From NCBI GenBank assembly GCA_021740915.1, contig JAIOYW010000007.1, forward strand, positions 1 to 64,000: DNA of 64,000 nucleotides, given 5' to 3'. This document shows, in pieces, positions 1 through 64,000 of the stretch. Each line of letters begins with the position of its first letter. The first letter of the stretch is position 1. This DNA comes from Ignavibacteriales bacterium (GTDB taxonomy: Bacteria; Bacteroidota; Ignavibacteria; Ignavibacteriales; Melioribacteraceae). A program made the translations under genes and the position numbers. Under the pieces are notes generated by a model. The model searched no databases. It was given only the letters and a program-made list of their open reading frames with translations, and was not told the DNA's origin.

Positions 1-21
1 TTCTTTAAGTTTTTCAATCAT
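1..21 (-). CDS. 5' end of an unidentified gene (partial)
   Basis: Only the first seven codons are inside the window (MIEKLKE). The ATG overlaps the stop codon of the thioesterase gene by four bases (ATGA), a typical translational-coupling junction, so this is probably the next gene of the same minus-strand operon. Nothing can be said about its function. Confidence 0.5.
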
Positions 22-467
22 TGATTTTTTTCAGACTGAACAACTTCAGAATCCTTCCGGGGAAAATATTTCTTCAGATTTTCAATATAAAACGCGGGCG
101 GGCGGGTCGGTTTTTTAGTGTCGCTCTTAATGAACATGTGGGTGGTATGCCCTTCAGCAATTATTTCCCCGCTTCCGGTTCTTGTTATAGAATAGTTTAT
201 ATGTACTTTGCCTGAATAAAGTTCATTAACACGTGCTTCCACTTCAAGCAGATCGTCGTATTTAGCAGGCTGCCTGTATTTAACACAGGCTTCGATAAGC
301 GGAAGCTGATAGCCCCGTGCTTCAACCTGACTATAAGGGAGTCCGTGATGCCTCAGCAGTTCTGTTCTGCCCACCTCAAAATATTCAAGGTATTTACCAT
401 TATAAACGAATTGCATTTTGTCTGTGTCCGCATAACGAACACGAATCTGTGTTTTGTGCGATAGCAT
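18..467 (-). CDS. YbgC/FadM-type acyl-CoA thioesterase (4HBT hot-dog fold)
   Basis: The protein is about 149 residues, the normal length for a single hot-dog domain. Near the N-terminus it has the family pattern YADTDKMQFVYNGKYLEYFE, in which the Asp of the DTD stretch is the expected catalytic residue and the Tyr and Glu further on help form the acyl-CoA pocket. Such enzymes hydrolyse acyl-CoA thioesters in the cytoplasm. The exact substrate cannot be read from sequence. I chose the internal ATG (MLSHKTQ) because the conserved domain starts right after it and the nine residues before it look like untranslated leader. The gene follows accA on the same strand, which fits a lipid-metabolism setting. 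Confidence 0.85.
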   Translation of the reverse strand: MLSHKTQIRVRYADTDKMQFVYNGKYLEYFEVGRTELLRHHGLPYSQVEARGYQLPLIEACVKYRQPAKYDDLLEVEARVNELYSGKVHINYSITRTGSGEIIAEGHTTHMFIKSDTKKPTRPPAFYIENLKKYFPRKDSEVVQSEKNQ

Positions 468-589
468 AAATTTCAAAAATAATATCTGAAGCAAAATATT
501 TAGTGTTTGTATATGAAACTACAGTAACACTTTATTTATAAAAGAATCAGGTCTCCCCGCAACCAAAAGCAAAAAAGCCGCCTTCGCTT

Positions 590-1540
590 CTATTCCTCAA
601 AAACACCCATTGCGCCAAATTTATTCAGGCGATCCTTAACTAATTTATCCGCCTTGATCTTCAGAAGATTTTCTAATTCTTCAGTTAATACTTTTTTGAG
701 AATTATACCCATCTCATCCGGATTTTTATGCGCTCCGCCGAGAGGCTCGGGAACGATTCTATCAATGATTCCCTGCTCAAGCAGATCTGGTGCAGTAAGT
801 TTAAGCGCCTCGGCTGCCTGTTCTTTATAATCCCAGCTCCGCCATAGAATGCTGGAGCATGATTCAGGCGCAATAACCGAGTACCAGGTATTTTCAAGCA
901 TAAGTATCCTGTCCCCAATCCCAATTCCTAATGCGCCGCCGCTGGCTCCTTCACCAATAATACAAACAATAATCGGCACTTTCAGCGCGCTCATCACAAG
1001 AAGATTTCTGGCTATCGCCTCTGCCTGACCATTTTTTTCTGCTTCAAGTCCGGGATAAGCGCCTGGTGTATCGAGCATTGTTATAACCGGAACATTAAAT
1101 TTTTCAGCCATTTTCATCAGCCTGAGAGCCTTACGGTATCCTTCCGGATTAGGCATTCCGAAATTCCGATATAAATTGGATTTTGTATCACGCCCCTTCT
1201 GATGACCGATTAGCATAACTTTGTGTTCGCCAAGCCTCGCAAAACCTGCTACGATTGCCTTATCATCCTTATAAAGCCTGTCGCCGTGCAGTTCGAGGAA
1301 ATCATCGAACACCCGGTATATATAATCCAGTGTGTATGGCCGTTCCGGATGCCGGGCAAGCTGAACCCTTTGCCAACGGGTAAGATTATCATAAATACTC
1401 TTTTTTAGCAGATAAACTTTGTTTTCAAGTTTTTCTATTTCATCTTTTATATCAAGATTATCTTCGTACTTCCTCATCTCATCAATCTTGCTTTCAAGAT
1501 CAATTATTGGTTTTTCGAATTCGAGTATATTTTTGATCAT
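590..1540 (-). CDS. accA: acetyl-CoA carboxylase carboxyltransferase subunit alpha
   Basis: This is a full-length AccA of 316 residues, which pairs with AccD to transfer the carboxyl group from biotin to acetyl-CoA in the first step of fatty acid synthesis. The N-terminal coiled region (about 1-55) is followed by the crotonase-like carboxyltransferase fold. Recognisable family stretches are [11 protein letters not shown] (64-74), the glycine-rich [15 protein letters not shown] (196-210), which forms an oxyanion and CoA-binding turn, and the ESCSSILWR segment (226-234). The ATG overlaps the stop of the upstream glycosyltransferase gene by four bases, and a GGAG lies just before it. It is therefore transcribed from the polysaccharide operon or co-opts its end. 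Confidence 0.97.
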
Positions 1541-3531
1541 TCCAACTCCGACTTAAAAAATAATTTCGTAAGTGTATTTCCGAGAATCTCAATATCGAGC
1601 CAGATATTCTGGTTCTTCGCATAATAAAGATTGAGGCGCTCGGTTTCTTTGTCATCCGAACGGTCAAAATTCTCAGTAAACCACAGCCCGGTTATTCCAT
1701 TTCTGCCAAGATATAATCCATTGACCCGGGAATTTTCTTCCGGTCCGACAAAACTTTTTCTTCCGGAAAAAACCATAGGGACCTGCCGTAAAAGTCTGAG
1801 AGCAGTCCCGTCAGCAGAAAAGAGTTTGAGAAATAAAAATAATAACGGGTAAACAAAAAGCAAAATAACTGAGGAAAGTAAAAAATCAAAACTTCTTTTT
1901 AATATTCTGTGGTTAAGCGAGGAAATATTGTAATCAACTTTCAGCAGAGGAATATGGTCGAGCATTGTAATTGAGGATTTGCCAACGAGAAATTCATTAC
2001 TCGAACCGGCAAGGAGAAATTCAACTTTTTCACCCTGACACTGAGACACAACTGAGAATATTTTTTCATAACTTATATCCTCTGCAGAAATTATCACCTT
2101 ATCAACCTTAAATTCTCTTATGATCTTGAGTATATTATCCAGACTGCCTATCACATTATACTGACTGACTTTCTCTCCAATATTCCTTCGTGAAACACCA
2201 ATCAGCCCGACAACATTATAAATTCTGAGATAATTACTCCTGATTCTTTCAATAAGAGCCGCCGTATTCTCAGCAGAACCAACAACGAGTGTACGGGTTT
2301 TTCTCAGATCACTGATTACACCAATTTTAAAAACAAGTTTGAGGATAATTCGCCATGCAGAAAGGAGAACCAGAGCAGCGATATAATAAATAAGCAACAC
2401 CGCACGGCTGAAGGCAAATTGCTTAAGAAAAAGTGTTATTGATGAAAGGAAAACAAAGCCCACAAAAAGCGCGCCGATATTACGCAGAACAGAAAGAGAA
2501 TTTTTCCTGTAAATGCCGGACGAGGCGGAAATTATTATCTGAATTGCAGCGGGAATAATAAAGATCATTGGTTTAACATTCTCCGGGAAGCCGCTCCAGT
2601 TCTCGGAGAGATAAAGCCTGTCAGCCGAAGACATTGAAATCATCAGGAATACAAAGTCAAAAATAATTCCTGTTGCAACCAGTCTATATACTCCGAGGAA
2701 TGCAATAATATTGCGAAGGAAAATAGCGGCTCTGAGAAGCAGGACAACTATTGCGGAGGAAGAAAAATGTTTTTGTACGAAAAGATGCATAGCCTGGTAA
2801 AAAACTTTCGTTTCATCCATGCTGCTCCTTTTAGTACTCTCGCCTTTATAGTGTATTATCTCTGTATCATGGAAATAATACACTTTAAAGCCGCTCATTT
2901 TTGTTCTGTAACAGAAATCGAGGTCTTCCCCGTACATAAAAAAATCGGGGTCGAATCCTCCAACTTTTTCATATACCTCACGGCGCAACATCATAAACGA
3001 ACCTGAAATGGCATCCACCTCGTATGTTTCATTTTCATTCAGATACGTCAGGTTATACGTTGCAAAAAGTTTGCTTTTAGGGAATAGATGGCTAAGTCCG
3101 GCAATTTTTGTGAAAGATGTCCAGGGACCTGGGAAACCGCGTCTGCAAGCTAATTGAAGTGTTCCATCCGGATTAAGAACTTTACAGCCGGCAAGACCTG
3201 CATCCGGTGTGTTTTCGAAAAAGTCAATCAGTTTGTGGAAAGTATCCTCCCGGACAATTGTGTCGGGATTGATAAGGAGCAGATACTTTCCCCTGGCAAT
3301 CTGCAAACCAAGGTTATTTGCGCGTCCGAATCCCAGATTAACTTTGCTGTCTATCAGGTTAACAAAAGAGAATTTTTCCCTGATAATCTCAACACTGCCA
3401 TCATCGGATGCATTATCAATTACTATTATTTCGGTTTTAATTCCCTGAGAAGCCTTTTTAAGCGATTCAAGGAGATTCTGAAGAAATTCTTTTACGTTGT
3501 AATTAACGATAATGACCGAAAGATCAATCAT
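1537..3531 (-). CDS. family 2 glycosyltransferase fused to a degenerate initiating sugar-phosphate transferase
   Basis: The protein has 664 residues in two parts. Residues 1 to about 260 are a GT2 domain of the rhamnosyltransferase type: the NVKEFL start, [11 protein letters not shown], the INPDT metal-binding motif near residue 90, and [11 protein letters not shown] near 198. The rest has several membrane segments (about 265-400), a Rossmann-like CoA_binding_3 segment ([16 protein letters not shown]) and a tail resembling a bacterial sugar transferase. That tail begins [15 protein letters not shown] and ends SFVGPEENS...NGITGLW. The usual catalytic block KFRSM and the DELPQ motif are absent, so phosphoglycosyl transfer by this half is unlikely. 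The start overlaps the stop of the upstream DPM1-like gene by one base. Confidence 0.8.
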
Positions 3532-4250
3532 CAGCCGAGGATTCCCAGAATACTTCTAAGACGTAATTTCCAGACCATAGTAATTGCTTCCCGGACTATT
3601 TTTTTTGACATTTTGGATGTGCCATGAACGCGGTCGTAAAAAATTATCGGGACTTCTTTAAGGCGGAAGCCTTTTTTCCAGGCTTTGAAATTCATCTCAA
3701 TCTGGAATGCGTAGCCGTTAGATTTTATTTTATCCAGGTCGATTGATTCAAGCACTTCTCTCCGGAAGCACTTAAACCCTCCTGTGGAATCCTGTATCGG
3801 CAGTCCGGTTATTACTTTTGTATATTTGTTGGCAAAAAAACTGAGCAGCAGTCTCTGCATCGGCCAGTTGATCACATTAACACCGTGAATATACCGGCTG
3901 CCTATAAGAAGATCGTGCCCCTGAATATTATTTAGAAAAACGCCTATTTCTTTCGGGTCATGCGAGAAATCCGCATCCATTTGAATTATATATTTATAAC
4001 CCGCTTTAAGCACATATCTGAAACCGGCGACATAAGCGGTTCCAAGTCCCATTTTCCCCGGTCTTGAAATAAGATTAATCATCTTATCTTCCGACTGAAG
4101 TAATTTAACGTATTCCGCCGTTCCGTCAGGGGAATTATCGTCAACTATAAGAATGGCAGTATTATGATAGTTTTCCCTTAGGATGGGGATCATCCGCCTG
4201 ATATTATTTATTTCGTTGTACGTTGGAATAATTATAATACTTTCAGTCAT
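3531..4250 (-). CDS. polyprenol-phosphate mannosyltransferase-like GT2 (DPM1 family)
   Basis: This is a 239-residue soluble GT2 enzyme. It has IIIPTYNE at the start, IVDDNSPDGT for nucleotide-sugar binding, the metal motif MDADFSHDP, and GSRYIHG followed by STGGFKCFRREVL, all typical of dolichol/polyprenol-phosphate hexose synthases. The family moves mannose or glucose from a GDP/UDP sugar onto a polyprenyl phosphate at the inner membrane. There is no C-terminal membrane domain here, so it is the short DPM1-like form. I started it at MTESIII because AGGG sits seven bases upstream and the ten-base spacing from the previous gene is normal. The donor sugar is unknown. Confidence 0.85.
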   Translation of the reverse strand: MTESIIIIPTYNEINNIRRMIPILRENYHNTAILIVDDNSPDGTAEYVKLLQSEDKMINLISRPGKMGLGTAYVAGFRYVLKAGYKYIIQMDADFSHDPKEIGVFLNNIQGHDLLIGSRYIHGVNVINWPMQRLLLSFFANKYTKVITGLPIQDSTGGFKCFRREVLESIDLDKIKSNGYAFQIEMNFKAWKKGFRLKEVPIIFYDRVHGTSKMSKKIVREAITMVWKLRLRSILGILG

Positions 4251-4260
4251 ATTAACCCTG

Positions 4261-5667
4261 TCATTCTCCCTGATGACCTTTTCCGAAAAGGACCACATAA
4301 ATGGTTCTTAAAAGAATTTTGATATCCATCCTGAGTGAGATATTTTCAATATAAAAAAGATCATACTTAAGTTTTACCTTAACGTCTTCTACATTTTCAT
4401 CGTATTTATGTTTCACCTGAGCCCACCCTGTAAGTCCCGGACGAACTTTGAGCCGTCTTCTGTAAAGAGGTATTTCCTCCGAAAGTTTTTCGACAAAATA
4501 TGGCCTTTCAGGTCTGGGTCCGACAAGGCTCATTTCGCCTTTTAGTACGTTATAAATCTGAGGAAGTTCATCAATTCTGACTAACCTTATAAAACGTCCG
4601 ACCTTCGTAATCCGGGGATCATTTTTTGTTGACCACATTGGACCGGTATGTTTTTCTGCATCAGAGATCATCGAACGGAATTTGATCACTTTAAAAAGCC
4701 TGCCATTAAGCCCCATTCTTTCCTGCTTATAGAAAATCGGTCCTTTACTGTCAATTTTAATAGCAAGCATCGTAAGCAAAATAAAGGGGGAAGCAAGCAA
4801 AAGAATGGCAAATGAAACAACGATATCAAGAAGACGTTTCATTTTCTTTTCCCACTCAGGCATTAGCTGCGGCATAATATCAATAAGCGGGAAACCGTAA
4901 ATCTGTGAGGTGCGTGCCTGTCCGCCGATTATTTCATAAAGATCCGGTACGATTTTCAATCTGATATTTTTATCGTCACATTTTGCAATTGTGCTGATCA
5001 TCAGATCATCTTCATGTTTTTCGAGAGCGAAAATCACTTCTTTTGCCTGAACCTGATCAACAACTTTATCAATGTTTTCAATTGTATCAATTACCGGAAT
5101 ACCATCATATTCTTCCCCGATCTGGGCAGGATCGACTGATGCATAAGCCCGGACATCTAATCCAAGTGCCTTAAATCTGCTGATTGATCTGTGGATTTTA
5201 TTCGCTTTTGAGTTGAAGCCGATAATAACAGCGTTCCTTCTCCCATATCCCCTGATAAGCAGATACCTCTGGAAACTTCGCATAAAAAGTCTGCCGGCGC
5301 CGGCAAGTGAAAAGAGAATGCCCCAGTACAGAAATATTAGGAATCTCTGCTGACCCGGTTCCTGCCGCGTAAAATCATCATACAGAATAAAAAAGAATAT
5401 GACGAAGATACCTGCAGCTAATGTTTTGAAAAGCGTAGAAATTTCATCAAAACGTGAAGAAGCAAACCACGTCCTGTACATCCCGACAAACATAAAAATA
5501 ACCAGCCAGTATAAGTAGATCACTAACATCGTTATATACACTTCGGGACTCGAAGTAATTTCGAACAATCCGGAATTCACTCTGATGTTAAAATAAATCA
5601 GGAATGAAAGATTGATCGTAATAAAATCAATCGTCAGGATAAAAATCTTTTCAATTCTGCTGCTCAT
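4261..5667 (-). CDS. polyprenyl-phosphate sugar-1-phosphate transferase (WbaP/EpsL type, initiating enzyme)
   Basis: The protein is 468 residues from the MSSRIEK start, which has GGTGGA upstream. The first ~170 residues contain about five membrane spans. A CoA_binding_3-like segment (NAVIIGFNSKANKIH) follows. The C-terminal catalytic domain has KRLLDIVVSFAILLL, YKQERMGLNGRLFKVIKFRSM, DELPQIYNV, MSLVGPRPERPYF and RPGLTGWAQV, so all catalytic motifs are intact. Enzymes of this kind transfer sugar-1-phosphate from a UDP-sugar to undecaprenyl phosphate and start repeat-unit assembly for O-antigen or exopolysaccharide. It is the only complete initiating transferase in the locus. Confidence 0.92.
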   Translation of the reverse strand: MSSRIEKIFILTIDFITINLSFLIYFNIRVNSGLFEITSSPEVYITMLVIYLYWLVIFMFVGMYRTWFASSRFDEISTLFKTLAAGIFVIFFFILYDDFTRQEPGQQRFLIFLYWGILFSLAGAGRLFMRSFQRYLLIRGYGRRNAVIIGFNSKANKIHRSISRFKALGLDVRAYASVDPAQIGEEYDGIPVIDTIENIDKVVDQVQAKEVIFALEKHEDDLMISTIAKCDDKNIRLKIVPDLYEIIGGQARTSQIYGFPLIDIMPQLMPEWEKKMKRLLDIVVSFAILLLASPFILLTMLAIKIDSKGPIFYKQERMGLNGRLFKVIKFRSMISDAEKHTGPMWSTKNDPRITKVGRFIRLVRIDELPQIYNVLKGEMSLVGPRPERPYFVEKLSEEIPLYRRRLKVRPGLTGWAQVKHKYDENVEDVKVKLKYDLFYIENISLRMDIKILLRTIYVVLFGKGHQGE

Positions 5668-5677
5668 AATCCACCGG

Positions 5678-6868
5678 TCATTTTGAAATAACCTTTTCAG
5701 CAAGATATTCGCCGATCGCAAGAGAAGCAGTGGCTGCCGGTGAAGGTGCGTTACAAACATGCATAATATTCCTGCGCTCGATTATGTAAAAATCATCAAC
5801 AAGCTTTCCATTTGCATGGCATGCCTGAGCCCTTACTCCGGCTCCTCCCGGAACGAGGTCAACTCCGCTGATTGCGGGCACTAATTTTTGCAATGCCTTT
5901 ACAAAAGCTTTTTTGCGATACGATCTGTAAAACTCCCCTAATCCTGTTTTCCAGTATTTTGCCATCACCGACCTGAATCCCTTCCATCCGAAAATATCTA
6001 AAAGTTCAGGCAGTGAGATATCTGTTTTTTTATATCCTTCCCTTTTAAACGCAAGCACTGCGTTCGGTCCGGCTTCTATACCCCCGCCAATCATGCGGGT
6101 AAAGTGAACCCCCAGGAATGGGAATGCAGGATCAGGCACCGGATAAACAAGATGGTTAACGAAGGATTTGGTACTTTGTATTTTATAATATTCACCGCGG
6201 AATGGAATTATCCTTACATCAACTTTTCCTTCTGTCATCTCAGCGATTTTATCTGAATATAATCCGGCGCAAGTTATAAGTTTTTTGCCAAGATACTCTC
6301 TGCTTCCATCAGTTACGAATATGTTGTCAGGTTTTTCCGAAATAGCTGACACTTTATAATTGTAGATTATTTCTCCGCCGGCGGTAATAATATCCTTTTC
6401 AAGCGCTTTACAAACCTGTTTATAATCAATTATTCCGGTCTGGGGTACAAATATTCCTTTTACTCCGCTGCAGCCGGGTTCACGCTCCTGAATTTCAGCC
6501 GGGGAAAGTAATTTCATTCCTTCAAGCCCATTCTGAATTCCACGCTCATATAATCCTTCGAGCCTTTGAACTTCTCCGATATTTGTTGCAACAATCACTT
6601 TACCGCAAAGGTCATATTTAATTTCTTTTTTATCACAATAATCAAGAAGCAGCCTGTAACCTTTCCGACAGTTCAATGCTTTAAGTGATCCGGGAGTATA
6701 ATATATTCCCGAGTGTATAACACCGCTGTTGTTACCGGTCTGGTGTCTTGCAGCCCCATCCTCTTTTTCTAATACAACTATTTTTACATGAGGCGATTTT
6801 TCAAGGATTTTGAAAGCGGTCGAGAGCCCGACAATGCCAGCTCCTATTACAATATAATCATATGTCAT
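5678..6868 (-). CDS. lhgO: L-2-hydroxyglutarate oxidase-like FAD enzyme
   Basis: This 396-residue protein belongs to the DAO family of FAD oxidases. The dinucleotide-binding GAGIVGLSTAF lies at residues 8-18, followed by the LhgO-type segment HQTGNNSGVIHSGIYY, with the histidines that lie over the flavin. A C-terminal GGAGVRAQA block is also typical. LhgO oxidises L-2-hydroxyglutarate to 2-oxoglutarate and feeds electrons to quinone. Here the gene sits inside a polysaccharide operon, ten bases before the initiating transferase, so its substrate may be a different 2-hydroxy acid. The length matches the family and nothing looks truncated. Confidence 0.85.
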   Translation of the reverse strand: MTYDYIVIGAGIVGLSTAFKILEKSPHVKIVVLEKEDGAARHQTGNNSGVIHSGIYYTPGSLKALNCRKGYRLLLDYCDKKEIKYDLCGKVIVATNIGEVQRLEGLYERGIQNGLEGMKLLSPAEIQEREPGCSGVKGIFVPQTGIIDYKQVCKALEKDIITAGGEIIYNYKVSAISEKPDNIFVTDGSREYLGKKLITCAGLYSDKIAEMTEGKVDVRIIPFRGEYYKIQSTKSFVNHLVYPVPDPAFPFLGVHFTRMIGGGIEAGPNAVLAFKREGYKKTDISLPELLDIFGWKGFRSVMAKYWKTGLGEFYRSYRKKAFVKALQKLVPAISGVDLVPGGAGVRAQACHANGKLVDDFYIIERRNIMHVCNAPSPAATASLAIGEYLAEKVISK

Positions 6869-6892
6869 TTTTATTCCGAGTAAATATCCGGT

Positions 6893-7894
6893 TTACCACT
6901 TTTTGGATTTTGGAAGGACTAATCCCAGGATATATCCCAATCCCCATGCGAAATGCATAAGAAAAATGAGGAACGGCAGTAAAGGCACATAAGCCCACTT
7001 CGTGTAATCCTTCCGGAATTTATTGAATCCGGTAAAAAGGCTGATTGAAAAATGGAGAGAAATGATCCCGGCTAACGTATAGTATGCGAATGTGTGGTCG
7101 GGAGCGAGAAAGAAAAGTGTCATCAGCGTCAGCACGAACAAGGGGGGAATCGCATGAAATAATTTGAATGAATTAAGGTGTTTTTTAAGTACGTTAACCC
7201 TCAGGATTCCATAACGGAACATCTGTTTGATAAACTTGGCAAGAGAACTGCGCGGATAATAGTAACTGATAATTTTAGGTGAATAATAAATCTTATATCC
7301 TGCCCTGCGAATTCTCCAGTTTATCTCGGCATCTTCTGAAATTGTGAAATTTTCTTCAAAATAACCGACTTCATCAAATATTTCTTTTTTATATGCAGCG
7401 TAAACAACGGTATCAACAAATTGCTCTTTTTTGCTCCATCTATATTCTGCGCTTGCCATTGCAAAGGGCATCTGCATCACAATTCCAATCAGTTTCTGCT
7501 TAACAGTAAGACCAACATTATATTGTGTTCCCCCTGTGACCTTCACATTTTTTTCAATCATGTAATGGTTATTGTAACGAATGAAGTCTTTATCGATAGT
7601 AGCATGTGCGCCTAAAATAACAGCGACATCCCCCGATGCATTCTTAATGCCTATATTCAGTGAGATTGGAGTTTTTCTCTCGGGATTGAAGAATAGTTTT
7701 ATGTTTGGATATTTTTCCTGGTATTGCTTAATAATAGGAATCGTTTTATCAGTTGAATTTCCATCTACGACTATTACCTCGATCAATTCGGGATCATAAT
7801 TCTGTTCAAGAATTGAGTTCAGACAGTATGAGATATAGTTTTCTTCATTCAGCGTTGGCACAACGATAGAAAAACTGAATTTGTCTTTATGCAT
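6893..7894 (-). CDS. membrane-associated GT2 glycosyltransferase (ExoA-like)
   Basis: The protein has 333 residues. The N-terminal GT2 domain carries SIVVPTLNEENYI, VIVVDGNSTDKT and a late EDAEINWRIRRAG motif typical of succinoglycan-type ExoA glycosyltransferases. The place of the metal-binding DxD is taken by LGAHATID, a variation also found in ExoA-like proteins. Two or three hydrophobic helices from about residue 245 anchor it to the inner membrane. It probably adds a sugar to a lipid-linked oligosaccharide. It is the first minus-strand gene after a 122-bp divergent gap facing the interrupted methyltransferase, so a promoter probably lies in that gap. No strong Shine-Dalgarno is visible. 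Confidence 0.85.
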   Translation of the reverse strand: MHKDKFSFSIVVPTLNEENYISYCLNSILEQNYDPELIEVIVVDGNSTDKTIPIIKQYQEKYPNIKLFFNPERKTPISLNIGIKNASGDVAVILGAHATIDKDFIRYNNHYMIEKNVKVTGGTQYNVGLTVKQKLIGIVMQMPFAMASAEYRWSKKEQFVDTVVYAAYKKEIFDEVGYFEENFTISEDAEINWRIRRAGYKIYYSPKIISYYYPRSSLAKFIKQMFRYGILRVNVLKKHLNSFKLFHAIPPLFVLTLMTLFFLAPDHTFAYYTLAGIISLHFSISLFTGFNKFRKDYTKWAYVPLLPFLIFLMHFAWGLGYILGLVLPKSKKW

Positions 7895-8016
7895 TTTTTG
7901 GAGTATTAATCGTAAATTGGTTTAAAATTATTTAGATTTCAAAGATAAAATTTTTATTTCTAATATTTTAATCAAACTTAACTTTGATTCCTCAAAGAGC
8001 CGACCAGGGAAAAACG

Positions 8017-8859
8017 ATGGATAATAAACCAGTAAGAGCCGACGAGCTTCAGGAAATGCTTACCATAAATAAAGTACATAAAGAATATTATGAAACTGAT
8101 GACCCATCCTTGAAGTCTCAGGGAAATTTTCTTACAAAAATTTGGACTAATCTAAGAAATTCACAGATTTTATTCCGGCGTGAACTATGAATTGATAAGG
8201 ATGTTCATGACCTTCACTGGAAATGGATGGGCAATCTCAGCAATAAGAATGTTCTCGACCTCGGGTGCTTCTCTGGTAACCCGTTAAGTCTGGAAATTGC
8301 TGCAAAGGCAAAAACTTATCTCGGTGTTGATTTGAGCCAGAAGGCTATCGAAGAATTAAATGGAAAACTGAAAAATGCAGGTTTAACAAATGCGGAAGCA
8401 AAAAGTGTGGATTTTTTATCCCCTGAGTTCGGTGATGATAAATTTGACATAATTTATGCTCATAGTGTTATGCATCACTTTAAACACTTTGATGTTTTTA
8501 TCGAAAAATTATCCCGGCATCTTAAACCCGGGGGACGAGTTATTTCTTACGACCCAATGCAGACTCAAATTCTGCTTCGTACCTCAAGGATTTTATATCG
8601 TCCGTTCCAATCAGACGCAGGCTGGGAATGGCCATTCAGGAAAGTAACATTCCACATGATACAAGAACATTTCAGGATCATGGAACTGCAGGGAGTTGTT
8701 GGCAGTGTGAAATATGCATTGCCTTTGACAGCGTTCAGTAATAGTCTGGCAGTTAACTTAGGCAAAAAACTTTATGCAAAAGATCGTCAAAAAGCCAAAT
8801 CTCTTAACGGGCACCTCTGGGGCTGTCTCCAGGTTACAATGTGTATGGTAAAAAAGTAA
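8017..8859 (+). pseudogene. class I SAM methyltransferase interrupted by an in-frame TGA
   Basis: The reading frame starts at ATG 8017 (MDNKPVRADEL) with CAGGGA upstream and runs to TGA at 8188-8190. It continues in the same frame as IDKDVHDLHWKWMGNLS to a TAA at 8859. The second part contains the SAM-binding motif NVLDLGCFSGN, then GVDLSQKAIEEL, DIIYAHSVMHHF and LKPGGRVISYDP, so this is a normal methyltransferase with one nonsense codon in the linker before motif I. An ATG at 8227 could start a shorter protein, but it would lack the N-terminal cap helices. It is the only plus-strand gene inside the polysaccharide locus. The TGA could be a real mutation or a sequencing error. Confidence 0.75.
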
Positions 8860-9103
8860 CGGCAGATTTATAAATATAAATTCGAGTGTCTGTAGATATT
8901 TTTGCAATAATACCGGGTGTGGAATAAATTCATATATGTAAATTCAGATAAACTCATTTTTTGTTAAGTACAGTGTAAATTATTTGCGGCGGCTTTTTCT
9001 GCTCTTAATGTTTAGTTTTAAATTCACCGGCACTCATCGCAGCAGATAATAGCGGACTACATATTCTCACAGACACAATTTAATACGACGCGTTCTCTGC
9101 TGA

Positions 9104-9138
9104 TTTTTATTTCAGTTCGCAGCAAACTGAAATAAAAA
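9104..9138. terminator. 14-bp inverted repeat, probable bidirectional terminator
   Basis: Arms 9104-9117 and 9125-9138 are perfectly complementary around a seven-base loop (cgcagca). The outer parts of the arms are T-rich on one side and A-rich on the other. It lies between converging transcripts and can serve either strand. Confidence 0.55.
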
Positions 9139-9162
9139 AGGCTTGCCGATTGGGCAAGCCTT
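9138..9162 (-). terminator. rho-independent terminator of the acetyltransferase transcript
   Basis: The arms aaggcttgcc (9138-9147) and ggcaagcctt (9153-9162) form a perfect ten-base stem with a five-base loop. On the minus strand the stem is followed by TTTTTATTT. It lies 25 bases past the stop codon of the minus-strand acetyltransferase gene. Confidence 0.9.
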
Positions 9163-9186
9163 AGAATAATTCAATTCGAAAACACA

Positions 9187-9675
9187 TTATTTATTCGTAA
9201 TGATTTTTGCAGGGACACCTGCAACAACGGCTCCGGCCGGAACATCTTTAGTTACGACAGAACCAGCCCCGACTATCGCTTTCTCTCCGACAGTCACACC
9301 GCACATAATTGTAGAAGAAGAGCCGATAGAAGCGCCCTTTTTTATCCAGGTCTCCTCGAGTTTCCAGTCGGCTTCAGTCTGCATACTCCCATCCTCATTG
9401 GTTGCCCGTGGATACTTATCGTTAATAAAAGTTACATTATGCCCGATAAAAACATTATCTTCGATGTGAACGCCTTCACAGATAAATGTATGTGACGATA
9501 TTTTGCAATTTTTCCCGATGAAGGCATTTTTCTGTATCTCAACAAAAGCGCCGACTTTTGAGTTTTCATCTATCGTACATCCATAAAGATTCACAAAATC
9601 AAAAATCTTTACGTCATCTGCCATTGTTACATTATTGATATTCTTCTTTTCTGTTATTATTGTTTTCTTTTCCAT
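9187..9675 (-). CDS. left-handed beta-helix N-acetyltransferase (WlbB/WbpD-like)
   Basis: The protein is 162 residues from the MEKKTII start, which has AGGCGG upstream. It is built of hexapeptide repeats (for example IDENSKVGAFVEI and IEDNVFIGHNVTF) and ends GAGSVVTKDVPAGAVVAGVPAKI, the standard end of trimeric LbH acetyltransferases. With a Gfo/Idh/MocA dehydrogenase and a DegT aminotransferase directly upstream, it matches the WlbABC/WbpBED pathway, in which a 3-amino sugar nucleotide is N-acetylated with acetyl-CoA. The exact sugar cannot be read from sequence. The gene is followed by a clear terminator, so it ends this three-gene unit. Confidence 0.85.
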   Translation of the reverse strand: MEKKTIITEKKNINNVTMADDVKIFDFVNLYGCTIDENSKVGAFVEIQKNAFIGKNCKISSHTFICEGVHIEDNVFIGHNVTFINDKYPRATNEDGSMQTEADWKLEETWIKKGASIGSSSTIMCGVTVGEKAIVGAGSVVTKDVPAGAVVAGVPAKIITNK

Positions 9676-9685
9676 TTTTGCCCGC

Positions 9686-10687
9686 CTATTTGATATCAAC
9701 CAGTTTACCACGATTCTTGATAGATTCTTCCGCTGCCTTCAGAATCTTAACAACTTCAAGTCCATCTCTGCCGGAAGTCAACGGCTGACGGTCTTCTTTT
9801 ATTGAACTCAGGAATTCTTTAGCGCCAAGCGAGAGCGCTTCGGTGGCGACAACTTTCGGCGAGTACATATCTCCGATCCTGTATTGAACGAGAGCTTCAT
9901 GAATACTTTCTGTTGTTTTCATTTCAACTCCGCTGTCATAAACTTTGATCTTTTCAAAGTTCTCCATATCGTCAAAGACAAGCATTTTCTTCTTACCGCC
10001 TAATATCATTTTCCTGATTTTAACCGGAGATGTCCAGTTAACATGAAAATGAGCAAAACTGTTTCCACTGAAATAAACGGAAATATGAGCTATATTTTCA
10101 TGATTGTAGTAGTTTGCAATTCCGTGAGCAGCAACAGCTTCAACTTTTTTATCGGATAAAAGATAACTCATTATCGAAAGATCGTGTGGAGCAAGATCCC
10201 ATATTACATTAACATCGTGCTGGAATAATCCAAGGTTTATCCGGACAGAATCGAAGTACATTATATCTCCGAGTTCGCCGCTCTGAACCAGCTCTTTCAT
10301 TTTTTTTACCGCGCCGGTATAGATAAAAGTATGATCAACATATATCTTAAGATTATTCCTGACTGCTGTTTCAATTAAATCTTCTGCTTCTTCTACTGTA
10401 GCAGTGAAGGGCTTTTCGACCCAGATATGTTTTCCATTTTCCAGAAGTTCTTTTGCGAATTTATAATGGAGGTCAACAGGAGTTGCTATTGCAACAGCTT
10501 CAGCATCTCCTTTCACAATCTCCCTGTAATCAGTGATCAGTTCCACAGAAGGAAAACGATCCTTAATAAATTTTAACCTCTCAGGTTTAACATCGCATCC
10601 GTAAACTTTTTTAACTTCGGGCTGAGAGAGAAAATTCCTGACCAGATTTGGTCCCCAGTATCCCAGACCAATAATTCCAATATTCAT
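9686..10687 (-). CDS. Gfo/Idh/MocA sugar-nucleotide dehydrogenase (WlbA/WbpB-like)
   Basis: This 333-residue NAD(P)-dependent oxidoreductase has the Rossmann motif GIIGLGYWGPNLVRNF at residues 3-18 and the family motif WVEKPFTATVEEAEDL near residue 100, whose EKP is the signature of the fold. The C-terminal alpha/beta domain binds the sugar nucleotide. In the Wlb/Wbp pathway this enzyme oxidises the C3 hydroxyl of a UDP-GlcNAc-uronate to a ketone, which the neighbouring aminotransferase then aminates. The gene order dehydrogenase, aminotransferase, acetyltransferase supports this role. A UDP-GlcNAc 6-dehydrogenase (WbpA) is not in the window. Confidence 0.85.
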   Translation of the reverse strand: MNIGIIGLGYWGPNLVRNFLSQPEVKKVYGCDVKPERLKFIKDRFPSVELITDYREIVKGDAEAVAIATPVDLHYKFAKELLENGKHIWVEKPFTATVEEAEDLIETAVRNNLKIYVDHTFIYTGAVKKMKELVQSGELGDIMYFDSVRINLGLFQHDVNVIWDLAPHDLSIMSYLLSDKKVEAVAAHGIANYYNHENIAHISVYFSGNSFAHFHVNWTSPVKIRKMILGGKKKMLVFDDMENFEKIKVYDSGVEMKTTESIHEALVQYRIGDMYSPKVVATEALSLGAKEFLSSIKEDRQPLTSGRDGLEVVKILKAAEESIKNRGKLVDIK

Positions 10688-10699
10688 TGTCTGTCCTGT

Positions 10700-11830
10700 T
10701 TATTTTTTGAAGAATTCTTTGATTTTTGAAGCGATAAAACTGATCTGCTCATCAGAAAGCTCCGGAAACATAGGCAGTGAAAGTCCATGCTCTGCCAGGG
10801 CTTCAGTAACCGGGAAATCGCCTTTTTTATACCCGAGCCCTGCAAAACATTCCTGTTGATGAAGCGGCACAGGATAATGCAGCCCGGAAGCAATTTCATT
10901 CTGTCCGAGGAAAGCCTGGAGCTGATCGCGTGTTTCGGTTGAAAGAGTTGTTTGAGGCTTAACCTGAATTACAAAAAGATGATAGACATGTTTTGCATAA
11001 TCCATTTCTTTGGGAACGATTATCTCCGGGATGTCCCTGAGTTCTTCGTAGTATTTCTTTGCAGCCCTTCTTCTTCCCTCAGTCCACTGATCAAGATATT
11101 TTAACTTAACACCGAGAACGGATCCCTGAAAACCTTCCATTCTGTAATTGTGCCCATACATTTGATGATAATATTTTTTTGATGCGCCATGATCGCGGAT
11201 CATACGGCATTTTTCAGCGAGAGTATCATCATTAGTTGTAACTGCGCCGCCTTCTCCATATGCACCAAGATTTTTGCCCGGATAAAAACTGAAAGAAGCT
11301 GATTTCGCAAGTCCGCCGATTTTTTTGCCTTTATATTCAGCATTATGTGCCTGTGCTGCATCTTCAACAAGCAGAATATTGTGTTTATCTGCAATTTTAC
11401 GCAGCGGATCAAGATCAGCCGGTTGTCCGTAAAGGTGAACCGCAACAATTGCTTTAGTTTTCGAAGTAATAGCTGCTTCTACTTTTGCCGGATCAAGATT
11501 GTAGCTTTCCGGATGGCAATCAACAAATACAGGAGTTGCGCCGCAGAGAGTTGCTCCCCACGCAGTTGCAATAAATGTGTTGGCGGGAATAATTACTTCA
11601 TCTCCCCGCCTGATGCCTTCAGCCCAGAGCGCCAGGTGATTTCCGTCAGTTCCTGAACTGACTGCAACACAATGCTTAACGCCATGTTTTTCAGCGAATT
11701 GTTTTTCAAAATCAAATACATGTTTCCCCATTACAAATGAGGTGTTTTCACATACGCTTTCAAGTGCGGGTAAAATTTCATGCTTAATCGATTGATATTG
11801 TACCTTGAGGTCGAGAAAAGGAACCTTCAT
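10700..11830 (-). CDS. DegT/DnrJ/EryC1 sugar aminotransferase (WlbC/WbpE-like)
   Basis: The protein is 376 residues from the MKVPFLDLK start, which has GGGAGG six bases upstream. The N-terminal VPFLDLKVQYQSI, the GTDGNHLAL loop, EDAAQAHNAEYKGKKIG and SFSFYPGKNLGAYGEGG are all family signatures. The Lys of the YPGKNLG segment is the PLP-binding lysine. The enzyme uses PLP and usually glutamate to aminate a keto sugar nucleotide. It heads a three-gene minus-strand unit with the dehydrogenase and acetyltransferase downstream. A 17-bp palindrome lies about 50 bases upstream of the start and might be an operator. Confidence 0.88.
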   Translation of the reverse strand: MKVPFLDLKVQYQSIKHEILPALESVCENTSFVMGKHVFDFEKQFAEKHGVKHCVAVSSGTDGNHLALWAEGIRRGDEVIIPANTFIATAWGATLCGATPVFVDCHPESYNLDPAKVEAAITSKTKAIVAVHLYGQPADLDPLRKIADKHNILLVEDAAQAHNAEYKGKKIGGLAKSASFSFYPGKNLGAYGEGGAVTTNDDTLAEKCRMIRDHGASKKYYHQMYGHNYRMEGFQGSVLGVKLKYLDQWTEGRRRAAKKYYEELRDIPEIIVPKEMDYAKHVYHLFVIQVKPQTTLSTETRDQLQAFLGQNEIASGLHYPVPLHQQECFAGLGYKKGDFPVTEALAEHGLSLPMFPELSDEQISFIASKIKEFFKK

Positions 11831-12329
11831 TTTTCCTCCCGGAATTTCCATTTGATTATTTAGGATTATAAAATATTATTTAGTAATACTAAATTAATAG
11901 TTATTTCAGAATAATTAGCAATGCATCTTGTTAAAGAAATAATTCACTGGCGTCAAGGATAGCTTAGATTAGTCGAAATTCTTGTAAATTTTGCTGGTTA
12001 ATTTTCGGCACATAAATAATATTTTATTTTATCATACTGTTAATTTCACAGATTAGTACTTATCATTAAAATCATTTAATCGAAAAGCAAATCATTCAAT
12101 AGTAAAAACGCACAAAGACAATACGAAGAAAATTCCAAAAATCAAATACTTCTAGCTAAAGTGCTGAGGCAAGTGCCCGGACAAACAGACAGGACAACCG
12201 ACCAACGTAAAAATTTCTCGAAACCATCAACATTCCAATTCAACAGATGAATTAGTGCCCTTTGTTTATATTTCGGTTACCTTAGCTGTTTGCTCCTCGA
12301 TGAATTCATTAATATTTGTCAAATAAAAA
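11831..12329. other. AT-rich 499-bp region without a gene
   Basis: I see no gene here. It separates the amino-sugar unit from the lipoprotein gene further along the minus strand and holds an 8+1+8 inverted repeat at 11878-11894. The composition is more AT-rich than the neighbouring genes. Confidence 0.6.
11878..11894. promoter_or_regulatory. 17-bp palindrome upstream of the aminotransferase gene
   Basis: The arms atttagta and tactaaat flank a single A. The centre is about 56 bases before the minus-strand ATG at 11830, a position where a regulator could act. The sequence is AT-rich, so a chance palindrome is possible. Confidence 0.3.
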
Positions 12330-13277
12330 CTATTTACTAAAACTTTCGATTACTGTAGGACGTAGAACAGTATCCTTGTGCCCATCAGGATAGCAAAAAA
12401 TATCAGCATATGTTACACTGTCAAGTCTTTCTAACCATCCAGTGCTCACGGCAGCATCACAAAATGCTTCTAATCTTTCAAAAGAAAAGTGGCCACCTCC
12501 TCCTGGAAGAGTGTCTGCACAGTATAACCACACCTCATTTTGGCCAATACTTTTGGCAAGATCTAATAAAGCCTCATATTGGGTAATTTGACTTATATTT
12601 ATCCAATGGGATTTGCATTTATCAGATTCGACACTATCAAAAGGGTGGTAAAAAAAGGATTCATATTTATTCCACATCTGATTTTGTAAAGAATATGAGG
12701 AGTACATAACATACATCTTTTTGTGCTGTACAAAATCCTTTAGAGAATCAATTTCTGAATCGAGCGTATCACGAACATCGGACACTACTAGCTCTAGGTT
12801 GTTAACTTTAAGACTATTGTAAATCGAATCCATTTTGGTTATGCGTGCGCCCTTGATAAACGGTTCGTCAATATAAATACCCAAAACTCCAGGAAATTCT
12901 GTAAACCATGCTATTGGATCTCCCCAAGCTAAAATCCTGTATAATTTTTTTGTATCCCAATTATCTTGTATTGCGCGAAAATAATGATCATAGGATTTGA
13001 ACAGAGCATAAGAAAATCCGTACTTATCTTTATACAAACCATATGGAGGAATCCCCCCACTATACCAATAAAAAGGAGGCCAAATACCAATACGATAGTT
13101 TGAATCCGCTACATATGCATGAAGAGTTCTTTTAATTTCAATTTTACCACAATTTGCAACCCAATTTTTTTCTAGTGAAATAATTTCAGAGTTATTTAAT
13201 TCGTTTTCAACTGGTTTCTGACAATTAAATAATCCTATCAAAATCAAAAATAATAGAATAAAACTATAGTTTCTCAT
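12330..13277 (-). CDS. predicted lipoprotein of unknown function
   Basis: The protein is 315 residues from MRNYSFI, chosen because AAAGGAG lies seven bases upstream and an N-terminal hydrophobic segment follows at once. The signal ends FLILIGLFNCQK, a relaxed lipoprotein box with Asn before Cys, so export and lipid attachment are likely but not certain. The mature part is rich in Tyr, Trp and Asp and has a short IYIDEPF strand that recalls the acidic end of a TIM-barrel hydrolase, but I would not assign a glycosidase from it. It lies in a low-GC islet with long non-coding flanks and looks different in codon use from the surrounding genes. Confidence 0.6.
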   Translation of the reverse strand: MRNYSFILLFLILIGLFNCQKPVENELNNSEIISLEKNWVANCGKIEIKRTLHAYVADSNYRIGIWPPFYWYSGGIPPYGLYKDKYGFSYALFKSYDHYFRAIQDNWDTKKLYRILAWGDPIAWFTEFPGVLGIYIDEPFIKGARITKMDSIYNSLKVNNLELVVSDVRDTLDSEIDSLKDFVQHKKMYVMYSSYSLQNQMWNKYESFFYHPFDSVESDKCKSHWINISQITQYEALLDLAKSIGQNEVWLYCADTLPGGGGHFSFERLEAFCDAAVSTGWLERLDSVTYADIFCYPDGHKDTVLRPTVIESFSK

Positions 13278-13359
13278 TGAACGCTCCTTTGAATATAAGC
13301 AAATTAACTGGTAAAAAGTCGATCGGTACCGGAATTTTCGCCAGAAAAGGGTGTTATTA

Positions 13360-14265
13360 TCAAAAAGTAAAAATGATTTTCGTATAGTAAACAGCAAGCT
13401 CTTCATGAGTCATTCCATCAAAGCACTTATCTATTTTCATATTTTTTAACCTTTCAATATCCTCTTGATCAACTTTATTTTCCTTCCAGAGGACATTTGC
13501 GCCATGTGACTTCCAGATTTCAATAAACTGCTTTTCGCGCATGCGATTATGATAACTTATTTTATTGTAAACCCAGAATGCCCATACTTTTTCTGAATAT
13601 TTCAGAAAATTAACTTTTGATACTTTCTTATCTGCTGCATTATAATGATCATGTAAGCCGATAACATGAAAATTAAAACCGGTTTTTTTAAGAATTCTTT
13701 TAGATTCAATAGCTAGATCATGTACAACATTCTCCGGCACATGTTCAAAAACAGCGTAACTATAAACTAAATCGACACTATCATTTTCTAATTTTGTTTG
13801 CGCTGCATCTCCCGGTGCATGATAAAGTATATTTGCTTTCATCAATATCTCTTCAAGGTTGTCACATGCGGTAATACGCTGTAGTCTCTCTGATAAAACT
13901 TTTTCTGAAAGACCAGCGATTTCTGCCGCCTGACCGAGTTTGCTATTAACTGCTTCAATCACCATATTCACCAGTTCAAAACGAAGATGGGGCACATGGT
14001 CATAAGTATGAACTGTTTTAGCACCCATCAGATACAAGAGAACTGCATTAATCGCATCCCACCCTGTACCGATTTCTACAACTGTGCTATTTTCTAATTT
14101 CAAGTATTCATTTAGTGTCCTCAAGTTTTCAAGAAGTCCGATAATCCGTTCTTCTGTCTTATGTTTCATGTGACTCTTATTTACCTTCTGCAATAAATAA
14201 TTCACATTTTCCCCCATTGGCAGCCTGCTGAGAATAAATTGAATCAGAACTTTAAATTTCCACAT
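13360..14265 (-). CDS. SAM-dependent methyltransferase of the polysaccharide locus
   Basis: The protein is 301 residues from MWKFKVLI, which has GGAG about eight bases upstream. The SAM-binding loop is VVEIGTGWDAINAVLL, followed by VHTYDHVPHLRFE, with an acidic residue to hold the ribose. The later DLVYSYAVFEHV and ESKRILKKTGF are motifs III-IV of class I methyltransferases. It may methylate a sugar or another metabolite, but the target is unknown. It lies 82 bases upstream of the lipoprotein gene on the same strand, and both are isolated by long gene-free stretches, so they may have been acquired together. Confidence 0.75.
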   Translation of the reverse strand: MWKFKVLIQFILSRLPMGENVNYLLQKVNKSHMKHKTEERIIGLLENLRTLNEYLKLENSTVVEIGTGWDAINAVLLYLMGAKTVHTYDHVPHLRFELVNMVIEAVNSKLGQAAEIAGLSEKVLSERLQRITACDNLEEILMKANILYHAPGDAAQTKLENDSVDLVYSYAVFEHVPENVVHDLAIESKRILKKTGFNFHVIGLHDHYNAADKKVSKVNFLKYSEKVWAFWVYNKISYHNRMREKQFIEIWKSHGANVLWKENKVDQEDIERLKNMKIDKCFDGMTHEELAVYYTKIIFTF

Positions 14266-14806
14266 AGCTTTTCTCCATGTTTTCCATAGACCCTTACCTG
14301 ATAAGAATCCGGTTAAAATCAAACCTTCTTTTAGTCAGACTGTAAGCAGTTAGGGTTGGTATTCTTCTAAAATTTAATCGAATTTTTTAGTTTTATTTTT
14401 TTATTTAATGTAAAAATTTCTTGGATCTGTTAGCACAACAAATTCAGAGAACAAACTTAAGTTGACATTTTCAATATTACGGACTATTCATGTTCGTTGC
14501 TTGATTCTCAATATGAATACAAATCAAAGATCATTTATCGTTTGAGATAATTCTTAATTCTATACGAAATATACCATTTTTTGCAGGCTGATTCAATTTC
14601 CTTTCCCTGCTAATTGCGCTAACAAAATTTTTGACATATCGATGATTGGCAGCAGATATCCCATAATTACACTTCGTAACCTTTAGAAAATAAATTCGCG
14701 ACCTGGCAATGGTTCATCCAAATTTGCCTCCAATACGAGTGCGTTTTTTGATATTTGCAGGATTCGGTTAATAATATTCTATGACTATTCTTTGCTTTGT
14801 ATTATT
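14266..14806. other. 541-bp gene-free region
   Basis: No credible reading frame is present on either strand. The stretch is AT-rich and lies between the GT4 gene and the methyltransferase. I see no repeat or terminator in it. Confidence 0.6.
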
Positions 14807-15988
14807 TTATTTAACGGATTCGGATAATTGGGTGTAAATCGCCAGTAATTCTGCTTCATCATTCTTCCAGTTATATTTACTTCTGACTGCTGCCAAACCT
14901 TTATCGCCATATTTTGAGGTGCTTTGCAGCATTTCAGAGGCTGCCAGCGCAAAACTTTTTGCGTCTCCCGAGACAAAAAATTCTCCGGCTCCGGTCTCTT
15001 CAATAATGCGTTTCAACGGTTTTGCATCTGAAACAATTATTGGTTTGCCTGCCGCCATATATTCAAAAAGCTTATGCGGAATTGTAGTATTAATAAACGG
15101 GTTTGAAGGCTGTGAAATTATGCAGATTTCGGCTGTTGAGATATACTTTCCTATCTGATCGTGACCCGGCCATGCAAGAAACATTACCATATCCTGAACG
15201 CCGTGCTGCACTGCGGTTTCTTTGAGGAACGGTATTGCAGTGCCTTCGCCCACAATTGCCAGAGCTGCATTAGGGAAAGATCGACGCAGGTATTTCATTG
15301 CCTCCACAGGTATCTCAAGCCCTCGTTCATAACCGACTGTCCCTGAGTATATGATTATTTGTTTACCCTCGAATTCTTTTATTCCTGCCGTTTCTCCTCC
15401 CACAATAAAAGTTTCAAGGTCAACAGTGTTCGAAACCTCCCTTAGTGTATCAGGAGCGACCCCCTGGGCTTTTAATCGTTCTGTGTTTTCTGACACAACA
15501 CTAATGATGATATCAGCAAATATTATACTGAACTTTTCCAATAAAGCCGCGAGTGCAGGATTTTTGAATATTTTGTTCAACATCCCCTTTTTATTGAAAT
15601 ATCTGAGTGCTTCCGGATAGTTTTCATGCATATCAAAAATAAGAGGTTTCCCGGTCAGAATTTTTAATATAACCCCAAGCGGCATCATAGGCAGATCGTG
15701 CGCGTGAATAAAATCAGGACGATATTTTATCACAAGCCAGACAGCACGAAGAATAAAATGGGGGTTAAAGAACACAGGAAAATTCATTATTTGGTTGAGC
15801 CTGATGTTCCTGAACGGCGCCCAAAGCCGTTCGATAATGACCCCTGAGAAATGCTTTTTCTTTACGTTCCCATAATTATTGCAGAGAAGAACAACCCTGA
15901 AATCGTTGCGGTTCAGCGATGTGATTTCTTTTTCAAGCCTGATATCGGGCGGAAAAGGCGCCTGAAGAAGCATTAAAGTCGTTTTCAT
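14807..15988 (-). CDS. family 4 glycosyltransferase
   Basis: The protein is about 393 residues from MKTTLMLLQ, chosen because GAAGTG stands eight bases upstream; the ATG two codons earlier is too close to it. The N-terminal domain has FPPDIRLEKEI and IHAHDLPMMPLGV, and the C-terminal domain has IYSGTVGYERGLE, IVGEGTAIPFL and PHKLFEYMAAGKPI. The last segment holds the glutamate that contacts the nucleotide ribose in GT4 (GT-B) retaining transferases. It is cytoplasmic and would add a sugar to the lipid-linked repeat unit. The gene starts just after the stop of the upstream methyltransferase. Confidence 0.9.
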   Translation of the reverse strand: MKTTLMLLQAPFPPDIRLEKEITSLNRNDFRVVLLCNNYGNVKKKHFSGVIIERLWAPFRNIRLNQIMNFPVFFNPHFILRAVWLVIKYRPDFIHAHDLPMMPLGVILKILTGKPLIFDMHENYPEALRYFNKKGMLNKIFKNPALAALLEKFSIIFADIIISVVSENTERLKAQGVAPDTLREVSNTVDLETFIVGGETAGIKEFEGKQIIIYSGTVGYERGLEIPVEAMKYLRRSFPNAALAIVGEGTAIPFLKETAVQHGVQDMVMFLAWPGHDQIGKYISTAEICIISQPSNPFINTTIPHKLFEYMAAGKPIIVSDAKPLKRIIEETGAGEFFVSGDAKSFALAASEMLQSTSKYGDKGLAAVRSKYNWKNDEAELLAIYTQLSESVK

Positions 15989-15995
15989 TTGCATT

Positions 15996-16790
15996 TCACT
16001 TCGAAAGTATATAAACCGCACGAGAAACGAGATATTTGCTAATAAAAGGAAATTTTTCAAGCAGACTAAGATTTTTGATCATCCTCCGCCTGAAATAAAA
16101 AATCTTCAAATCAGCCTCAGATGCCAATGCATCAAATTCATGAATTCTTATCCGGTTAAGTTCCAGATAATGTTCAACCGAGTTTAGCGTTCCCATTGTT
16201 GATTTCTGCGGGCTGTTTTTTACGAATTCTATCAGAGTTTCATCTGAAAAAATCAACTGGCACCATGGAAAACTGATATAGTCATAGAGATGAGATGCTT
16301 CGAAACTCTCCCAAGGCGGAAATTCCAGGCATATTCTCCCGCCTGTTTTTAACACACGCTTACATTCCCTCAAGGCGCTGAATAAAAGTTCACGGGAAAT
16401 ATGTTCAACCACATCATTAAGAAAAATCAAATCAAAAGTATCGTCAGGAAATGGAAGCTCGGAAATGCTGGCGACTTTAAATTCGATAAAATCTTTGTCA
16501 TTTTTTTTTGCAAATGCGATTGCAGCCTCAATTCTTTTAGGATCAATATCAACCCCTGTTATTAATGCGGGTTCTTTCTCCGCGAAAAAAACAGTTTTAC
16601 CACCGAGACCGCACCCGGCATCAAGCACAACTTTTCCTTTAATATCAATATGATCGCTAAAATGAGAATAGCTCTGCTTTGCCCATACATACTGTGTTTG
16701 GGAATATGCTTCATTTGACTCTCTTCCAGGTCTTTCCTTTGGAGGTAAAATAATATTGAAGGCTTCAATAAGTTTTGTCTGGAACGACAT
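15996..16790 (-). CDS. class I SAM-dependent methyltransferase
   Basis: The protein has 264 residues and starts at an ATG with AAAAGGAG eight bases upstream. The SAM site is VVLDAGCGLGGKTVFFA, followed by ITGVDIDPKRIEAA and the DLIFLNDVVEHI stretch; CKRVLKTGGRICLEFPPW completes the core. It most likely methylates a sugar or intermediate of the surface polysaccharide, but the acceptor is not visible in the sequence. It is tightly packed between two GT4 genes, seven bases from the one downstream. Confidence 0.85.
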   Translation of the reverse strand: MSFQTKLIEAFNIILPPKERPGRESNEAYSQTQYVWAKQSYSHFSDHIDIKGKVVLDAGCGLGGKTVFFAEKEPALITGVDIDPKRIEAAIAFAKKNDKDFIEFKVASISELPFPDDTFDLIFLNDVVEHISRELLFSALRECKRVLKTGGRICLEFPPWESFEASHLYDYISFPWCQLIFSDETLIEFVKNSPQKSTMGTLNSVEHYLELNRIRIHEFDALASEADLKIFYFRRRMIKNLSLLEKFPFISKYLVSRAVYILSK

Positions 16791-16802
16791 TAATTTCTCC
16801 TT

Positions 16803-17996
16803 TTAGATTTTTCCAATTTTAAAATTATTTGATGCTTCACGGTATATCGCGGTTGTCAGGGATGCATTTCTACTCCAGGTCATCTCCTTAATAGATAAAT
16901 AGCCCTTCTTGCCCAGGTCGTTTCGCAGATTTTCATCCGATATTAACAATTCAATTTTTTCTGCCAGATCATCAGAGTTTTTTGGTTCAACCAGTAATCC
17001 GTTAACTCCGTGCCGGATAACATCCGCAATACCCTCACCGGACGTACCGATAACTGGTTTCCGGAAAGACATAGCTTCCAGATAAACAACTCCGAACGCC
17101 TCATCCCAGCTTGGGAGGACAAAAATATCGCACAAACTCATTAGCTCAAGCATATCATTATGAGCAACCGTCCCCTTAAATTCAAAGAACTCAGAGACTT
17201 TGTTATCAATAGCTAAATTTCTCATGGAATCGAGCAAGTCGCCGCCGCCTGCAACGGTTACACTAAAATCCTGCCGTTTTTCTTTGAGTAATTTTACGGC
17301 TTCAATAAGATATCTGAGTCCCTTCCTCTCGATAAGTGTGGCAGCAAACAGAATATTCAGTTTTTTATTTGACTTTTGTCTTAAACTTCGGCTATCTATC
17401 TCAGAAAACCCGTTATGGACGCAAAAAATATTCTTTGTTCTGGAAGTGAATCTACGAATTCTCTCCACAACTACAGAAGATACTCCGATAACAGCAGATG
17501 CTGATTCGATTGCTTTTTTTGATCCGCTGAATTTGCGTTTGCTGAGTATAAGTTTATAAACGGAATCTCCGTGTACCGTAAGAATATAAGGAATTCCTGT
17601 TTTTTCCGAAATTATTTTTGCTCCCACATCGTCCGGTGAACTGCCGTGTGCGTGAATAATGTCAAATTTCCCTTCAAGTTTGTGTTTTCTTATGAGCCTC
17701 TCAACATATATCGCATACAAGATTCCCCAGTATTGCTTAAAAATTCCGCCCGGTATTGCAAGATAACGGCTGTGGTAAATCTCCACTCCTTCAATAATTT
17801 CCTTTTCAGGAATCATTTTAATTTTTCTATACCGGTCTGAAAAACGATGGGCAAAAGGTGGAACAAACGGAACAGGTGCAATAACAAATACTTCAATTCC
17901 AGCTTTTTTCAATTCCTTAACCTGCTCGTGAACGAAAACACCGGACATATATATCTTCGAATTAGGGTACATTGAGGATAAAATGAGAACTTTCAT
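16803..17996 (-). CDS. family 4 glycosyltransferase
   Basis: This 397-residue GT-B enzyme has ILSSMYPNSKIYMSGVFVHEQ at its N-terminus, the HAHGSSPDDVGA loop, the central FAATLIERKGLRYLIEA, and EAFGVVYLEAMSFRKP near residue 300, which carries the E-x7-E pair of GT4. It probably adds one sugar of the repeat unit at the cytoplasmic face. The ATG overlaps the stop of the flippase gene by four bases, so the two genes are translationally coupled. Confidence 0.9.
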   Translation of the reverse strand: MKVLILSSMYPNSKIYMSGVFVHEQVKELKKAGIEVFVIAPVPFVPPFAHRFSDRYRKIKMIPEKEIIEGVEIYHSRYLAIPGGIFKQYWGILYAIYVERLIRKHKLEGKFDIIHAHGSSPDDVGAKIISEKTGIPYILTVHGDSVYKLILSKRKFSGSKKAIESASAVIGVSSVVVERIRRFTSRTKNIFCVHNGFSEIDSRSLRQKSNKKLNILFAATLIERKGLRYLIEAVKLLKEKRQDFSVTVAGGGDLLDSMRNLAIDNKVSEFFEFKGTVAHNDMLELMSLCDIFVLPSWDEAFGVVYLEAMSFRKPVIGTSGEGIADVIRHGVNGLLVEPKNSDDLAEKIELLISDENLRNDLGKKGYLSIKEMTWSRNASLTTAIYREASNNFKIGKI

Positions 17997-19291
17997 TTCT
18001 GCCTCACAGCAAGGGATCTTGTCCCTTTAATCAGATAGTTGAAATCTGAAATTCTAATAAAAATCATTTCTGATAATCTGATTTTCCCATAAAAACTCAG
18101 ATACACAGAATAAGCCAGCATCCAGAGGGCGTATGTAACGGAACTTACCAAAGCAGCCGCAATTATCCCATATTTAGGAATTAGCAGAATATTAAGAAAA
18201 AAGTTGATCAACCCGATAACTCCATTTATCCACAGTATTATCCTGGGGAAATATTGACCCATAAAAAAAGAATAAATCATACTTCCCGGACTAAAGAAAA
18301 GCAGGGCGGGCAGCAGATAAAGTAATGCCCTGAAAGAGGGAAGGAAAGCATTCCCGAATAAAAGTCCAATAATAAATTCGCCGAAAAAGAAGAGGAAAAT
18401 AACCACGACAAGGTTGAAAAAAAGAAGTACCCTCGAAAGCCGGACAGTTCCTTCAATAGCCGCCGCTTTATTTTCATTAAGTGTTTTCGAGAGCAATAGA
18501 GGGCCGACAATATTGGGGAGCCTTTGAAGAATTTCTGAGAATATTACAGCGATTGAATAATAACCAGCCTGTTTTGATCCCAGGAAATAATTAACAAGAA
18601 AAATATCGCCGCGAAAAATAATAAAAAGGAAAGCTCCGGAGAATGTGGACTTAAAGACCAGTGAGAAGACCCCTTTTAGTCTGCTCAGAGAATTCAGCGA
18701 GATCTGAGAGATATTAATCTTAAGCAGAAATATACCGGAGAAGGATGCTATGACTGTTGAAGCAAGCATACTCAGGATAATTTCATAAAGCCCGAAATTA
18801 AAAAAATAAATGCCGGTAAGATTAACAATAAAATATGTTATAGTCTGTATTATCTGAATCAGATTATATTGTCCAACAACTCTTTTACCTAATAGAATCG
18901 CCTGAAATGAGAGCCAAAGGATCTGAAAAGTGATAATAAACATCGAAATAAGTATCAGTGGCTGATCAATTCCCGGAACAACAATTTCCCAACCCGGGGC
19001 AAAATAGCCGAGGGATACAAGGACTATCAAAATTACCGAGGCGGTAATAAAGTTCAGAGTTATTACTCCTTTAATATTTTCTTTTTGATCGCCGCTGAGT
19101 ATCGTGGAAGTTTTCCTGATTCCTTCCCCAAAAAGAAGACTAAGAAGCATAACAAGCGTAATAATTACTGTGTACTTGCCCCTTAATTCAGGGCCTAGCT
19201 GACGCGTAACAATAATATTGTTAAAAAAGGAAACGAAAACAACGATAAAGGTGGCAGCGCCGGTAATGAGGAATTGTCTGAAAAATAACAT
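17993..19291 (-). CDS. Wzx-like polysaccharide flippase (MOP superfamily)
   Basis: The protein is 432 residues, almost entirely hydrophobic, with about twelve to fourteen predicted membrane helices and only short loops. It begins with a helix containing ITGAATFIVVFVSFFNNIIV, as is usual for O-antigen and teichoic-acid translocases of the MOP group. Its likely role is to flip the undecaprenyl-diphosphate-linked repeat unit across the inner membrane. The genes for polymerase and chain-length control follow upstream on the same strand, making a complete Wzx/Wzy-style set. I cannot tell its substrate range from sequence. Confidence 0.85.
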   Translation of the reverse strand: MLFFRQFLITGAATFIVVFVSFFNNIIVTRQLGPELRGKYTVIITLVMLLSLLFGEGIRKTSTILSGDQKENIKGVITLNFITASVILIVLVSLGYFAPGWEIVVPGIDQPLILISMFIITFQILWLSFQAILLGKRVVGQYNLIQIIQTITYFIVNLTGIYFFNFGLYEIILSMLASTVIASFSGIFLLKINISQISLNSLSRLKGVFSLVFKSTFSGAFLFIIFRGDIFLVNYFLGSKQAGYYSIAVIFSEILQRLPNIVGPLLLSKTLNENKAAAIEGTVRLSRVLLFFNLVVVIFLFFFGEFIIGLLFGNAFLPSFRALLYLLPALLFFSPGSMIYSFFMGQYFPRIILWINGVIGLINFFLNILLIPKYGIIAAALVSSVTYALWMLAYSVYLSFYGKIRLSEMIFIRISDFNYLIKGTRSLAVRQK

Positions 19292-19300
19292 AAAGAAATC

Positions 19301-20764
19301 TCAGTTTGAGAGCCGAGGAGCCGCCGGAGTAGATTCAGTATCTCCGGAGGCAGATGTGACGGAGTTACCGTAAATAAATCCGAATATCAGCCAGATAAGA
19401 TCGAAATGCGGGAAAAGTGAGCCGTAAAAAAAGAAGTTGATATTTAATGCAACAAAATTCACAAAACAACCTATTTGAATAGCTCTGCCGATTGGGGTAA
19501 CAGATTTCCGGATATTTGCAAAATTATCAATAAAAACCCTTCTGAACCACAAAAAGACTATTGAAACACCGATGATACCCATTTCCGCTATTAATGTAAT
19601 CAAAAGAGTGTGGGATTCCTTCATATATAATATTATCTGGGGTGTCAGGGGGTGCATATAGTAATCATACATTACCGGAAATGCTCTGTATCCTATGCCG
19701 AAAATGGGATAATCGAGGAACATCCAGATGCCTGAGACAGCCATAAATACACGGGTCCTAACCGAGATATCGCCCATTATATCAAAAATTGTAACTACAC
19801 GCTGCGTAATAAATTCACCATATTTGGTGAAAAACACAAGAATGAACATAAAAACTAAAATTGCAGCAAACAGATAAATTATATTTTTTTTATTCTTCTG
19901 AAAAAGAACGAGCATAAAAATGCCGACCGTAAATGCCACCCAACCGGTTCGTGAAAAAGTGGCGATCAATCCTCCAAAGGAAATTAGAGAGGCGCCAAGA
20001 ATAATTACTTTGGGCATTTTGCCAATATTTGAATAAAAGACCATAGAAAAAGAGAACAACAGGGCTACCATCAAATACGTAGCTGCGACGTTTGGATCCT
20101 GAAAAGTTCCTGCTGCTCTTAATATTTTTTCATCTGATTCGGACTGGACTGCCTGAGCGATATGCCAGGGATCAAATGTGAGCAGTTGGTAAAAAGCAAT
20201 AATTGATATAAATACACTTATTCCTATCAGCACATATACTATATACTTATAGTGTGAATCTTTAATAACAAAATTCTTTATGTAAAGAAAAAAGAAAAAC
20301 AGCGCCAATGTTGTGAGAAGATAAATGAAGCCGCTTTCTTTGTTTGGCGACCATATCAAAGTAAAAAGAGCAAAACCTATATATAAAAAAACATATTTAT
20401 TAATAGGCGTTGAAAATCTTATGCCCACATAATGCCTGTAAAGGATAAACACGAAAGCCGAGCCTATACCCAGCCCCCAGGCAAGATGAAAAAGAGTAAG
20501 ACCGCCGCCTATTTGTCCCCAATGTTCTAAACCGGTTCCGAGAACCATTAATAAAGCCCAGAAAAAAGGGCTCACAAATACAGCCCGAAAGAATAGATAG
20601 GCGATTATTCCTAATAGGAATGGCAGTATTCCGAGCAGCGGGTCGAGAAAATACAGATAGCCGATGGCAATTTCCGCCAAAAAGAGCGGAAGGAGTAATT
20701 TGTACCCGGTTTTTTCAGCGTGGGAATTATTATATTCTTTTAAAGGAAATAACTCAGAAAACAT
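19301..20764 (-). CDS. O-antigen ligase/polymerase family membrane protein (Wzy/WaaL-like)
   Basis: This 487-residue protein has about twelve membrane spans and one larger periplasmic loop between about residues 315 and 385. The run TFSRTGWVAFTVG near the middle and the late FGIGYRAFPV are typical of the PF04932 O-antigen ligase/polymerase family. It lies next to the flippase and chain-length gene, so the polymerase (Wzy) role is the most likely. WaaL-type ligase activity cannot be excluded, since the two families share this fold. The last 15 residues are low-complexity. Confidence 0.8.
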   Translation of the reverse strand: MFSELFPLKEYNNSHAEKTGYKLLLPLFLAEIAIGYLYFLDPLLGILPFLLGIIAYLFFRAVFVSPFFWALLMVLGTGLEHWGQIGGGLTLFHLAWGLGIGSAFVFILYRHYVGIRFSTPINKYVFLYIGFALFTLIWSPNKESGFIYLLTTLALFFFFLYIKNFVIKDSHYKYIVYVLIGISVFISIIAFYQLLTFDPWHIAQAVQSESDEKILRAAGTFQDPNVAATYLMVALLFSFSMVFYSNIGKMPKVIILGASLISFGGLIATFSRTGWVAFTVGIFMLVLFQKNKKNIIYLFAAILVFMFILVFFTKYGEFITQRVVTIFDIMGDISVRTRVFMAVSGIWMFLDYPIFGIGYRAFPVMYDYYMHPLTPQIILYMKESHTLLITLIAEMGIIGVSIVFLWFRRVFIDNFANIRKSVTPIGRAIQIGCFVNFVALNINFFFYGSLFPHFDLIWLIFGFIYGNSVTSASGDTESTPAAPRLSN

Positions 20765-20780
20765 TATTTTCTGTATTCCC

Positions 20781-21977
20781 TCAACCCTTAAGGGGTTTCA
20801 TAAATGCCCATTTGCGCCTGATATTTCTGATCTGGAAATATCTTTCCGGATCATTTTTTTTCAGATATTCCATGTGTTCGGCAAAAAAGATAAAAAGAAA
20901 CACAATAATAAATGAAATCACAAGTGCACCCAGAACGATAAAAGCCCGTTTTGGGGCAGATTTTCTGTCAGGGGCTGAAGCATAATCAAGCACCTGCATT
21001 GCCGGTTTATCTTTTTGTATCTGAAGTTTTGCCTGCTCGTATTCCGGGACAATATATTCCTGAAGTTTTAATTGGAGAAGATACTCTGTCTGAAGTTTAG
21101 CATATCTCCGCCCAAGTTCGGGAATTTCGTTAAATGGAACAAAAAGTGAAGAAAACGGAGATTCTCCGTGTTTGACTTTATCAAACTTCATATTATGTAG
21201 CTGATCGGATAAAGCCTCGAGGGAATATTTTGAATCGGTGTATAATTTTGTGTTCTTGCCTACCGATTTTTCGACTGTTTCCAACTCTGCCTTTTTAATA
21301 AAAATCTGAGCTTCAAGATCAGCTACCGCAGCTATCAGTGATTTTGTCTGCTCAGAAAATTCAATGATACCATGTCTGGAATGAAAGGATTCAATCTCTT
21401 TTGAAAGACTATCGATATCTCTAAGGTTCTGATAATATCTTTTTTCAACGTATCCTTTTGTTTCCCTGGCTTTCTGGAGCATCAGCCCTGTGGCTCGTTT
21501 TCCTAATTCTCCGACAACATAATTAACGATTTCCGCAACTCTGACTGAATCGGTATATTCATAAGTAATCGCTATCATGTTTTCTTCTGTAAACTGAGCA
21601 TCGAAGTCATTATAAAAGGCTTTGATTGTTTCTTCATACGTCTCTTTTTCGTAAAAGCTCTTGAGATCATATTTTTCGATAACGTCCATCGCTAACGACC
21701 GTGACTTTAGAATAGCCATATAAGTCATCTCGCTTCCTCCGCCCATCCCGATTCCAAGTCCTGCAAGAGGAAGATTGCCTAACAACGCAGCCATACCCGA
21801 AGAGCCGGACTGATCTGATGGAGGAATTACGATTGCTGTCGATTTATACCATAGAGGAAGATTGAGCGATATGACGACAGAAGCTATAGTAACAAGCACA
21901 AAATTTATAAGAATAAAATTCCGCCATTTGCTTAGAAGCCCGAGCAAATCGACAATTCCATTTTTCTTTTCTTTCAT
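20781..21977 (-). CDS. Wzz-like chain-length determinant protein
   Basis: The protein has 398 residues and two membrane helices, near residues 18-40 and 345-365, bracketing a periplasmic domain with long helical segments. The short proline-containing stretch before the second helix (SAPDRKSAPKR) matches the conserved region of polysaccharide co-polymerases. There is no C-terminal tyrosine-kinase domain, so it is a Wzz-type rather than a Wzc-type protein. It is expected to control the number of repeat units added by the neighbouring Wzy-like enzyme. Confidence 0.85.
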   Translation of the reverse strand: MKEKKNGIVDLLGLLSKWRNFILINFVLVTIASVVISLNLPLWYKSTAIVIPPSDQSGSSGMAALLGNLPLAGLGIGMGGGSEMTYMAILKSRSLAMDVIEKYDLKSFYEKETYEETIKAFYNDFDAQFTEENMIAITYEYTDSVRVAEIVNYVVGELGKRATGLMLQKARETKGYVEKRYYQNLRDIDSLSKEIESFHSRHGIIEFSEQTKSLIAAVADLEAQIFIKKAELETVEKSVGKNTKLYTDSKYSLEALSDQLHNMKFDKVKHGESPFSSLFVPFNEIPELGRRYAKLQTEYLLQLKLQEYIVPEYEQAKLQIQKDKPAMQVLDYASAPDRKSAPKRAFIVLGALVISFIIVFLFIFFAEHMEYLKKNDPERYFQIRNIRRKWAFMKPLKG

Positions 21978-22002
21978 ATTACGATCTGTATAAACTGAAA
22001 AT

Positions 22003-23352
22003 TTATTTACTTAATTGAACAATGAGAAGAAGAATAGTTGCAACTGCGGAAACCACTCCTGCAACAGCGGTCACACGTTCCAGGTAGTAGGAAAATTCTC
22101 TCGGACGCTCTTTCGGTATCCAGATATAATCACCTGCATCCACCTGCGGAACATTATCTTCTTCAACCTGAATCCAGGCGCGGGATTTTCCCTTAATAAC
22201 GTATATCTCGTCTTTAGCCGTCTGCGCAATTCCGCCGGCTTTTTGAATATAATACTTATAATCGCTGCCGCTAACAAATTCAATATACCCCGGATTATTT
22301 ACCTGTCCGTAAACATAAACCAGATTAAGTCTGCTTGGAATAAAAACACTGTCCTCGTTTTGAACGATGAATTTTGAAGCTATTGAATTTGTATCATCAA
22401 GATTATTAAAATTCAGGACACCATTTGCGCGGAAAAATCTGAGTTTATTATCAGCAAGAAATGAAAGCGAGTCTTCAGCCGAAATATTTGCCATTCGCTG
22501 CATCATAAGAATGTCGAACTGTTCAGTAGCCCGTGTCGTGGTAACCACATCTCGGCCTCTTATAAGCTCGGCATTATTGAGATCAGCGCTTGCCTTAAAC
22601 CCTCCGGCATTTTTTATCACTTCTCTCAGTGTGGTTGTGCCCCTTGTAATAGGAATCCTGCCCGGTCTGTTTACTTCGCCGCCAACTCTGACATGAAAGT
22701 TCTTCCTCTGTGGTTCTTCACCTAAAAGCCTGATTCGGTCTCCCCTCTGAAGCGCAGGGTTTTCACTGATCTGATAAATTTCTATTCTCTCGTTCTTGCC
22801 TTCATAATCCAATCTGCTTATCGAAGCAGTAACAATATTCTCATAAGCAGGATTAATACCGCCGCTGAAAAGAATCGCATCACTCAGCCTGTCTCCCTCT
22901 ACATATTGAAATGTTTTGGGATTCACAACTGCCCCGCCGATCGAAATAAAATTCGTTTTATCGTCATAGGGTGGAAATATTATTACATCATCATTCTGAA
23001 GCAGAGGGTTAAACTGATAATCTCCGGTTAATCTGAACTTCTGAAGGTCAACCTGAATTATCTCACCGGAGAATCGTCTCAGTGTAATATTCCGAAGTCC
23101 GTAAACCGAATATCTCATATAGGGAGTCAGGGTAATTACCTGGTTATATATTCGGGTAATAAACTGGTCAACCCGTTCACCTGGTACTGCTGGAAAAGTA
23201 CCGTTAGAGACGAACTGTCCGCCTATCGAAACGCTCAGCATCATGGCTGAATTAAAATTAATCTCGCCGATACTACCTGGTTTCTCCTGCCCGTAAACCG
23301 CATACGAAATGGCAAGAAATATGAGGATAATAACAATTGATGATTTTCTCAC
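22003..23352 (-). CDS. SLBB-domain polysaccharide export protein
   Basis: The protein has 449 residues and a cleavable signal peptide ending about AVYGQ. It starts with GTG, preceded by an AGGA. Three SLBB repeats are visible by their shared pattern: ISIGGAVVNPKTFQYVEG, HVRVGGEVNRPGRIPI and VYGQVNNPGYIEF. A hydrophobic helix (AVAGVVSAVATILLLIVQ) closes the protein. This suits an export or periplasmic scaffold of a Wza-like pathway, although the classical PES motif is not obvious. It sits between rfbB and the Wzz-like gene and most likely forms part of the same transport assembly. Confidence 0.85.
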   Translation of the reverse strand: MRKSSIVIILIFLAISYAVYGQEKPGSIGEINFNSAMMLSVSIGGQFVSNGTFPAVPGERVDQFITRIYNQVITLTPYMRYSVYGLRNITLRRFSGEIIQVDLQKFRLTGDYQFNPLLQNDDVIIFPPYDDKTNFISIGGAVVNPKTFQYVEGDRLSDAILFSGGINPAYENIVTASISRLDYEGKNERIEIYQISENPALQRGDRIRLLGEEPQRKNFHVRVGGEVNRPGRIPITRGTTTLREVIKNAGGFKASADLNNAELIRGRDVVTTTRATEQFDILMMQRMANISAEDSLSFLADNKLRFFRANGVLNFNNLDDTNSIASKFIVQNEDSVFIPSRLNLVYVYGQVNNPGYIEFVSGSDYKYYIQKAGGIAQTAKDEIYVIKGKSRAWIQVEEDNVPQVDAGDYIWIPKERPREFSYYLERVTAVAGVVSAVATILLLIVQLSK

Positions 23353-23355
23353 TTC

Positions 23356-24384
23356 TTAATTCCTGTTTCCATATTGTTGATTATAGTATAATAAATATTC
23401 GTTATTCAAAATTCTGCCCCACCAGCCGCGATTCGATAAATACCATTTAACGGTATCAGCAAGCCCCTTTTCAAACTCAACTTCAGCTTTCCATCCAAGT
23501 TCTTTATGCGTTTTCGCAGGATCAATTGCATATCTGCGGTCGTGTCCTGGTCTATCTTTTACATATTCAATAAGATTTTCCGATTTGCCGAGCAAATTAA
23601 GAATAGTTTTTACAATAAACAGATTGTTCTGCTCGTTGCTGGAACCAATATTATAGGTCTCTCCGGGAACTCCATTTTCAAGGACAGTCATAATCGCCCG
23701 GGAATGATCATCAACATGTATCCAGTCCCGCACATTCATACCGTCACCGTAAACGGGGAGTTTCCTATCGTTAAGCGCATTGATTATCATCAATGGAATT
23801 AGTTTTTCAGGGAACTGGTAAGGGCCGTAGTTATTCGAACATCTTGTAATACATACCGGAAGTTTATGCGTCCGGAAATATGAGCCTGCAATCAGATCGG
23901 CTGAAGCTTTACTTGCAGAATAAGGACTGCTGGGTTCGAGAGGTGAAAGCTCGGTAAATAAGCCTGTTGAACCAAGGCTCCCATAAACTTCATCTGTCGA
24001 AACCTGGAGATATTTTTCAATTCTGTATTTTTTTGCAGCTTCAAGCAAAACATTTGTGCCTAAAACATTTGTGCGTATAAATTCTTCGGAGCCAAGAATA
24101 CTCCGGTCAACGTGTGACTCTGCCGCAAAGTTGATAATCATATTAATATCGTGTTTTGCCATCAGATAGTTGACAAGTTCACTATTGATAATATCACCTT
24201 TATAGAAGGAGTAGTTTTCCTGGTTCTCCAGATTGGCAAGATTCTCAAGATTCCCGGCATAAGTAAGTTTATCGAGATTGATAAAAAAATAATCTTTCCG
24301 TTTGGGGACAAAGTAGTTCAGGAAATTACTGCCGATAAACCCGGCTCCGCCTGTAATCAGGATTGATTTTATATTGTTATCCAT
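23356..24384 (-). CDS. rfbB: dTDP-glucose 4,6-dehydratase
   Basis: The 342-residue protein is an extended SDR enzyme. It has the NAD-binding GGAGFIGSNFLNY at residues 12-24, the SHVDRSI segment near residue 91, the TDEVYGSLG motif with the catalytic Asp-Glu, and the YSASKASAD motif with Tyr and Lys. These make up the catalytic set of RmlB. It converts dTDP-glucose into dTDP-4-keto-6-deoxyglucose. It follows the rfbA gene on the same strand. rfbC and rfbD for rhamnose are not present here, so the product may feed rhamnose synthesis encoded elsewhere or a different deoxysugar. Confidence 0.95.
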   Translation of the reverse strand: MDNNIKSILITGGAGFIGSNFLNYFVPKRKDYFFINLDKLTYAGNLENLANLENQENYSFYKGDIINSELVNYLMAKHDINMIINFAAESHVDRSILGSEEFIRTNVLGTNVLLEAAKKYRIEKYLQVSTDEVYGSLGSTGLFTELSPLEPSSPYSASKASADLIAGSYFRTHKLPVCITRCSNNYGPYQFPEKLIPLMIINALNDRKLPVYGDGMNVRDWIHVDDHSRAIMTVLENGVPGETYNIGSSNEQNNLFIVKTILNLLGKSENLIEYVKDRPGHDRRYAIDPAKTHKELGWKAEVEFEKGLADTVKWYLSNRGWWGRILNNEYLLYYNQQYGNRN

Positions 24385-24427
24385 TATAATTATATATTCT
24401 TATCAGAAGATTTTATGTTCATTGAGG

Positions 24428-25291
24428 TCATTGACCAGCTAATCTCAGCAGGTAATCACCATAACTATTCTTGCGGTACTCATTGGCAATCTTTATCAAT
24501 TGTTCTCTATTGATAAAATTCTGCCTGAAAGCAATTTCCTCTATGCAGCCAATTTTGAGCCCCTGCCGTTTTTCAATAACACTGACAAATTGTGAAGCTT
24601 CAAGAAGAGTATCGTGTGTGCCGGTGTCAAGCCAGGCAGTTCCCCTTCCGAGAGTGGTTACTTTCAGTTCTCTCAATTTAAGATATTCATTATTTACATC
24701 TGTGATCTCTAATTCTCCCCTCGGCGAAGGTTCAAGATTTTTCGCAATGTCAATTACTCTGTTATCGTAAAAATAAAGCCCCGGCACAGCAAAATTAGAT
24801 TTTGGGACCAGTGGTTTTTCCTCAATTGAAATTACGTTCTCAAAACCGTCAAATTCAACGACCCCATATCTTTCGGGATCGCTTACCTGATAAGCGAAAA
24901 TCCTGCCGCCGGATGGATTTACACTTTCAAGCATTTGTTTCCGGAGATTCGAGCCAAAAAATATATTATCGCCAAGAATAAGTGCAACCTTGTCATTTCC
25001 AATGAATTTTTCTCCGATAGTAAAAGCCTGCGCCAATCCTTTGGGTTCAGGCTGAACTGCATAGGAGAATGAACATCCTATCTGCGAACCGTCTTTAAGC
25101 AGATTTTCAAATAACGGCAGACTATCCGGAGTTGATATTATTAATATATCACGGATTTCGGCAATCATCAGAACGGAAAGCGGATAATAAATCATCGGTT
25201 TATCATAAACCGGGATCATCTGTTTACTTATCGATATTGTAAGCGGGTATAGACGCGTACCGGAGCCGCCGGCTAATATTATTCCTTTCAT
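24428..25291 (-). CDS. rfbA: glucose-1-phosphate thymidylyltransferase
   Basis: The 287-residue RmlA-type enzyme starts at [11 protein letters not shown]. The signature [13 protein letters not shown] binds the nucleotide and [17 protein letters not shown] follows directly. The middle has [10 protein letters not shown] with the metal-coordinating Asp, and [13 protein letters not shown] and [16 protein letters not shown] are family blocks. It makes dTDP-glucose from dTTP and glucose-1-phosphate. I took the internal ATG, not the one nine codons earlier, because the conserved fold starts there. It heads the polysaccharide run of genes on the minus strand. Confidence 0.95.
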
Positions 25292-25355
25292 AAAACCTGA
25301 ATATTTAGAAACTGGCAAAATTTTTCGGAATCTGTTTTCCTATAAGAGGACAAAC

Positions 25356-26081
25356 TCAGAAAGCAAAAAAGCCGAAATAAACACCGGTTTGAATAAAAAA
25401 TGAATCGGAATTAAAACTATCGGGAACACCTGCAAGATTCTGATCGTTATCAATTTTCCATTCACCGCTGGCTGACCAGTTATAACCTCCGCCGAAACGC
25501 AGAGCAATAAATCTGTTTACCGGCACATCAATGTTAACTGTTGGTGAAAGAGAGAAAAAACTATACACCATTCTCCGGGAAGTATTACTGCTCGCACCAT
25601 TGAACTCGGTCCAAATCGAATTCCAGTTTGTCGGGCCACTGTTCTGATAAAGATTTACCTCGAGTTCACCACCACCGATAATTGCTCCGAGAGAAACCGC
25701 AAATCCTTTTATAAAAGGCAGGGTGTATTCGATTGTAAAACCCCCGAATCCAACATTATATTCTGCTTCTTTATATAATCCACCGGTATAAGCATCCTTG
25801 TGCATACTTCCACCGAAACCAACACCGCCAATTCTGACGTTTTCAAGAAACATTATGTATGCATAACCACCGCCGCCAAATCCGAACATACCGTTTGAAA
25901 ATTCCGGAACCCCAAAACCTGGCATAAATTTATTCAGTTCTCCGAGGTCGGGGAACATATAAACCGGTGAAAAACCTCCGGCAGCGCCAAACTTAGCAAT
26001 CCAGCCGACTTCATCACCTGACTGGGCTTTAGATGAGTTGAACGAAATCAGTAAAGTCAGAATTAAAGCTATCTTTTTCAT
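25356..26081 (-). CDS. secreted, glycine-rich predicted outer-membrane protein
   Basis: The 241-residue protein has a signal peptide (MKKIALILTLLISFNSSKAQ) with cleavage after AQ. The mature part is rich in Gly, Phe and Tyr and alternates hydrophobic and polar residues, as in a small beta-barrel. It ends in Phe (YFGFFAF), as outer-membrane proteins often do. I do not recognise a named family. It lies between the sugar-nucleotide genes and the amidase, and may belong to neither. The 5' flank of about 160 bases is AT-rich and could hold its promoter. Confidence 0.6.
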   Translation of the reverse strand: MKKIALILTLLISFNSSKAQSGDEVGWIAKFGAAGGFSPVYMFPDLGELNKFMPGFGVPEFSNGMFGFGGGGYAYIMFLENVRIGGVGFGGSMHKDAYTGGLYKEAEYNVGFGGFTIEYTLPFIKGFAVSLGAIIGGGELEVNLYQNSGPTNWNSIWTEFNGASSNTSRRMVYSFFSLSPTVNIDVPVNRFIALRFGGGYNWSASGEWKIDNDQNLAGVPDSFNSDSFFIQTGVYFGFFAF

Positions 26082-26240
26082 ATCTCTTGACGGGTGTTTG
26101 TTATTGTTAATATTAAACTTGAAATATACTTATAATAGGTAAAATAAAAAAAGCATACTCTTATTTTAGGATGTGGAGATTGCCTGCAATTGAGTAATTA
26201 AATATATTTCAATGACCATATTTTTGCCCTCGCACACTTC

Positions 26241-27329
26241 TCACTTGATTAAAATCTTTTTATGATATGGCTGTGCTGAGTTCCCATTTTTTGCAGTGCA
26301 TAAAACTCTGATTGTTTTTTCACCCCTTGATGGATTTTCAAGCAGTAATGTCAATTCGGATTTTTCAGGATCGAAAACATGAGGGATTACAACACTATCG
26401 GCATATGCTTTCACGGATTCCGGCTTTATTGGCGATTTTGAGCTTAACGAAAAAACCAGTTCAACATTGTTTCCTATGCTTCGGCTTCTGTCCTTTATCA
26501 TCTCTATTTCAGGATATCCGGTAAGGAAATATTTCCCTATTCCCTTAAAAATCCCCCATCCCTGTATCTTGTTGAATTCGTCTATCTGAAGTCTTGATTC
26601 TTCAACTCTGTTTGTATAGAAAGCGCACTCAACAAGTATTGCCGGTATCTGAGTTTCCCTCAAAACTGAAAAGCCGGCTTTGGCATAAATCATATAATCA
26701 GAATACGTGCCATCGAAAGAACCGAGTCCCCCCGAATTACCCATTGCGTATGCGAGATCTCTCTGAACGTATCGTGCAAGGTCATGGTTTGCCGGTTCAT
26801 ACTCGTAATCATCTTCAGTTCCATGGTAAAAAGTAGAAGTATAATTTATCCAGTAGTGTTCCGAATTTCCCGGTGCATTGTGGTGAATGCTTATAAAAAA
26901 ATCGGCTCCGCTGTTATTAGCCAGAACTGATCTGTATTTGAGATCTACTGTGGTGTCTTTATCCCTCGACATATAAACAACCGCGCCCGATTCCTCCAAA
27001 AAACTTTTGAGGTAAAGAGCGACATAAAGGTTGACATCTGCTTCCACAACCTTACCGCTCAGACTTTTATTCCTTCTGTCCTCACCACCATGTCCCGGAT
27101 CTAAAAAGAATTTTTTACCTTTCAGAACCGGTGAATATCTCTGTATTGCAGCAAGTCTTGCTTCTTCCTCAGCCAGATCTCTGGGTACCTCATAAAACAC
27201 GTTCTCAACATTATAAACAATGATATTTGCCTGTGATGCCTGTTCCGGGATTTGGGTAGTTGCACATCCGGTTAGCCAGACAAAGACAATTATTAATAAT
27301 AATTTTTTAGTTGCCGGTATTTTTGACAT
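26241..27329 (-). CDS. N-acetylmuramoyl-L-alanine amidase lipoprotein (Amidase_3)
   Basis: The 362-residue protein has a lipoprotein signal ending WLTGCATT at residue 22. The zinc site of Amidase_3 is clear: H80 in LDPGHGGED, E97 in VVEADVN, and H149/H150 in SIHHNA. The catalytic glutamate is E234 in ILVECAFYTN. A region of about 100 residues follows after about 265, probably a small beta-rich domain. It would cleave the bond between N-acetylmuramic acid and L-alanine in peptidoglycan, anchored to a membrane. The start overlaps the end of the helicase gene on the same strand by 23 bases. Confidence 0.9.
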   Translation of the reverse strand: MSKIPATKKLLLIIVFVWLTGCATTQIPEQASQANIIVYNVENVFYEVPRDLAEEEARLAAIQRYSPVLKGKKFFLDPGHGGEDRRNKSLSGKVVEADVNLYVALYLKSFLEESGAVVYMSRDKDTTVDLKYRSVLANNSGADFFISIHHNAPGNSEHYWINYTSTFYHGTEDDYEYEPANHDLARYVQRDLAYAMGNSGGLGSFDGTYSDYMIYAKAGFSVLRETQIPAILVECAFYTNRVEESRLQIDEFNKIQGWGIFKGIGKYFLTGYPEIEMIKDRSRSIGNNVELVFSLSSKSPIKPESVKAYADSVVIPHVFDPEKSELTLLLENPSRGEKTIRVLCTAKNGNSAQPYHKKILIK

Positions 27330-30300
27330 GATCCATCACACAATTATTTTCAATATAAAATTTACAACTGCTGCAGTTTTCTCTTTCAGGCTTAAATACT
27401 TTTTCCCTTTGTGAATTTATGAAATTCCCGAGTTTAAATTGATATAATTCAAATTCTTCTTCCGTAAATTCCCTGACAGCATTATGTTCCGGCATTCTGA
27501 GAAATACAATTCTGGTCATTATTTTCGTCACCGGTTGCGAAAGTCTGAGAATAAAAGCATAAAAATTCAACTGATTAAAGTAATATGTTTCTTTATCATG
27601 CAAATCCTCAACTGAAATATCATCAGTTTTATAATCGACAATTTCAAGATATTCGTCAAACGAATTTAACCTGTCAATCCTGCCTTCCAGAAAAAAGTCC
27701 TTGAACGCCGCCATCAGTTTAACCTCATTCTTGCGGGAATTAATATTGGTCAGCTCCGAATAAATCTTACTGCTATAATAATTCTGCATAATGTTTCTAA
27801 TGTTTCGGATAATTGGTTCCCTTTGTTCCGGCGAGATCAATCTTTCGAACCGAAGAAATGAAAGGATTTGTTCATCAAGCTTCTCCGGCGGCGTTTCAAA
27901 TTCCAGGAGCTGATGGATAATCCTTCCTGTAAGTACCGCATTCCCCGTTGTATTTTCCTCATTTTCAAATTCATAAGAATCTTTTCGAACATTTTGTTTC
28001 TCACGTGATTGCAGTGAGAGTTGATCAATAACCTTATTAAATCCAAGCTCATATTGAAGTTCGAATTTACGGGGACATTGTGAAAAAACAGCAAAACTTG
28101 AGGCGGAAATTATTTCTCCTCTGGGGGAGTCTTCTATTTTAAGCCGGTAATCTTCTTTAGTAATCGAAGGTGTTTCAAAATCTGCTTTCTCGTGGGTTGT
28201 TTTTTCAGAGATTTCAGAGATTACATCAATATTTAGCTCTATATTACCGGAGAAATTCACTTCTCCATTCTCTGACGTTGAAAGATATTTTAATTTCCCC
28301 TTTAAATTTATCCTATGAGAAAGCAACAAATCCGGAAATTCCGCGCTAATCAGACCCATAAAGGAAGTTGCGGGGAATAGATCATTCTTCGAATCCCTGA
28401 AACTAAGGTACAGCCTTTTTTCTGCCCTGGTCATCGCGACATAAAGCAGCCTTTTGTTTTCAGCCGCTTCTCTTCTGCTATCCGCATAATCATATAATAC
28501 AACCGGGAGCGGTGTTTTATAACCTGAATAATAATCCTCGGCAGCCGGGACTTTTGTAAGGATGCCGATTTCCTTGTCAATTGTCACACTTCTGGCTTTA
28601 ATCCCGTGATTGCCGCCGCTATCGCTGCATCGGTAAATAAATACATTTTCGAATTCAAGCCCCTTCGATTGATGGATTGTCATCAGTTGAACCGCTTCTA
28701 CCGAGTCAAGCAGATCAGCTTCGCCCTCATCGAAGATTTTTTCCACAGCTTGTTCCAGAAATTCAATAAAATCAAAAAGAGAATTGCCTTTATTAGAGGA
28801 ATAATCAAGAAGAATCAGGTAGAGTTTTTCAAGATTTGCTCTCTCAATCTGATATTCATCGACAAATGAAATTGTACGCCAGAAAGCAGAATCAGCAGTA
28901 ATCAGCCTGAAAAGTTTGGGCAGAGGGAGGAATGCCGAATTAATTAAGTGGCGCTTCAGTATTGATGTTATCGATTTGATTCTCCCTCCATCAGAAGCAG
29001 CATACTCATTGATTTTTTCGAAAAAACTGCCACCGCGCAAGTTTGAGATTCTATGGATAACATCATCACCAATCATAAAAAATGGCGATCTCAGCAGCCC
29101 GATCAGAGAAAGGTCATCCCCAGGATCGGAGAGAAAACGGAAGTAGTTTAACAGATCAAAAAGTATCTGCTTCTGATAAAACCCCTTTCCACCGATCACT
29201 TTTACTGGAATTCCCCATTCGATAAATTCGGACTCAATCTCTTTGAAAAAATCTCTGCGCCGGCAAAGTATTGCAACATCATTGAGGGCAATGCCCATAG
29301 ACATAAGTTTGTGAACTTTTCCGGCAATTAGTGCCGCCTCAGTTTCACCATCTTCATACTTCTCCCTCAGGAAAACAACTTCACCCGTTTCGCCTTCGGA
29401 TTTTGAACAAACCAGTTCCTCATAAACTACTTCATTAAATTCTCCATCCGTCCCCCTCATCAATCTGCTGAAAACATAGTTAACAAAAAATGCAATTGGT
29501 GGAGAGAGTCTGAAACTATGTGGTAAAGTAAGATTTCCGTCATTCGATTGATTTGACTGGTTTATATCTCTTTTGGTCTGCTCAAACACTTTTATTTCGG
29601 CATCACGAAACCTATAAATGCTTTGCTTATCATCCCCGACAACAAATAAATTGCCTCTTGACAATCCTTCAAGAATAGGAATGAAAATCTGATACTGTAT
29701 CTCATTTGTATCCTGATATTCATCAATCATTATATAGTCATAGTTCTCAGATAAATACTTCCGCACCTCTTCTTTTTTTATCAACTGCATCGTCTTTAGC
29801 AGGAAGTCCTCGAAGTCCAGAGCCCCGTTATGCCTTTTTTTCTCTTCATACTTTTCGTTGCAGGTAATAAAAAGGCCCGAAAAATCAACCCCAAAAGAAA
29901 ATAAATTACTCGTAAGCAGCGCATCAGATGATTCGGCGAGGCGTTCAATAACAGAGATATTTTGTAATATCGTTGCCTGAAGTTTTGCCGGGAGAGAGTC
30001 CTTAGCCTTTTTCAGATAATCATTCACTCTTATGCTTTTCTTACTTTTAGTCAGAATAATCTCAGAGATATCCCTAAGTTTTAGAGCGTTGACAAAAATT
30101 CCATTATTTTCTTTCAAGTCAATAAGCAAATTTGACACTTGATTAGATCCTGAATTATTTAAGGATAAAACCAGGTCGTTCATAGTCCCGATATCCCGGA
30201 TCAAATTCCGGATCAATGGGTTAAAATACTTTTCCGCTGTAAGATTTATTAAGGCATTATACGTAGCCTCACATTCCTGATTGCCGCCGGAATATAAATT

Positions 30301-30888
30301 TTCGATAACTGTAAGCAGATTTTTACGATTCTTAATGCCGCTGATCAGCTCAGAATTCAATTTTGCAACCGAACCAAGCACCCTCACAAGATTTTTTACT
30401 GGTTCCGCTAAAACCGGGGATCTTAATTCACCGGAAATAATTTCCTGAACAGATAATTCAATCAATTCAGACGATCTGTTTTCATCAAGAACAACATAAT
30501 TTGCATCAATCCCGCATTCAGTTGAAAATTCCCTGAGGAGATCACCGCAGAAAGAATGAATTGTCGAAATGTTGGCTGATACTAATTGTCTCCGGATGTT
30601 GATTAAATTACGTTTTTCCTTACTGTCCTTCGAATTTAAAATTTTATGATCAACGAGTCCTGCAATTCTTGTCTGTAATTCTCCGGCTGCTTTTTCAGTA
30701 AAAGTGATTGCAACAATCCGCCGGAGTGAATTCTTCTCGACGATATTTTCAGCTATAGAAATGTATCTTTCCGCAAAAACAGAAGTTTTTCCGGATCCGG
30801 CATTCGCCGTCAGAGCTATATGTTTATCATGTGCGAGAGCTTTACGCTGATAAGAAGTCAGATTACTCATAATTTTGTTTTTTTCCAT
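27307..30888 (-). CDS. UvrD/AddA-type helicase with C-terminal PD-(D/E)XK nuclease and Fe-S-type cysteines
   Basis: The protein is about 1193 residues. It has Walker A NAGSGKT (29-35), Walker B IDEYQDTNE, GDDKQSIYRFRDA, HQSKGLEFENVF and the late RLLYVAMTRAEKRL, so a full superfamily 1A helicase core. At the C-terminus, EIVDYKTD and QLNFYA are the nuclease motifs. A Cys in FSQCPRKFE and a CxxC-x7-C group (NCSSCKFYIENNC) at the very end match the four-cysteine iron-staple of AddB/Cas4-type nucleases. It should process double-strand DNA ends. An alternative start at 30870 is possible; both overlap the kinase gene. No AddB partner is nearby. Confidence 0.85.
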   Translation of the reverse strand: MEKNKIMSNLTSYQRKALAHDKHIALTANAGSGKTSVFAERYISIAENIVEKNSLRRIVAITFTEKAAGELQTRIAGLVDHKILNSKDSKEKRNLINIRRQLVSANISTIHSFCGDLLREFSTECGIDANYVVLDENRSSELIELSVQEIISGELRSPVLAEPVKNLVRVLGSVAKLNSELISGIKNRKNLLTVIENLYSGGNQECEATYNALINLTAEKYFNPLIRNLIRDIGTMNDLVLSLNNSGSNQVSNLLIDLKENNGIFVNALKLRDISEIILTKSKKSIRVNDYLKKAKDSLPAKLQATILQNISVIERLAESSDALLTSNLFSFGVDFSGLFITCNEKYEEKKRHNGALDFEDFLLKTMQLIKKEEVRKYLSENYDYIMIDEYQDTNEIQYQIFIPILEGLSRGNLFVVGDDKQSIYRFRDAEIKVFEQTKRDINQSNQSNDGNLTLPHSFRLSPPIAFFVNYVFSRLMRGTDGEFNEVVYEELVCSKSEGETGEVVFLREKYEDGETEAALIAGKVHKLMSMGIALNDVAILCRRRDFFKEIESEFIEWGIPVKVIGGKGFYQKQILFDLLNYFRFLSDPGDDLSLIGLLRSPFFMIGDDVIHRISNLRGGSFFEKINEYAASDGGRIKSITSILKRHLINSAFLPLPKLFRLITADSAFWRTISFVDEYQIERANLEKLYLILLDYSSNKGNSLFDFIEFLEQAVEKIFDEGEADLLDSVEAVQLMTIHQSKGLEFENVFIYRCSDSGGNHGIKARSVTIDKEIGILTKVPAAEDYYSGYKTPLPVVLYDYADSRREAAENKRLLYVAMTRAEKRLYLSFRDSKNDLFPATSFMGLISAEFPDLLLSHRINLKGKLKYLSTSENGEVNFSGNIELNIDVISEISEKTTHEKADFETPSITKEDYRLKIEDSPRGEIISASSFAVFSQCPRKFELQYELGFNKVIDQLSLQSREKQNVRKDSYEFENEENTTGNAVLTGRIIHQLLEFETPPEKLDEQILSFLRFERLISPEQREPIIRNIRNIMQNYYSSKIYSELTNINSRKNEVKLMAAFKDFFLEGRIDRLNSFDEYLEIVDYKTDDISVEDLHDKETYYFNQLNFYAFILRLSQPVTKIMTRIVFLRMPEHNAVREFTEEEFELYQFKLGNFINSQREKVFKPERENCSSCKFYIENNCVMDHVKNTGN

Positions 30889-33800
30889 ACGGATGCGTTA
30901 AACGGATTTCCGTCCCTGTTTCATCTGATCGGACAATTTCAATCCTGCCGCCGAGACTTTCCAAAAATTCTGATACAATTGAAAGTCCTAATCCCATTCC
31001 CTTCTGTTTCGTTGAAAAACCTCTATCGAACACTTTTGCAACGGTCTCCTTATTCATTCCTTTTCCATTATCCAGGATGGAAAGATATAGTAGTTCGCCC
31101 TCCTTTCTGACATTCAGGGTTATTATTGCCGCATCCGCCTGGATCGAATTTCGAATAAGATTAATCAATGCTCTTTTAAAGTGCTCGCGGTCGGTGAATA
31201 AAAAAGTTTCCGGCAAGGATTTAATTTCTAATTTTATCTCCGACGCAAATAAATCATTAATTTCCTGCAGAACCATTGATATATCTACTCTCTCCAATTT
31301 CATTCTCGGCATGACGGCAAATCCGGAAAATTCGGAGGCGATATTTTTCAACTGCTCAATCTGCTGAAGAAGCATTCCGGTTACCCGTCCGAAAATAGTA
31401 TCGAATTTGTCCGATTTGTCACGATAGGATACGATTAACTGCTGCACTCCGAGTTTCATTGGAGTCAGGGGGTTTTTGATTTCATGGGCTACTTGTTTAG
31501 CCATCTCCTTCCAGGCAGATTCCCTTTCAAACTCAGCCAATTCTGCCTGATTTCTTTTCAGATCCTGGACCATACTGTTAAAACCCCGGCTTAGCTCAGA
31601 TATCTCTTTCGCACCTCCTGCTTCAATCTTTACATCCAGATCACCTGATGCCACAGAATTTATCGCTGCTGTCATTCGAATTATCGGTTTGGATATCTGA
31701 CCTGCGAGCATTGAACTCACCAGAATGATAAGAATAGCGGCAAGTGAATAGCTTCCGAAAAGAAATACGTCAACTTCCGTACCGGAGAATGGCAGAGTTA
31801 CTTCGTTTAAAGTATTATTTACTTCCAAAACAAACATCTCATTCCCGATATAAACCCTGCAATAATAGCATGAGAAACTTCTGCCGTCAGCTTTATTTGT
31901 GTACATTGTTTCAGGCTTTCCTTCAATCACAAGTTCTGAATAGACTTTAAATGGGATTATCTGATTAAAAATGCCTGCTTTGTATAATTCCGGAACTGTT
32001 GAGTATATCAGGGTTTCTCCCCTGAAAAGCGAATATTCAATATTAGCAACTACTGGTTGTGAAAGTCCTGAATTTCCATATTCAGGGACATAATTTAGAT
32101 TCTCTGTAATGTTTACAACTCTTTTTTTCAATTTGTATCTCAGAGCCTCGCCATTCCTTTCGTTCGTAATACTGCGGAAATAAATAGCTGAGAGTATCAG
32201 AGGGATAAGTGAGATCAATAAAAAACCGCCGAGAATTTTGCTCCGAAAATCCAGATTGCTGACAGATATTGCTTTCAGACTAAATGGAATGTTAAAGAAC
32301 AGGATAATCAGTGTAATTATAGAATTAAAGAAAAAAATCTTGAAAAAATCATAGAGCAGTAATTCGATATTTTTTCTTTGTAGAAAACTGACAACAACTG
32401 TTTCCCCATCAATTCCGGAAGTTTTTATTGCATAAACAAGATAATCTTCATTTCCTGAATTAATTCGAAGCCATTTTTCTCCATTTGGCGAATAATTTAC
32501 TGCTTGTATTTGTTCAACATCTTCCTTAGAAAAGACGGTGCCGGAATTCCATTTTTTATGAGATTCCGCCATCTCGAGAACATTAATTGATCTTCCAAGA
32601 ATATTTAAATTACCCGAAGCCCTGGATTTGTCAAAATGTGAACCGAAAGACTTTGTTTCAGAATGCCTCGTTTTTATTGCGGTGCACTGCACCCAGCCAA
32701 CGGGCTTTCCATTTACTATAATCTCTTTAACTGTGAGTATTTTGCCGGATTCTGAATAAAGAGAGTCAGCATCGTTTATTTTTACAATTTCGTATTTCTC
32801 GGTTCCGTACCCACCGAGATATTGACTGCCCTTGCCATAAATATCGATCCTTCCACGCAAACCTTCGGAAGCAAGCGGACTTTTCTTCCAAATAGCTCTG
32901 GCGCCCGCGTGATATTCACCAGGTTCACCCGAGGTAAGGATATTTAATAAAAAACTGTCGGTTGCAGCTCTTTCTGCGGTTTCTTCGGAAAGGAATGTTA
33001 TATAGTTTCTTTCTTTTCTTATATAATCCATTGCCACTGTTTTAATAGATTCCCTCTCGAGTTCCTGATTATAGTAAATAAGCAGCAGGGTGGAAGAAAT
33101 TGATGCGCCAATAAGCAGATAAAACCATAGCATCCGAATCCTGACTTTTGTAAAATAAAACAAATAAGTCAGTGTAAATAAAATCGTAATATATACCACT
33201 CTTGTAAAAGGTGTGCCCTGCGGCTGCTTCTGAAAGAAGTCGAATAAAAGCCCTGATATCTGGAAGATAATAAATGTCAGGGTGAAATTGAATCTGCTTT
33301 TTTCTTTGAAAACTCTTTCAAATAACCATTTTAAAAGAAAAAAATTAACAATGATGAGTATTATTCCCAGAATAAAAAAATTAAAGAGCATCAGTAAGAC
33401 AGGAAATTGGGGGAAGAAAAGCGGCTCTTCAAAATATTTTAATGTTGAATCAAAGATCACACTTTTTGCCGATGCCCCGTGAGCTCTATAGAGAAGAAAA
33501 AATATGAAGGCTGGGAATAAAAAAAGAAAATATTTTGCTGATTTGTTAGTTACTGTGTTTGAAAACTTATTTATACCATAGTGCTTAATATAAATCAAAA
33601 CGATGCTGAAAGCTGTTATAACAGTAATAAAAAATTCAACTGGCGATTTGACCATCCCGAATAGAAAAACTGAAGAAAAATACTGCGGGGCATTTAGTCC
33701 TGATGAGAGGAAGATTTGGAGCAGCTCAAGCTTAAAAAATATGATCCGAAGCCCAGCAATACAAATAGCTATATAAAAGAATCTAACCGGAGAAGATGAA

Positions 33801-34603
33801 TTTCTGATGTACCTGGAATAAATAAAAATAAATAACAGAAGGATGATTGAAAAAATCAGCATTCCCTGAATTTGCCTCACAAACTCTGAAATGTCAGCGA
33901 GCAGTTTACTTTCCGCAACAGGAATCATGTAAACAGCAGCAATCTCACGCCCGAGTGAATTATTAATTACTATCCCTCTGCGCTGCAGGTCTCCAATCAT
34001 TTTTGTCCTTGGAGAATATTTAATATATACATCTCTTCCCGTAGCATCAAGAATGGCTTTCGTAAGTAAATCCGACGTTACTTCCTTATTCCCGCTGAAT
34101 TCCTCCGGCTTTATATCTTTTGTAACTATACAAGTAAAGGAGGATGTATTTCTTTGATGACGAGCCACATAGACAGATTTAACAACTGGCTCATGTGTAT
34201 CGAAAAAATAGTCTCCCGACTTAATGGATAAGTACCTTTCGTTTTTTATTCTATCGAAATTATCGGTCCAAAACAAAAGATTGCCCAAACTGTCAAAAAT
34301 CCCGAATTCGAATCGTGACTTTTCAATCCACAGACCATCAGAAAAATTCACGTCTTTATCAACACCAATTTTTTCTATTAGCGATTCAGAGAATGCTTCG
34401 TGCTCCCGTTCGACACTATTAAAAACGGAGCGAATTTCCAATTCGGTTTTTAATTCATCGGCTTTGGAGTTTGTTCTATAGTATTCTTTATTGTGCAGTA
34501 AGACAGGAGCCAGAAAACCACTTGTCATAAGGACTATAATTAATAACAGGCTGAGAATTGCAGTGGTTTTTTGGATGGCAGTAAGAGATGAAAGCATATT
34601 CAA
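30863..34603 (-). CDS. large multi-pass sensor histidine kinase (NtrY-like)
   Basis: The 1246-residue protein has about twelve hydrophobic helices. One near the N-terminus is followed by a periplasmic loop of roughly 200 residues, a bundle of about eight helices follows, then a second long loop, and three more helices lead to a HAMP domain (LAGQISKPIIRMT). The phospho-acceptor histidine is in AHEIKNPLTPMKLG, and the ATP-binding domain has LINLIRNSIQ, LDNGKGM and GMGLGLSIV. No response regulator adjoins it. Its ATG overlaps the stop of the DUF4783 gene by four bases (ATGA), so it is coupled to that secreted protein, which may be part of the signal. Confidence 0.88.
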   Translation of the reverse strand: MNMLSSLTAIQKTTAILSLLLIIVLMTSGFLAPVLLHNKEYYRTNSKADELKTELEIRSVFNSVEREHEAFSESLIEKIGVDKDVNFSDGLWIEKSRFEFGIFDSLGNLLFWTDNFDRIKNERYLSIKSGDYFFDTHEPVVKSVYVARHQRNTSSFTCIVTKDIKPEEFSGNKEVTSDLLTKAILDATGRDVYIKYSPRTKMIGDLQRRGIVINNSLGREIAAVYMIPVAESKLLADISEFVRQIQGMLIFSIILLLFIFIYSRYIRNSSSPVRFFYIAICIAGLRIIFFKLELLQIFLSSGLNAPQYFSSVFLFGMVKSPVEFFITVITAFSIVLIYIKHYGINKFSNTVTNKSAKYFLFLFPAFIFFLLYRAHGASAKSVIFDSTLKYFEEPLFFPQFPVLLMLFNFFILGIILIIVNFFLLKWLFERVFKEKSRFNFTLTFIIFQISGLLFDFFQKQPQGTPFTRVVYITILFTLTYLFYFTKVRIRMLWFYLLIGASISSTLLLIYYNQELERESIKTVAMDYIRKERNYITFLSEETAERAATDSFLLNILTSGEPGEYHAGARAIWKKSPLASEGLRGRIDIYGKGSQYLGGYGTEKYEIVKINDADSLYSESGKILTVKEIIVNGKPVGWVQCTAIKTRHSETKSFGSHFDKSRASGNLNILGRSINVLEMAESHKKWNSGTVFSKEDVEQIQAVNYSPNGEKWLRINSGNEDYLVYAIKTSGIDGETVVVSFLQRKNIELLLYDFFKIFFFNSIITLIILFFNIPFSLKAISVSNLDFRSKILGGFLLISLIPLILSAIYFRSITNERNGEALRYKLKKRVVNITENLNYVPEYGNSGLSQPVVANIEYSLFRGETLIYSTVPELYKAGIFNQIIPFKVYSELVIEGKPETMYTNKADGRSFSCYYCRVYIGNEMFVLEVNNTLNEVTLPFSGTEVDVFLFGSYSLAAILIILVSSMLAGQISKPIIRMTAAINSVASGDLDVKIEAGGAKEISELSRGFNSMVQDLKRNQAELAEFERESAWKEMAKQVAHEIKNPLTPMKLGVQQLIVSYRDKSDKFDTIFGRVTGMLLQQIEQLKNIASEFSGFAVMPRMKLERVDISMVLQEINDLFASEIKLEIKSLPETFLFTDREHFKRALINLIRNSIQADAAIITLNVRKEGELLYLSILDNGKGMNKETVAKVFDRGFSTKQKGMGLGLSIVSEFLESLGGRIEIVRSDETGTEIRLTHPYGKKQNYE

Positions 34604-35016
34604 TTAATTGTAATTTGTGAAATATACCAGGTATCCTCTTCAAATTTCAATGAAATATAGAACTGAGCAGTTTCTTTTGAACTTTTTAAGTTGTATTGCA
34701 TTTTTCCGCTGGCGTAAGGAAAAGTGGCTGAAGTATTAATTTTTTCAAATTTGGGGTTAGAAGGCTGATAAATAGCAAAAAAATCCTTGAGGATATAAAA
34801 AGCCTGACTACGGCTGAAATATCCGTTGATTCCTTCGATGTGACTAATAAATACTTTCCCTGCCAATAGATTTGAAAATTCTTCGACACGATTAGTTTTC
34901 AGACCCTTCTCAAAGCGGAAAAAAGTTTCCTGAGACAGGATCTGCTTATTTTCCTGAGCAAAACAAAAACTGCCGAGTAATACAAGCAGCCCGGCAGTTA
35001 AAAGAATTTTTTTCAT
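34600..35016 (-). CDS. DUF4783 secreted protein
   Basis: The protein is 138 residues with a signal peptide (MKKILLTAGLLVLLGSFCFAQ) ending at AQ. The rest has the SHIEGINGYFSRSQAFYIL segment and an FYISLKFEEDTWYI strand, matching the DUF4783 family that is common in Bacteroidota relatives. Its function is not known. The gene runs into the sensor kinase gene with a four-base overlap, which suggests joint expression. It could help the kinase to detect an envelope signal, but that is only an inference from position. Confidence 0.7.
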   Translation of the reverse strand: MKKILLTAGLLVLLGSFCFAQENKQILSQETFFRFEKGLKTNRVEEFSNLLAGKVFISHIEGINGYFSRSQAFYILKDFFAIYQPSNPKFEKINTSATFPYASGKMQYNLKSSKETAQFYISLKFEEDTWYISQITIN

Positions 35017-35053
35017 AAAAACTAAATCTGTTTATATCCATTAAGATACAATA

Positions 35054-35890
35054 TTATTGGGTTTTATGTAATCCGGAACGAATAATTTTATCATGAGCAA
35101 CCCGATCTGATCTTTTTACTTTGAGCATCCTTTCACCGATGACAGTCTGGAAAGCCCAGTCAAAAACTATCCTTTCAGCAGTCATCCCGGAAATCCTGAT
35201 TTTCGCAAAGTGATTATCAACGGTCCATATAATATATGTATGCCCCCTGATAGCTTCGCTGTATTTTATATTTTCTCCAGGAACTATTGGTATCCATCCA
35301 TCTGCTGGCGCCTCTGTGATGTCATAAATATCATCTGTGTAACCCATATCCTGGATATCAAATTCTTCCCACACATTTATATATGGCTTGCCATTAAACA
35401 TCTCAAAAAAGAAATCAGTATCGATGTCACTGAATTTAACAGCTTGTTCTTTGATAAAACTCCAGCCGGAAATATCGGGGTATTTGGCTGCATCAAAAAC
35501 TATGCTGTTAAAACCTTCCGGACGGGCAATCCCATAAACTTCATCGTAACTAAGTTCACTTTCGTTTCCGCTCAGATCATATGCTGCTATGCCATAATAA
35601 TATTTTGAACCATTACCCGCTTCGGAATCGATAAAATAGTTGCTGGCGGTACTTCCGATAAAATTGTATTTACCCCAGTAATCATTAGCATAATATACAT
35701 TATATCCCGAAAGATCTCTCTCAGTATTGGGCTCCCAGCTTATCTCAATTTTACCATCTCCATTTAAGACCCTGAGGTTTTTCGGAGGAGCCGGGGCAAC
35801 CCTGTCGCTAAGATATTCTTCTTCATCACATGCGGTAAAGAAAAGAACTCCAATAACTATCATTGCCAAAAACAATCTAATTTTTTTCAT
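35054..35890 (-). CDS. fibronectin type III lipoprotein
   Basis: The 278-residue protein has a signal peptide ending FFTACDEEE, with Cys20 as the lipidated residue. Residues about 30-120 are an FN3 domain (APAPPKNLRVLNGDGKIEISW ... YYYGIAAYDLSGNESE). The remaining 150 residues are rich in Trp, Asp and aromatic residues, with a repeated IW-type strand, and match no family that I recognise. It is probably on an envelope surface, anchored by lipid. It lies between DUF4783 and the pyr operon and may be a separate small transcription unit. Confidence 0.75.
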   Translation of the reverse strand: MKKIRLFLAMIVIGVLFFTACDEEEYLSDRVAPAPPKNLRVLNGDGKIEISWEPNTERDLSGYNVYYANDYWGKYNFIGSTASNYFIDSEAGNGSKYYYGIAAYDLSGNESELSYDEVYGIARPEGFNSIVFDAAKYPDISGWSFIKEQAVKFSDIDTDFFFEMFNGKPYINVWEEFDIQDMGYTDDIYDITEAPADGWIPIVPGENIKYSEAIRGHTYIIWTVDNHFAKIRISGMTAERIVFDWAFQTVIGERMLKVKRSDRVAHDKIIRSGLHKTQ

Positions 35891-36038
35891 AATGACTCCG
35901 GTTTTTCTTAATATGTTTCAAGCACCGTGCCAAAACAATCGGGTAATCAATTTCCTTAAATAAACCTATAATTTCATGAATCCTAACATACCATCTATTG
36001 TCACTCGTCCATTTTAATATACACTTCTGGACTATTTA

Positions 36039-37328
36039 TTATAAACCGGAGTAATTCCCGCCGTAAAATAATTTCGAATTATTCATAACTCCGACTGATT
36101 TTCCTGTAAGTAATTTTTTGTCGAAAGGTGAGTTCTTACATTTTGATTTGAAATCCTTGATGTTCACAGTCCAGATCTGCGAAATATCAATCAGAGTTAA
36201 TTCAGCTTTTTCTCCAACCTTAATCTGCGGAACTGGCAGATTAAGAATTTTCCGGGGATTCACAGCAAATAAAGTAATAATTTTGCTTAAGGGTATTTTT
36301 CGTTTATGTACAAGTTCTGTCAGAGTAAGAGCCAATTCTGTTTCCAACCCAACAATTCCATCAGGTGCATAAATAAATTCCATTTCTTTTTCTTCGATCG
36401 CGTGCGGAGAATGATCACTCGTAATACAATCAATCGTTCCATCCCGGAGTCCTTCGATCACAGCATTGAGATCCTCCTCTGAACGAAGCGGTGGATTTAC
36501 CCGGAGATTGGTATCATACGATTTTAATGCTTCCTCGGTAAGAGAAAAATAATGTGGAGAAGTATCAGCGGTAATTTTGGATCCTTTTTCTTTGGCAGAT
36601 CTGATTATCTCTACTGCTCTTTTGGTACTAATATTTGAAAAATGAACTTTACCGCCAACGTAATCCGAAATTAATATGTCACGGACAATAATGAGTTCTT
36701 CAGCGACAGATGGATTAGGAGGCAATCCCAGTAAAGTCGAAAGAAATCCTTCGTTGGCAACACCACCACCAAGAGATTCCTCTTCACAATGTTCAATTAC
36801 GGGAAGGTCAAACATAATGGCGTATTCAAGCGCATTTTTAAGAAGTGATGCCGTTTTTACAGCCTTCTCGTCATCTGTAAAAGCAACTGCTCCAGCTTCA
36901 TGCAGTTCGGCAAGAGGGGCAAGTGCAGTACCTTTTCTTTCAAAAGAAACAGCGCCTGCAAGATGGACATCAACAAGATGGTCCTGTGCCTTGTGGCGGA
37001 TAAATCCAAGAACTTCTGCATTGTCAGCAATAGGTTTTGTATCAGGCATTGCCAGCACTGAGGTAAATCCCCCAGCGGCGGCTGAATTGCAGCCCGTTTT
37101 AATGGTTTCTTCATCTTCCCTGCCGGGTTCCCGTAAGTGAACGTGCATATCCATAAGACCAGGCACACAGTATATCCCCTCCAGATTATATACCTTCGCA
37201 TCTTTCAGATCGTCTTTTGTAAGTTCGCCAACCTTGCTTATAACTCCGTTTTCAACCAGGAGACTTGATTTGTTTTCGATACCGGAAACCGGGTCTAAAA
37301 TAATTGTGTTAATAAATGCTGTTTTCAT
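36039..37328 (-). CDS. pyrC: dihydroorotase
   Basis: The 429-residue type I dihydroorotase starts at ATG 37328 with AAGGGG upstream. The zinc-binding DMHVHLREPGRED lies near residue 60, the FTSVLAMPDTKP run follows, and SDHSPHAIEEKE near 300 holds the catalytic Asp. The enzyme closes carbamoyl-aspartate into dihydroorotate in pyrimidine synthesis. It is the third gene of a pyrR-pyrB-pyrC unit, ten bases after pyrB, and should share its regulation. Confidence 0.95.
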   Translation of the reverse strand: MKTAFINTIILDPVSGIENKSSLLVENGVISKVGELTKDDLKDAKVYNLEGIYCVPGLMDMHVHLREPGREDEETIKTGCNSAAAGGFTSVLAMPDTKPIADNAEVLGFIRHKAQDHLVDVHLAGAVSFERKGTALAPLAELHEAGAVAFTDDEKAVKTASLLKNALEYAIMFDLPVIEHCEEESLGGGVANEGFLSTLLGLPPNPSVAEELIIVRDILISDYVGGKVHFSNISTKRAVEIIRSAKEKGSKITADTSPHYFSLTEEALKSYDTNLRVNPPLRSEEDLNAVIEGLRDGTIDCITSDHSPHAIEEKEMEFIYAPDGIVGLETELALTLTELVHKRKIPLSKIITLFAVNPRKILNLPVPQIKVGEKAELTLIDISQIWTVNIKDFKSKCKNSPFDKKLLTGKSVGVMNNSKLFYGGNYSGL

Positions 37329-37337
37329 CAAAACCCC

Positions 37338-38258
37338 TTAATTCATTGTCCCAAGCAGATAAAGCACTGCCATTCTCACTGCAACCCCGTTAGTTACCTG
37401 ATCAAGGATTATCTGGTAAGGTCCATCTGCAACTTCAGAGGATATCTCAACCCCACGATTGATAGGTCCGGGGTGCAGGATTAGAATATTCGGATTGTAT
37501 TTTTCAAGTCTTTCAGAAGTGACTCCGAAATAATTATGATATTCTCTGAGGCTTGGAATTGTCGTACCAGCGTCGCGCTCAAGCTGAATTCTGAGAATGT
37601 TGAGAACATCATTCTCTGCAATCGCTTTGTTAATATCATGGTAAATCTTAACTCCGAGCATCTCAATTCCACGGGGAATCATTGTCGGCGGACCACAAAG
37701 CGAAACTTGCGCTCCCATTGTTTTCAATCCATAAATATTGGAAAGCGCAACCCGGCTGTGTGCTATATCGCCGATGATACAAACTTTCAATCCATCCAGT
37801 TTTCCAAGTTTTTCACGAATCGAAAACATATCAAGCAATCCCTGGGTTGGATGTTCATGCCTTCCATCGCCTGCATTAATAATATTCGCTTTAGAAATCC
37901 TCGTCAGAAATTGCGGCACACCTGAAGACTCATGCCGAACAACTATCATATCGACTTTCATTGCTTCAATATTCCTGACAGTATCTTTAAAAGTTTCACC
38001 TTTCTTTGTACTGCTGGTAGAAGCTGAAAAGTTAATAACATCGGCACTTAATCTTTTTTGAGCAAGTTCAAATGATATTCTTGTTCTGGTAGAACTTTCA
38101 AAAAAAAGATTAACTATGGTTTTCCCCTGAAGAGTTGGAACTCTTTTTATTGGTCTTTCAAGTACTTCCCTGAAAGTAACGGCCGTATCAAGGATATTCT
38201 GAATATCATCTTTCGGAACTCCAAAAAGACCAATAAGATGCCTGCTGGAAAGTGACAT
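37338..38258 (-). CDS. pyrB: aspartate carbamoyltransferase catalytic subunit
   Basis: The protein is about 306 residues from MSLSSRHLIG, with GGAGG five or six bases upstream. It has the carbamoyl phosphate site FESSTRTRISFE, the HPTQGLLDM motif and the HPGPINRGVEI motif near the C-terminus. This is the classical PyrB catalytic chain, which joins carbamoyl phosphate to aspartate. A regulatory chain (PyrI) is not next to it. The stop of pyrR and the pyrB start are only one base apart, so translation is coupled. The upstream in-frame ATG is ignored because it lies inside pyrR. Confidence 0.96.
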   Translation of the reverse strand: MSLSSRHLIGLFGVPKDDIQNILDTAVTFREVLERPIKRVPTLQGKTIVNLFFESSTRTRISFELAQKRLSADVINFSASTSSTKKGETFKDTVRNIEAMKVDMIVVRHESSGVPQFLTRISKANIINAGDGRHEHPTQGLLDMFSIREKLGKLDGLKVCIIGDIAHSRVALSNIYGLKTMGAQVSLCGPPTMIPRGIEMLGVKIYHDINKAIAENDVLNILRIQLERDAGTTIPSLREYHNYFGVTSERLEKYNPNILILHPGPINRGVEISSEVADGPYQIILDQVTNGVAVRMAVLYLLGTMN

Positions 38259-38259
38259 A

Positions 38260-38814
38260 TTAATCCTCCTCTTCTTCGGGTGACTCGATAAGGTAAACAG
38301 AGTCTTCACCATCAAGTTCAGCCAATTTTACTTTTATCTCTTCATTTATTGAAGTCGGAATATTTTTTCCAATGAAATCGGCTTTGATAGGTAGTTCACG
38401 ATGTCCCCTGTCAACGAGCACACAGAGTTGAATAGTATTTGGTCTTCCGAGATCCATAAGTGCATCAAGCGCTCCCCGAACAGTTCTTCCTGTATATAAC
38501 ACATCGTCAATAAGTATGATGTCTTTATCGTTCAGGTCACAAGTAATATTCGTAACAGAAACTTCGGGCTGTTTCAGCCTTCGCCTGAAATCATCACGAT
38601 AGAGTGTCACATCGAGAATCCCGAATGCAGGCTCTGAACCGTCAATTTCAGATATCTTTTCTCTCAACCGATGTGCAATAAATTCTCCGCGTGTGCGTAC
38701 TCCAATCAGAACAAGGTTATTCAATCCCTTATTTTTTTCAAGAATTTCATGCGCAAGGCGGGTAATAGTGCGACGGATACCGTCTTTGTCGATAATTTTA
38801 GCTTTTATTTTCAT
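38260..38814 (-). CDS. pyrR: PyrR pyrimidine operon regulator / uracil phosphoribosyltransferase
   Basis: The 184-residue protein has the PRPP loop IILIDDVLYTGRTVRGAL near residues 95-112, the strongest mark of the PyrR family. In other bacteria PyrR binds pyr mRNA in response to UMP/UTP and controls transcription or translation, and it also has weak uracil phosphoribosyltransferase activity. Here it is the first full gene of the pyr unit. Its Shine-Dalgarno GGAGG lies within the hairpin described at 38817-38850, and its start overlaps the stop of a 20-residue leader peptide. I do not see the Bacillus PyrR-binding consensus. Confidence 0.92.
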   Translation of the reverse strand: MKIKAKIIDKDGIRRTITRLAHEILEKNKGLNNLVLIGVRTRGEFIAHRLREKISEIDGSEPAFGILDVTLYRDDFRRRLKQPEVSVTNITCDLNDKDIILIDDVLYTGRTVRGALDALMDLGRPNTIQLCVLVDRGHRELPIKADFIGKNIPTSINEEIKVKLAELDGEDSVYLIESPEEEED

Positions 38815-38873
38815 ATAAAAAAACCTCCTTGACTCACGTCTTGGAGGTTTAAATAATTAATGGAATTTTTCAT
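38811..38873 (-). CDS. 20-residue pyr operon leader peptide (candidate)
   Basis: The open frame reads MKNSINYLNLQDVSQGGFFI and then TGA. A good Shine-Dalgarno (AAGGAG) lies six bases before the ATG. Translation runs straight through the hairpin at 38817-38850, and the two Phe codons near the end (TTTTTT) form most of the hairpin's T-tract. The TGA shares two bases with the pyrR ATG. The layout resembles the PyrL leader of enterobacterial pyrBI, although the sequence is unrelated. I did not find other codon clues in it. Confidence 0.6.
   Translation of the reverse strand: MKNSINYLNLQDVSQGGFFI
38817..38850 (-). promoter_or_regulatory. hairpin with terminator form covering the pyrR ribosome-binding site
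   Basis: On the minus strand, AAACCTCC (38850-38843) pairs with GGAGGTTT (38828-38821). An AA/AA internal loop and a three-base stem, GAC with GTC, lead to a GTGA tetraloop, which fits the GNRA class. Seven T residues end the element. The GGAGG half is the pyrR Shine-Dalgarno, nine bases before its ATG. It could act as an attenuator, a translation block, or both. Confidence 0.7.
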
Positions 38874-38938
38874 ATTACTCCTTGTTTATCTCTCAGAATA
38901 AACTTAAAGGTTAAAAATACAATATCAAAAATAAATTG

Positions 38939-40123
38939 TTACTTAATAACTTTAAACTCAATTCTTCTGTTAATTTGTCTTCCGAATGCGGTTTTATTGT
39001 CAGCGATAGGCATCTTCTCACCTAGCCCAACAACACGGAGCCTGTTTTCAGAAATCCCTTTCGACATCAGATAATATTTAACTGCCTGAGCTCTCTGCTC
39101 GGAAAGCTTCTGATTAAAAACTTCTGATCCTATGTTATCAGAATGCCCCTGAATTTCAATTTTCATTTCCGGATTCTGGATCAAGACCTGAACAGTGTGG
39201 TAAAGAATTGGGTAGGCTTCAGGTGAAAGCCTGTTGCTGTTGAATTCATAATTTACACCGACTAATACCCAATTGTCATAACGCATCGCTGTTCCACTTC
39301 TGTCAACAGGCATTCCTCCCCTGTCAACCGGTTTTTCGACCACAACTTCTTTTATAACTTCACTCGGTATATATTTTTTAACAATATCCTCAATCCTGTC
39401 ATAATCAATTTCGGCTCTGACTGTTTGTAACTGATCGGGCTTCTGAGTCAGACCACCTGCGTATGAAGTATTATATCTTGTACTTGCTTCACCTTTATCA
39501 AGATAATAAAGTACTCCAAATTCAAATGTTGCATAACTGTCGTAGTTGCCGCCAATAAGAGTACTTCCGGCATTTTTTGTCCTGTCACCATCCAATGAGT
39601 AAATTGGTAACACATGAAGTCCGAACTCTGCATTCAGTTTGAAATCTTCGTCATATTCGAAAGTTCCGCCGAAAAGAAAATTTAACTGAAAATCGAGAAT
39701 GATATCCCCAATACCAATATTGGATGTTGTCGGAGAGGCTGGGTTATCAAGCATCCAGGCAGCAACTCCGACGCCCATCCCGAAATACGGATAAACTACT
39801 GCAGATGGGTCAAGTTTATAAAGCAGGTCAATATTGCTGTTAACTCCTGTCGACTTTGCATCACCGGTAGAACCAGCGAGTGTGTTTGTACCTTCGAGAT
39901 GAAAAAAACGAATAAGTGCGCGCAGGGACGTGGATTCGGTAAAATCCCTCTGCCCTGAAACATACAAGCCATAATTAATCATTGAGGGACTAAGGGTAGT
40001 ATTAACCAGTTTGGGGTATGATACACCGCCTCCAAGCACCCAGGCATCCTGAGGAACCTGAGCATAACTTTGTGAAATCACAACTGCCAGAAGCAGTAAT
40101 ATTGTTTTCTTTAATTTGTTCAT
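38939..40123 (-). CDS. OmpA-family outer-membrane protein
   Basis: The 394-residue protein has a signal peptide (MNKLKKTILLLLAVVISQSYAQ). Residues about 25-220 are beta-rich and probably a membrane barrel. The C-terminal 120 residues are an OmpA-like peptidoglycan-binding domain, with YEFNSNRLSPEAYP, IQGHSDNIGSEVFNQKLSEQRA and GRQINRRIEFKVI, which carry the Asp and Arg that bind diaminopimelate. It links the outer membrane to peptidoglycan. The gene lies upstream of the pyr leader on the same strand; no clear terminator lies between them, so read-through is possible. Confidence 0.9.
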   Translation of the reverse strand: MNKLKKTILLLLAVVISQSYAQVPQDAWVLGGGVSYPKLVNTTLSPSMINYGLYVSGQRDFTESTSLRALIRFFHLEGTNTLAGSTGDAKSTGVNSNIDLLYKLDPSAVVYPYFGMGVGVAAWMLDNPASPTTSNIGIGDIILDFQLNFLFGGTFEYDEDFKLNAEFGLHVLPIYSLDGDRTKNAGSTLIGGNYDSYATFEFGVLYYLDKGEASTRYNTSYAGGLTQKPDQLQTVRAEIDYDRIEDIVKKYIPSEVIKEVVVEKPVDRGGMPVDRSGTAMRYDNWVLVGVNYEFNSNRLSPEAYPILYHTVQVLIQNPEMKIEIQGHSDNIGSEVFNQKLSEQRAQAVKYYLMSKGISENRLRVVGLGEKMPIADNKTAFGRQINRRIEFKVIK

Positions 40124-40480
40124 AAATACCTCAACGGTTTCTAATCAAAATTTAATATATTTTTATGACTGTTCGCAACATTTTAGGTCAAAATTACATA
40201 GAAAATTATTTCTACTTGTAATTTTTCCCTGCCGTAAATTTATCAATATAAAATTTTATTGTGGAATATATAATAATTATTTGAAATTAGCCATAGTCTT
40301 TTAATTTTTTTTTTAAGTTTTTCATAGTTTTTGCAATAATTTGAATAAGTTAGCCCTCAATCAATAATATTATTCTTTAATCTATACTCAAATACTGTTT
40401 AATATTAATTTCCTGCAACAAGATTTTTTAATTTGAATTTAAAAATATATTTTTTGGATTATAAGACTTTTTAGAAGATC
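40124..40480. other. 357-bp divergent intergenic region between ompA and mlaE
   Basis: This is a very AT-rich gap between two divergently read genes, and it must hold promoters for both. A ten-T run lies at 40305-40314. I cannot make a firm promoter call. There is no gene in it that I can support. Confidence 0.6.
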
Positions 40481-41266
40481 ATGGATATTACCGGCAAAAT
40501 AGGAACTAAAACAGTTACAGTTATTGGGAATATAACTTATTTCTGGCAATTCTGCATTGAAGTGATGGCCAATATCTTCACCTTCGCAAAAAATATTCGA
40601 ATTGCCTCATTGGTACTGATGCGGCAGATTCTGTTTACCGGTTTCGATGCACTCGCACTTGTGTCTTTCGGGGGATTTATTATCGGCAGCGTTATTATTC
40701 TGCAGGGAAGTGCAATTTTCCCAAATCTTGCGAACAGCCAGTTAATGTTTACAATTCTTGTTTCAGTTGTAACCCGTGAATTAGCCAATTTTATTCCTGC
40801 TTTGATTTTGATTGCAAGATCCGGAACAGCTATGACAACCGAACTTGGTAATATGGTAATCAATAATGAAGTAGATGCTCTGGTCTCTATGAACATTTCG
40901 CCAATATCATATCTTGTTGTCCCAAGAACAATCGCCATGGTTTTCTCTCTTGTACCGCTTGGCATATATTTTAATATCATATCACTGTTTGCCGCAGGAA
41001 TAGTAAGCCAGTTTCTATTAAATGTAAATCTTGCCGACTTTAGTATTAAACTGTTTTCTCAACTTACTTTTCTCGATGTATTTATTAGTGTGATGAAATC
41101 AGTCAGTTTTGCATTCGCTATTGCCATTATAAGCTGTTATCATGGATTAAAAATTGATTTTGCAAGAACAGAGGTTCCGCAGCGTACATCAAAAGCTGTT
41201 GTCCATTCAATTAGCGCTGTTATTTTTCTTGAAATTTTGATTACAATCGTTTCCCTCCAGTATTGA
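40481..41266 (+). CDS. mlaE: MlaE-family lipid-transport permease
   Basis: The 261-residue protein has about five or six membrane helices and the family signature RSGTAMTTELGNMVINNEVDAL in the middle. The MlaE family forms the membrane part of ABC systems that move phospholipids between the inner and outer membrane. It is followed at once by an ATPase-like gene and an MCE gene, the usual Mla arrangement. The start has only an AGAAGA upstream. MlaB and MlaC homologues are not in the operon. Confidence 0.92.
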   Translation: MDITGKIGTKTVTVIGNITYFWQFCIEVMANIFTFAKNIRIASLVLMRQILFTGFDALALVSFGGFIIGSVIILQGSAIFPNLANSQLMFTILVSVVTRELANFIPALILIARSGTAMTTELGNMVINNEVDALVSMNISPISYLVVPRTIAMVFSLVPLGIYFNIISLFAAGIVSQFLLNVNLADFSIKLFSQLTFLDVFISVMKSVSFAFAIAIISCYHGLKIDFARTEVPQRTSKAVVHSISAVIFLEILITIVSLQY

Positions 41267-41267
41267 T

Positions 41268-41963
41268 ATGGGAAAACTTGAGGCTAAAAATATCACCCTG
41301 CGTTCTTCGGAAAAAATTGTTCTCGATGATGTATCTGTTGAAATTCCCTGGGGTGAACTGACTCTCGTTATGGGACCGCCGGATTCCGGCAAACAATTTT
41401 TTATTAAAACTATGGCTGGAATTTTAATTCCATCTAAAGGACAAATCCTTTATAATGGAATCAATATTTACGATGGAAATATTGCGACTCAGAAGAAACA
41501 TGATTTCCGTTGTTCTTTTGTTTTCCAGAATGGTGGACTTCTTGCGAACCTGACAATTTATGAAAATCTTAGGCTTGCCCTCGATAATTTTTTTCATAAA
41601 ATGAAGGATGATGAAAAAGTTGAGTTAATTCAAAATTATCTTTCTCGATATAATCTGCCCGGAATAATAAATAAACGCCCTTCGGAATTAAGTGTGGACA
41701 ATTTAAAAACCGTCGGGTTCATAAGGGCATTGATGATTGATCCGGTATTGCTTATTATGAATGAACCCTTTTCTGATTGTGAACTCAATACAGTTGATAT
41801 GCTGCTCGAAGAGATTGGTAAGTTGAAGCATAGAAAATTAACCATGCTCGTCGTTAATCAAACCACAGCTAATTTTGAAAAGATCGCCGATTGGGTTATT
41901 TTTATGGAACATGGAAAAATTGTTAACAAATCGAAATCTGATCAACAGGGAATGATGGAATGA
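41268..41963 (+). CDS. MlaF-like ABC ATPase with degenerate catalytic motifs
   Basis: The 231-residue protein has the overall fold of an ABC ATPase. The Walker A is GPPDSGKQ (36-43): Lys42 is kept but the Ser/Thr that follows is Gln. Q-loop Gln87 is kept (FVFQNGG). The signature motif is LSVDN (141-145) instead of LSGGQ. Walker B reads LLIMNEPF, with Asn165 in place of Asp and Glu166 kept. The H-loop His is replaced by Gln198 (VVNQTT). This makes strong ATP hydrolysis doubtful. It sits one base after mlaE and just before the MCE gene, so it is retained with the transporter and may have a structural or regulatory role. Confidence 0.88.
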   Translation: MGKLEAKNITLRSSEKIVLDDVSVEIPWGELTLVMGPPDSGKQFFIKTMAGILIPSKGQILYNGINIYDGNIATQKKHDFRCSFVFQNGGLLANLTIYENLRLALDNFFHKMKDDEKVELIQNYLSRYNLPGIINKRPSELSVDNLKTVGFIRALMIDPVLLIMNEPFSDCELNTVDMLLEEIGKLKHRKLTMLVVNQTTANFEKIADWVIFMEHGKIVNKSKSDQQGMME

Positions 41964-41964
41964 T

Positions 41965-43029
41965 ATGAAATTACGGATGAAACATACAGGTTACTTTGTT
42001 ACATCATTCGTGGGAATCGCACTTGTCGTTTTTTTTGCCCTTCTAATACTCATCTCAGTCGATAAGAAGATTTTTTCCACCAAACACTCCTTTTACACAC
42101 AATTCAGTGATGCAGTCGGATTGTCTTCTTCCACACCAGTCCTCTTTAAGGGATATAATATTGGAAGAGTTACCAATTTCACTTTAAACGATGAGAACAA
42201 GGTTGATGTTGAAATTCTGATCTATGAAGATTTTCTCCCGAAAATTGTTGAAAGTTCTGTAATCCGTAAAGTATTGAACCCGATTACCAGCACAAGTTCG
42301 CTTGAGTATATTGTAGCCCTTCAGGAGTCTGAAAACATTAGTATCGGAGGATTTATTACCTCCTACGATTCGTTTGAGGGGAGGAAATTTTTTATTGAGA
42401 ACAGAATGCAGCGTTCAGGTGAATTCCTGTTTTCAATGCTTGAAAAGATGGACGAATTGCTCTCGGTACTGGTCAGCCAGGACAGCCTTGAAAAATCTGT
42501 TACTTACACTTTGCTTTATAATCTTTCGGCGATGTCAGAAGATTTGAAAATTGCTTCAAAAAATATCAACTCAACTTTGACTGCTGTAGAACGTATGTTT
42601 TCCGAAGATCAGAGTTCGCTGAACCGAGCACTTGAGGGACTTGCTCAAGTTTCAGAAGACCTGCAGGAGACCACAACACGGATCAATAATGTTGCAATCG
42701 ATGCCGATACTCTACTCAATAATTATAAGGATCCTGAAGGCTTAATCGCTAAAATGGTTGATCCGGGCGGAAACAAACTTGTCGATCCTGCTTCGAAATT
42801 ATTAATCGGCGGAGATAAATTAGTTACCGAGAGTGTTAAATTTATTGAATATCTGAATTCTGAAGCCGCATCAATTTCTCTTCTGCTTGAGAAAGTTAAT
42901 GTCACGTTAAATCAACTCCAAACCACACTTGAAGGAGTTAACAATAACCCCCTGATCAATTTCGGCGCTTCTGAAAAACAGAAAAAATACTCCGATGGAT
43001 CAAAAATCAGGATTAAAGAAATTGAATAA
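41965..43029 (+). CDS. mlaD: MCE/MlaD substrate-binding protein
   Basis: The 354-residue protein has one N-terminal membrane helix (about 10-32) and then an MCE domain with FSDAVGLSSSTPVLFKGYNIGRV. The remaining 220 residues are largely helical, with coiled-coil-like stretches, as in MCE proteins of other lineages. MlaD-type proteins sit on the inner membrane facing the periplasm and pass lipid to or from MlaE. It lies two bases after the MlaF-like gene. Its end overlaps the downstream lipoprotein frame by 35 bases. Confidence 0.92.
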   Translation: MKLRMKHTGYFVTSFVGIALVVFFALLILISVDKKIFSTKHSFYTQFSDAVGLSSSTPVLFKGYNIGRVTNFTLNDENKVDVEILIYEDFLPKIVESSVIRKVLNPITSTSSLEYIVALQESENISIGGFITSYDSFEGRKFFIENRMQRSGEFLFSMLEKMDELLSVLVSQDSLEKSVTYTLLYNLSAMSEDLKIASKNINSTLTAVERMFSEDQSSLNRALEGLAQVSEDLQETTTRINNVAIDADTLLNNYKDPEGLIAKMVDPGGNKLVDPASKLLIGGDKLVTESVKFIEYLNSEAASISLLLEKVNVTLNQLQTTLEGVNNNPLINFGASEKQKKYSDGSKIRIKEIE

Positions 43030-43999
43030 ATTGACATTAATCTTCCTGCTATTCATTTTTATCTCATGTTCCGGCGTAGATAAAACTTTCGAAGAAAAAG
43101 TTCATACAACGAACGAAAAATTATTCGCGGATGAATATTTCCAGAGAGGCAAGGGACATTTCCGCATGGGTAACTACAGCAATGCACTTTTAGCTTTTGG
43201 AACCTCTTACCAGTATTATTCGCTTATTGATTTTGTCGGAGGTAAAATTGCAAGCTCTCTTGAATTGGCTAAATGCTATAATCAACTTGGTTCAGCTGAT
43301 TCAGTTGAGTTACAAATAAAAAAGGGGGAGATACTTGATAAGCTTACCGGCGGGCAGAACAGATATAAAATTTTACTTACAAAGTCTGAAATTCTTTTTG
43401 CGCAAAATAATTATACCGGAGTTATTGAACTTCTCAAGGGGCAGAATTTTTTACACGCCCCAAATAATATCCAGATACAACTTTATAGCTACCAGATACT
43501 CTCTGAAATTCAAATCGGGAAGACATCAACACACCTCAATGATCTTTCCCATTTGCTCAAAGATTTTGACGAAGAAGAACCTTTGAGCGTTCATGACCCT
43601 GATGCCTATAGTTTTGGTTTTTATGCACTTGGTTATGCCGAGTTCAAAAGCAATAACTATGCTATTGCAAGGACAAATCTCACAAATTCTCTAATAATTG
43701 ATAAAGCCCTTCCAAATTATCCGGGAATCGCTGATAATCTTGCTATCCTCGGAAAAATTGAATCTGCAACGGGTTCTCATTCAATTTCTGCTGCCCATTA
43801 TCTTAGAACCTCAGAAATTTACAGCATGCTGTTTGAAGATGAAAAAGCTGCAAAGATGAAATTCAGGTATATTCAGGAATCAGTTGCTTCCGGAGCCGAG
43901 AAATCCTCTTTTATGCTGGAACTTGAAAATTTACTGAAATTCAGCAGCGATGATGGTTTGAAAAAACAAATTGAAGAATTCACACGGGGGATCAAGTAA
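42995..43999 (+). CDS. predicted lipoprotein with TPR-like helical repeats
   Basis: The protein is up to 334 residues. A hydrophobic segment ends IFISCSGVD, so the Cys is probably lipidated. The mature part is helical, with a repeating pattern of Tyr, Ala and Leu (ALLAFGTSYQYY, YALGYAEFKSNNYAIARTNL) that looks like TPR units. The ATG at 42995 lies within mlaD; a TTG at 43022, with AGGA upstream and a tighter signal peptide, could be the real start. It follows the MCE gene, so it may serve the same transport system, for example at the outer membrane. No named family is clear. Confidence 0.7.
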   Translation: MDQKSGLKKLNKLTLIFLLFIFISCSGVDKTFEEKVHTTNEKLFADEYFQRGKGHFRMGNYSNALLAFGTSYQYYSLIDFVGGKIASSLELAKCYNQLGSADSVELQIKKGEILDKLTGGQNRYKILLTKSEILFAQNNYTGVIELLKGQNFLHAPNNIQIQLYSYQILSEIQIGKTSTHLNDLSHLLKDFDEEEPLSVHDPDAYSFGFYALGYAEFKSNNYAIARTNLTNSLIIDKALPNYPGIADNLAILGKIESATGSHSISAAHYLRTSEIYSMLFEDEKAAKMKFRYIQESVASGAEKSSFMLELENLLKFSSDDGLKKQIEEFTRGIK

Positions 44000-44000
44000 C

Positions 44001-44489
44001 ATGCCCTCCACTCCTCAGCGTCCGCATTGGGATGAATATTTCCTTAAACTTGCAATGCTTGTTTCCGAGAGGGCAACATGCCCACGGATGCATTGCGGCT
44101 GTGTCCTCGTTAGAGAAAAACGAATACTTTCGACTGGATATAACGGTTCCATCCCAGGAGACGATCATTGCGAAGAAGCCGGCTGCCAGATTGTTGACAA
44201 TCATTGCATCCGGACAATACACGCGGAGATGAATGCAATACTTCAATGTTCTATCCATGGAATAAGTACCGCCGGCGCAACAGCATATGTAACAAACATG
44301 CCATGTACTAACTGTGCAAAAGCGCTTATTACAGCAGGAATTGTTGAAATTGTGATTTTCTCGGATTACCACGACACACTGGCTGAAGACTTTTTTACCC
44401 GCGCCGGGGTTGTTCTTAAACGCCTTCCGATACCATCCAAGACTATCAATTACGATCTGGAAAATTTTTCCTCCGCAAAAAAATATTAG
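44001..44489 (+). CDS. dCMP/cytidine deaminase-family zinc enzyme (ComEB-like)
   Basis: The protein is 162 residues from MPSTPQRPHW. The zinc site HAEMNAI holds the His and catalytic Glu, and PCTNCAKALI holds the two Cys ligands. An N-terminal CPRMHCGCVLV and the SIPGDDHCEEAGC loop resemble the deoxycytidylate deaminase group, which forms dUMP. An activity on dCMP is likely, although the family also includes other deaminases. It is the last gene of the mla operon and starts one base after the lipoprotein gene stop. Its role there may be accidental. Confidence 0.88.
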   Translation: MPSTPQRPHWDEYFLKLAMLVSERATCPRMHCGCVLVREKRILSTGYNGSIPGDDHCEEAGCQIVDNHCIRTIHAEMNAILQCSIHGISTAGATAYVTNMPCTNCAKALITAGIVEIVIFSDYHDTLAEDFFTRAGVVLKRLPIPSKTINYDLENFSSAKKY

Positions 44490-44695
44490 ATTATTAATAC
44501 TTTCAGTATCGTTAATTCAATACCATTTTTTAATTTTTCGACACAATTATTTATCTGAATTGATTCAATTCTATTAAAATTATTGTGTGATTTGAAAAAC
44601 AGTAACAGATTCAGTTTGCCCTAAATCTTTATGTTTTTTCACTTTGATCAATAAAAAAGCATTATTTTAGAAATCTTGAAAAAAGGTTTTAGCAT

Positions 44696-46786
44696 ATGTT
44701 GACAAAGGATTATCTTAAGAAGTATTTTATTCCGGAAAATTATTTCAATCGTGATCTTAGCTGGTTAGAGTTCAACCGAAAAGTTTTGGAAGAAGCTTTT
44801 AACCCTGACCAACCCCTGCTTGAAAAAATAAAATTCATTTCGATTTTCTTCTCAAATCTTGATGAATTTTACATGATAAGAGTTTCTGGTTTAAAAGAAC
44901 AGGTGGCTGCAAAAGTCTCTGAACCTACACTCGATGGACTTACACCTCTCCAGCAATTAAGACAGATTGAGAAAGAAGTCCATCCAATGGTGGATTCTTT
45001 ATATCGGTATTGGAATGAACATATTTTGTGCGACCTGAAAGAGAATAATATTTTTATTCATGAGATGAGTGATCTCTCGCCTGAAGAAACTGATGCTTTG
45101 AATAAATATTTTAGAAAAGAAATTTATCCGGTTCTTACACCACTCGCCTTTGATCCGGGAAGACCTTTTCCTTATATCTCCAATCTAAGTTTAAGTTTTG
45201 CGATTCTTATCCAAAACAGTAAAAAAGAAAAACACTTTGCGAGAGTAAAAATCCCAAGTATCCTTCCTCGTATAATTCCTATTGACCCTATTCTTGGTGA
45301 ATGCAACACGAACAAGGGCAATGGCTGTTATCGGTTCATATGGCTTGGTGATCTTATCAAATATAATCTCAAATCGCTTTTTCCCGGACTTGAAGTACTT
45401 GAGGCTCACAGATTCCGCATCACCCGCGATACTGACATTGAAATTCAGGAAGACGAGGCGGATGATCTTTTACTAATGATTGAGGAAAATATCAGGCAGA
45501 GAAAATTTGGCTCGGTTGTCCGGCTTGAAATTGAAAAGGATATGCCCGATTTTATGATCGATACCCTGACTGAAAACCTGCTTATTTCAAAAGATGAGGT
45601 TCATATTATTGAAGGCAGGGTTGGCTTAAGCGATGTTATGTCTCTTTATAGCCTCCCGTTATCTCACCTTAAGGATAAACCCTTTATTTCGGCGAGCCCG
45701 CTGACTTTTGAAGAAGACGAGAATTTGTTTTCCCTTATTCGCAAAAAAGATATACTTCTGCACCATCCTTACGATTCATTTCTGCCGGTGATTGATTTTA
45801 TTAAGCAGGCTTCGCGGGACCCCGACGTACTTGCGATTAAGCAGACACTTTACAGAGTGGGAAACAACTCCCCGATTGTAAAAGCGCTGATTGAAGCCGC
45901 TGAATTAAAAAAACAGGTCGCTGTACTTGTTGAGCTCAAAGCCCGTTTTGATGAGGAGAACAACATATACTGGGCACGTGAATTAGAAAAAGCCGGCGTA
46001 CATGTTGTTTACGGTCTCGTTGGTCTGAAAACCCATTCAAAAATGACAATGGTTGTCAGGAAAGAGACAGAAGGCGTGAAGAGATATGTCCATCTGGGAA
46101 CTGGGAATTATAATTCTTCCACTGCCAAAATTTATACTGATCTAGGACTTTTCACGTGTGATCCTGAAATTTGCGATGATGTCTCCGAAGTATTCAATTT
46201 TCTGACAGGCTATTCCGAAAACACAAGTTTCAACAAGTTGTTTGTTTCACCAATAAATACAAGAGAAAATTTTCTGAAACTTATTTCCCGCGAAATTGAT
46301 AATGTTCAAAAGGGTGGAATTGGAAAAATTATTCTAAAGATGAATTCACTTGTCGATCCTACTCTCATCGCAGCTCTATATGAAGCTTCTTTGGCTGGTG
46401 TTAAGATAGATCTGATCATAAGAGGTATTTCCTGTCTTATTCCTCAGAGGGAAGGCTTATCGGAGAATATTAATGTGATCAGCATTGTCGGAAGATTTCT
46501 TGAACACAGCCGGATTTATTACTTCTATAATAACGGAGAAGAAGTCATTTTCCTGAGCAGCGCTGACTTTATGCAGCGTAACCTTGACCGCAGGGTTGAA
46601 ACAACTTTCCCGGTTGAGGATTCCCATCATAAAAAGTATATCAGGAAACATATTCTTGAAATTGCATTGAAAGACAATTCGAAGTCACGGGTTCTTGATT
46701 CGAACGGTAAGTACAAATTTATTCAACGGAAAAAGAATGAAAAGAAGGTTAATCTCCAGGAATACCTGATGGATCTTTCTGACTGA
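44696..46786 (+). CDS. ppk1: polyphosphate kinase 1
   Basis: The 696-residue protein has the PPK1 N-terminal RDLSWLEFNRKVLEEA, the segment FFSNLDEFYMIRV and the FDEENNIYWARELEKAGVHVVYG block. The autophosphorylated His is expected in THSKMTMVVR, and YVHLGTGNYN and VETTFPVED are nearby family motifs. It makes long-chain polyphosphate from ATP. An AAAGG lies before the start. It is a separate gene, after 206 bases of AT-rich DNA. No exopolyphosphatase is next to it. Confidence 0.95.
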   Translation: MLTKDYLKKYFIPENYFNRDLSWLEFNRKVLEEAFNPDQPLLEKIKFISIFFSNLDEFYMIRVSGLKEQVAAKVSEPTLDGLTPLQQLRQIEKEVHPMVDSLYRYWNEHILCDLKENNIFIHEMSDLSPEETDALNKYFRKEIYPVLTPLAFDPGRPFPYISNLSLSFAILIQNSKKEKHFARVKIPSILPRIIPIDPILGECNTNKGNGCYRFIWLGDLIKYNLKSLFPGLEVLEAHRFRITRDTDIEIQEDEADDLLLMIEENIRQRKFGSVVRLEIEKDMPDFMIDTLTENLLISKDEVHIIEGRVGLSDVMSLYSLPLSHLKDKPFISASPLTFEEDENLFSLIRKKDILLHHPYDSFLPVIDFIKQASRDPDVLAIKQTLYRVGNNSPIVKALIEAAELKKQVAVLVELKARFDEENNIYWARELEKAGVHVVYGLVGLKTHSKMTMVVRKETEGVKRYVHLGTGNYNSSTAKIYTDLGLFTCDPEICDDVSEVFNFLTGYSENTSFNKLFVSPINTRENFLKLISREIDNVQKGGIGKIILKMNSLVDPTLIAALYEASLAGVKIDLIIRGISCLIPQREGLSENINVISIVGRFLEHSRIYYFYNNGEEVIFLSSADFMQRNLDRRVETTFPVEDSHHKKYIRKHILEIALKDNSKSRVLDSNGKYKFIQRKKNEKKVNLQEYLMDLSD

Positions 46787-47152
46787 AAATTTATTTCAAT
46801 GAATTGATTTATTCGATAGTTTCGAAATATGGGGTAAAGCATAAATTTGATATGCTTTCCATTTTCTTACTAATCAGCGTGCAATTTATTGACATTAAAT
46901 CATCCGCTAATTTTGTCTCGTTTGGAGTGAATATGTCTCTTGACCCAATATTGCATTTTATCTCAGCGGGGAAGATTTCAAAATTTTGAATAGGATGGCA
47001 GATTAAATTCCGGCTTAAATTTCCGGTATTATCTTGAAGAGCGGTTATTAATTAACAATCCTTCAGAAATTGGTATTAAATATTTTTTCCCTAACTTCAG
47101 AATTATCAGGTGTGTATCTCCTGTCATGAGGCGGGCAATAAATTATTATTAA
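46787..47152. other. 366-bp convergent gap without a gene
   Basis: The ppk1 gene and the small minus-strand lipoprotein gene face each other here. The stretch is AT-rich and has no convincing gene. I see no strong terminator hairpin either. Confidence 0.6.
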
Positions 47153-47572
47153 TTATTCTTTCTTCAATTCAAGTTCAATCTCTTTATTGGCGCTTTTTCC
47201 TGAGAGTTTATCCTCCAACTCAATTACCAATAAATAATTTCCATTCCTAAAAGATTCCCCCAGTTCAACGGAGATATCGATAAGTATCTCGCCTGTGGCT
47301 TCATCAGCTATCTCTGTTATGGATTCCTGCTTAATAATAATATTTTTTTTACTATCGGAATCAGTTAGTATCAATTTATACTCAATTTCACACTTGAAAC
47401 CTTCGTCAGATTTTTGCGATTCAACTCCGCTGACTGAAACAGATCCGCCAAGATCCCAGGCTGGCTCCAAATAAAAGGCATAAAAGGAAGCTTCCTTTAT
47501 ATTCAGCTCTTTTTGTTGTGAAATACAACCCGCAAATAATAAGAGAACTATAATTAATTGTTTTTTAATCAT
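47153..47572 (-). CDS. small lipoprotein of unknown function
   Basis: The 139-residue protein has a signal peptide ending LLLFAGCIS, a standard lipoprotein box. The rest is mostly beta-strand-like, with charged residues and a Lys- and Glu-rich end. A Shine-Dalgarno AGGTC lies seven bases before the start. I do not recognise the family. It follows serC on the minus strand, separated by a strong hairpin, so it may be a distinct transcript. Confidence 0.65.
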   Translation of the reverse strand: MIKKQLIIVLLLFAGCISQQKELNIKEASFYAFYLEPAWDLGGSVSVSGVESQKSDEGFKCEIEYKLILTDSDSKKNIIIKQESITEIADEATGEILIDISVELGESFRNGNYLLVIELEDKLSGKSANKEIELELKKE

Positions 47573-47592
47573 AATGACCTGATTTTATGATA

Positions 47593-47620
47593 TGCTGCCC
47601 CGCAATATTGCGGGGCAGCA
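47593..47620. repeat. perfect 28-bp GC-rich palindrome
   Basis: The sequence tgctgccccgcaat reads the same on the other strand over 28 bases, with no spacer. It lies between serC and the small lipoprotein gene on the minus strand. No T-tract follows on either side, so it is not a classical intrinsic terminator. It is far richer in GC than its surroundings. Confidence 0.8.
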
Positions 47621-47629
47621 ATGTAAGAG

Positions 47630-48718
47630 TCAATTTTTAAGTTTAAAGTCCTGCATAAATTGAACAAGATCGGCAACGCCCTTTTCAGGGAAAGCATTGT
47701 AAATTGATGCTCTGACTCCGCCAACAGAACGGTGACCTTTGAGTCCCGAAAATCCTGCGGCGCTCGCTTCAGCAATAAATTTCTTTTCGAGGTCTTCTGA
47801 AGTCAAACGGAAAGTAACATTCATCAGAGAACGGTCTCCCGGATTTACAACAGTACCGGTATAGTAGCCATTGCTGGCATCTATATAATTATATAGCAGG
47901 TTAGCTTTATTAAGATTCCTTTCATACATTTTATCCAAACCGCCCATATTCAGCAGCCATTTGAAGACGAGTCCCATTATATAGATTATGTATGTGGAAG
48001 GAGTATTGTACATCGAATCATTTTCAAAATGTATTTTGTAATTCAGATAGGTGTGAAGCGAATCGGAACACCTGTCAAGGAGCTCTTTTCTGATGATCAC
48101 AAGAGTACATCCTGCCGGCCCCATATTTTTCTGTGCGCCGGCGTAAATAAGCCCGTATTTGTTAATATCAATTTTCTTATATAAAAAATCAGAAGATGCA
48201 TCACAAATAAGCGGAACATTTCCAACTTCAGGTTCAGTCTTCCACTGAGTACCAAAAATAGTATTGTTTGAAGTATAATGCACATAGGCTGCCTGCGGAT
48301 CAAGTTTAAGATCACTCTGAAGTGGAAGCTGATTGAAATTATTTGTCTCCGTAGTGCCGGCAACATTCACCGTCCCCACCCTCTTTGCCTCTTTTACTGC
48401 CTTCTTCGACCATGCGCCTGTAACAATATAATCTGCTTTATTAGCAGGAGGCATTAGATTGAGCGGCACCATCGAAAACTGAAGTGTCGCTCCACCCTGA
48501 AGAAAAAGTACAGCATAATCATCGCCAATATTAAGAAGAGACCTCAGATCAGCTTCTGCCGTTTTAATTATCTTATCGTAATCTTTTCCCCGGTGGCTCA
48601 TTTCCATGACAGACATACCGGTACCCTGATAGGAGAAAAAATCCTCCTGTGCCTGTAAAAGAACTTCTTCCGGAAGAATTGCCGGACCTGCACTAAAATT
48701 ATAAACACGTTTTTTCAT
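47630..48718 (-). CDS. serC: phosphoserine aminotransferase
   Basis: The 362-residue protein starts at MKKRVYNFSAGPA, with AAAGGAA upstream. RVYNFSAGPAILPE is the family start, and YAGAQKNMGPAG holds the PLP-binding Lys. GLKGHRSVGGVRASIYNAF is the typical C-terminus. It makes 3-phosphoserine from 3-phosphohydroxypyruvate and glutamate in serine synthesis. The gene follows DUF1015 on the same strand by 23 bases, a pairing seen in several other bacteria. Confidence 0.96.
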   Translation of the reverse strand: MKKRVYNFSAGPAILPEEVLLQAQEDFFSYQGTGMSVMEMSHRGKDYDKIIKTAEADLRSLLNIGDDYAVLFLQGGATLQFSMVPLNLMPPANKADYIVTGAWSKKAVKEAKRVGTVNVAGTTETNNFNQLPLQSDLKLDPQAAYVHYTSNNTIFGTQWKTEPEVGNVPLICDASSDFLYKKIDINKYGLIYAGAQKNMGPAGCTLVIIRKELLDRCSDSLHTYLNYKIHFENDSMYNTPSTYIIYIMGLVFKWLLNMGGLDKMYERNLNKANLLYNYIDASNGYYTGTVVNPGDRSLMNVTFRLTSEDLEKKFIAEASAAGFSGLKGHRSVGGVRASIYNAFPEKGVADLVQFMQDFKLKN

Positions 48719-48741
48719 AGGAATTCCTTTAATTATATAAA

Positions 48742-49977
48742 TTAAATTTCGTGAACTAAAAGCCCGTCTCTCAGTTTCGGTTCGAACCATGTGGATTTAG
48801 GAGGCATCACCTCTCCGGCATCCGAAATATTCATTAAGTCATTAAGTGAAACAGGATACATCGAGAAAGCAACTTTAGCTTTTCCGGAATTAACAAGTTT
48901 CTCCAATTCAGATGTACCCCGAATCCCGCCAATAAAATCAATATTTTCATCAGTACGCGGATCCTCAATACCAAGAAGCGGTTTAAGAAGATAGTTTTGA
49001 AGAATACTTACATCCAGGTTTTCACCAAATGTTTCAGAGGGTTTCACATTTTCATTCGGCTTAAGAGAATACCATTTCCCTTCAAGATACATATTAATTT
49101 GCCGTGGGTTTTCAGGGGATGCCTTTTCTGACGAAGTTACTTTAAAATTGGCTTCAGCGCGGATAAGAAACTCTGCTGCTGACATTCCATTAAGATTATA
49201 AACCACTCTGTTATATGACATTATTCTTAACTGGTCAGCAGGGAAAAGGACTCCTATAAAGAAATTGTACTCTTCTTCACCAGTATGAGTAATTGACTGC
49301 TCCTGTATTGCTTTCTGCGCTCTCGACGCACTCGCTGCCCTGTGATGTCCATCAGCGATGTAAAGATTCTGAACTTTACCAATTTCAAAAACAATAATAT
49401 CGCTGTAATCCTCCGGAATGACCCAAAGTGTATGGCGAATACCGTCAACAGACTCGAAATCATAAACCGGTTCATTTTTTTTCTTAGTTTGTTCAACAGC
49501 CATATCTACTTCTGTAACTTTACGATATGTCAGAAAAACAGGACCGGTCTGTGCTCCGGTTGTTATTATATGATTTGTTCTGTCATCTTCTTTAACTTTA
49601 CGCGTTTTTTCATGTTTGAGGATTACATCATTATTATAATCGGCCACTGAAAAAGTAGCTGCAATTCCGTTCTGCTCATGACCATCCATAATCAGACGAT
49701 ATATGTAAAACCGTGGCTTTGGCTCCTGAATCATCGGAGCTGTGGATTTTAGCCTCAGATAATTTGCTTTGGCTTTTTCATAAACTTCGGGAGAATATGG
49801 ATCTACCGGGTGGTCAAATTCTATTTCACTTCTCGTCACACGTAAAAAACTTATCATATTATTTCTTGCAAGTTCGGCGGCTTCTTCTGCATTTACAACG
49901 TCATAGGGTACACTTGCCACGAGACTAGCAACTTCTTCAGATGGACGCACTGCATTGAAAGGTCTAATTATTGCCAT
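48742..49977 (-). CDS. DUF1015 family protein (ParB-like motif)
   Basis: The protein is 411 residues from MAIIRPFNAVRP, with GAGGATG upstream. It has SVPYDVVNAEEA at the N-terminus, KHEKTRK at 121-127 and YIADGHHRAASASR at 206-219. The last resembles the DGHHR-like motif in ParB-fold serine kinases (SbnI and SerK). The family is not fully described. Because it is joined to serC, a role in phosphoserine or serine metabolism is a sensible guess, but this is an inference. The length is typical of the family. Confidence 0.85.
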   Translation of the reverse strand: MAIIRPFNAVRPSEEVASLVASVPYDVVNAEEAAELARNNMISFLRVTRSEIEFDHPVDPYSPEVYEKAKANYLRLKSTAPMIQEPKPRFYIYRLIMDGHEQNGIAATFSVADYNNDVILKHEKTRKVKEDDRTNHIITTGAQTGPVFLTYRKVTEVDMAVEQTKKKNEPVYDFESVDGIRHTLWVIPEDYSDIIVFEIGKVQNLYIADGHHRAASASRAQKAIQEQSITHTGEEEYNFFIGVLFPADQLRIMSYNRVVYNLNGMSAAEFLIRAEANFKVTSSEKASPENPRQINMYLEGKWYSLKPNENVKPSETFGENLDVSILQNYLLKPLLGIEDPRTDENIDFIGGIRGTSELEKLVNSGKAKVAFSMYPVSLNDLMNISDAGEVMPPKSTWFEPKLRDGLLVHEI

Positions 49978-50162
49978 TTCATCCTCAATAAAAATATTTT
50001 TGAAAATTAATATATCAAATTTAGTATTTACCTGATACAAAAACCGTACCTGAATGCTGGAATATTAAAATCAGAAGCCTGATAAATTCTCAAGGCTTTA
50101 ATTTGCGAAGGTAAATAGTTATAATTTGATTAATTTTATAGTCAAAATATTCTTGATAATTA

Positions 50163-51773
50163 ATGAACCGTATTACTTTTTTAATCCTCATCATTTTTTC
50201 CTTGCCGTTAACGGAGATCAGTACCTATGCTCAAACCAATGCAGGGGTTAATATTGAAATTGACGGAAACATAAGTCTGCTCCCGGTTTATTCAAAGAGA
50301 GAAATGAATTATGTTCCTGCTTCAGATTTTGCAAAAAAATTAGGTGCGGGCTATTATTTTAATCCCACAAATGAGAAAGCCGAAATCAAATTCAAAAAAT
50401 TCACCTACAAATTCACCGGAAAAAATCAGTTTGTTATTATTTCGGAAAAGGAAAGAAATAAAGTTCATGTTCTACAAATGCCTGTTTCTGCTTTGCTATA
50501 TCATCAGGATATTTACCTTCCGGTCAATTATATAGCTGAAATATTCAACACATTTCCTGAATTTAGCTTTGATTTTAATTCAGACAATAATACCCTTGCA
50601 GTGAAAACTGTTTCCTCCTCTCCCAGCATATCCGAATCCGAGGAAAAAAAACCGGCAAATGAAATAACCGTTGGCATTCCAAGCATACCAAAGTCATCGA
50701 CATTCGATGTGTTCGGATTAAGGATTGATGAAAAAACGAATGGGACTCTTATAAGAATGAGTTCTAACCGGATGGTGGGCAAGATCAGAAGTTCAATAAA
50801 TAACAATAAATGTTTGGTTTTCCTCCACGGAGTAACTGTTGACCCACAAATTACGAAAAGCGCTAAGCCCGCGGGGTTAGTCAAAAACATCAAAAAAACT
50901 AATATCGGCGGAGGTGTTCAGCTCGAATTCGATTTGCGGGAAGGTTATTCAAATCACGAGGCTTTTCAGGACCCCTCAAGTGGCGAGATAATGATTACCA
51001 TACGAACCCGAATATTCGAGCAGCCGTCGCCTGGAACTGATATTATAAAGGAAAAATGGGTTTTTGATGCAGTCGTAATTGATGCGGGGCATGGCGGAAA
51101 GGATGCCGGGGCGATTGGCATAACCCGGGTGAAAGAAAAGGATGTCAATCTTGCAATCGCGCTAAAACTGGGTGCGCTGATCAATAAAGAGATGCCTGGT
51201 GTAAAGGTAATCTATACACGGGATAACGATGAATTTGTTGAAATTTACAAGAGGGGGAAAATCGCAAATGAGGCAAACGGGAAATTGTTCATTTCAATAC
51301 ATGCTAATTCTGTTCGGAACAAAAAAAGGGATCCCCGTGGTTTTGAAGTTTACCTTTTAAGACCTGGAAGAACTGAAGAGGCAATATCAATAGCCGAATT
51401 TGAAAATAGCGTAATTGCTCTGGAAGAAAATCCTGATATTTACAAGGAATTAACTGATGAGAATTTTATTCTTGTCAGCATGGCTCACTCCTCATACATG
51501 AGATTCTCAGAAAAATTTTCTGATCTATTGAATAGCAAATGGTCTTCAAATATCAAAGAGATTCCCTCACGGGGAGTAAAGCAAGCGGGCTTTTTTGTAC
51601 TTGTTGGCGCCTCAATGCCCGGTGTTCTTATTGAAACAGGTTTTCTGTCTAATCCTGAGGATGAGAAATATATTTCGAGTGCAAAAGGACAAAAAGAAAT
51701 CGCGGCAACAATTTTTCAGTCCTTAAAAGAGTACAAGGATTACTACGACAGGGCGTTTGTTTTTCCTGAATAG
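50163..51773 (+). CDS. N-acetylmuramoyl-L-alanine amidase with AMIN-like N-terminus
   Basis: The 536-residue protein has a signal peptide ending TYAQT. Residues about 30-150 resemble a copper amine oxidase-like N-terminal domain, and 180-285 resemble an AMIN domain that targets amidases to septal peptidoglycan. The Amidase_3 domain from residue 303 has H310 (DAGHGGKD), E325 (VKEKDVN), H380 (SIHANS) and the late IETGFLSNPED glutamate, so all zinc and catalytic residues are present. It cleaves septal peptidoglycan. The gene ends in a terminator-like hairpin. Confidence 0.92.
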   Translation: MNRITFLILIIFSLPLTEISTYAQTNAGVNIEIDGNISLLPVYSKREMNYVPASDFAKKLGAGYYFNPTNEKAEIKFKKFTYKFTGKNQFVIISEKERNKVHVLQMPVSALLYHQDIYLPVNYIAEIFNTFPEFSFDFNSDNNTLAVKTVSSSPSISESEEKKPANEITVGIPSIPKSSTFDVFGLRIDEKTNGTLIRMSSNRMVGKIRSSINNNKCLVFLHGVTVDPQITKSAKPAGLVKNIKKTNIGGGVQLEFDLREGYSNHEAFQDPSSGEIMITIRTRIFEQPSPGTDIIKEKWVFDAVVIDAGHGGKDAGAIGITRVKEKDVNLAIALKLGALINKEMPGVKVIYTRDNDEFVEIYKRGKIANEANGKLFISIHANSVRNKKRDPRGFEVYLLRPGRTEEAISIAEFENSVIALEENPDIYKELTDENFILVSMAHSSYMRFSEKFSDLLNSKWSSNIKEIPSRGVKQAGFFVLVGASMPGVLIETGFLSNPEDEKYISSAKGQKEIAATIFQSLKEYKDYYDRAFVFPE

Positions 51774-51788
51774 GTTCAGGTTTTTTTT
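51765..51788 (+). terminator. intrinsic terminator overlapping the amidase stop codon
   Basis: The stem is CCTGAA (51765-51770) with TTCAGG (51775-51780). The loop is TAGG, in which TAG is the amidase stop codon. Eight Ts follow immediately (51781-51788). The stem is only six bases, so it may leak into the cytochrome gene downstream. Confidence 0.6.
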
Positions 51789-51839
51789 GTAATTTTGTTT
51801 TACATTTTTTTTATTCTTATTATTTCCGAAGGGATCATA

Positions 51840-52262
51840 ATGACCAACGCTCAAAAATGGGTGGCTGCATTTTTACTGCTTTTTGTTATTCTGCTGGTAG
51901 CTGCCAAACTAACCACCTTCAGTGACAATCAACCGGCTGAAGACTATACATACACCGAAACTGATAATCAGGAAACAAATTCACCAGCCGGACTTTCGTT
52001 AATCAACAAGGTAGGCTGCGTGACTTGTCATGGACAAGATCTGAAAGGGACCAAAATGGCTCCAGGACTTTATACTGCTTCAAAATATTGGAACAGAAAC
52101 GATCTGATAAATTATCTGCGACAGCCTTCCTCCTATGATGGTGACGAAAGATTTAATGAATATCGTCAGAAATATCAGAATATTGTTATGCCATCTTACG
52201 GGAACATTGACGTTAAGGATCTTGGCAAAATTGCTGATTATATTTTAAGTCTGGAGGAGTAG
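51840..52262 (+). CDS. monoheme cytochrome c, membrane-anchored
   Basis: The protein is 140 residues from MTNAQKWV, chosen because GAAGGG lies nearby upstream. One N-terminal helix (about 7-23) anchors it, and a CVTCH heme-binding motif lies near residue 60. A late VMPSYG contains the methionine expected as the second ligand. It is a class I cytochrome c, probably facing the periplasm. Because it lies right before the two multiheme genes, it may deliver or take electrons in the same chain. Confidence 0.85.
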   Translation: MTNAQKWVAAFLLLFVILLVAAKLTTFSDNQPAEDYTYTETDNQETNSPAGLSLINKVGCVTCHGQDLKGTKMAPGLYTASKYWNRNDLINYLRQPSSYDGDERFNEYRQKYQNIVMPSYGNIDVKDLGKIADYILSLEE

Positions 52263-52397
52263 AACTGGGTCGTCAAAGACTGAATATTTCGGGTCTTAGC
52301 GAGTATTTGTGATCTTGGTTATCCAAAAATAAAAATTTATTTTAGTACATAAAATAATGTTACACAAATCTGAAATTAGTTATAAGGTAAACAGATA

Positions 52398-53945
52398 ATG
52401 AAGTCTTTTATATCGGTTCTGGCAATGCTGCTTTTTATTCCAGCCCTGACCGGAGCTTTTAATGAACCAGATCAGGCATGTTACAGATGCCATGGTATGC
52501 CTACTCTTTCAATGAAGGACCTTTCCTCGGGTAAAATTCGCAACCTCTCTATTCTACCGAAAGATGCCTCCAATTCAGTGCATAAATTTCTTTACTGCAC
52601 GGATTGTCATTCAGAAGATTTCGCAGAATTTCCCCATCCGAAAGCACTTTATTCCGAAAATATCAGCTGCCTTGATTGTCACGAAGATGATCCTGATACA
52701 AATTTTATTCAGTTTAATAAAGTTTACGAGGCTTTCGGTAAAAGTGTCCATGTTCAAAAATTAGGCGACTCATTCTCATGCTTCGATTGCCACGAAATGC
52801 ACAGTTTCCAGCTTCATGCCCGTGTCAGCAAAGAAGTTCAGGATGCTGTTTTATATGATAATCACACCTGCCTTAATTGTCATGGCAATGAAGATAAGTT
52901 CAACAGCATGACCGACAAGGTTTTTCCCGGACTCGAAGCAACACATTACTTCCTTCCGCATCAGCAGTTGCATTGGAAAAATGTTCGCTGCCTGGATTGT
53001 CATTCAGACCCTGAACAACCCGGCGTTTCCCATCTGATCCTGCCAAAGGAAAAAGCAGTAAAAAATTGCGTTGAATGCCATTCAGCAAATTCGCGTCTTG
53101 CTCAGACTCTGTACAAGTTTCAGTCAACAATTGATAGAAGTGAACAGGGATTCGTAAATGCAGTCATTCTTAACAATAGTTATGTCATAGGTGCCACAAG
53201 AAATTACTATCTCAATTTGCTGAGTTTTGTGATTTTCGGATTAATGCTTTTCGTTCTTGGCATGCATGGGTATTTTTATGCGGGAGCAATCAGAAGGAGA
53301 ACTTCTTCACATTCTCACCCGGCAGGTAAAGAATATTTTTACCCTCTATGGCTGAGACTATGGCATTGGATAAATGCATTACTCTTCATAGCGCTTATTA
53401 TATCGGGACTTACTCTGCAATATGCCCGGGTTGAAGGTGATCCTCTTATCGGTTTCGGTACTGCTATTACAATTCACAATGTATCCGGAATTACCCTCAC
53501 ACTAAACTATCTGCTATTCTTTATCGGAAATATTATTACCGGAAATTATAAACAGTATGTCCCAATTATAAAGGGTATTTTTGAAAGGCTTTTCTTACAG
53601 GCAAAATTCTATGCGATGGGAATATTTAAAAATGAACCCCATCCTTTTGAAACCACTATTAAGAAAAAATTCAACCCCCTGCAGCAAATTACTTACCTTA
53701 ACATTATGTATATACTTTTACCTGTGATCATCATTTCAGGATGGGGACTTCTTTTCCCTGAAACAATTCTGGACGAATTTCTGGGCGCAAACGGATTGTT
53801 TCTAACTGCTTTGGTACATACAGTTACAGGATTTTTTCTCTCATTATTTATGTTCGGTCATATCTATCTGGCAACGACGGGACACACTGTAACCAGCAAC
53901 TTCAAAGCTATGCTTAACGGCTGGCACGAAGTACATCATGATTGA
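52398..53945 (+). CDS. heptaheme cytochrome c fused to a b-type membrane domain
   Basis: The 515-residue protein has a signal peptide and then seven CxxCH motifs within residues about 27-220: CYRCH, CTDCH, CLDCH, CFDCH, CLNCH, CLDCH and CVECH. After a first helix near residue 275, a four-helix b-type domain follows with RLWHWINALLF, IHNVSGITLT, VHTVTGFFLS and GHIYLATTGHT; these histidines could bind two b hemes as in formate-dehydrogenase gamma subunits. It likely passes electrons from quinol to the attached c hemes. AAGG precedes the start. The octaheme gene follows with a short gap. Confidence 0.9.
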   Translation: MKSFISVLAMLLFIPALTGAFNEPDQACYRCHGMPTLSMKDLSSGKIRNLSILPKDASNSVHKFLYCTDCHSEDFAEFPHPKALYSENISCLDCHEDDPDTNFIQFNKVYEAFGKSVHVQKLGDSFSCFDCHEMHSFQLHARVSKEVQDAVLYDNHTCLNCHGNEDKFNSMTDKVFPGLEATHYFLPHQQLHWKNVRCLDCHSDPEQPGVSHLILPKEKAVKNCVECHSANSRLAQTLYKFQSTIDRSEQGFVNAVILNNSYVIGATRNYYLNLLSFVIFGLMLFVLGMHGYFYAGAIRRRTSSHSHPAGKEYFYPLWLRLWHWINALLFIALIISGLTLQYARVEGDPLIGFGTAITIHNVSGITLTLNYLLFFIGNIITGNYKQYVPIIKGIFERLFLQAKFYAMGIFKNEPHPFETTIKKKFNPLQQITYLNIMYILLPVIIISGWGLLFPETILDEFLGANGLFLTALVHTVTGFFLSLFMFGHIYLATTGHTVTSNFKAMLNGWHEVHHD

Positions 53946-53959
53946 CCCAGGAGAATAAT

Positions 53960-56128
53960 ATGAATGATAATTTTAAATCGATTATAAAATCAAAAAGAAC
54001 AAAAGTCCTTTTATACATTTTCGGCGTAGTAGCGATCATTGTTATTGCTTTGCAATTTTTCTATGAAGATGGCATCGAATGGTACACTGGTGTTATTAAC
54101 GAGGATTTAACATATGATACCAGTGTTGAGCTTACAGAAGGTGAATTCAGAAATCTTGTCAACGATATCATATACAATGAAAAGAAGGATGAGGCTAAGA
54201 GGGTAACTGCTGGAGTAGGTGATGAACTCATCAGGCAGGAAAGGATTCAGATACTGCTCAACACACCTTCATTTAGGAAAGAAACGAAATTTCAACATAT
54301 CAAGTACTTCGATAAAGCCGGTATCCGGCAGTATGAGGGGCCTTCAACTTGCTTAACGTGTCATGAGACAATGCAAGTAAAAGTTCCCGGAAGTCCGCCG
54401 AAAGATGTTAATACGATGGATGATATCATTAATTCGGTTCACTTTCGTTTTCATCAGAAAGCTACAGGTTTTACAACAATCGGTTTTGACGGGCGACAGG
54501 TCAATGAAAAAGGACGTAAAATCCCGGTTGGTAAAATTGATCGCGCCTGTGGAATTCCAGGTAGTTTCTCCTGGACAGGCTGGGCTGCCCTGATTAAAAC
54601 TTATCCTGAATCTGCCAATGGAAATGAAGTTCTCAGATCTGAAGGATGTGGGCAGTGCCATATAGGCGGTAATTACCACCCTGCAACTGAAACAATGCTT
54701 CCGGATGCAAAAGTACCTGAATCTGCCGAACAGGGTATTGATTGTCTTATTTGCCATAGTCAGCAGTACGATTTCAACCAGAAATTCGTGCTCAAAGATG
54801 AATATGGAATGCGCTGGAATCAGGATCGCTCACTGAGAGCCGCAATTACTGTAACTAACCCGGAAGCTGACAATTGTCTTTATTGCCACCAGCATAATAT
54901 GGGCGGTGATGCTTTTGAAGGAAATAAAGCCGCTAAAAGTCTTGGTCATCAGAACCAGCGATTACTCCATGAAGGCTCCAAACGTGGAAATGCGTTCAGC
55001 CCGGGAAATGATGTCCACTCAGCAGCAGGTATGAATTGTACAGACTGCCACAGGCCCGAAGGGCATAAAATTCCGAGAGGCAACAAAGGAACCGACCTTG
55101 TTGCTAACGACCTACCGGGTAAGATAGTATCCTGTGAAAATTGTCATACTTACGCACCTCATATTTCGAATTCAATTGAAAGTGTTATGCTCAATGGACA
55201 TGTTGAAAGATTAGCCTGTGAAACATGCCACATTAAAGAACTTGAACACACTAATGTTGTTCTGAGGGATTGGACAAACCCACATTGGGATAAGGAAGAG
55301 GGTATGTATGTTCCGACCGATATACTAAGATCGGGAGAAATAAACATCGGCTTCACTTTTTATTGGTTCAATGGAAATGGAACATTTCTTGCGAATGCGA
55401 TTGGAAGCAATCCGTCAAATGATACAGTTTATAATCCGCTAATGGATAGGATGACTAAACTGGGTGGCGAGAAAGCTATTCGGTCCGCCAGAGAAAATGT
55501 TCTCGACTTGCTGAAGAAGAAAAATATTCAAGTTGATGACTACATGAACGCTTTCCTTAATACTCTTTCGCAGTTAAGCCCAGAACAGTTAAAACGCCGG
55601 GAGGATATGGTTCGTGAAAAGATTCTGCCTGCTCAGAAAACTGGTGAAAGCAAAATTTACCCCTTTAAGTTATTCAATTCAAGAATGTATGAGGATCTTG
55701 GGAACGAAGGTCCTTTCGGCGGAATGATATTGCCATTCGACTACCAGGTTTATTATGAAACCGGAAAACCGCTTGATGCTGTAAAAAAAGCCATCTCCCA
55801 TCCGATCATAAAAAGAATGTATGAACTTCCATTCAAAGAGTATATGATGGATGAATTTATGAAATACTTCGGCGCCGGAGAATGGAAAACAGAATTCCCG
55901 CTTACGAAGGATGGCAAACTAAAAAATGTTGAGGCAAGATGGATGCGTCAGTACGGCACACTTATGGTAAATCATGGAATAAGTAAAGCCGGCAGGACAT
56001 GCACTGAATGCCATTCTCCAGATGGAATAATGAATTTTGAGGAACTTGGGTACACTCATCAACGTGCCGAAGAATTAAGAAAACTTCCTGAAATGAAATA
56101 TTTTAAGAACTTTGTGACGAAAAAGTAA
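53960..56128 (+). CDS. membrane-anchored octaheme cytochrome c, OTR-like
   Basis: The protein is about 722 residues from MNDNFKS, with AGGAG six bases upstream. One helix (about 15-33) anchors it. There are eight CxxCH motifs: CLTCH, CGQCH, CLICH, CLYCH, CTDCH, CENCH, CETCH and CTECH. The order and surrounding blocks (GIDCLICHS, MNCTDCHRPEGHKI, ERLACETCHI) resemble octaheme tetrathionate reductase and relatives. About 300 residues between heme 7 and heme 8 are not heme-bearing. It may reduce a sulfur or nitrogen oxyanion, or act as an electron carrier; the substrate cannot be told. It pairs with the heptaheme-b protein upstream. Confidence 0.85.
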   Translation: MNDNFKSIIKSKRTKVLLYIFGVVAIIVIALQFFYEDGIEWYTGVINEDLTYDTSVELTEGEFRNLVNDIIYNEKKDEAKRVTAGVGDELIRQERIQILLNTPSFRKETKFQHIKYFDKAGIRQYEGPSTCLTCHETMQVKVPGSPPKDVNTMDDIINSVHFRFHQKATGFTTIGFDGRQVNEKGRKIPVGKIDRACGIPGSFSWTGWAALIKTYPESANGNEVLRSEGCGQCHIGGNYHPATETMLPDAKVPESAEQGIDCLICHSQQYDFNQKFVLKDEYGMRWNQDRSLRAAITVTNPEADNCLYCHQHNMGGDAFEGNKAAKSLGHQNQRLLHEGSKRGNAFSPGNDVHSAAGMNCTDCHRPEGHKIPRGNKGTDLVANDLPGKIVSCENCHTYAPHISNSIESVMLNGHVERLACETCHIKELEHTNVVLRDWTNPHWDKEEGMYVPTDILRSGEINIGFTFYWFNGNGTFLANAIGSNPSNDTVYNPLMDRMTKLGGEKAIRSARENVLDLLKKKNIQVDDYMNAFLNTLSQLSPEQLKRREDMVREKILPAQKTGESKIYPFKLFNSRMYEDLGNEGPFGGMILPFDYQVYYETGKPLDAVKKAISHPIIKRMYELPFKEYMMDEFMKYFGAGEWKTEFPLTKDGKLKNVEARWMRQYGTLMVNHGISKAGRTCTECHSPDGIMNFEELGYTHQRAEELRKLPEMKYFKNFVTKK

Positions 56129-56145
56129 TATCCCCATAAATTTCT

Positions 56146-56179
56146 AAAAAACCGGCTGCCTAAAGGAGCCGGTTTTTTT
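56146..56179. terminator. strong intrinsic terminator after the octaheme gene
   Basis: The arms aaccggct (56150-56157) and agccggtt (56167-56174) form an eight-base stem, flanked by an A-run before and a T-run after it (56173-56179). It ends the plus-strand cytochrome unit and may also end the minus-strand MATE transcript. About 240 gene-free bases follow. Confidence 0.9.
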
Positions 56180-56418
56180 ATGCCTCGTATTCATCGAAGT
56201 CATTTTCGTATTCCAACGGTTCCAGCAAAATTGATTTCTCCCGGATTTCGAAATTACCTTTTTAAGTCAAAATGAGAATAGAAAAGTGTGCCGATCAAAT
56301 CATCTGTTATTCTTTTATCGGTTCAAATCGGGAAATGTCAAATTTGACTATGAATAGACTTAGAAATAGTTATCGGTGTAATCCATCCATAAGAATCGAA
56401 TCAGTATCTCGCAAAACT

Positions 56419-57756
56419 TCAGATTGTTTTGAGTTTTCTCCTGAACCGCAGAGTGAATGAAATTGCTGCAGCAGTCAGACCAATTAACAAACCCACCCAA
56501 ATGCCGTAGAGACCATAATCAAAATACAACCCAAGCAGCATTGCAGCAGGAATACTAATAACCCAATAAGCAAAAAACCCCATAAACATAGGGACTTTCA
56601 CATCTGTGAGTCCTCTCAGGATTCCAAGTCCTGTTGCCTGAACACCATCAGAAATCTGGAAAAATGCTGCGATTATAAGCAGGTCTCCAGCCGCTTTAAT
56701 CACATGCGGATCAGATGTAAAAATCAGGGGAAAATAAAAACGGAAGAAAATAAAACCAACGCCACATAGCCCCATAAATGAAGCAGCCATAATCAGAGCG
56801 GAATTACCTGCATCTCTTATACCTGAACGGTCACCCGCCCCGAAAGCATTTCCGACCCGAATAGTCGCAGCAGAACCTATACCGAGAATGATCATGTAAG
56901 TCATAGCCGCCAGACTGATAGCAATCTGATGAGCAGCCAGTTCAAGCGTCCCCATCCAGCCAATCATTATCGCTGCAAATGAAAAAGCTCCTATCTCAAA
57001 GAAGTATTGTGAGCCTGTTGGAAGTCCAATAGAAATTATTTTCCTTATCACAGGAATGTTAATTCCCCGGAACCTGAGAGAGGGATCGTACTTTCGGTAT
57101 CGCGCTGAATTCAGGACAAAGAACATCATCAACAGACTCATAAACACTCTTGTCAGAAGAGTTGCATAACCGGCGCCATCAAGCCTGAGTTCGGGAAGAC
57201 CAAATGCTCCAAAAATCAGGACATAATTTGCAAAGGCATTAATAATGTTCGAAACAAGAATAACATACATCGGCGATTTGGTTTCACCCAAGCCCTCCAC
57301 AAACTGTTTGTAAGACTGGAAAAGCATAAAGGGAATAATGGAAAAACTTATGATTTTCATGTAAGAACTTCCGAATTCAACTACAGCAGAAGGCTGATTG
57401 AGCAGGTAAATATAGTCAGATGCAATATAACTCATCCCAAAAAGAAGCAGGCTAAAAATCATATTTACTATAAGTCCCTGGCGCAGAATTACGCCCGTAT
57501 CATCTCCTTTGCCTGAACCGATTGCAATCGCTACCAGTGGTGTAATCGCAAGCGACATACCGATTCCCCAGATCATAATAAGGAAAAAGATGCTGTTGAT
57601 AAGAGCAGAGGCCGCCAGATAATCCGTGCCTACTCTGCCGACCATCATCGTATCAACAAGTCCGAGAAGAATATGCCCTAATTGCCCGATAGATACCGGC
57701 AAAGCCAATTTGAATGTTTCTCTAAAATGTATCTTATATCTAATAAGAAATTGCAT
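56419..57756 (-). CDS. MATE family multidrug/metabolite efflux transporter
   Basis: The 445-residue membrane protein has about twelve helices arranged in two similar halves. The start FRETFKLALPVSIGQLGHILLG and the run GLVDTMMVGRVGTDYLAA are typical of the NorM-like MATE group. It probably exports cationic compounds in exchange for Na+ or H+. The true start might be a little downstream, since no strong Shine-Dalgarno is seen. It reads in the same direction as the P450 gene, 60 bases away, but no functional link can be shown. Confidence 0.9.
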   Translation of the reverse strand: MQFLIRYKIHFRETFKLALPVSIGQLGHILLGLVDTMMVGRVGTDYLAASALINSIFFLIMIWGIGMSLAITPLVAIAIGSGKGDDTGVILRQGLIVNMIFSLLLFGMSYIASDYIYLLNQPSAVVEFGSSYMKIISFSIIPFMLFQSYKQFVEGLGETKSPMYVILVSNIINAFANYVLIFGAFGLPELRLDGAGYATLLTRVFMSLLMMFFVLNSARYRKYDPSLRFRGINIPVIRKIISIGLPTGSQYFFEIGAFSFAAIMIGWMGTLELAAHQIAISLAAMTYMIILGIGSAATIRVGNAFGAGDRSGIRDAGNSALIMAASFMGLCGVGFIFFRFYFPLIFTSDPHVIKAAGDLLIIAAFFQISDGVQATGLGILRGLTDVKVPMFMGFFAYWVISIPAAMLLGLYFDYGLYGIWVGLLIGLTAAAISFTLRFRRKLKTI

Positions 57757-57816
57757 ATAAAATTTCAGCAGAATTGAGATAATATTTCATGTGCTTTCAG
57801 CAAGAATAATGTCATA

Positions 57817-59160
57817 TTATTTTCGCCTGAGTGCGACTTGCCAGTCGTTCCTGGATTTCATAATAATTCCCGGATTAATGCCTGGGTGACTTTTCTGGAT
57901 AATTTCGAACTCGAAGTTCTTATAAAATTCATTTAAATAAATTACGAGTTCCATAATTGCAAGACGGCTTCCGATGCATTTATGCGGACCCTGCCCGAAC
58001 GCCAGATAATTTATCGAATTAGTCACAGCTTCATCGTCAAATCGTTCAGGAATAAAATCATCCGGAGCCTTCCAGATTTCCGGATTTCTGTGATAGTGAT
58101 AAACTGGCAGCACAAAATAACTTTTTAAGGGAATTTCCTCCTCAAATCCGGGTATCTCATCAAGAATCTGCCTTGTAAACATCCATGCCGGAGGATATAG
58201 CCTCAGCGCTTCAAAACATATCTTCCTTATATAACCAAGTGTTCGAAGTTTTTCCTGAGTATCAAGAGTGTCATCCTTAAGCCTCTCGATCTCTTCGGTC
58301 ATATTCCTCTTTTTCTCAGGATTGTTCTCAATAAGCCAGAAAGACCAGAACAATCCCCCGGCGGTAGTATCAAAACCGGCAAAAAGAATATTCTTGATTT
58401 CATCTTTTATTTGTTGAAGTGATAAAGCCTTTTCCTCATACTTTTCAAAAAGCATCTCAATCAGGGGAGCTTTTAGCAATTTACCTTTTTTAAGATCATC
58501 AACAAGTTGATCTGTAAAGGTGTTGATTCGTGATAAGGCTGCTGAAACTTTGCGTGATCTTCCTGGCTTCAATCCGATAGCCCCAAGCATAAATTCCTTG
58601 ATTTCGTTTTTCATGTGACTATGTATAGCCGCATTTTCGATAAAAGTATCGAGATCACTTACCATCAAAGATCTATCAGGCTTTACATCCGGTGATACCA
58701 GTATTTTCAGGTTGATCTCAAGTAAGATTTCCTTAATCTTCTTTTCCAGTCCAAAGGATTCTCCCTTATCTGCAAGAATTGTGAACTCACGAATGAAATC
58801 ATCAGCAAGTGGTTTTATATATTTATCGAGCAATGAACCAAAAAAGTACGGACTCATTGTTTTCCGTTCATTTAACCATGATTGATGCTCCGAAACAAAT
58901 ATCCCGGAACCCAGTAAAGGTACAAGAGGCTGAATTGAAGATTTTCTGTCGGCAAACAAATAATTATCATAAAGCAGTTGTTTGGCAATGCCGGGATCAG
59001 TTGAGATAACAAGATCACGTCCGCCGAATGAAAACCGAACGACAGGACCCTTCTGATCAAAAATTTCTCCGATCCCCTGTATCGGATCCTTAATAATTGC
59101 CCTGAAACATTTGACTAATTCGGGGATATCTGCAACTATACAATTATTATTTTTTTTCAT
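57817..59160 (-). CDS. cytochrome P450
   Basis: The 447-residue protein has the I-helix motif FAGFDTTAGG, the K-helix ExxR in EALRLYPP, and the heme-binding loop FGQGPHKCIGSRLA with the thiolate Cys. These are the marks of an active P450. No reductase domain is attached, so it needs separate redox partners. The style of the sequence is close to the CYP102/CYP4 fatty-acid group, but I cannot assign it. It starts 12 bases after the cyclopropane synthase gene stop on the same strand, so the two are probably co-expressed, and a lipid substrate is a reasonable idea. Confidence 0.93.
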   Translation of the reverse strand: MKKNNNCIVADIPELVKCFRAIIKDPIQGIGEIFDQKGPVVRFSFGGRDLVISTDPGIAKQLLYDNYLFADRKSSIQPLVPLLGSGIFVSEHQSWLNERKTMSPYFFGSLLDKYIKPLADDFIREFTILADKGESFGLEKKIKEILLEINLKILVSPDVKPDRSLMVSDLDTFIENAAIHSHMKNEIKEFMLGAIGLKPGRSRKVSAALSRINTFTDQLVDDLKKGKLLKAPLIEMLFEKYEEKALSLQQIKDEIKNILFAGFDTTAGGLFWSFWLIENNPEKKRNMTEEIERLKDDTLDTQEKLRTLGYIRKICFEALRLYPPAWMFTRQILDEIPGFEEEIPLKSYFVLPVYHYHRNPEIWKAPDDFIPERFDDEAVTNSINYLAFGQGPHKCIGSRLAIMELVIYLNEFYKNFEFEIIQKSHPGINPGIIMKSRNDWQVALRRK

Positions 59161-59172
59161 GATTAAGTTCTG

Positions 59173-60468
59173 CTATTGAGGTCTGATCTGTTTGATATTT
59201 CTTAATTCTGAATTTTTATTAGTGATAATAAAATGATAAAAATTTATCATTGCCTCTCTGAAAGCCATATACATCACATATACACTCAAGCGATGGATCC
59301 GGTAGCTTGGCTCAGAAGTACATTCTACGATTTTATCATGATTTTTTTCAATGTTTTTCAGCCATTCCTGCGCCGTTCGCATATAATGAAACCGTACATT
59401 TTCAACATCGAAAATTTCGAAACCTGCGTTCTCGGCATACGAAAGTAATTTTGATACCGGAATGAGATTATAGTCCGGCATAAAATATTTCTCGCCGAAG
59501 GCTGAATTTTTGAATTTTCCCTTTGCAGGATTAGCAGTTACAGTAAGTTGAAACGAGTATCCGTCCTGCTTCAACAGCTTTCTTATCTTTTCAAAATATT
59601 CGGGTATATTTTTCTCACCAACATGATGCAGCATTTCGATAGAACTAATTTTATCGAACTGATCATTTTCCAATTCCCGGTAGTCACGGACCTCAATTCT
59701 GCAACTATGCTCAAGTTTTGCCTCTTTAATCCTTAAATTAGCATATTCCGCCTGCTCTTTGCTAAGTGTAACTCCAAGAACATCCACCCCATAATTTTTA
59801 GCTGCAAATATTGGAAAACTTCCCCAGCCGCATCCAATATCAAGAAGTTTTTCACCCGGTTTCAAACTTAGTTTCCGGCAGATATAATCCATTTTATAAT
59901 GCTGTGCATCATTTAACGATGCGTTCTCCTCTGAAAAATAAGCGCCTGAATAAACCATGTTTTCTTCAAGCCAAAGCCGGAAAAAATCAGTGGGTAGATC
60001 ATAGTGATAGGAGATGGCATTTTTATCTGATTCGATTGAGTACTTATTCCCTTTTCTTTGGTACTTATGGTGTTTATTACCGGCGGCACTATTAATTTTC
60101 ATCGAAAATAACTTCGCGCCTAATCGAAGTTTTTCGCCTAAAGTTAAATTAATTTTTGAAAGTTCTATTCCAGCCCGAACAAGATCATCAAGGTCTCCGT
60201 CCATATCAAAAAGATCATCAAAATATGCTTCTGGTATGTGCAGATCAGATGGCGTCTTTAAGAATTTACTGATTGCCAGAGGCGATTTTATTATCACTCG
60301 AAATTCCGGCTCACCAGCGCGCAAATTTGTAATTTCCTCCCCATTCCATAATATAACTGACATTCGGATTTGCGGCACTTTTCTAAAAATTATTTCAAGA
60401 AACGAACGGACTTTTTGGATTTCCCTGTTATTGCTCTTTTCCATTTTCATATTTAAATATTTTTCCAT
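59173..60468 (-). CDS. cyclopropane-fatty-acyl-phospholipid synthase-like methyltransferase
   Basis: The protein is about 431 residues. It has LLDIGCGWGSFPIFAAKNYG for SAM binding, GVTLSKEQAEYA and the SSIEMLHHVGEKN block with the residues that hold bicarbonate in CFA synthases. The N-terminal 110 residues are the usual lipid-binding part. It uses SAM to add a methylene bridge, or in some relatives a methyl group, to unsaturated fatty acyl chains. The start is unsure: ATG 60468 lacks a clear Shine-Dalgarno, and ATG 60450 is an option. It faces mutA across a 200-bp AT-rich gap. Confidence 0.9.
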   Translation of the reverse strand: MEKYLNMKMEKSNNREIQKVRSFLEIIFRKVPQIRMSVILWNGEEITNLRAGEPEFRVIIKSPLAISKFLKTPSDLHIPEAYFDDLFDMDGDLDDLVRAGIELSKINLTLGEKLRLGAKLFSMKINSAAGNKHHKYQRKGNKYSIESDKNAISYHYDLPTDFFRLWLEENMVYSGAYFSEENASLNDAQHYKMDYICRKLSLKPGEKLLDIGCGWGSFPIFAAKNYGVDVLGVTLSKEQAEYANLRIKEAKLEHSCRIEVRDYRELENDQFDKISSIEMLHHVGEKNIPEYFEKIRKLLKQDGYSFQLTVTANPAKGKFKNSAFGEKYFMPDYNLIPVSKLLSYAENAGFEIFDVENVRFHYMRTAQEWLKNIEKNHDKIVECTSEPSYRIHRLSVYVMYMAFREAMINFYHFIITNKNSELRNIKQIRPQ

Positions 60469-60719
60469 AATAAATATAGGTATTTGGATCAGAGGAACTT
60501 TAATCAAATTGGCAGATACTAATTTTGATTTTTATAATAGCTGACAAAAAACAATAAGCAAATTCAGCGTTTATTGGATCGAATAGGACCAGTCCGTCCC
60601 CCTGCAGTTCTCCTTCTTTTTCTATACATTTAAGAACTTATTATTATCCTTCGTAATTTTTGTAAATTTAGGGTTAATATTTTTTACAATTCTAAATTAC
60701 TTTATATTTTGAGAAAGTC

Positions 60720-62846
60720 ATGGAAAAGCAGTCTGAAAAATTAGGGCTTAAAAACCTGTTCCCCCAGCCGAGCCTCGATGAATGGCGAAAAGCTGTGGAA
60801 TCAGAATTAAAAGGTGCTCCTTTTGAAAAAAAAATGTTTACAAAAATTGAAAAGGACATCACTCTTAAACCGATTTACACCAAAGAAGATATCCCGGATG
60901 CGGCAAAAAATGAATTTCCGGGATTCGGTTATTTCCTGAGAGGAAATAAAGCTGCCGGATATCACACAAAAAACTGGGAAATTCATCAGGAAATCAAATC
61001 CTGGGATGCTAAAGAATTTAATAATGAACTGCGGCATGATCTTGAACGGGGTCTCAATTCTGTAAAAATGAATCTTGATTCTGCAACTCTTGCAGGACTT
61101 GATGCAGATTATGCAGATAAGAATGATGTCGGCAACGGTGGACTATCAATTTCCGCTCTTCCAAGTTTTACAAGGGCACTCGAAGGAGTTGACTTAACAA
61201 AACACCCATTTCATATCGATTGTGGATTCTCAGCCTTGCCATTTCTAATGTTATTCAGGGCTTTATTAAAAGAGAATAGTATTGATCCTGGTAAAATAAG
61301 CGGAAGCCTGACCTCTGATCCCGTTGGTTTCCTGGCTTTAAGTGGATATATGCCAAAAAAACTCACTGAAGTTTACAATGAGATAAAAACATGCGGGGTT
61401 TGGATATCAAAAGAAATGCCTTCTGTTAAGTGGCTTCATATCGATGCTTCGGTATATGACGGTACCGGGGCAGACAGAATCACCGAATGTGCTTATGTTG
61501 CTGCAACTCTCAGCGAGTATATGCACGAAATGATCTCGAGGGGAATTACTCCTGATACTGTGGCGTCCGGTCTGAAAATTACATTAAATGCCGGTTCAAC
61601 ATTTTTTGCCGATCTGGCAAAAATACGGGCTATGCGTTCCGTAATTGCAAAAATATTCGAAGCCTATAGGGTGGAAAGTGCAAATTATATTCTCGGTATA
61701 AAATCATCTTCTTACAATAAAACAATAACTGATATTCACGTAAACATGCTCCGTACAACAACCGAATGTTTTACTGGCATAGCCGGTGGTGCTGATTTTA
61801 TCACAACAATTCCATTTGATGACTGCCTGGGAACAAATGATCGTTTTTCCCGCAGAATTGCACGTAATACTCAGATAATTCTCAGAGAAGAATCAAATCT
61901 CAGACATGTTACTGATCCTGGCGGCGGCTCATATTTTATTGAGAGCCTGAGCGTTGAGATGGCTGAAAAAATTTGGAATAAGTTTCAGGAAATTGAAGAT
62001 CATGGCGGCATGACTGCAAATCTTAAATCCGGAACAATTCAGAAAGAATGTTTAAATAATCTTGAGGAAATATCGGCTGACATTGCTAAAAGAAAAACTG
62101 TGCTTGTTGGCTCAAATATGTATGCTAATATTTCTGAAGAGATAAGAACTGTTTCCGGCACCAGAGAAATTTTTGAAATCCGAAAAGAGTATTTAAGAAA
62201 ATTCAGATCAGCCGGAAATCCTAAAGTTCATGAAAAAGTACTCAATAAACTCCAGGCACTGAGTGAAAATCCAGACGAACTTGTTGAAACCGGAGCGGAA
62301 GCTTTCTCTCTGGGTGCCACCCTTGGTGAAATATGCCGTGTACTGCGTTCTGGCACAGATACTGAAGCAGTAAGCAAATTAGAAAAAACAAGGGCTTCGG
62401 CAAAGTTTGAATCCCTTCGTTTTAGTTCTTTGAAGTTTAAGGAAAGTAAGGGAAGATTACCGGAAATTTTTCTTGCTAATATGGGCTCATTAAAACAGTT
62501 CAAAGCACGAGCTGACTTTTCAAAAGGCTTTTTCGAAGCTGGCGGATTCAGAATTAATTCCCCTGCTGGTTTTATGTCAGCAGATCAAGCGGTTGAGGCT
62601 GCAGTATCTTCAAACGGCGATGCTGTCGTAATTTGTTCAACCGATGAGGCTTACCCGAACTTTGTACCTGCAATTGCAAGGGGTATAAAGAATAAAAAGC
62701 CCGGAATAAAAGTAATTCTCGCCGGCTATCCCAAAGAACATATTGAGACTTTCAGAGCAGCAGGAATCGATGATTTTATTTACTTGGGAGCAGATGCTGC
62801 CCGTATAATTTCGGGATTGTATTTAAGTATGGGGGTTGAACTCTGA
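60720..62846 (+). CDS. mutA: methylmalonyl-CoA mutase small subunit
   Basis: The 708-residue protein starts [19 protein letters not shown] and has the barrel with [11 protein letters not shown] and [12 protein letters not shown], the latter being a family hallmark. The last 130 residues resemble the B12-binding domain but lack the DxHxxG histidine, as in other non-catalytic MutA subunits. Together with MutB it forms the heterodimer that interconverts methylmalonyl-CoA and succinyl-CoA. Its stop overlaps the mutB ATG by one base, so the subunits are coupled. Confidence 0.94.
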
Positions 62847-64000
62847 TGAAAAAACCTGATTTCAAATCGTTAAAGTTATTTGATGGGAAAGCAACTGTAA
62901 CTTATGAAGAATGGAAAAAAGCCTTCGCTGCAGAAACCGGTAAGGATCCATCTGAATATATCTGGCAGACTATGGAAAAAATATCCGTGCAGCCGTTTTA
63001 CAGCGAAAAAGATATTGAAGACATCGAACATGAAGGGTATCTTTCCGGAATTGCTCCTTTTTTAAGGGGACCTTATGCAAGTATGTATGTCATCCGCCCC
63101 TGGACTGTAAGACAATACGCGGGATTCTCGACAGCAGAAGAGAGTAATGCTTTTTATAGAAGAAACCTCGCTGCGGGACAAATGGGGCTCTCGGTCGCAT
63201 TCGATCTTGCCACTCATCGCGGTTATGATTCTGATCACCCCAGAGTCGTTGGTGATGTCGGGAAAGCCGGTGTTGCGATTGACAGCGTGGAGGACATGAA
63301 AATTCTTTTCAGAGAAATACCCCTGGATAAAATGTCAGTGTCGATGACTATGAACGGGGCAGTCCTTCCGGTAATGGCGTTTTATATTGTTGCAGCAGAG
63401 GAGCAGGGAGTTAACTGGGATCAGCTTTCCGGCACCATCCAGAACGACATTCTAAAGGAATACATGGTCCGGAATACATATATATATCCGCCGGAACACT
63501 CGATGAAAATAATTGCAGATATTTTTAGATTTACATCACAACATATGCCTAAATTCAACAGTATCAGCATCTCCGGTTACCATATGCAGGAAGCAGGTGC
63601 TACAGCTGATCTTGAGATGGCTTATACTTTAGCCGATGGACTCGAATACATACGCACAGGTATTAAATCCGGACTTGATATCGATCAGTTTGCTCCCCGC
63701 CTTTCTTTTTTCTGGGCACAGGGGATGAATTATTTTATGGAAATTGCAAAGATGAGGGCGGCCAGGATTATCTGGGCAAAGTTGATTAAACAGTTCAACC
63801 CGAAAAATCCAAAATCAATGTCCCTGAGAACACATTCACAGACTAGCGGATGGAGCCTTGCCGAACAGGATCCATTCAATAACGTGATCAGAACTTGTAT
63901 TGAAGCTATGGCAGCAGCGATGGGGCATACACAATCTCTCCACACCAATTCGCTTGATGAGGCAATAGCACTCCCAACTGACTTCTCAGCAAGGATTGCC
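62846..64000 (+). CDS. mutB: methylmalonyl-CoA mutase large subunit (partial, runs off the window)
   Basis: The first 385 residues are visible, from [11 protein letters not shown]. They include [54 protein letters not shown] (with the catalytic His) and [11 protein letters not shown], all of the MutB barrel. The B12-binding domain would lie past the edge. The ATG shares its A with the mutA TGA. In this organism the enzyme could serve propionate production or propionyl-CoA use. Confidence 0.97.

Follow-up and report, generated by a model that had tools for sequence, protein, structure and literature searches.

A PyrR-type leader upstream of pyrR-pyrB-pyrC in Ignavibacteria may act as a transcription attenuator through translation of a leader reading frame

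The window analysed here is a stretch of 64,000 nucleotides from an Ignavibacteriales bacterium of the Melioribacteraceae (contig JAIOYW010000007.1, positions 1 to 64,000), and it carries three pyrimidine genes on the minus strand. The pyrR gene (38260–38814) predicts a protein of Pfam PF00156 that matches PDB entries named PyrR, the best being an ancestral reconstruction (E 2.3e-65), with 1a3c (6e-62) and 1ufr (3.3e-61), which we take to be the B. subtilis and Thermus PyrR structures, also matched. Its closest named records come from Melioribacteraceae and other Ignavibacteria. Downstream are pyrB (37338–38258; PF02729 and PF00185), predicted to encode aspartate carbamoyltransferase, and pyrC (36039–37331; PF01979 and PF12890), predicted to encode dihydroorotase. 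The pyrB start was set by choice at the ATG at 38258, the open reading frame list giving a TTG further upstream. The order by Pfam is pyrR-pyrB-pyrC, and PyrR is thus encoded within its own operon.

Upstream of pyrR on the same strand, a promoter-type box that fits TAnnTTTG (TATTTTTG; 38926–38933), presumably a Bacteroidota-type -7 element, starts 23 nt upstream of a predicted PyrR-binding loop (38880–38910) and would place the RNA start just 5′ of it. The loop (CCUU-UAA-GUUUAUU-CUGAGA-GAUAAAC-AAGG) consists of a lower stem, CCUU/AAGG, a UAA bulge in the 5′ strand, seven upper-stem pairs and a hexaloop, CUGAGA, of the form CNGNGA. The AAGG of its 3′ arm is also part of AAGGAG (38878–38883), the Shine-Dalgarno sequence of a leader ORF of 20 codons (MKNSINYLNLQDVSQGGFFI; 38811–38873). 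The ATG of this ORF (38873–38871) lies 4 nt beyond AAGGAG and its TGA (38813–38811) overlaps the pyrR ATG (38814–38812) as ATGA. Within the ORF is a terminator-like hairpin (38822–38849; -14.1 kcal/mol) composed of 7 bp (AACCUCC/GGAGGUU), a 2x2 internal loop (AA-AA) and 3 bp capped by a GUGA tetraloop of GNRA form (GAC-GUGA-GUC). A tract of seven U (38817–38823) follows, the first two being paired in the stem, and the 3′ arm includes GGAGG (38824–38828), the predicted pyrR Shine-Dalgarno, 9 nt before the ATG. The 90-nt leader is more stably folded than its shuffles (z -2.76; 2/200 as good); a simple terminator scan of the window did not report the hairpin at 38849–38822. The 20-codon frame with a good Shine-Dalgarno, its passage through a hairpin of terminator form and the seven Ts had all been described in the first-pass annotation and are confirmed here. 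The annotation had missed the PyrR-binding loop upstream. Its interpretation is partly borne out, in the leader frame that is conserved as far as the hairpin.

An Rfam search of 211 bases gave RF00515 at 38914–38815 on the minus strand (47.1 bits, E 8.3e-6), and a default search of the whole window did not report it. As the gathering score is 54 bits, the loop is called PyrR-type by its form, place and covariation, not as an Rfam-certified member. Searches of 58 relatives at E 0.05 returned 62 matches in 50 genomes, with 2 relatives above the gathering score; 47 of the 62 lie upstream of pyrR, one per genome, and the best E among the 15 found elsewhere is 0.0027. The gathering score conceals such sites, as 2/58 relatives pass it and 47/58 have a match upstream of pyrR. 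The matches away from pyrR (for example G030:C5:66617-66743, G059:C64:13951-14090 and 13 more) are weak and may reflect chance or other pyrimidine genes. Of 14 control genomes, RF00515 matched those of Bacillus subtilis, Thermus composti and Lactococcus lactis.

PyrR is common among relatives, with a match at E 0.001 in 94/97 (90 strong, E below 1e-60, and 4 weak) and, across the class Ignavibacteria, a match at E 1e-30 in 159/294 genomes. Upstream regions of pyrR were taken from the 90 strong relatives, 60 class matches hand-picked across families and 80 named-record loci, and regions shorter than 60 nt were dropped. The 230 loci gave 212 distinct upstreams, of which 148 form the class set, 127 of these having the loop and 123 both loop and hairpin; 12 distinct upstreams of named records, mostly Ignavibacteria, stand outside the class counts. 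The loop is present in 58/59 upstreams from the same family, 33/34 from two sister families and 36/55 from other families, and the search pattern did not find it in 21/148. A hexaloop NNGNGA closed by at least 2 pairs was parsed in 106/123 loci (17 unparsed), and its first letter is C in 105 of the 106. Upper-stem pairs 3, 4 and 5 are formed in 105, 105 and 103 of the 106 and each exceeds all 1000 shuffles, these numbers being somewhat favoured because the parse picked the candidate with most pairs. Both sides of the upper stem change together, for example from A-U to G-C or from C-G to U-A. The loop thus appears to be PyrR-type. It supplies a candidate sensor, which makes the first-pass observation stronger than described, and it overlaps the Shine-Dalgarno of the leader. 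The TAnnTTTG box recurs 12–40 nt upstream of the loop in 25/56 loci of the same family (1.8 in shuffles), all 25 at 19–23 nt, as well as in 18/31 loci of the sister families (1.0 expected) and 6/36 of other families (0.4 expected).

A start codon is found 0–12 nt past the loop in 111/123 class loci (94 ATG, 12 TTG and 5 GTG). In 62 of the 111 it lies 0–2 nt after the AAGG of the loop, which is too near for that AAGG to serve as a Shine-Dalgarno, and PyrR at these loci would act by covering the site. Use of such sequences is not universal in this genome, since of 42 long ORFs of the window, each taken from its first ATG, only 13 have an SD-like 4-mer in front. Of the 111 loci with a start, 5 have a spacer too short for a 12-nt test of frame openness, leaving 106. 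In 98 of these the leader frame meets no stop until 12 nt or less from the hairpin, compared with 39 and 55 for the other two frames and 54.2 in shuffled spacers (P 6.5e-22); when each genus is represented by a single locus, the count is 62/66 against 34.9 expected (P 2e-14). Counting began at the second codon, as counting from the first is biased by ATGA starts, which place a stop in the +1 frame. The three frames, leader first, are open in 49, 21 and 23 of 53 loci in the same family, 25, 3 and 12 of 25 in the sister families, and 24, 15 and 20 of 28 in other families, where the signal is weaker.

The position of the leader stop varies widely. It lies 1–14 nt before the hairpin in 27 of the 111 loci, inside the hairpin in 28 and between hairpin and pyrR in 7, overlaps the pyrR start as ATGA in 18 and otherwise in 1, and falls up to 30 nt past the pyrR start in 18 and further in 4; only 8 leaders end over 14 nt short of the hairpin. 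What seems to be conserved is the reach of a ribosome to the hairpin and not the place of the stop, as would be expected if the position of the ribosome mattered and not the peptide. No conserved leader peptide was seen by eye, and the spacers are 50% A. Verrucomicrobia (L103–L111) show a loop, an ATG 3–4 nt after it and a hairpin before pyrR in 8/9 loci (L106 unparsed), with the leader stop 5 nt beyond the pyrR start in seven. They were rejected as independent evidence for the frame, all three frames being open in 8/8.

The hairpin and its T run are similarly widespread. With no hairpin condition applied, a T run of at least 6 occurs between loop and pyrR start in 114/127 loop loci (4.3 expected), and a hairpin of -8 kcal/mol or lower stands right before the longest T run in 109/127 (4.6 expected), a measure that allows for A between stem and T run. 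The hairpin finder itself required five T of eight, so that T counts on its hairpins are partly built in; a run of at least 6 is present in 75/79 loci whose hairpin adjoins pyrR and in 34/44 whose hairpin is distant. Together these counts favour termination of transcription as the role that the loci share. The median class hairpin is -13.3 kcal/mol. A hairpin pattern with the 2x2 internal loop was found in 30/58 genomes, at one place in each, 29 of the 30 being just upstream of pyrR, and the reversed control gave 3 matches. The form with 5 bp, a 2x2 internal loop and 3 to 5 bp is seen in 53/123 loci from 33 genera, the internal loop being GC/AA in 31, AA/AA in 9 and GA/GA in 6; a plain terminator needs no such loop. 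In four class loci (L045, L158, L169 and L176) the finder detected no hairpin beside the loop. On inspection by eye L176 seems to carry one, and the other three may be translational forms.

Sites resembling a Shine-Dalgarno also occur around the hairpin. In many relatives, an SD-like 4-mer lies no more than 14 nt before it (40/56 loci of the same family, 15/31 of the sister families and 5/36 of the others, with 2.8, 1.5 and 1.7 expected), and elsewhere in the spacers such 4-mers are almost absent (0 in 907, 0 in 421 and 1 in 665 nt, respectively). Of the 79 loci whose hairpin adjoins pyrR, 56 have this upstream site, and in 41 such sites lie to either side of the hairpin. The window is among the 20/79 with the 3′-arm site alone, and no Shine-Dalgarno precedes its hairpin in the manner of the split site of T4 gene 25. 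In the family, the upstream site accompanies 38/39 adjacent hairpins against 2/17 distant ones, and in the sister families 15/30 adjacent ones. The association with hairpin position is strong when all loci are counted (Fisher 1e-12) and in families f1-3 when a single locus stands for each genus and class (39/7 vs 1/8, P 4e-5). On a PyrR tree of 82 rows it is not significant, with 7 changes and just 3 supported independent pairs, and is thus suggestive. Where the hairpin is distant, a separate SD-like site was found by a loose motif in 34/44 loci; a stricter scan placed an SD site past the U-tract in 29/123. The upstream site would be a median 12 nt from the AUG with the hairpin closed and is 37 nt away along the linear RNA, and the 3′-arm site is mostly at 11 nt. 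In many relatives, the window not being one of them, the hairpin looks like a component of the ribosome-binding site of pyrR.

These comparisons separate the parts of the first-pass reading that are general from those particular to the window. Among the relatives, the leader start (111/123) and the hairpin (123/127 loop loci) recur and the frame is conserved, which bears out the part of that reading in which a leader frame extends to a hairpin of terminator form upstream of pyrR. The GNRA tetraloop is real in the window and was rejected as a conserved feature, being found in only 21/123 hairpins. Likewise, the ATGA overlap of leader stop and pyrR start is present, and a conserved function for it was rejected with 18/111 loci, which weakens the coupling that had been proposed. 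GGAGG does lie in the 3′ arm, but the translation block read from it loses ground with an SD-like site upstream of the stem in so many adjacent loci.

The reading we consider reasonably probable, based on conserved form and position, is that of a transcription attenuator controlled by PyrR and acting via translation of the leader. At high UMP, PyrR-UMP would bind the loop, close to the 5′ end of the RNA, and this clamp would keep ribosomes from starting the leader. The uncovered hairpin would then fold, and transcription would end at the U-tract before pyrR, as the form and conservation of the hairpin suggest. At low UMP, PyrR would be released and a ribosome would translate the leader, whose frame is conserved, up to or into the hairpin; with the ribosome there, the hairpin could not form and RNA polymerase would enter pyrR-pyrB-pyrC. 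We infer every step from PyrR binding to termination. As the 3′ arm in the window is the pyrR Shine-Dalgarno and stop and start overlap, translational coupling may add to control here, though not as the conserved part.

Attenuation of the Bacillus type would dispense with the ribosome: when PyrR is absent, the loop's 3′ half would pair with the 5′ arm of the terminator as an antiterminator, and the leader frame would be idle. The order of loop and terminator is indeed that of RF00515, but the pairing over 122 class loci has a median of only -4.7 kcal/mol (z +0.35, 2% at p<0.05), against -13.3 kcal/mol for the hairpins and -7.2 to -16.4 kcal/mol in six Bacillota control sites. The best duplex in the window is -6.2 kcal/mol (p 0.13). 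Power is limited, as just 2/6 of the Bacillota sites reach p<0.05, and 16 Syntrophomonas-type pyrR leaders (median z -0.37) are unenriched; a single Calditrichia site gave -5.2 kcal/mol (p 0.65). Absence of a Bacillus-type antiterminator in Ignavibacteria is for this reason likely rather than proven. An antiterminator would also leave the open leader frame unexplained, and we regard this arrangement as unlikely. Sensing of UTP by the leader peptide in the manner of pyrBI, with no role for PyrR, would account for a leader frame that runs through a terminator, but the PyrR loop overlaps the leader start and a run of T5 or longer between leader start and hairpin is found in just 5/111 loci. There is therefore no U-rich pause tract, and sensing of this kind is very improbable.

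Control might also be mainly translational, the hairpin hiding the pyrR Shine-Dalgarno until translation of the leader opens it and ribosomes restart at pyrR, with little termination. GGAGG in the 3′ arm and the ATGA overlap, seen in the window and in 18/111 class loci, are as this would predict, as are the four loci in which the finder saw a loop and no hairpin, L176 perhaps excepted. It fits poorly with T runs that persist when the hairpin lies far from pyrR and with SD-like sites that lie outside the stem in most adjacent loci, and we judge it improbable. Finally, the leader frame might never be translated, its openness stemming from A-rich composition or some other constraint on the spacer. 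The A content, the lack of a peptide conserved by eye and the weak frame signal in distant families all point that way; the excess of open leader frames is measured against shuffles of the same spacers and against the other two frames, and makes this account distinctly unlikely.

Beyond attenuation through leader translation, a fuller arrangement can be put forward tentatively for Ignavibacteria, although we think it rather doubtful as a whole. PyrR would gate translation of the leader with no antiterminator, and the terminator hairpin would be built into the pyrR ribosome-binding site, so that pyrR could be translated with the hairpin open, from the 3′-arm site, or closed, from the upstream site. 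If so, one hairpin would stop transcription and yet spare translation of the transcripts that escape, and the window, with the 3′-arm site alone and stop/start coupling, would be derived.

A related system is reportedly that of Thermus, for which Van de Casteele and others are said in 1997 to have proposed, upstream of pyrR-pyrB-pyrC, control by PyrR without an antiterminator in which a ribosome translating the leader prevents the terminator. The leader ORF of the window likewise begins at the PyrR loop and runs to the terminator, the leaders being compared by description only. The present loci add comparative support from many genera, and many relatives carry a further SD-like site upstream of the hairpin. 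Given the reported Thermus model, and the RF00515 match in Thermus composti, the pairing of PyrR with a leader frame appears not wholly new and less unusual than at first reading: the annotation was right that the two occur together, now with a PyrR-type loop, and that such a pairing lacks precedent is doubtful. In Mycobacterium smegmatis, Fields and Switzer reportedly found in 2007 that PyrR represses translation at the ribosome-binding site. Here the ribosome-binding site concerned belongs to the leader. The loop in the window is not at the ribosome-binding site of pyrR itself: 65 nt, which include the hairpin, separate its end from the pyrR start. The pyrBI operon of E. coli has no PyrR and senses UTP through a U-rich RNA polymerase pause. 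It shares with the present loci a leader ORF, pyrL, and a terminator that coupled translation prevents from forming, as outlined in parts of PMC5021804. The loci studied here have no U-rich tract.

For B. subtilis, passages of PMC7430163 give the PyrR loop consensus ARUCCAGAGAGGYU and a model of loop, antiterminator and terminator. PyrR, a binding loop and a terminator are common to both systems; the antiterminator, by a test of limited power, is not supported here, and here the leader ORF starts at the loop. Excerpts of PMC3014915 describe structures in T4 genes 38 and 25 that cut the spacing of Shine-Dalgarno and AUG from 22 to 5 nt and from 27 to 11 nt, respectively. The adjacent relatives with an SD-like site upstream of the hairpin resemble these, but the T4 structures aid translation without a terminator, and the window lacks the upstream site. 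The parts are known and the combination is rarely described. A 2026 review, in the portion available (PMC13328217), ties PyrR to Gram-positives and has other mechanisms as commoner in Gram-negatives, and the sections of PMC2965389 available treat PyrR and leader peptides separately. Open-licence literature gave no match for Ignavibacteria with PyrR, and the titles and abstract openings among the matches listed include no description of PyrR with a leader ORF in Ignavibacteria.

Within a class close to Bacteroidota, a PyrR-type leader is widespread and seems to work through the ribosome. If this is true, one RNA-binding protein would drive different switches in different phyla, and these leaders would offer a clean test case of antitermination by the ribosome in which a protein, and not codons or UTP, is the gate.
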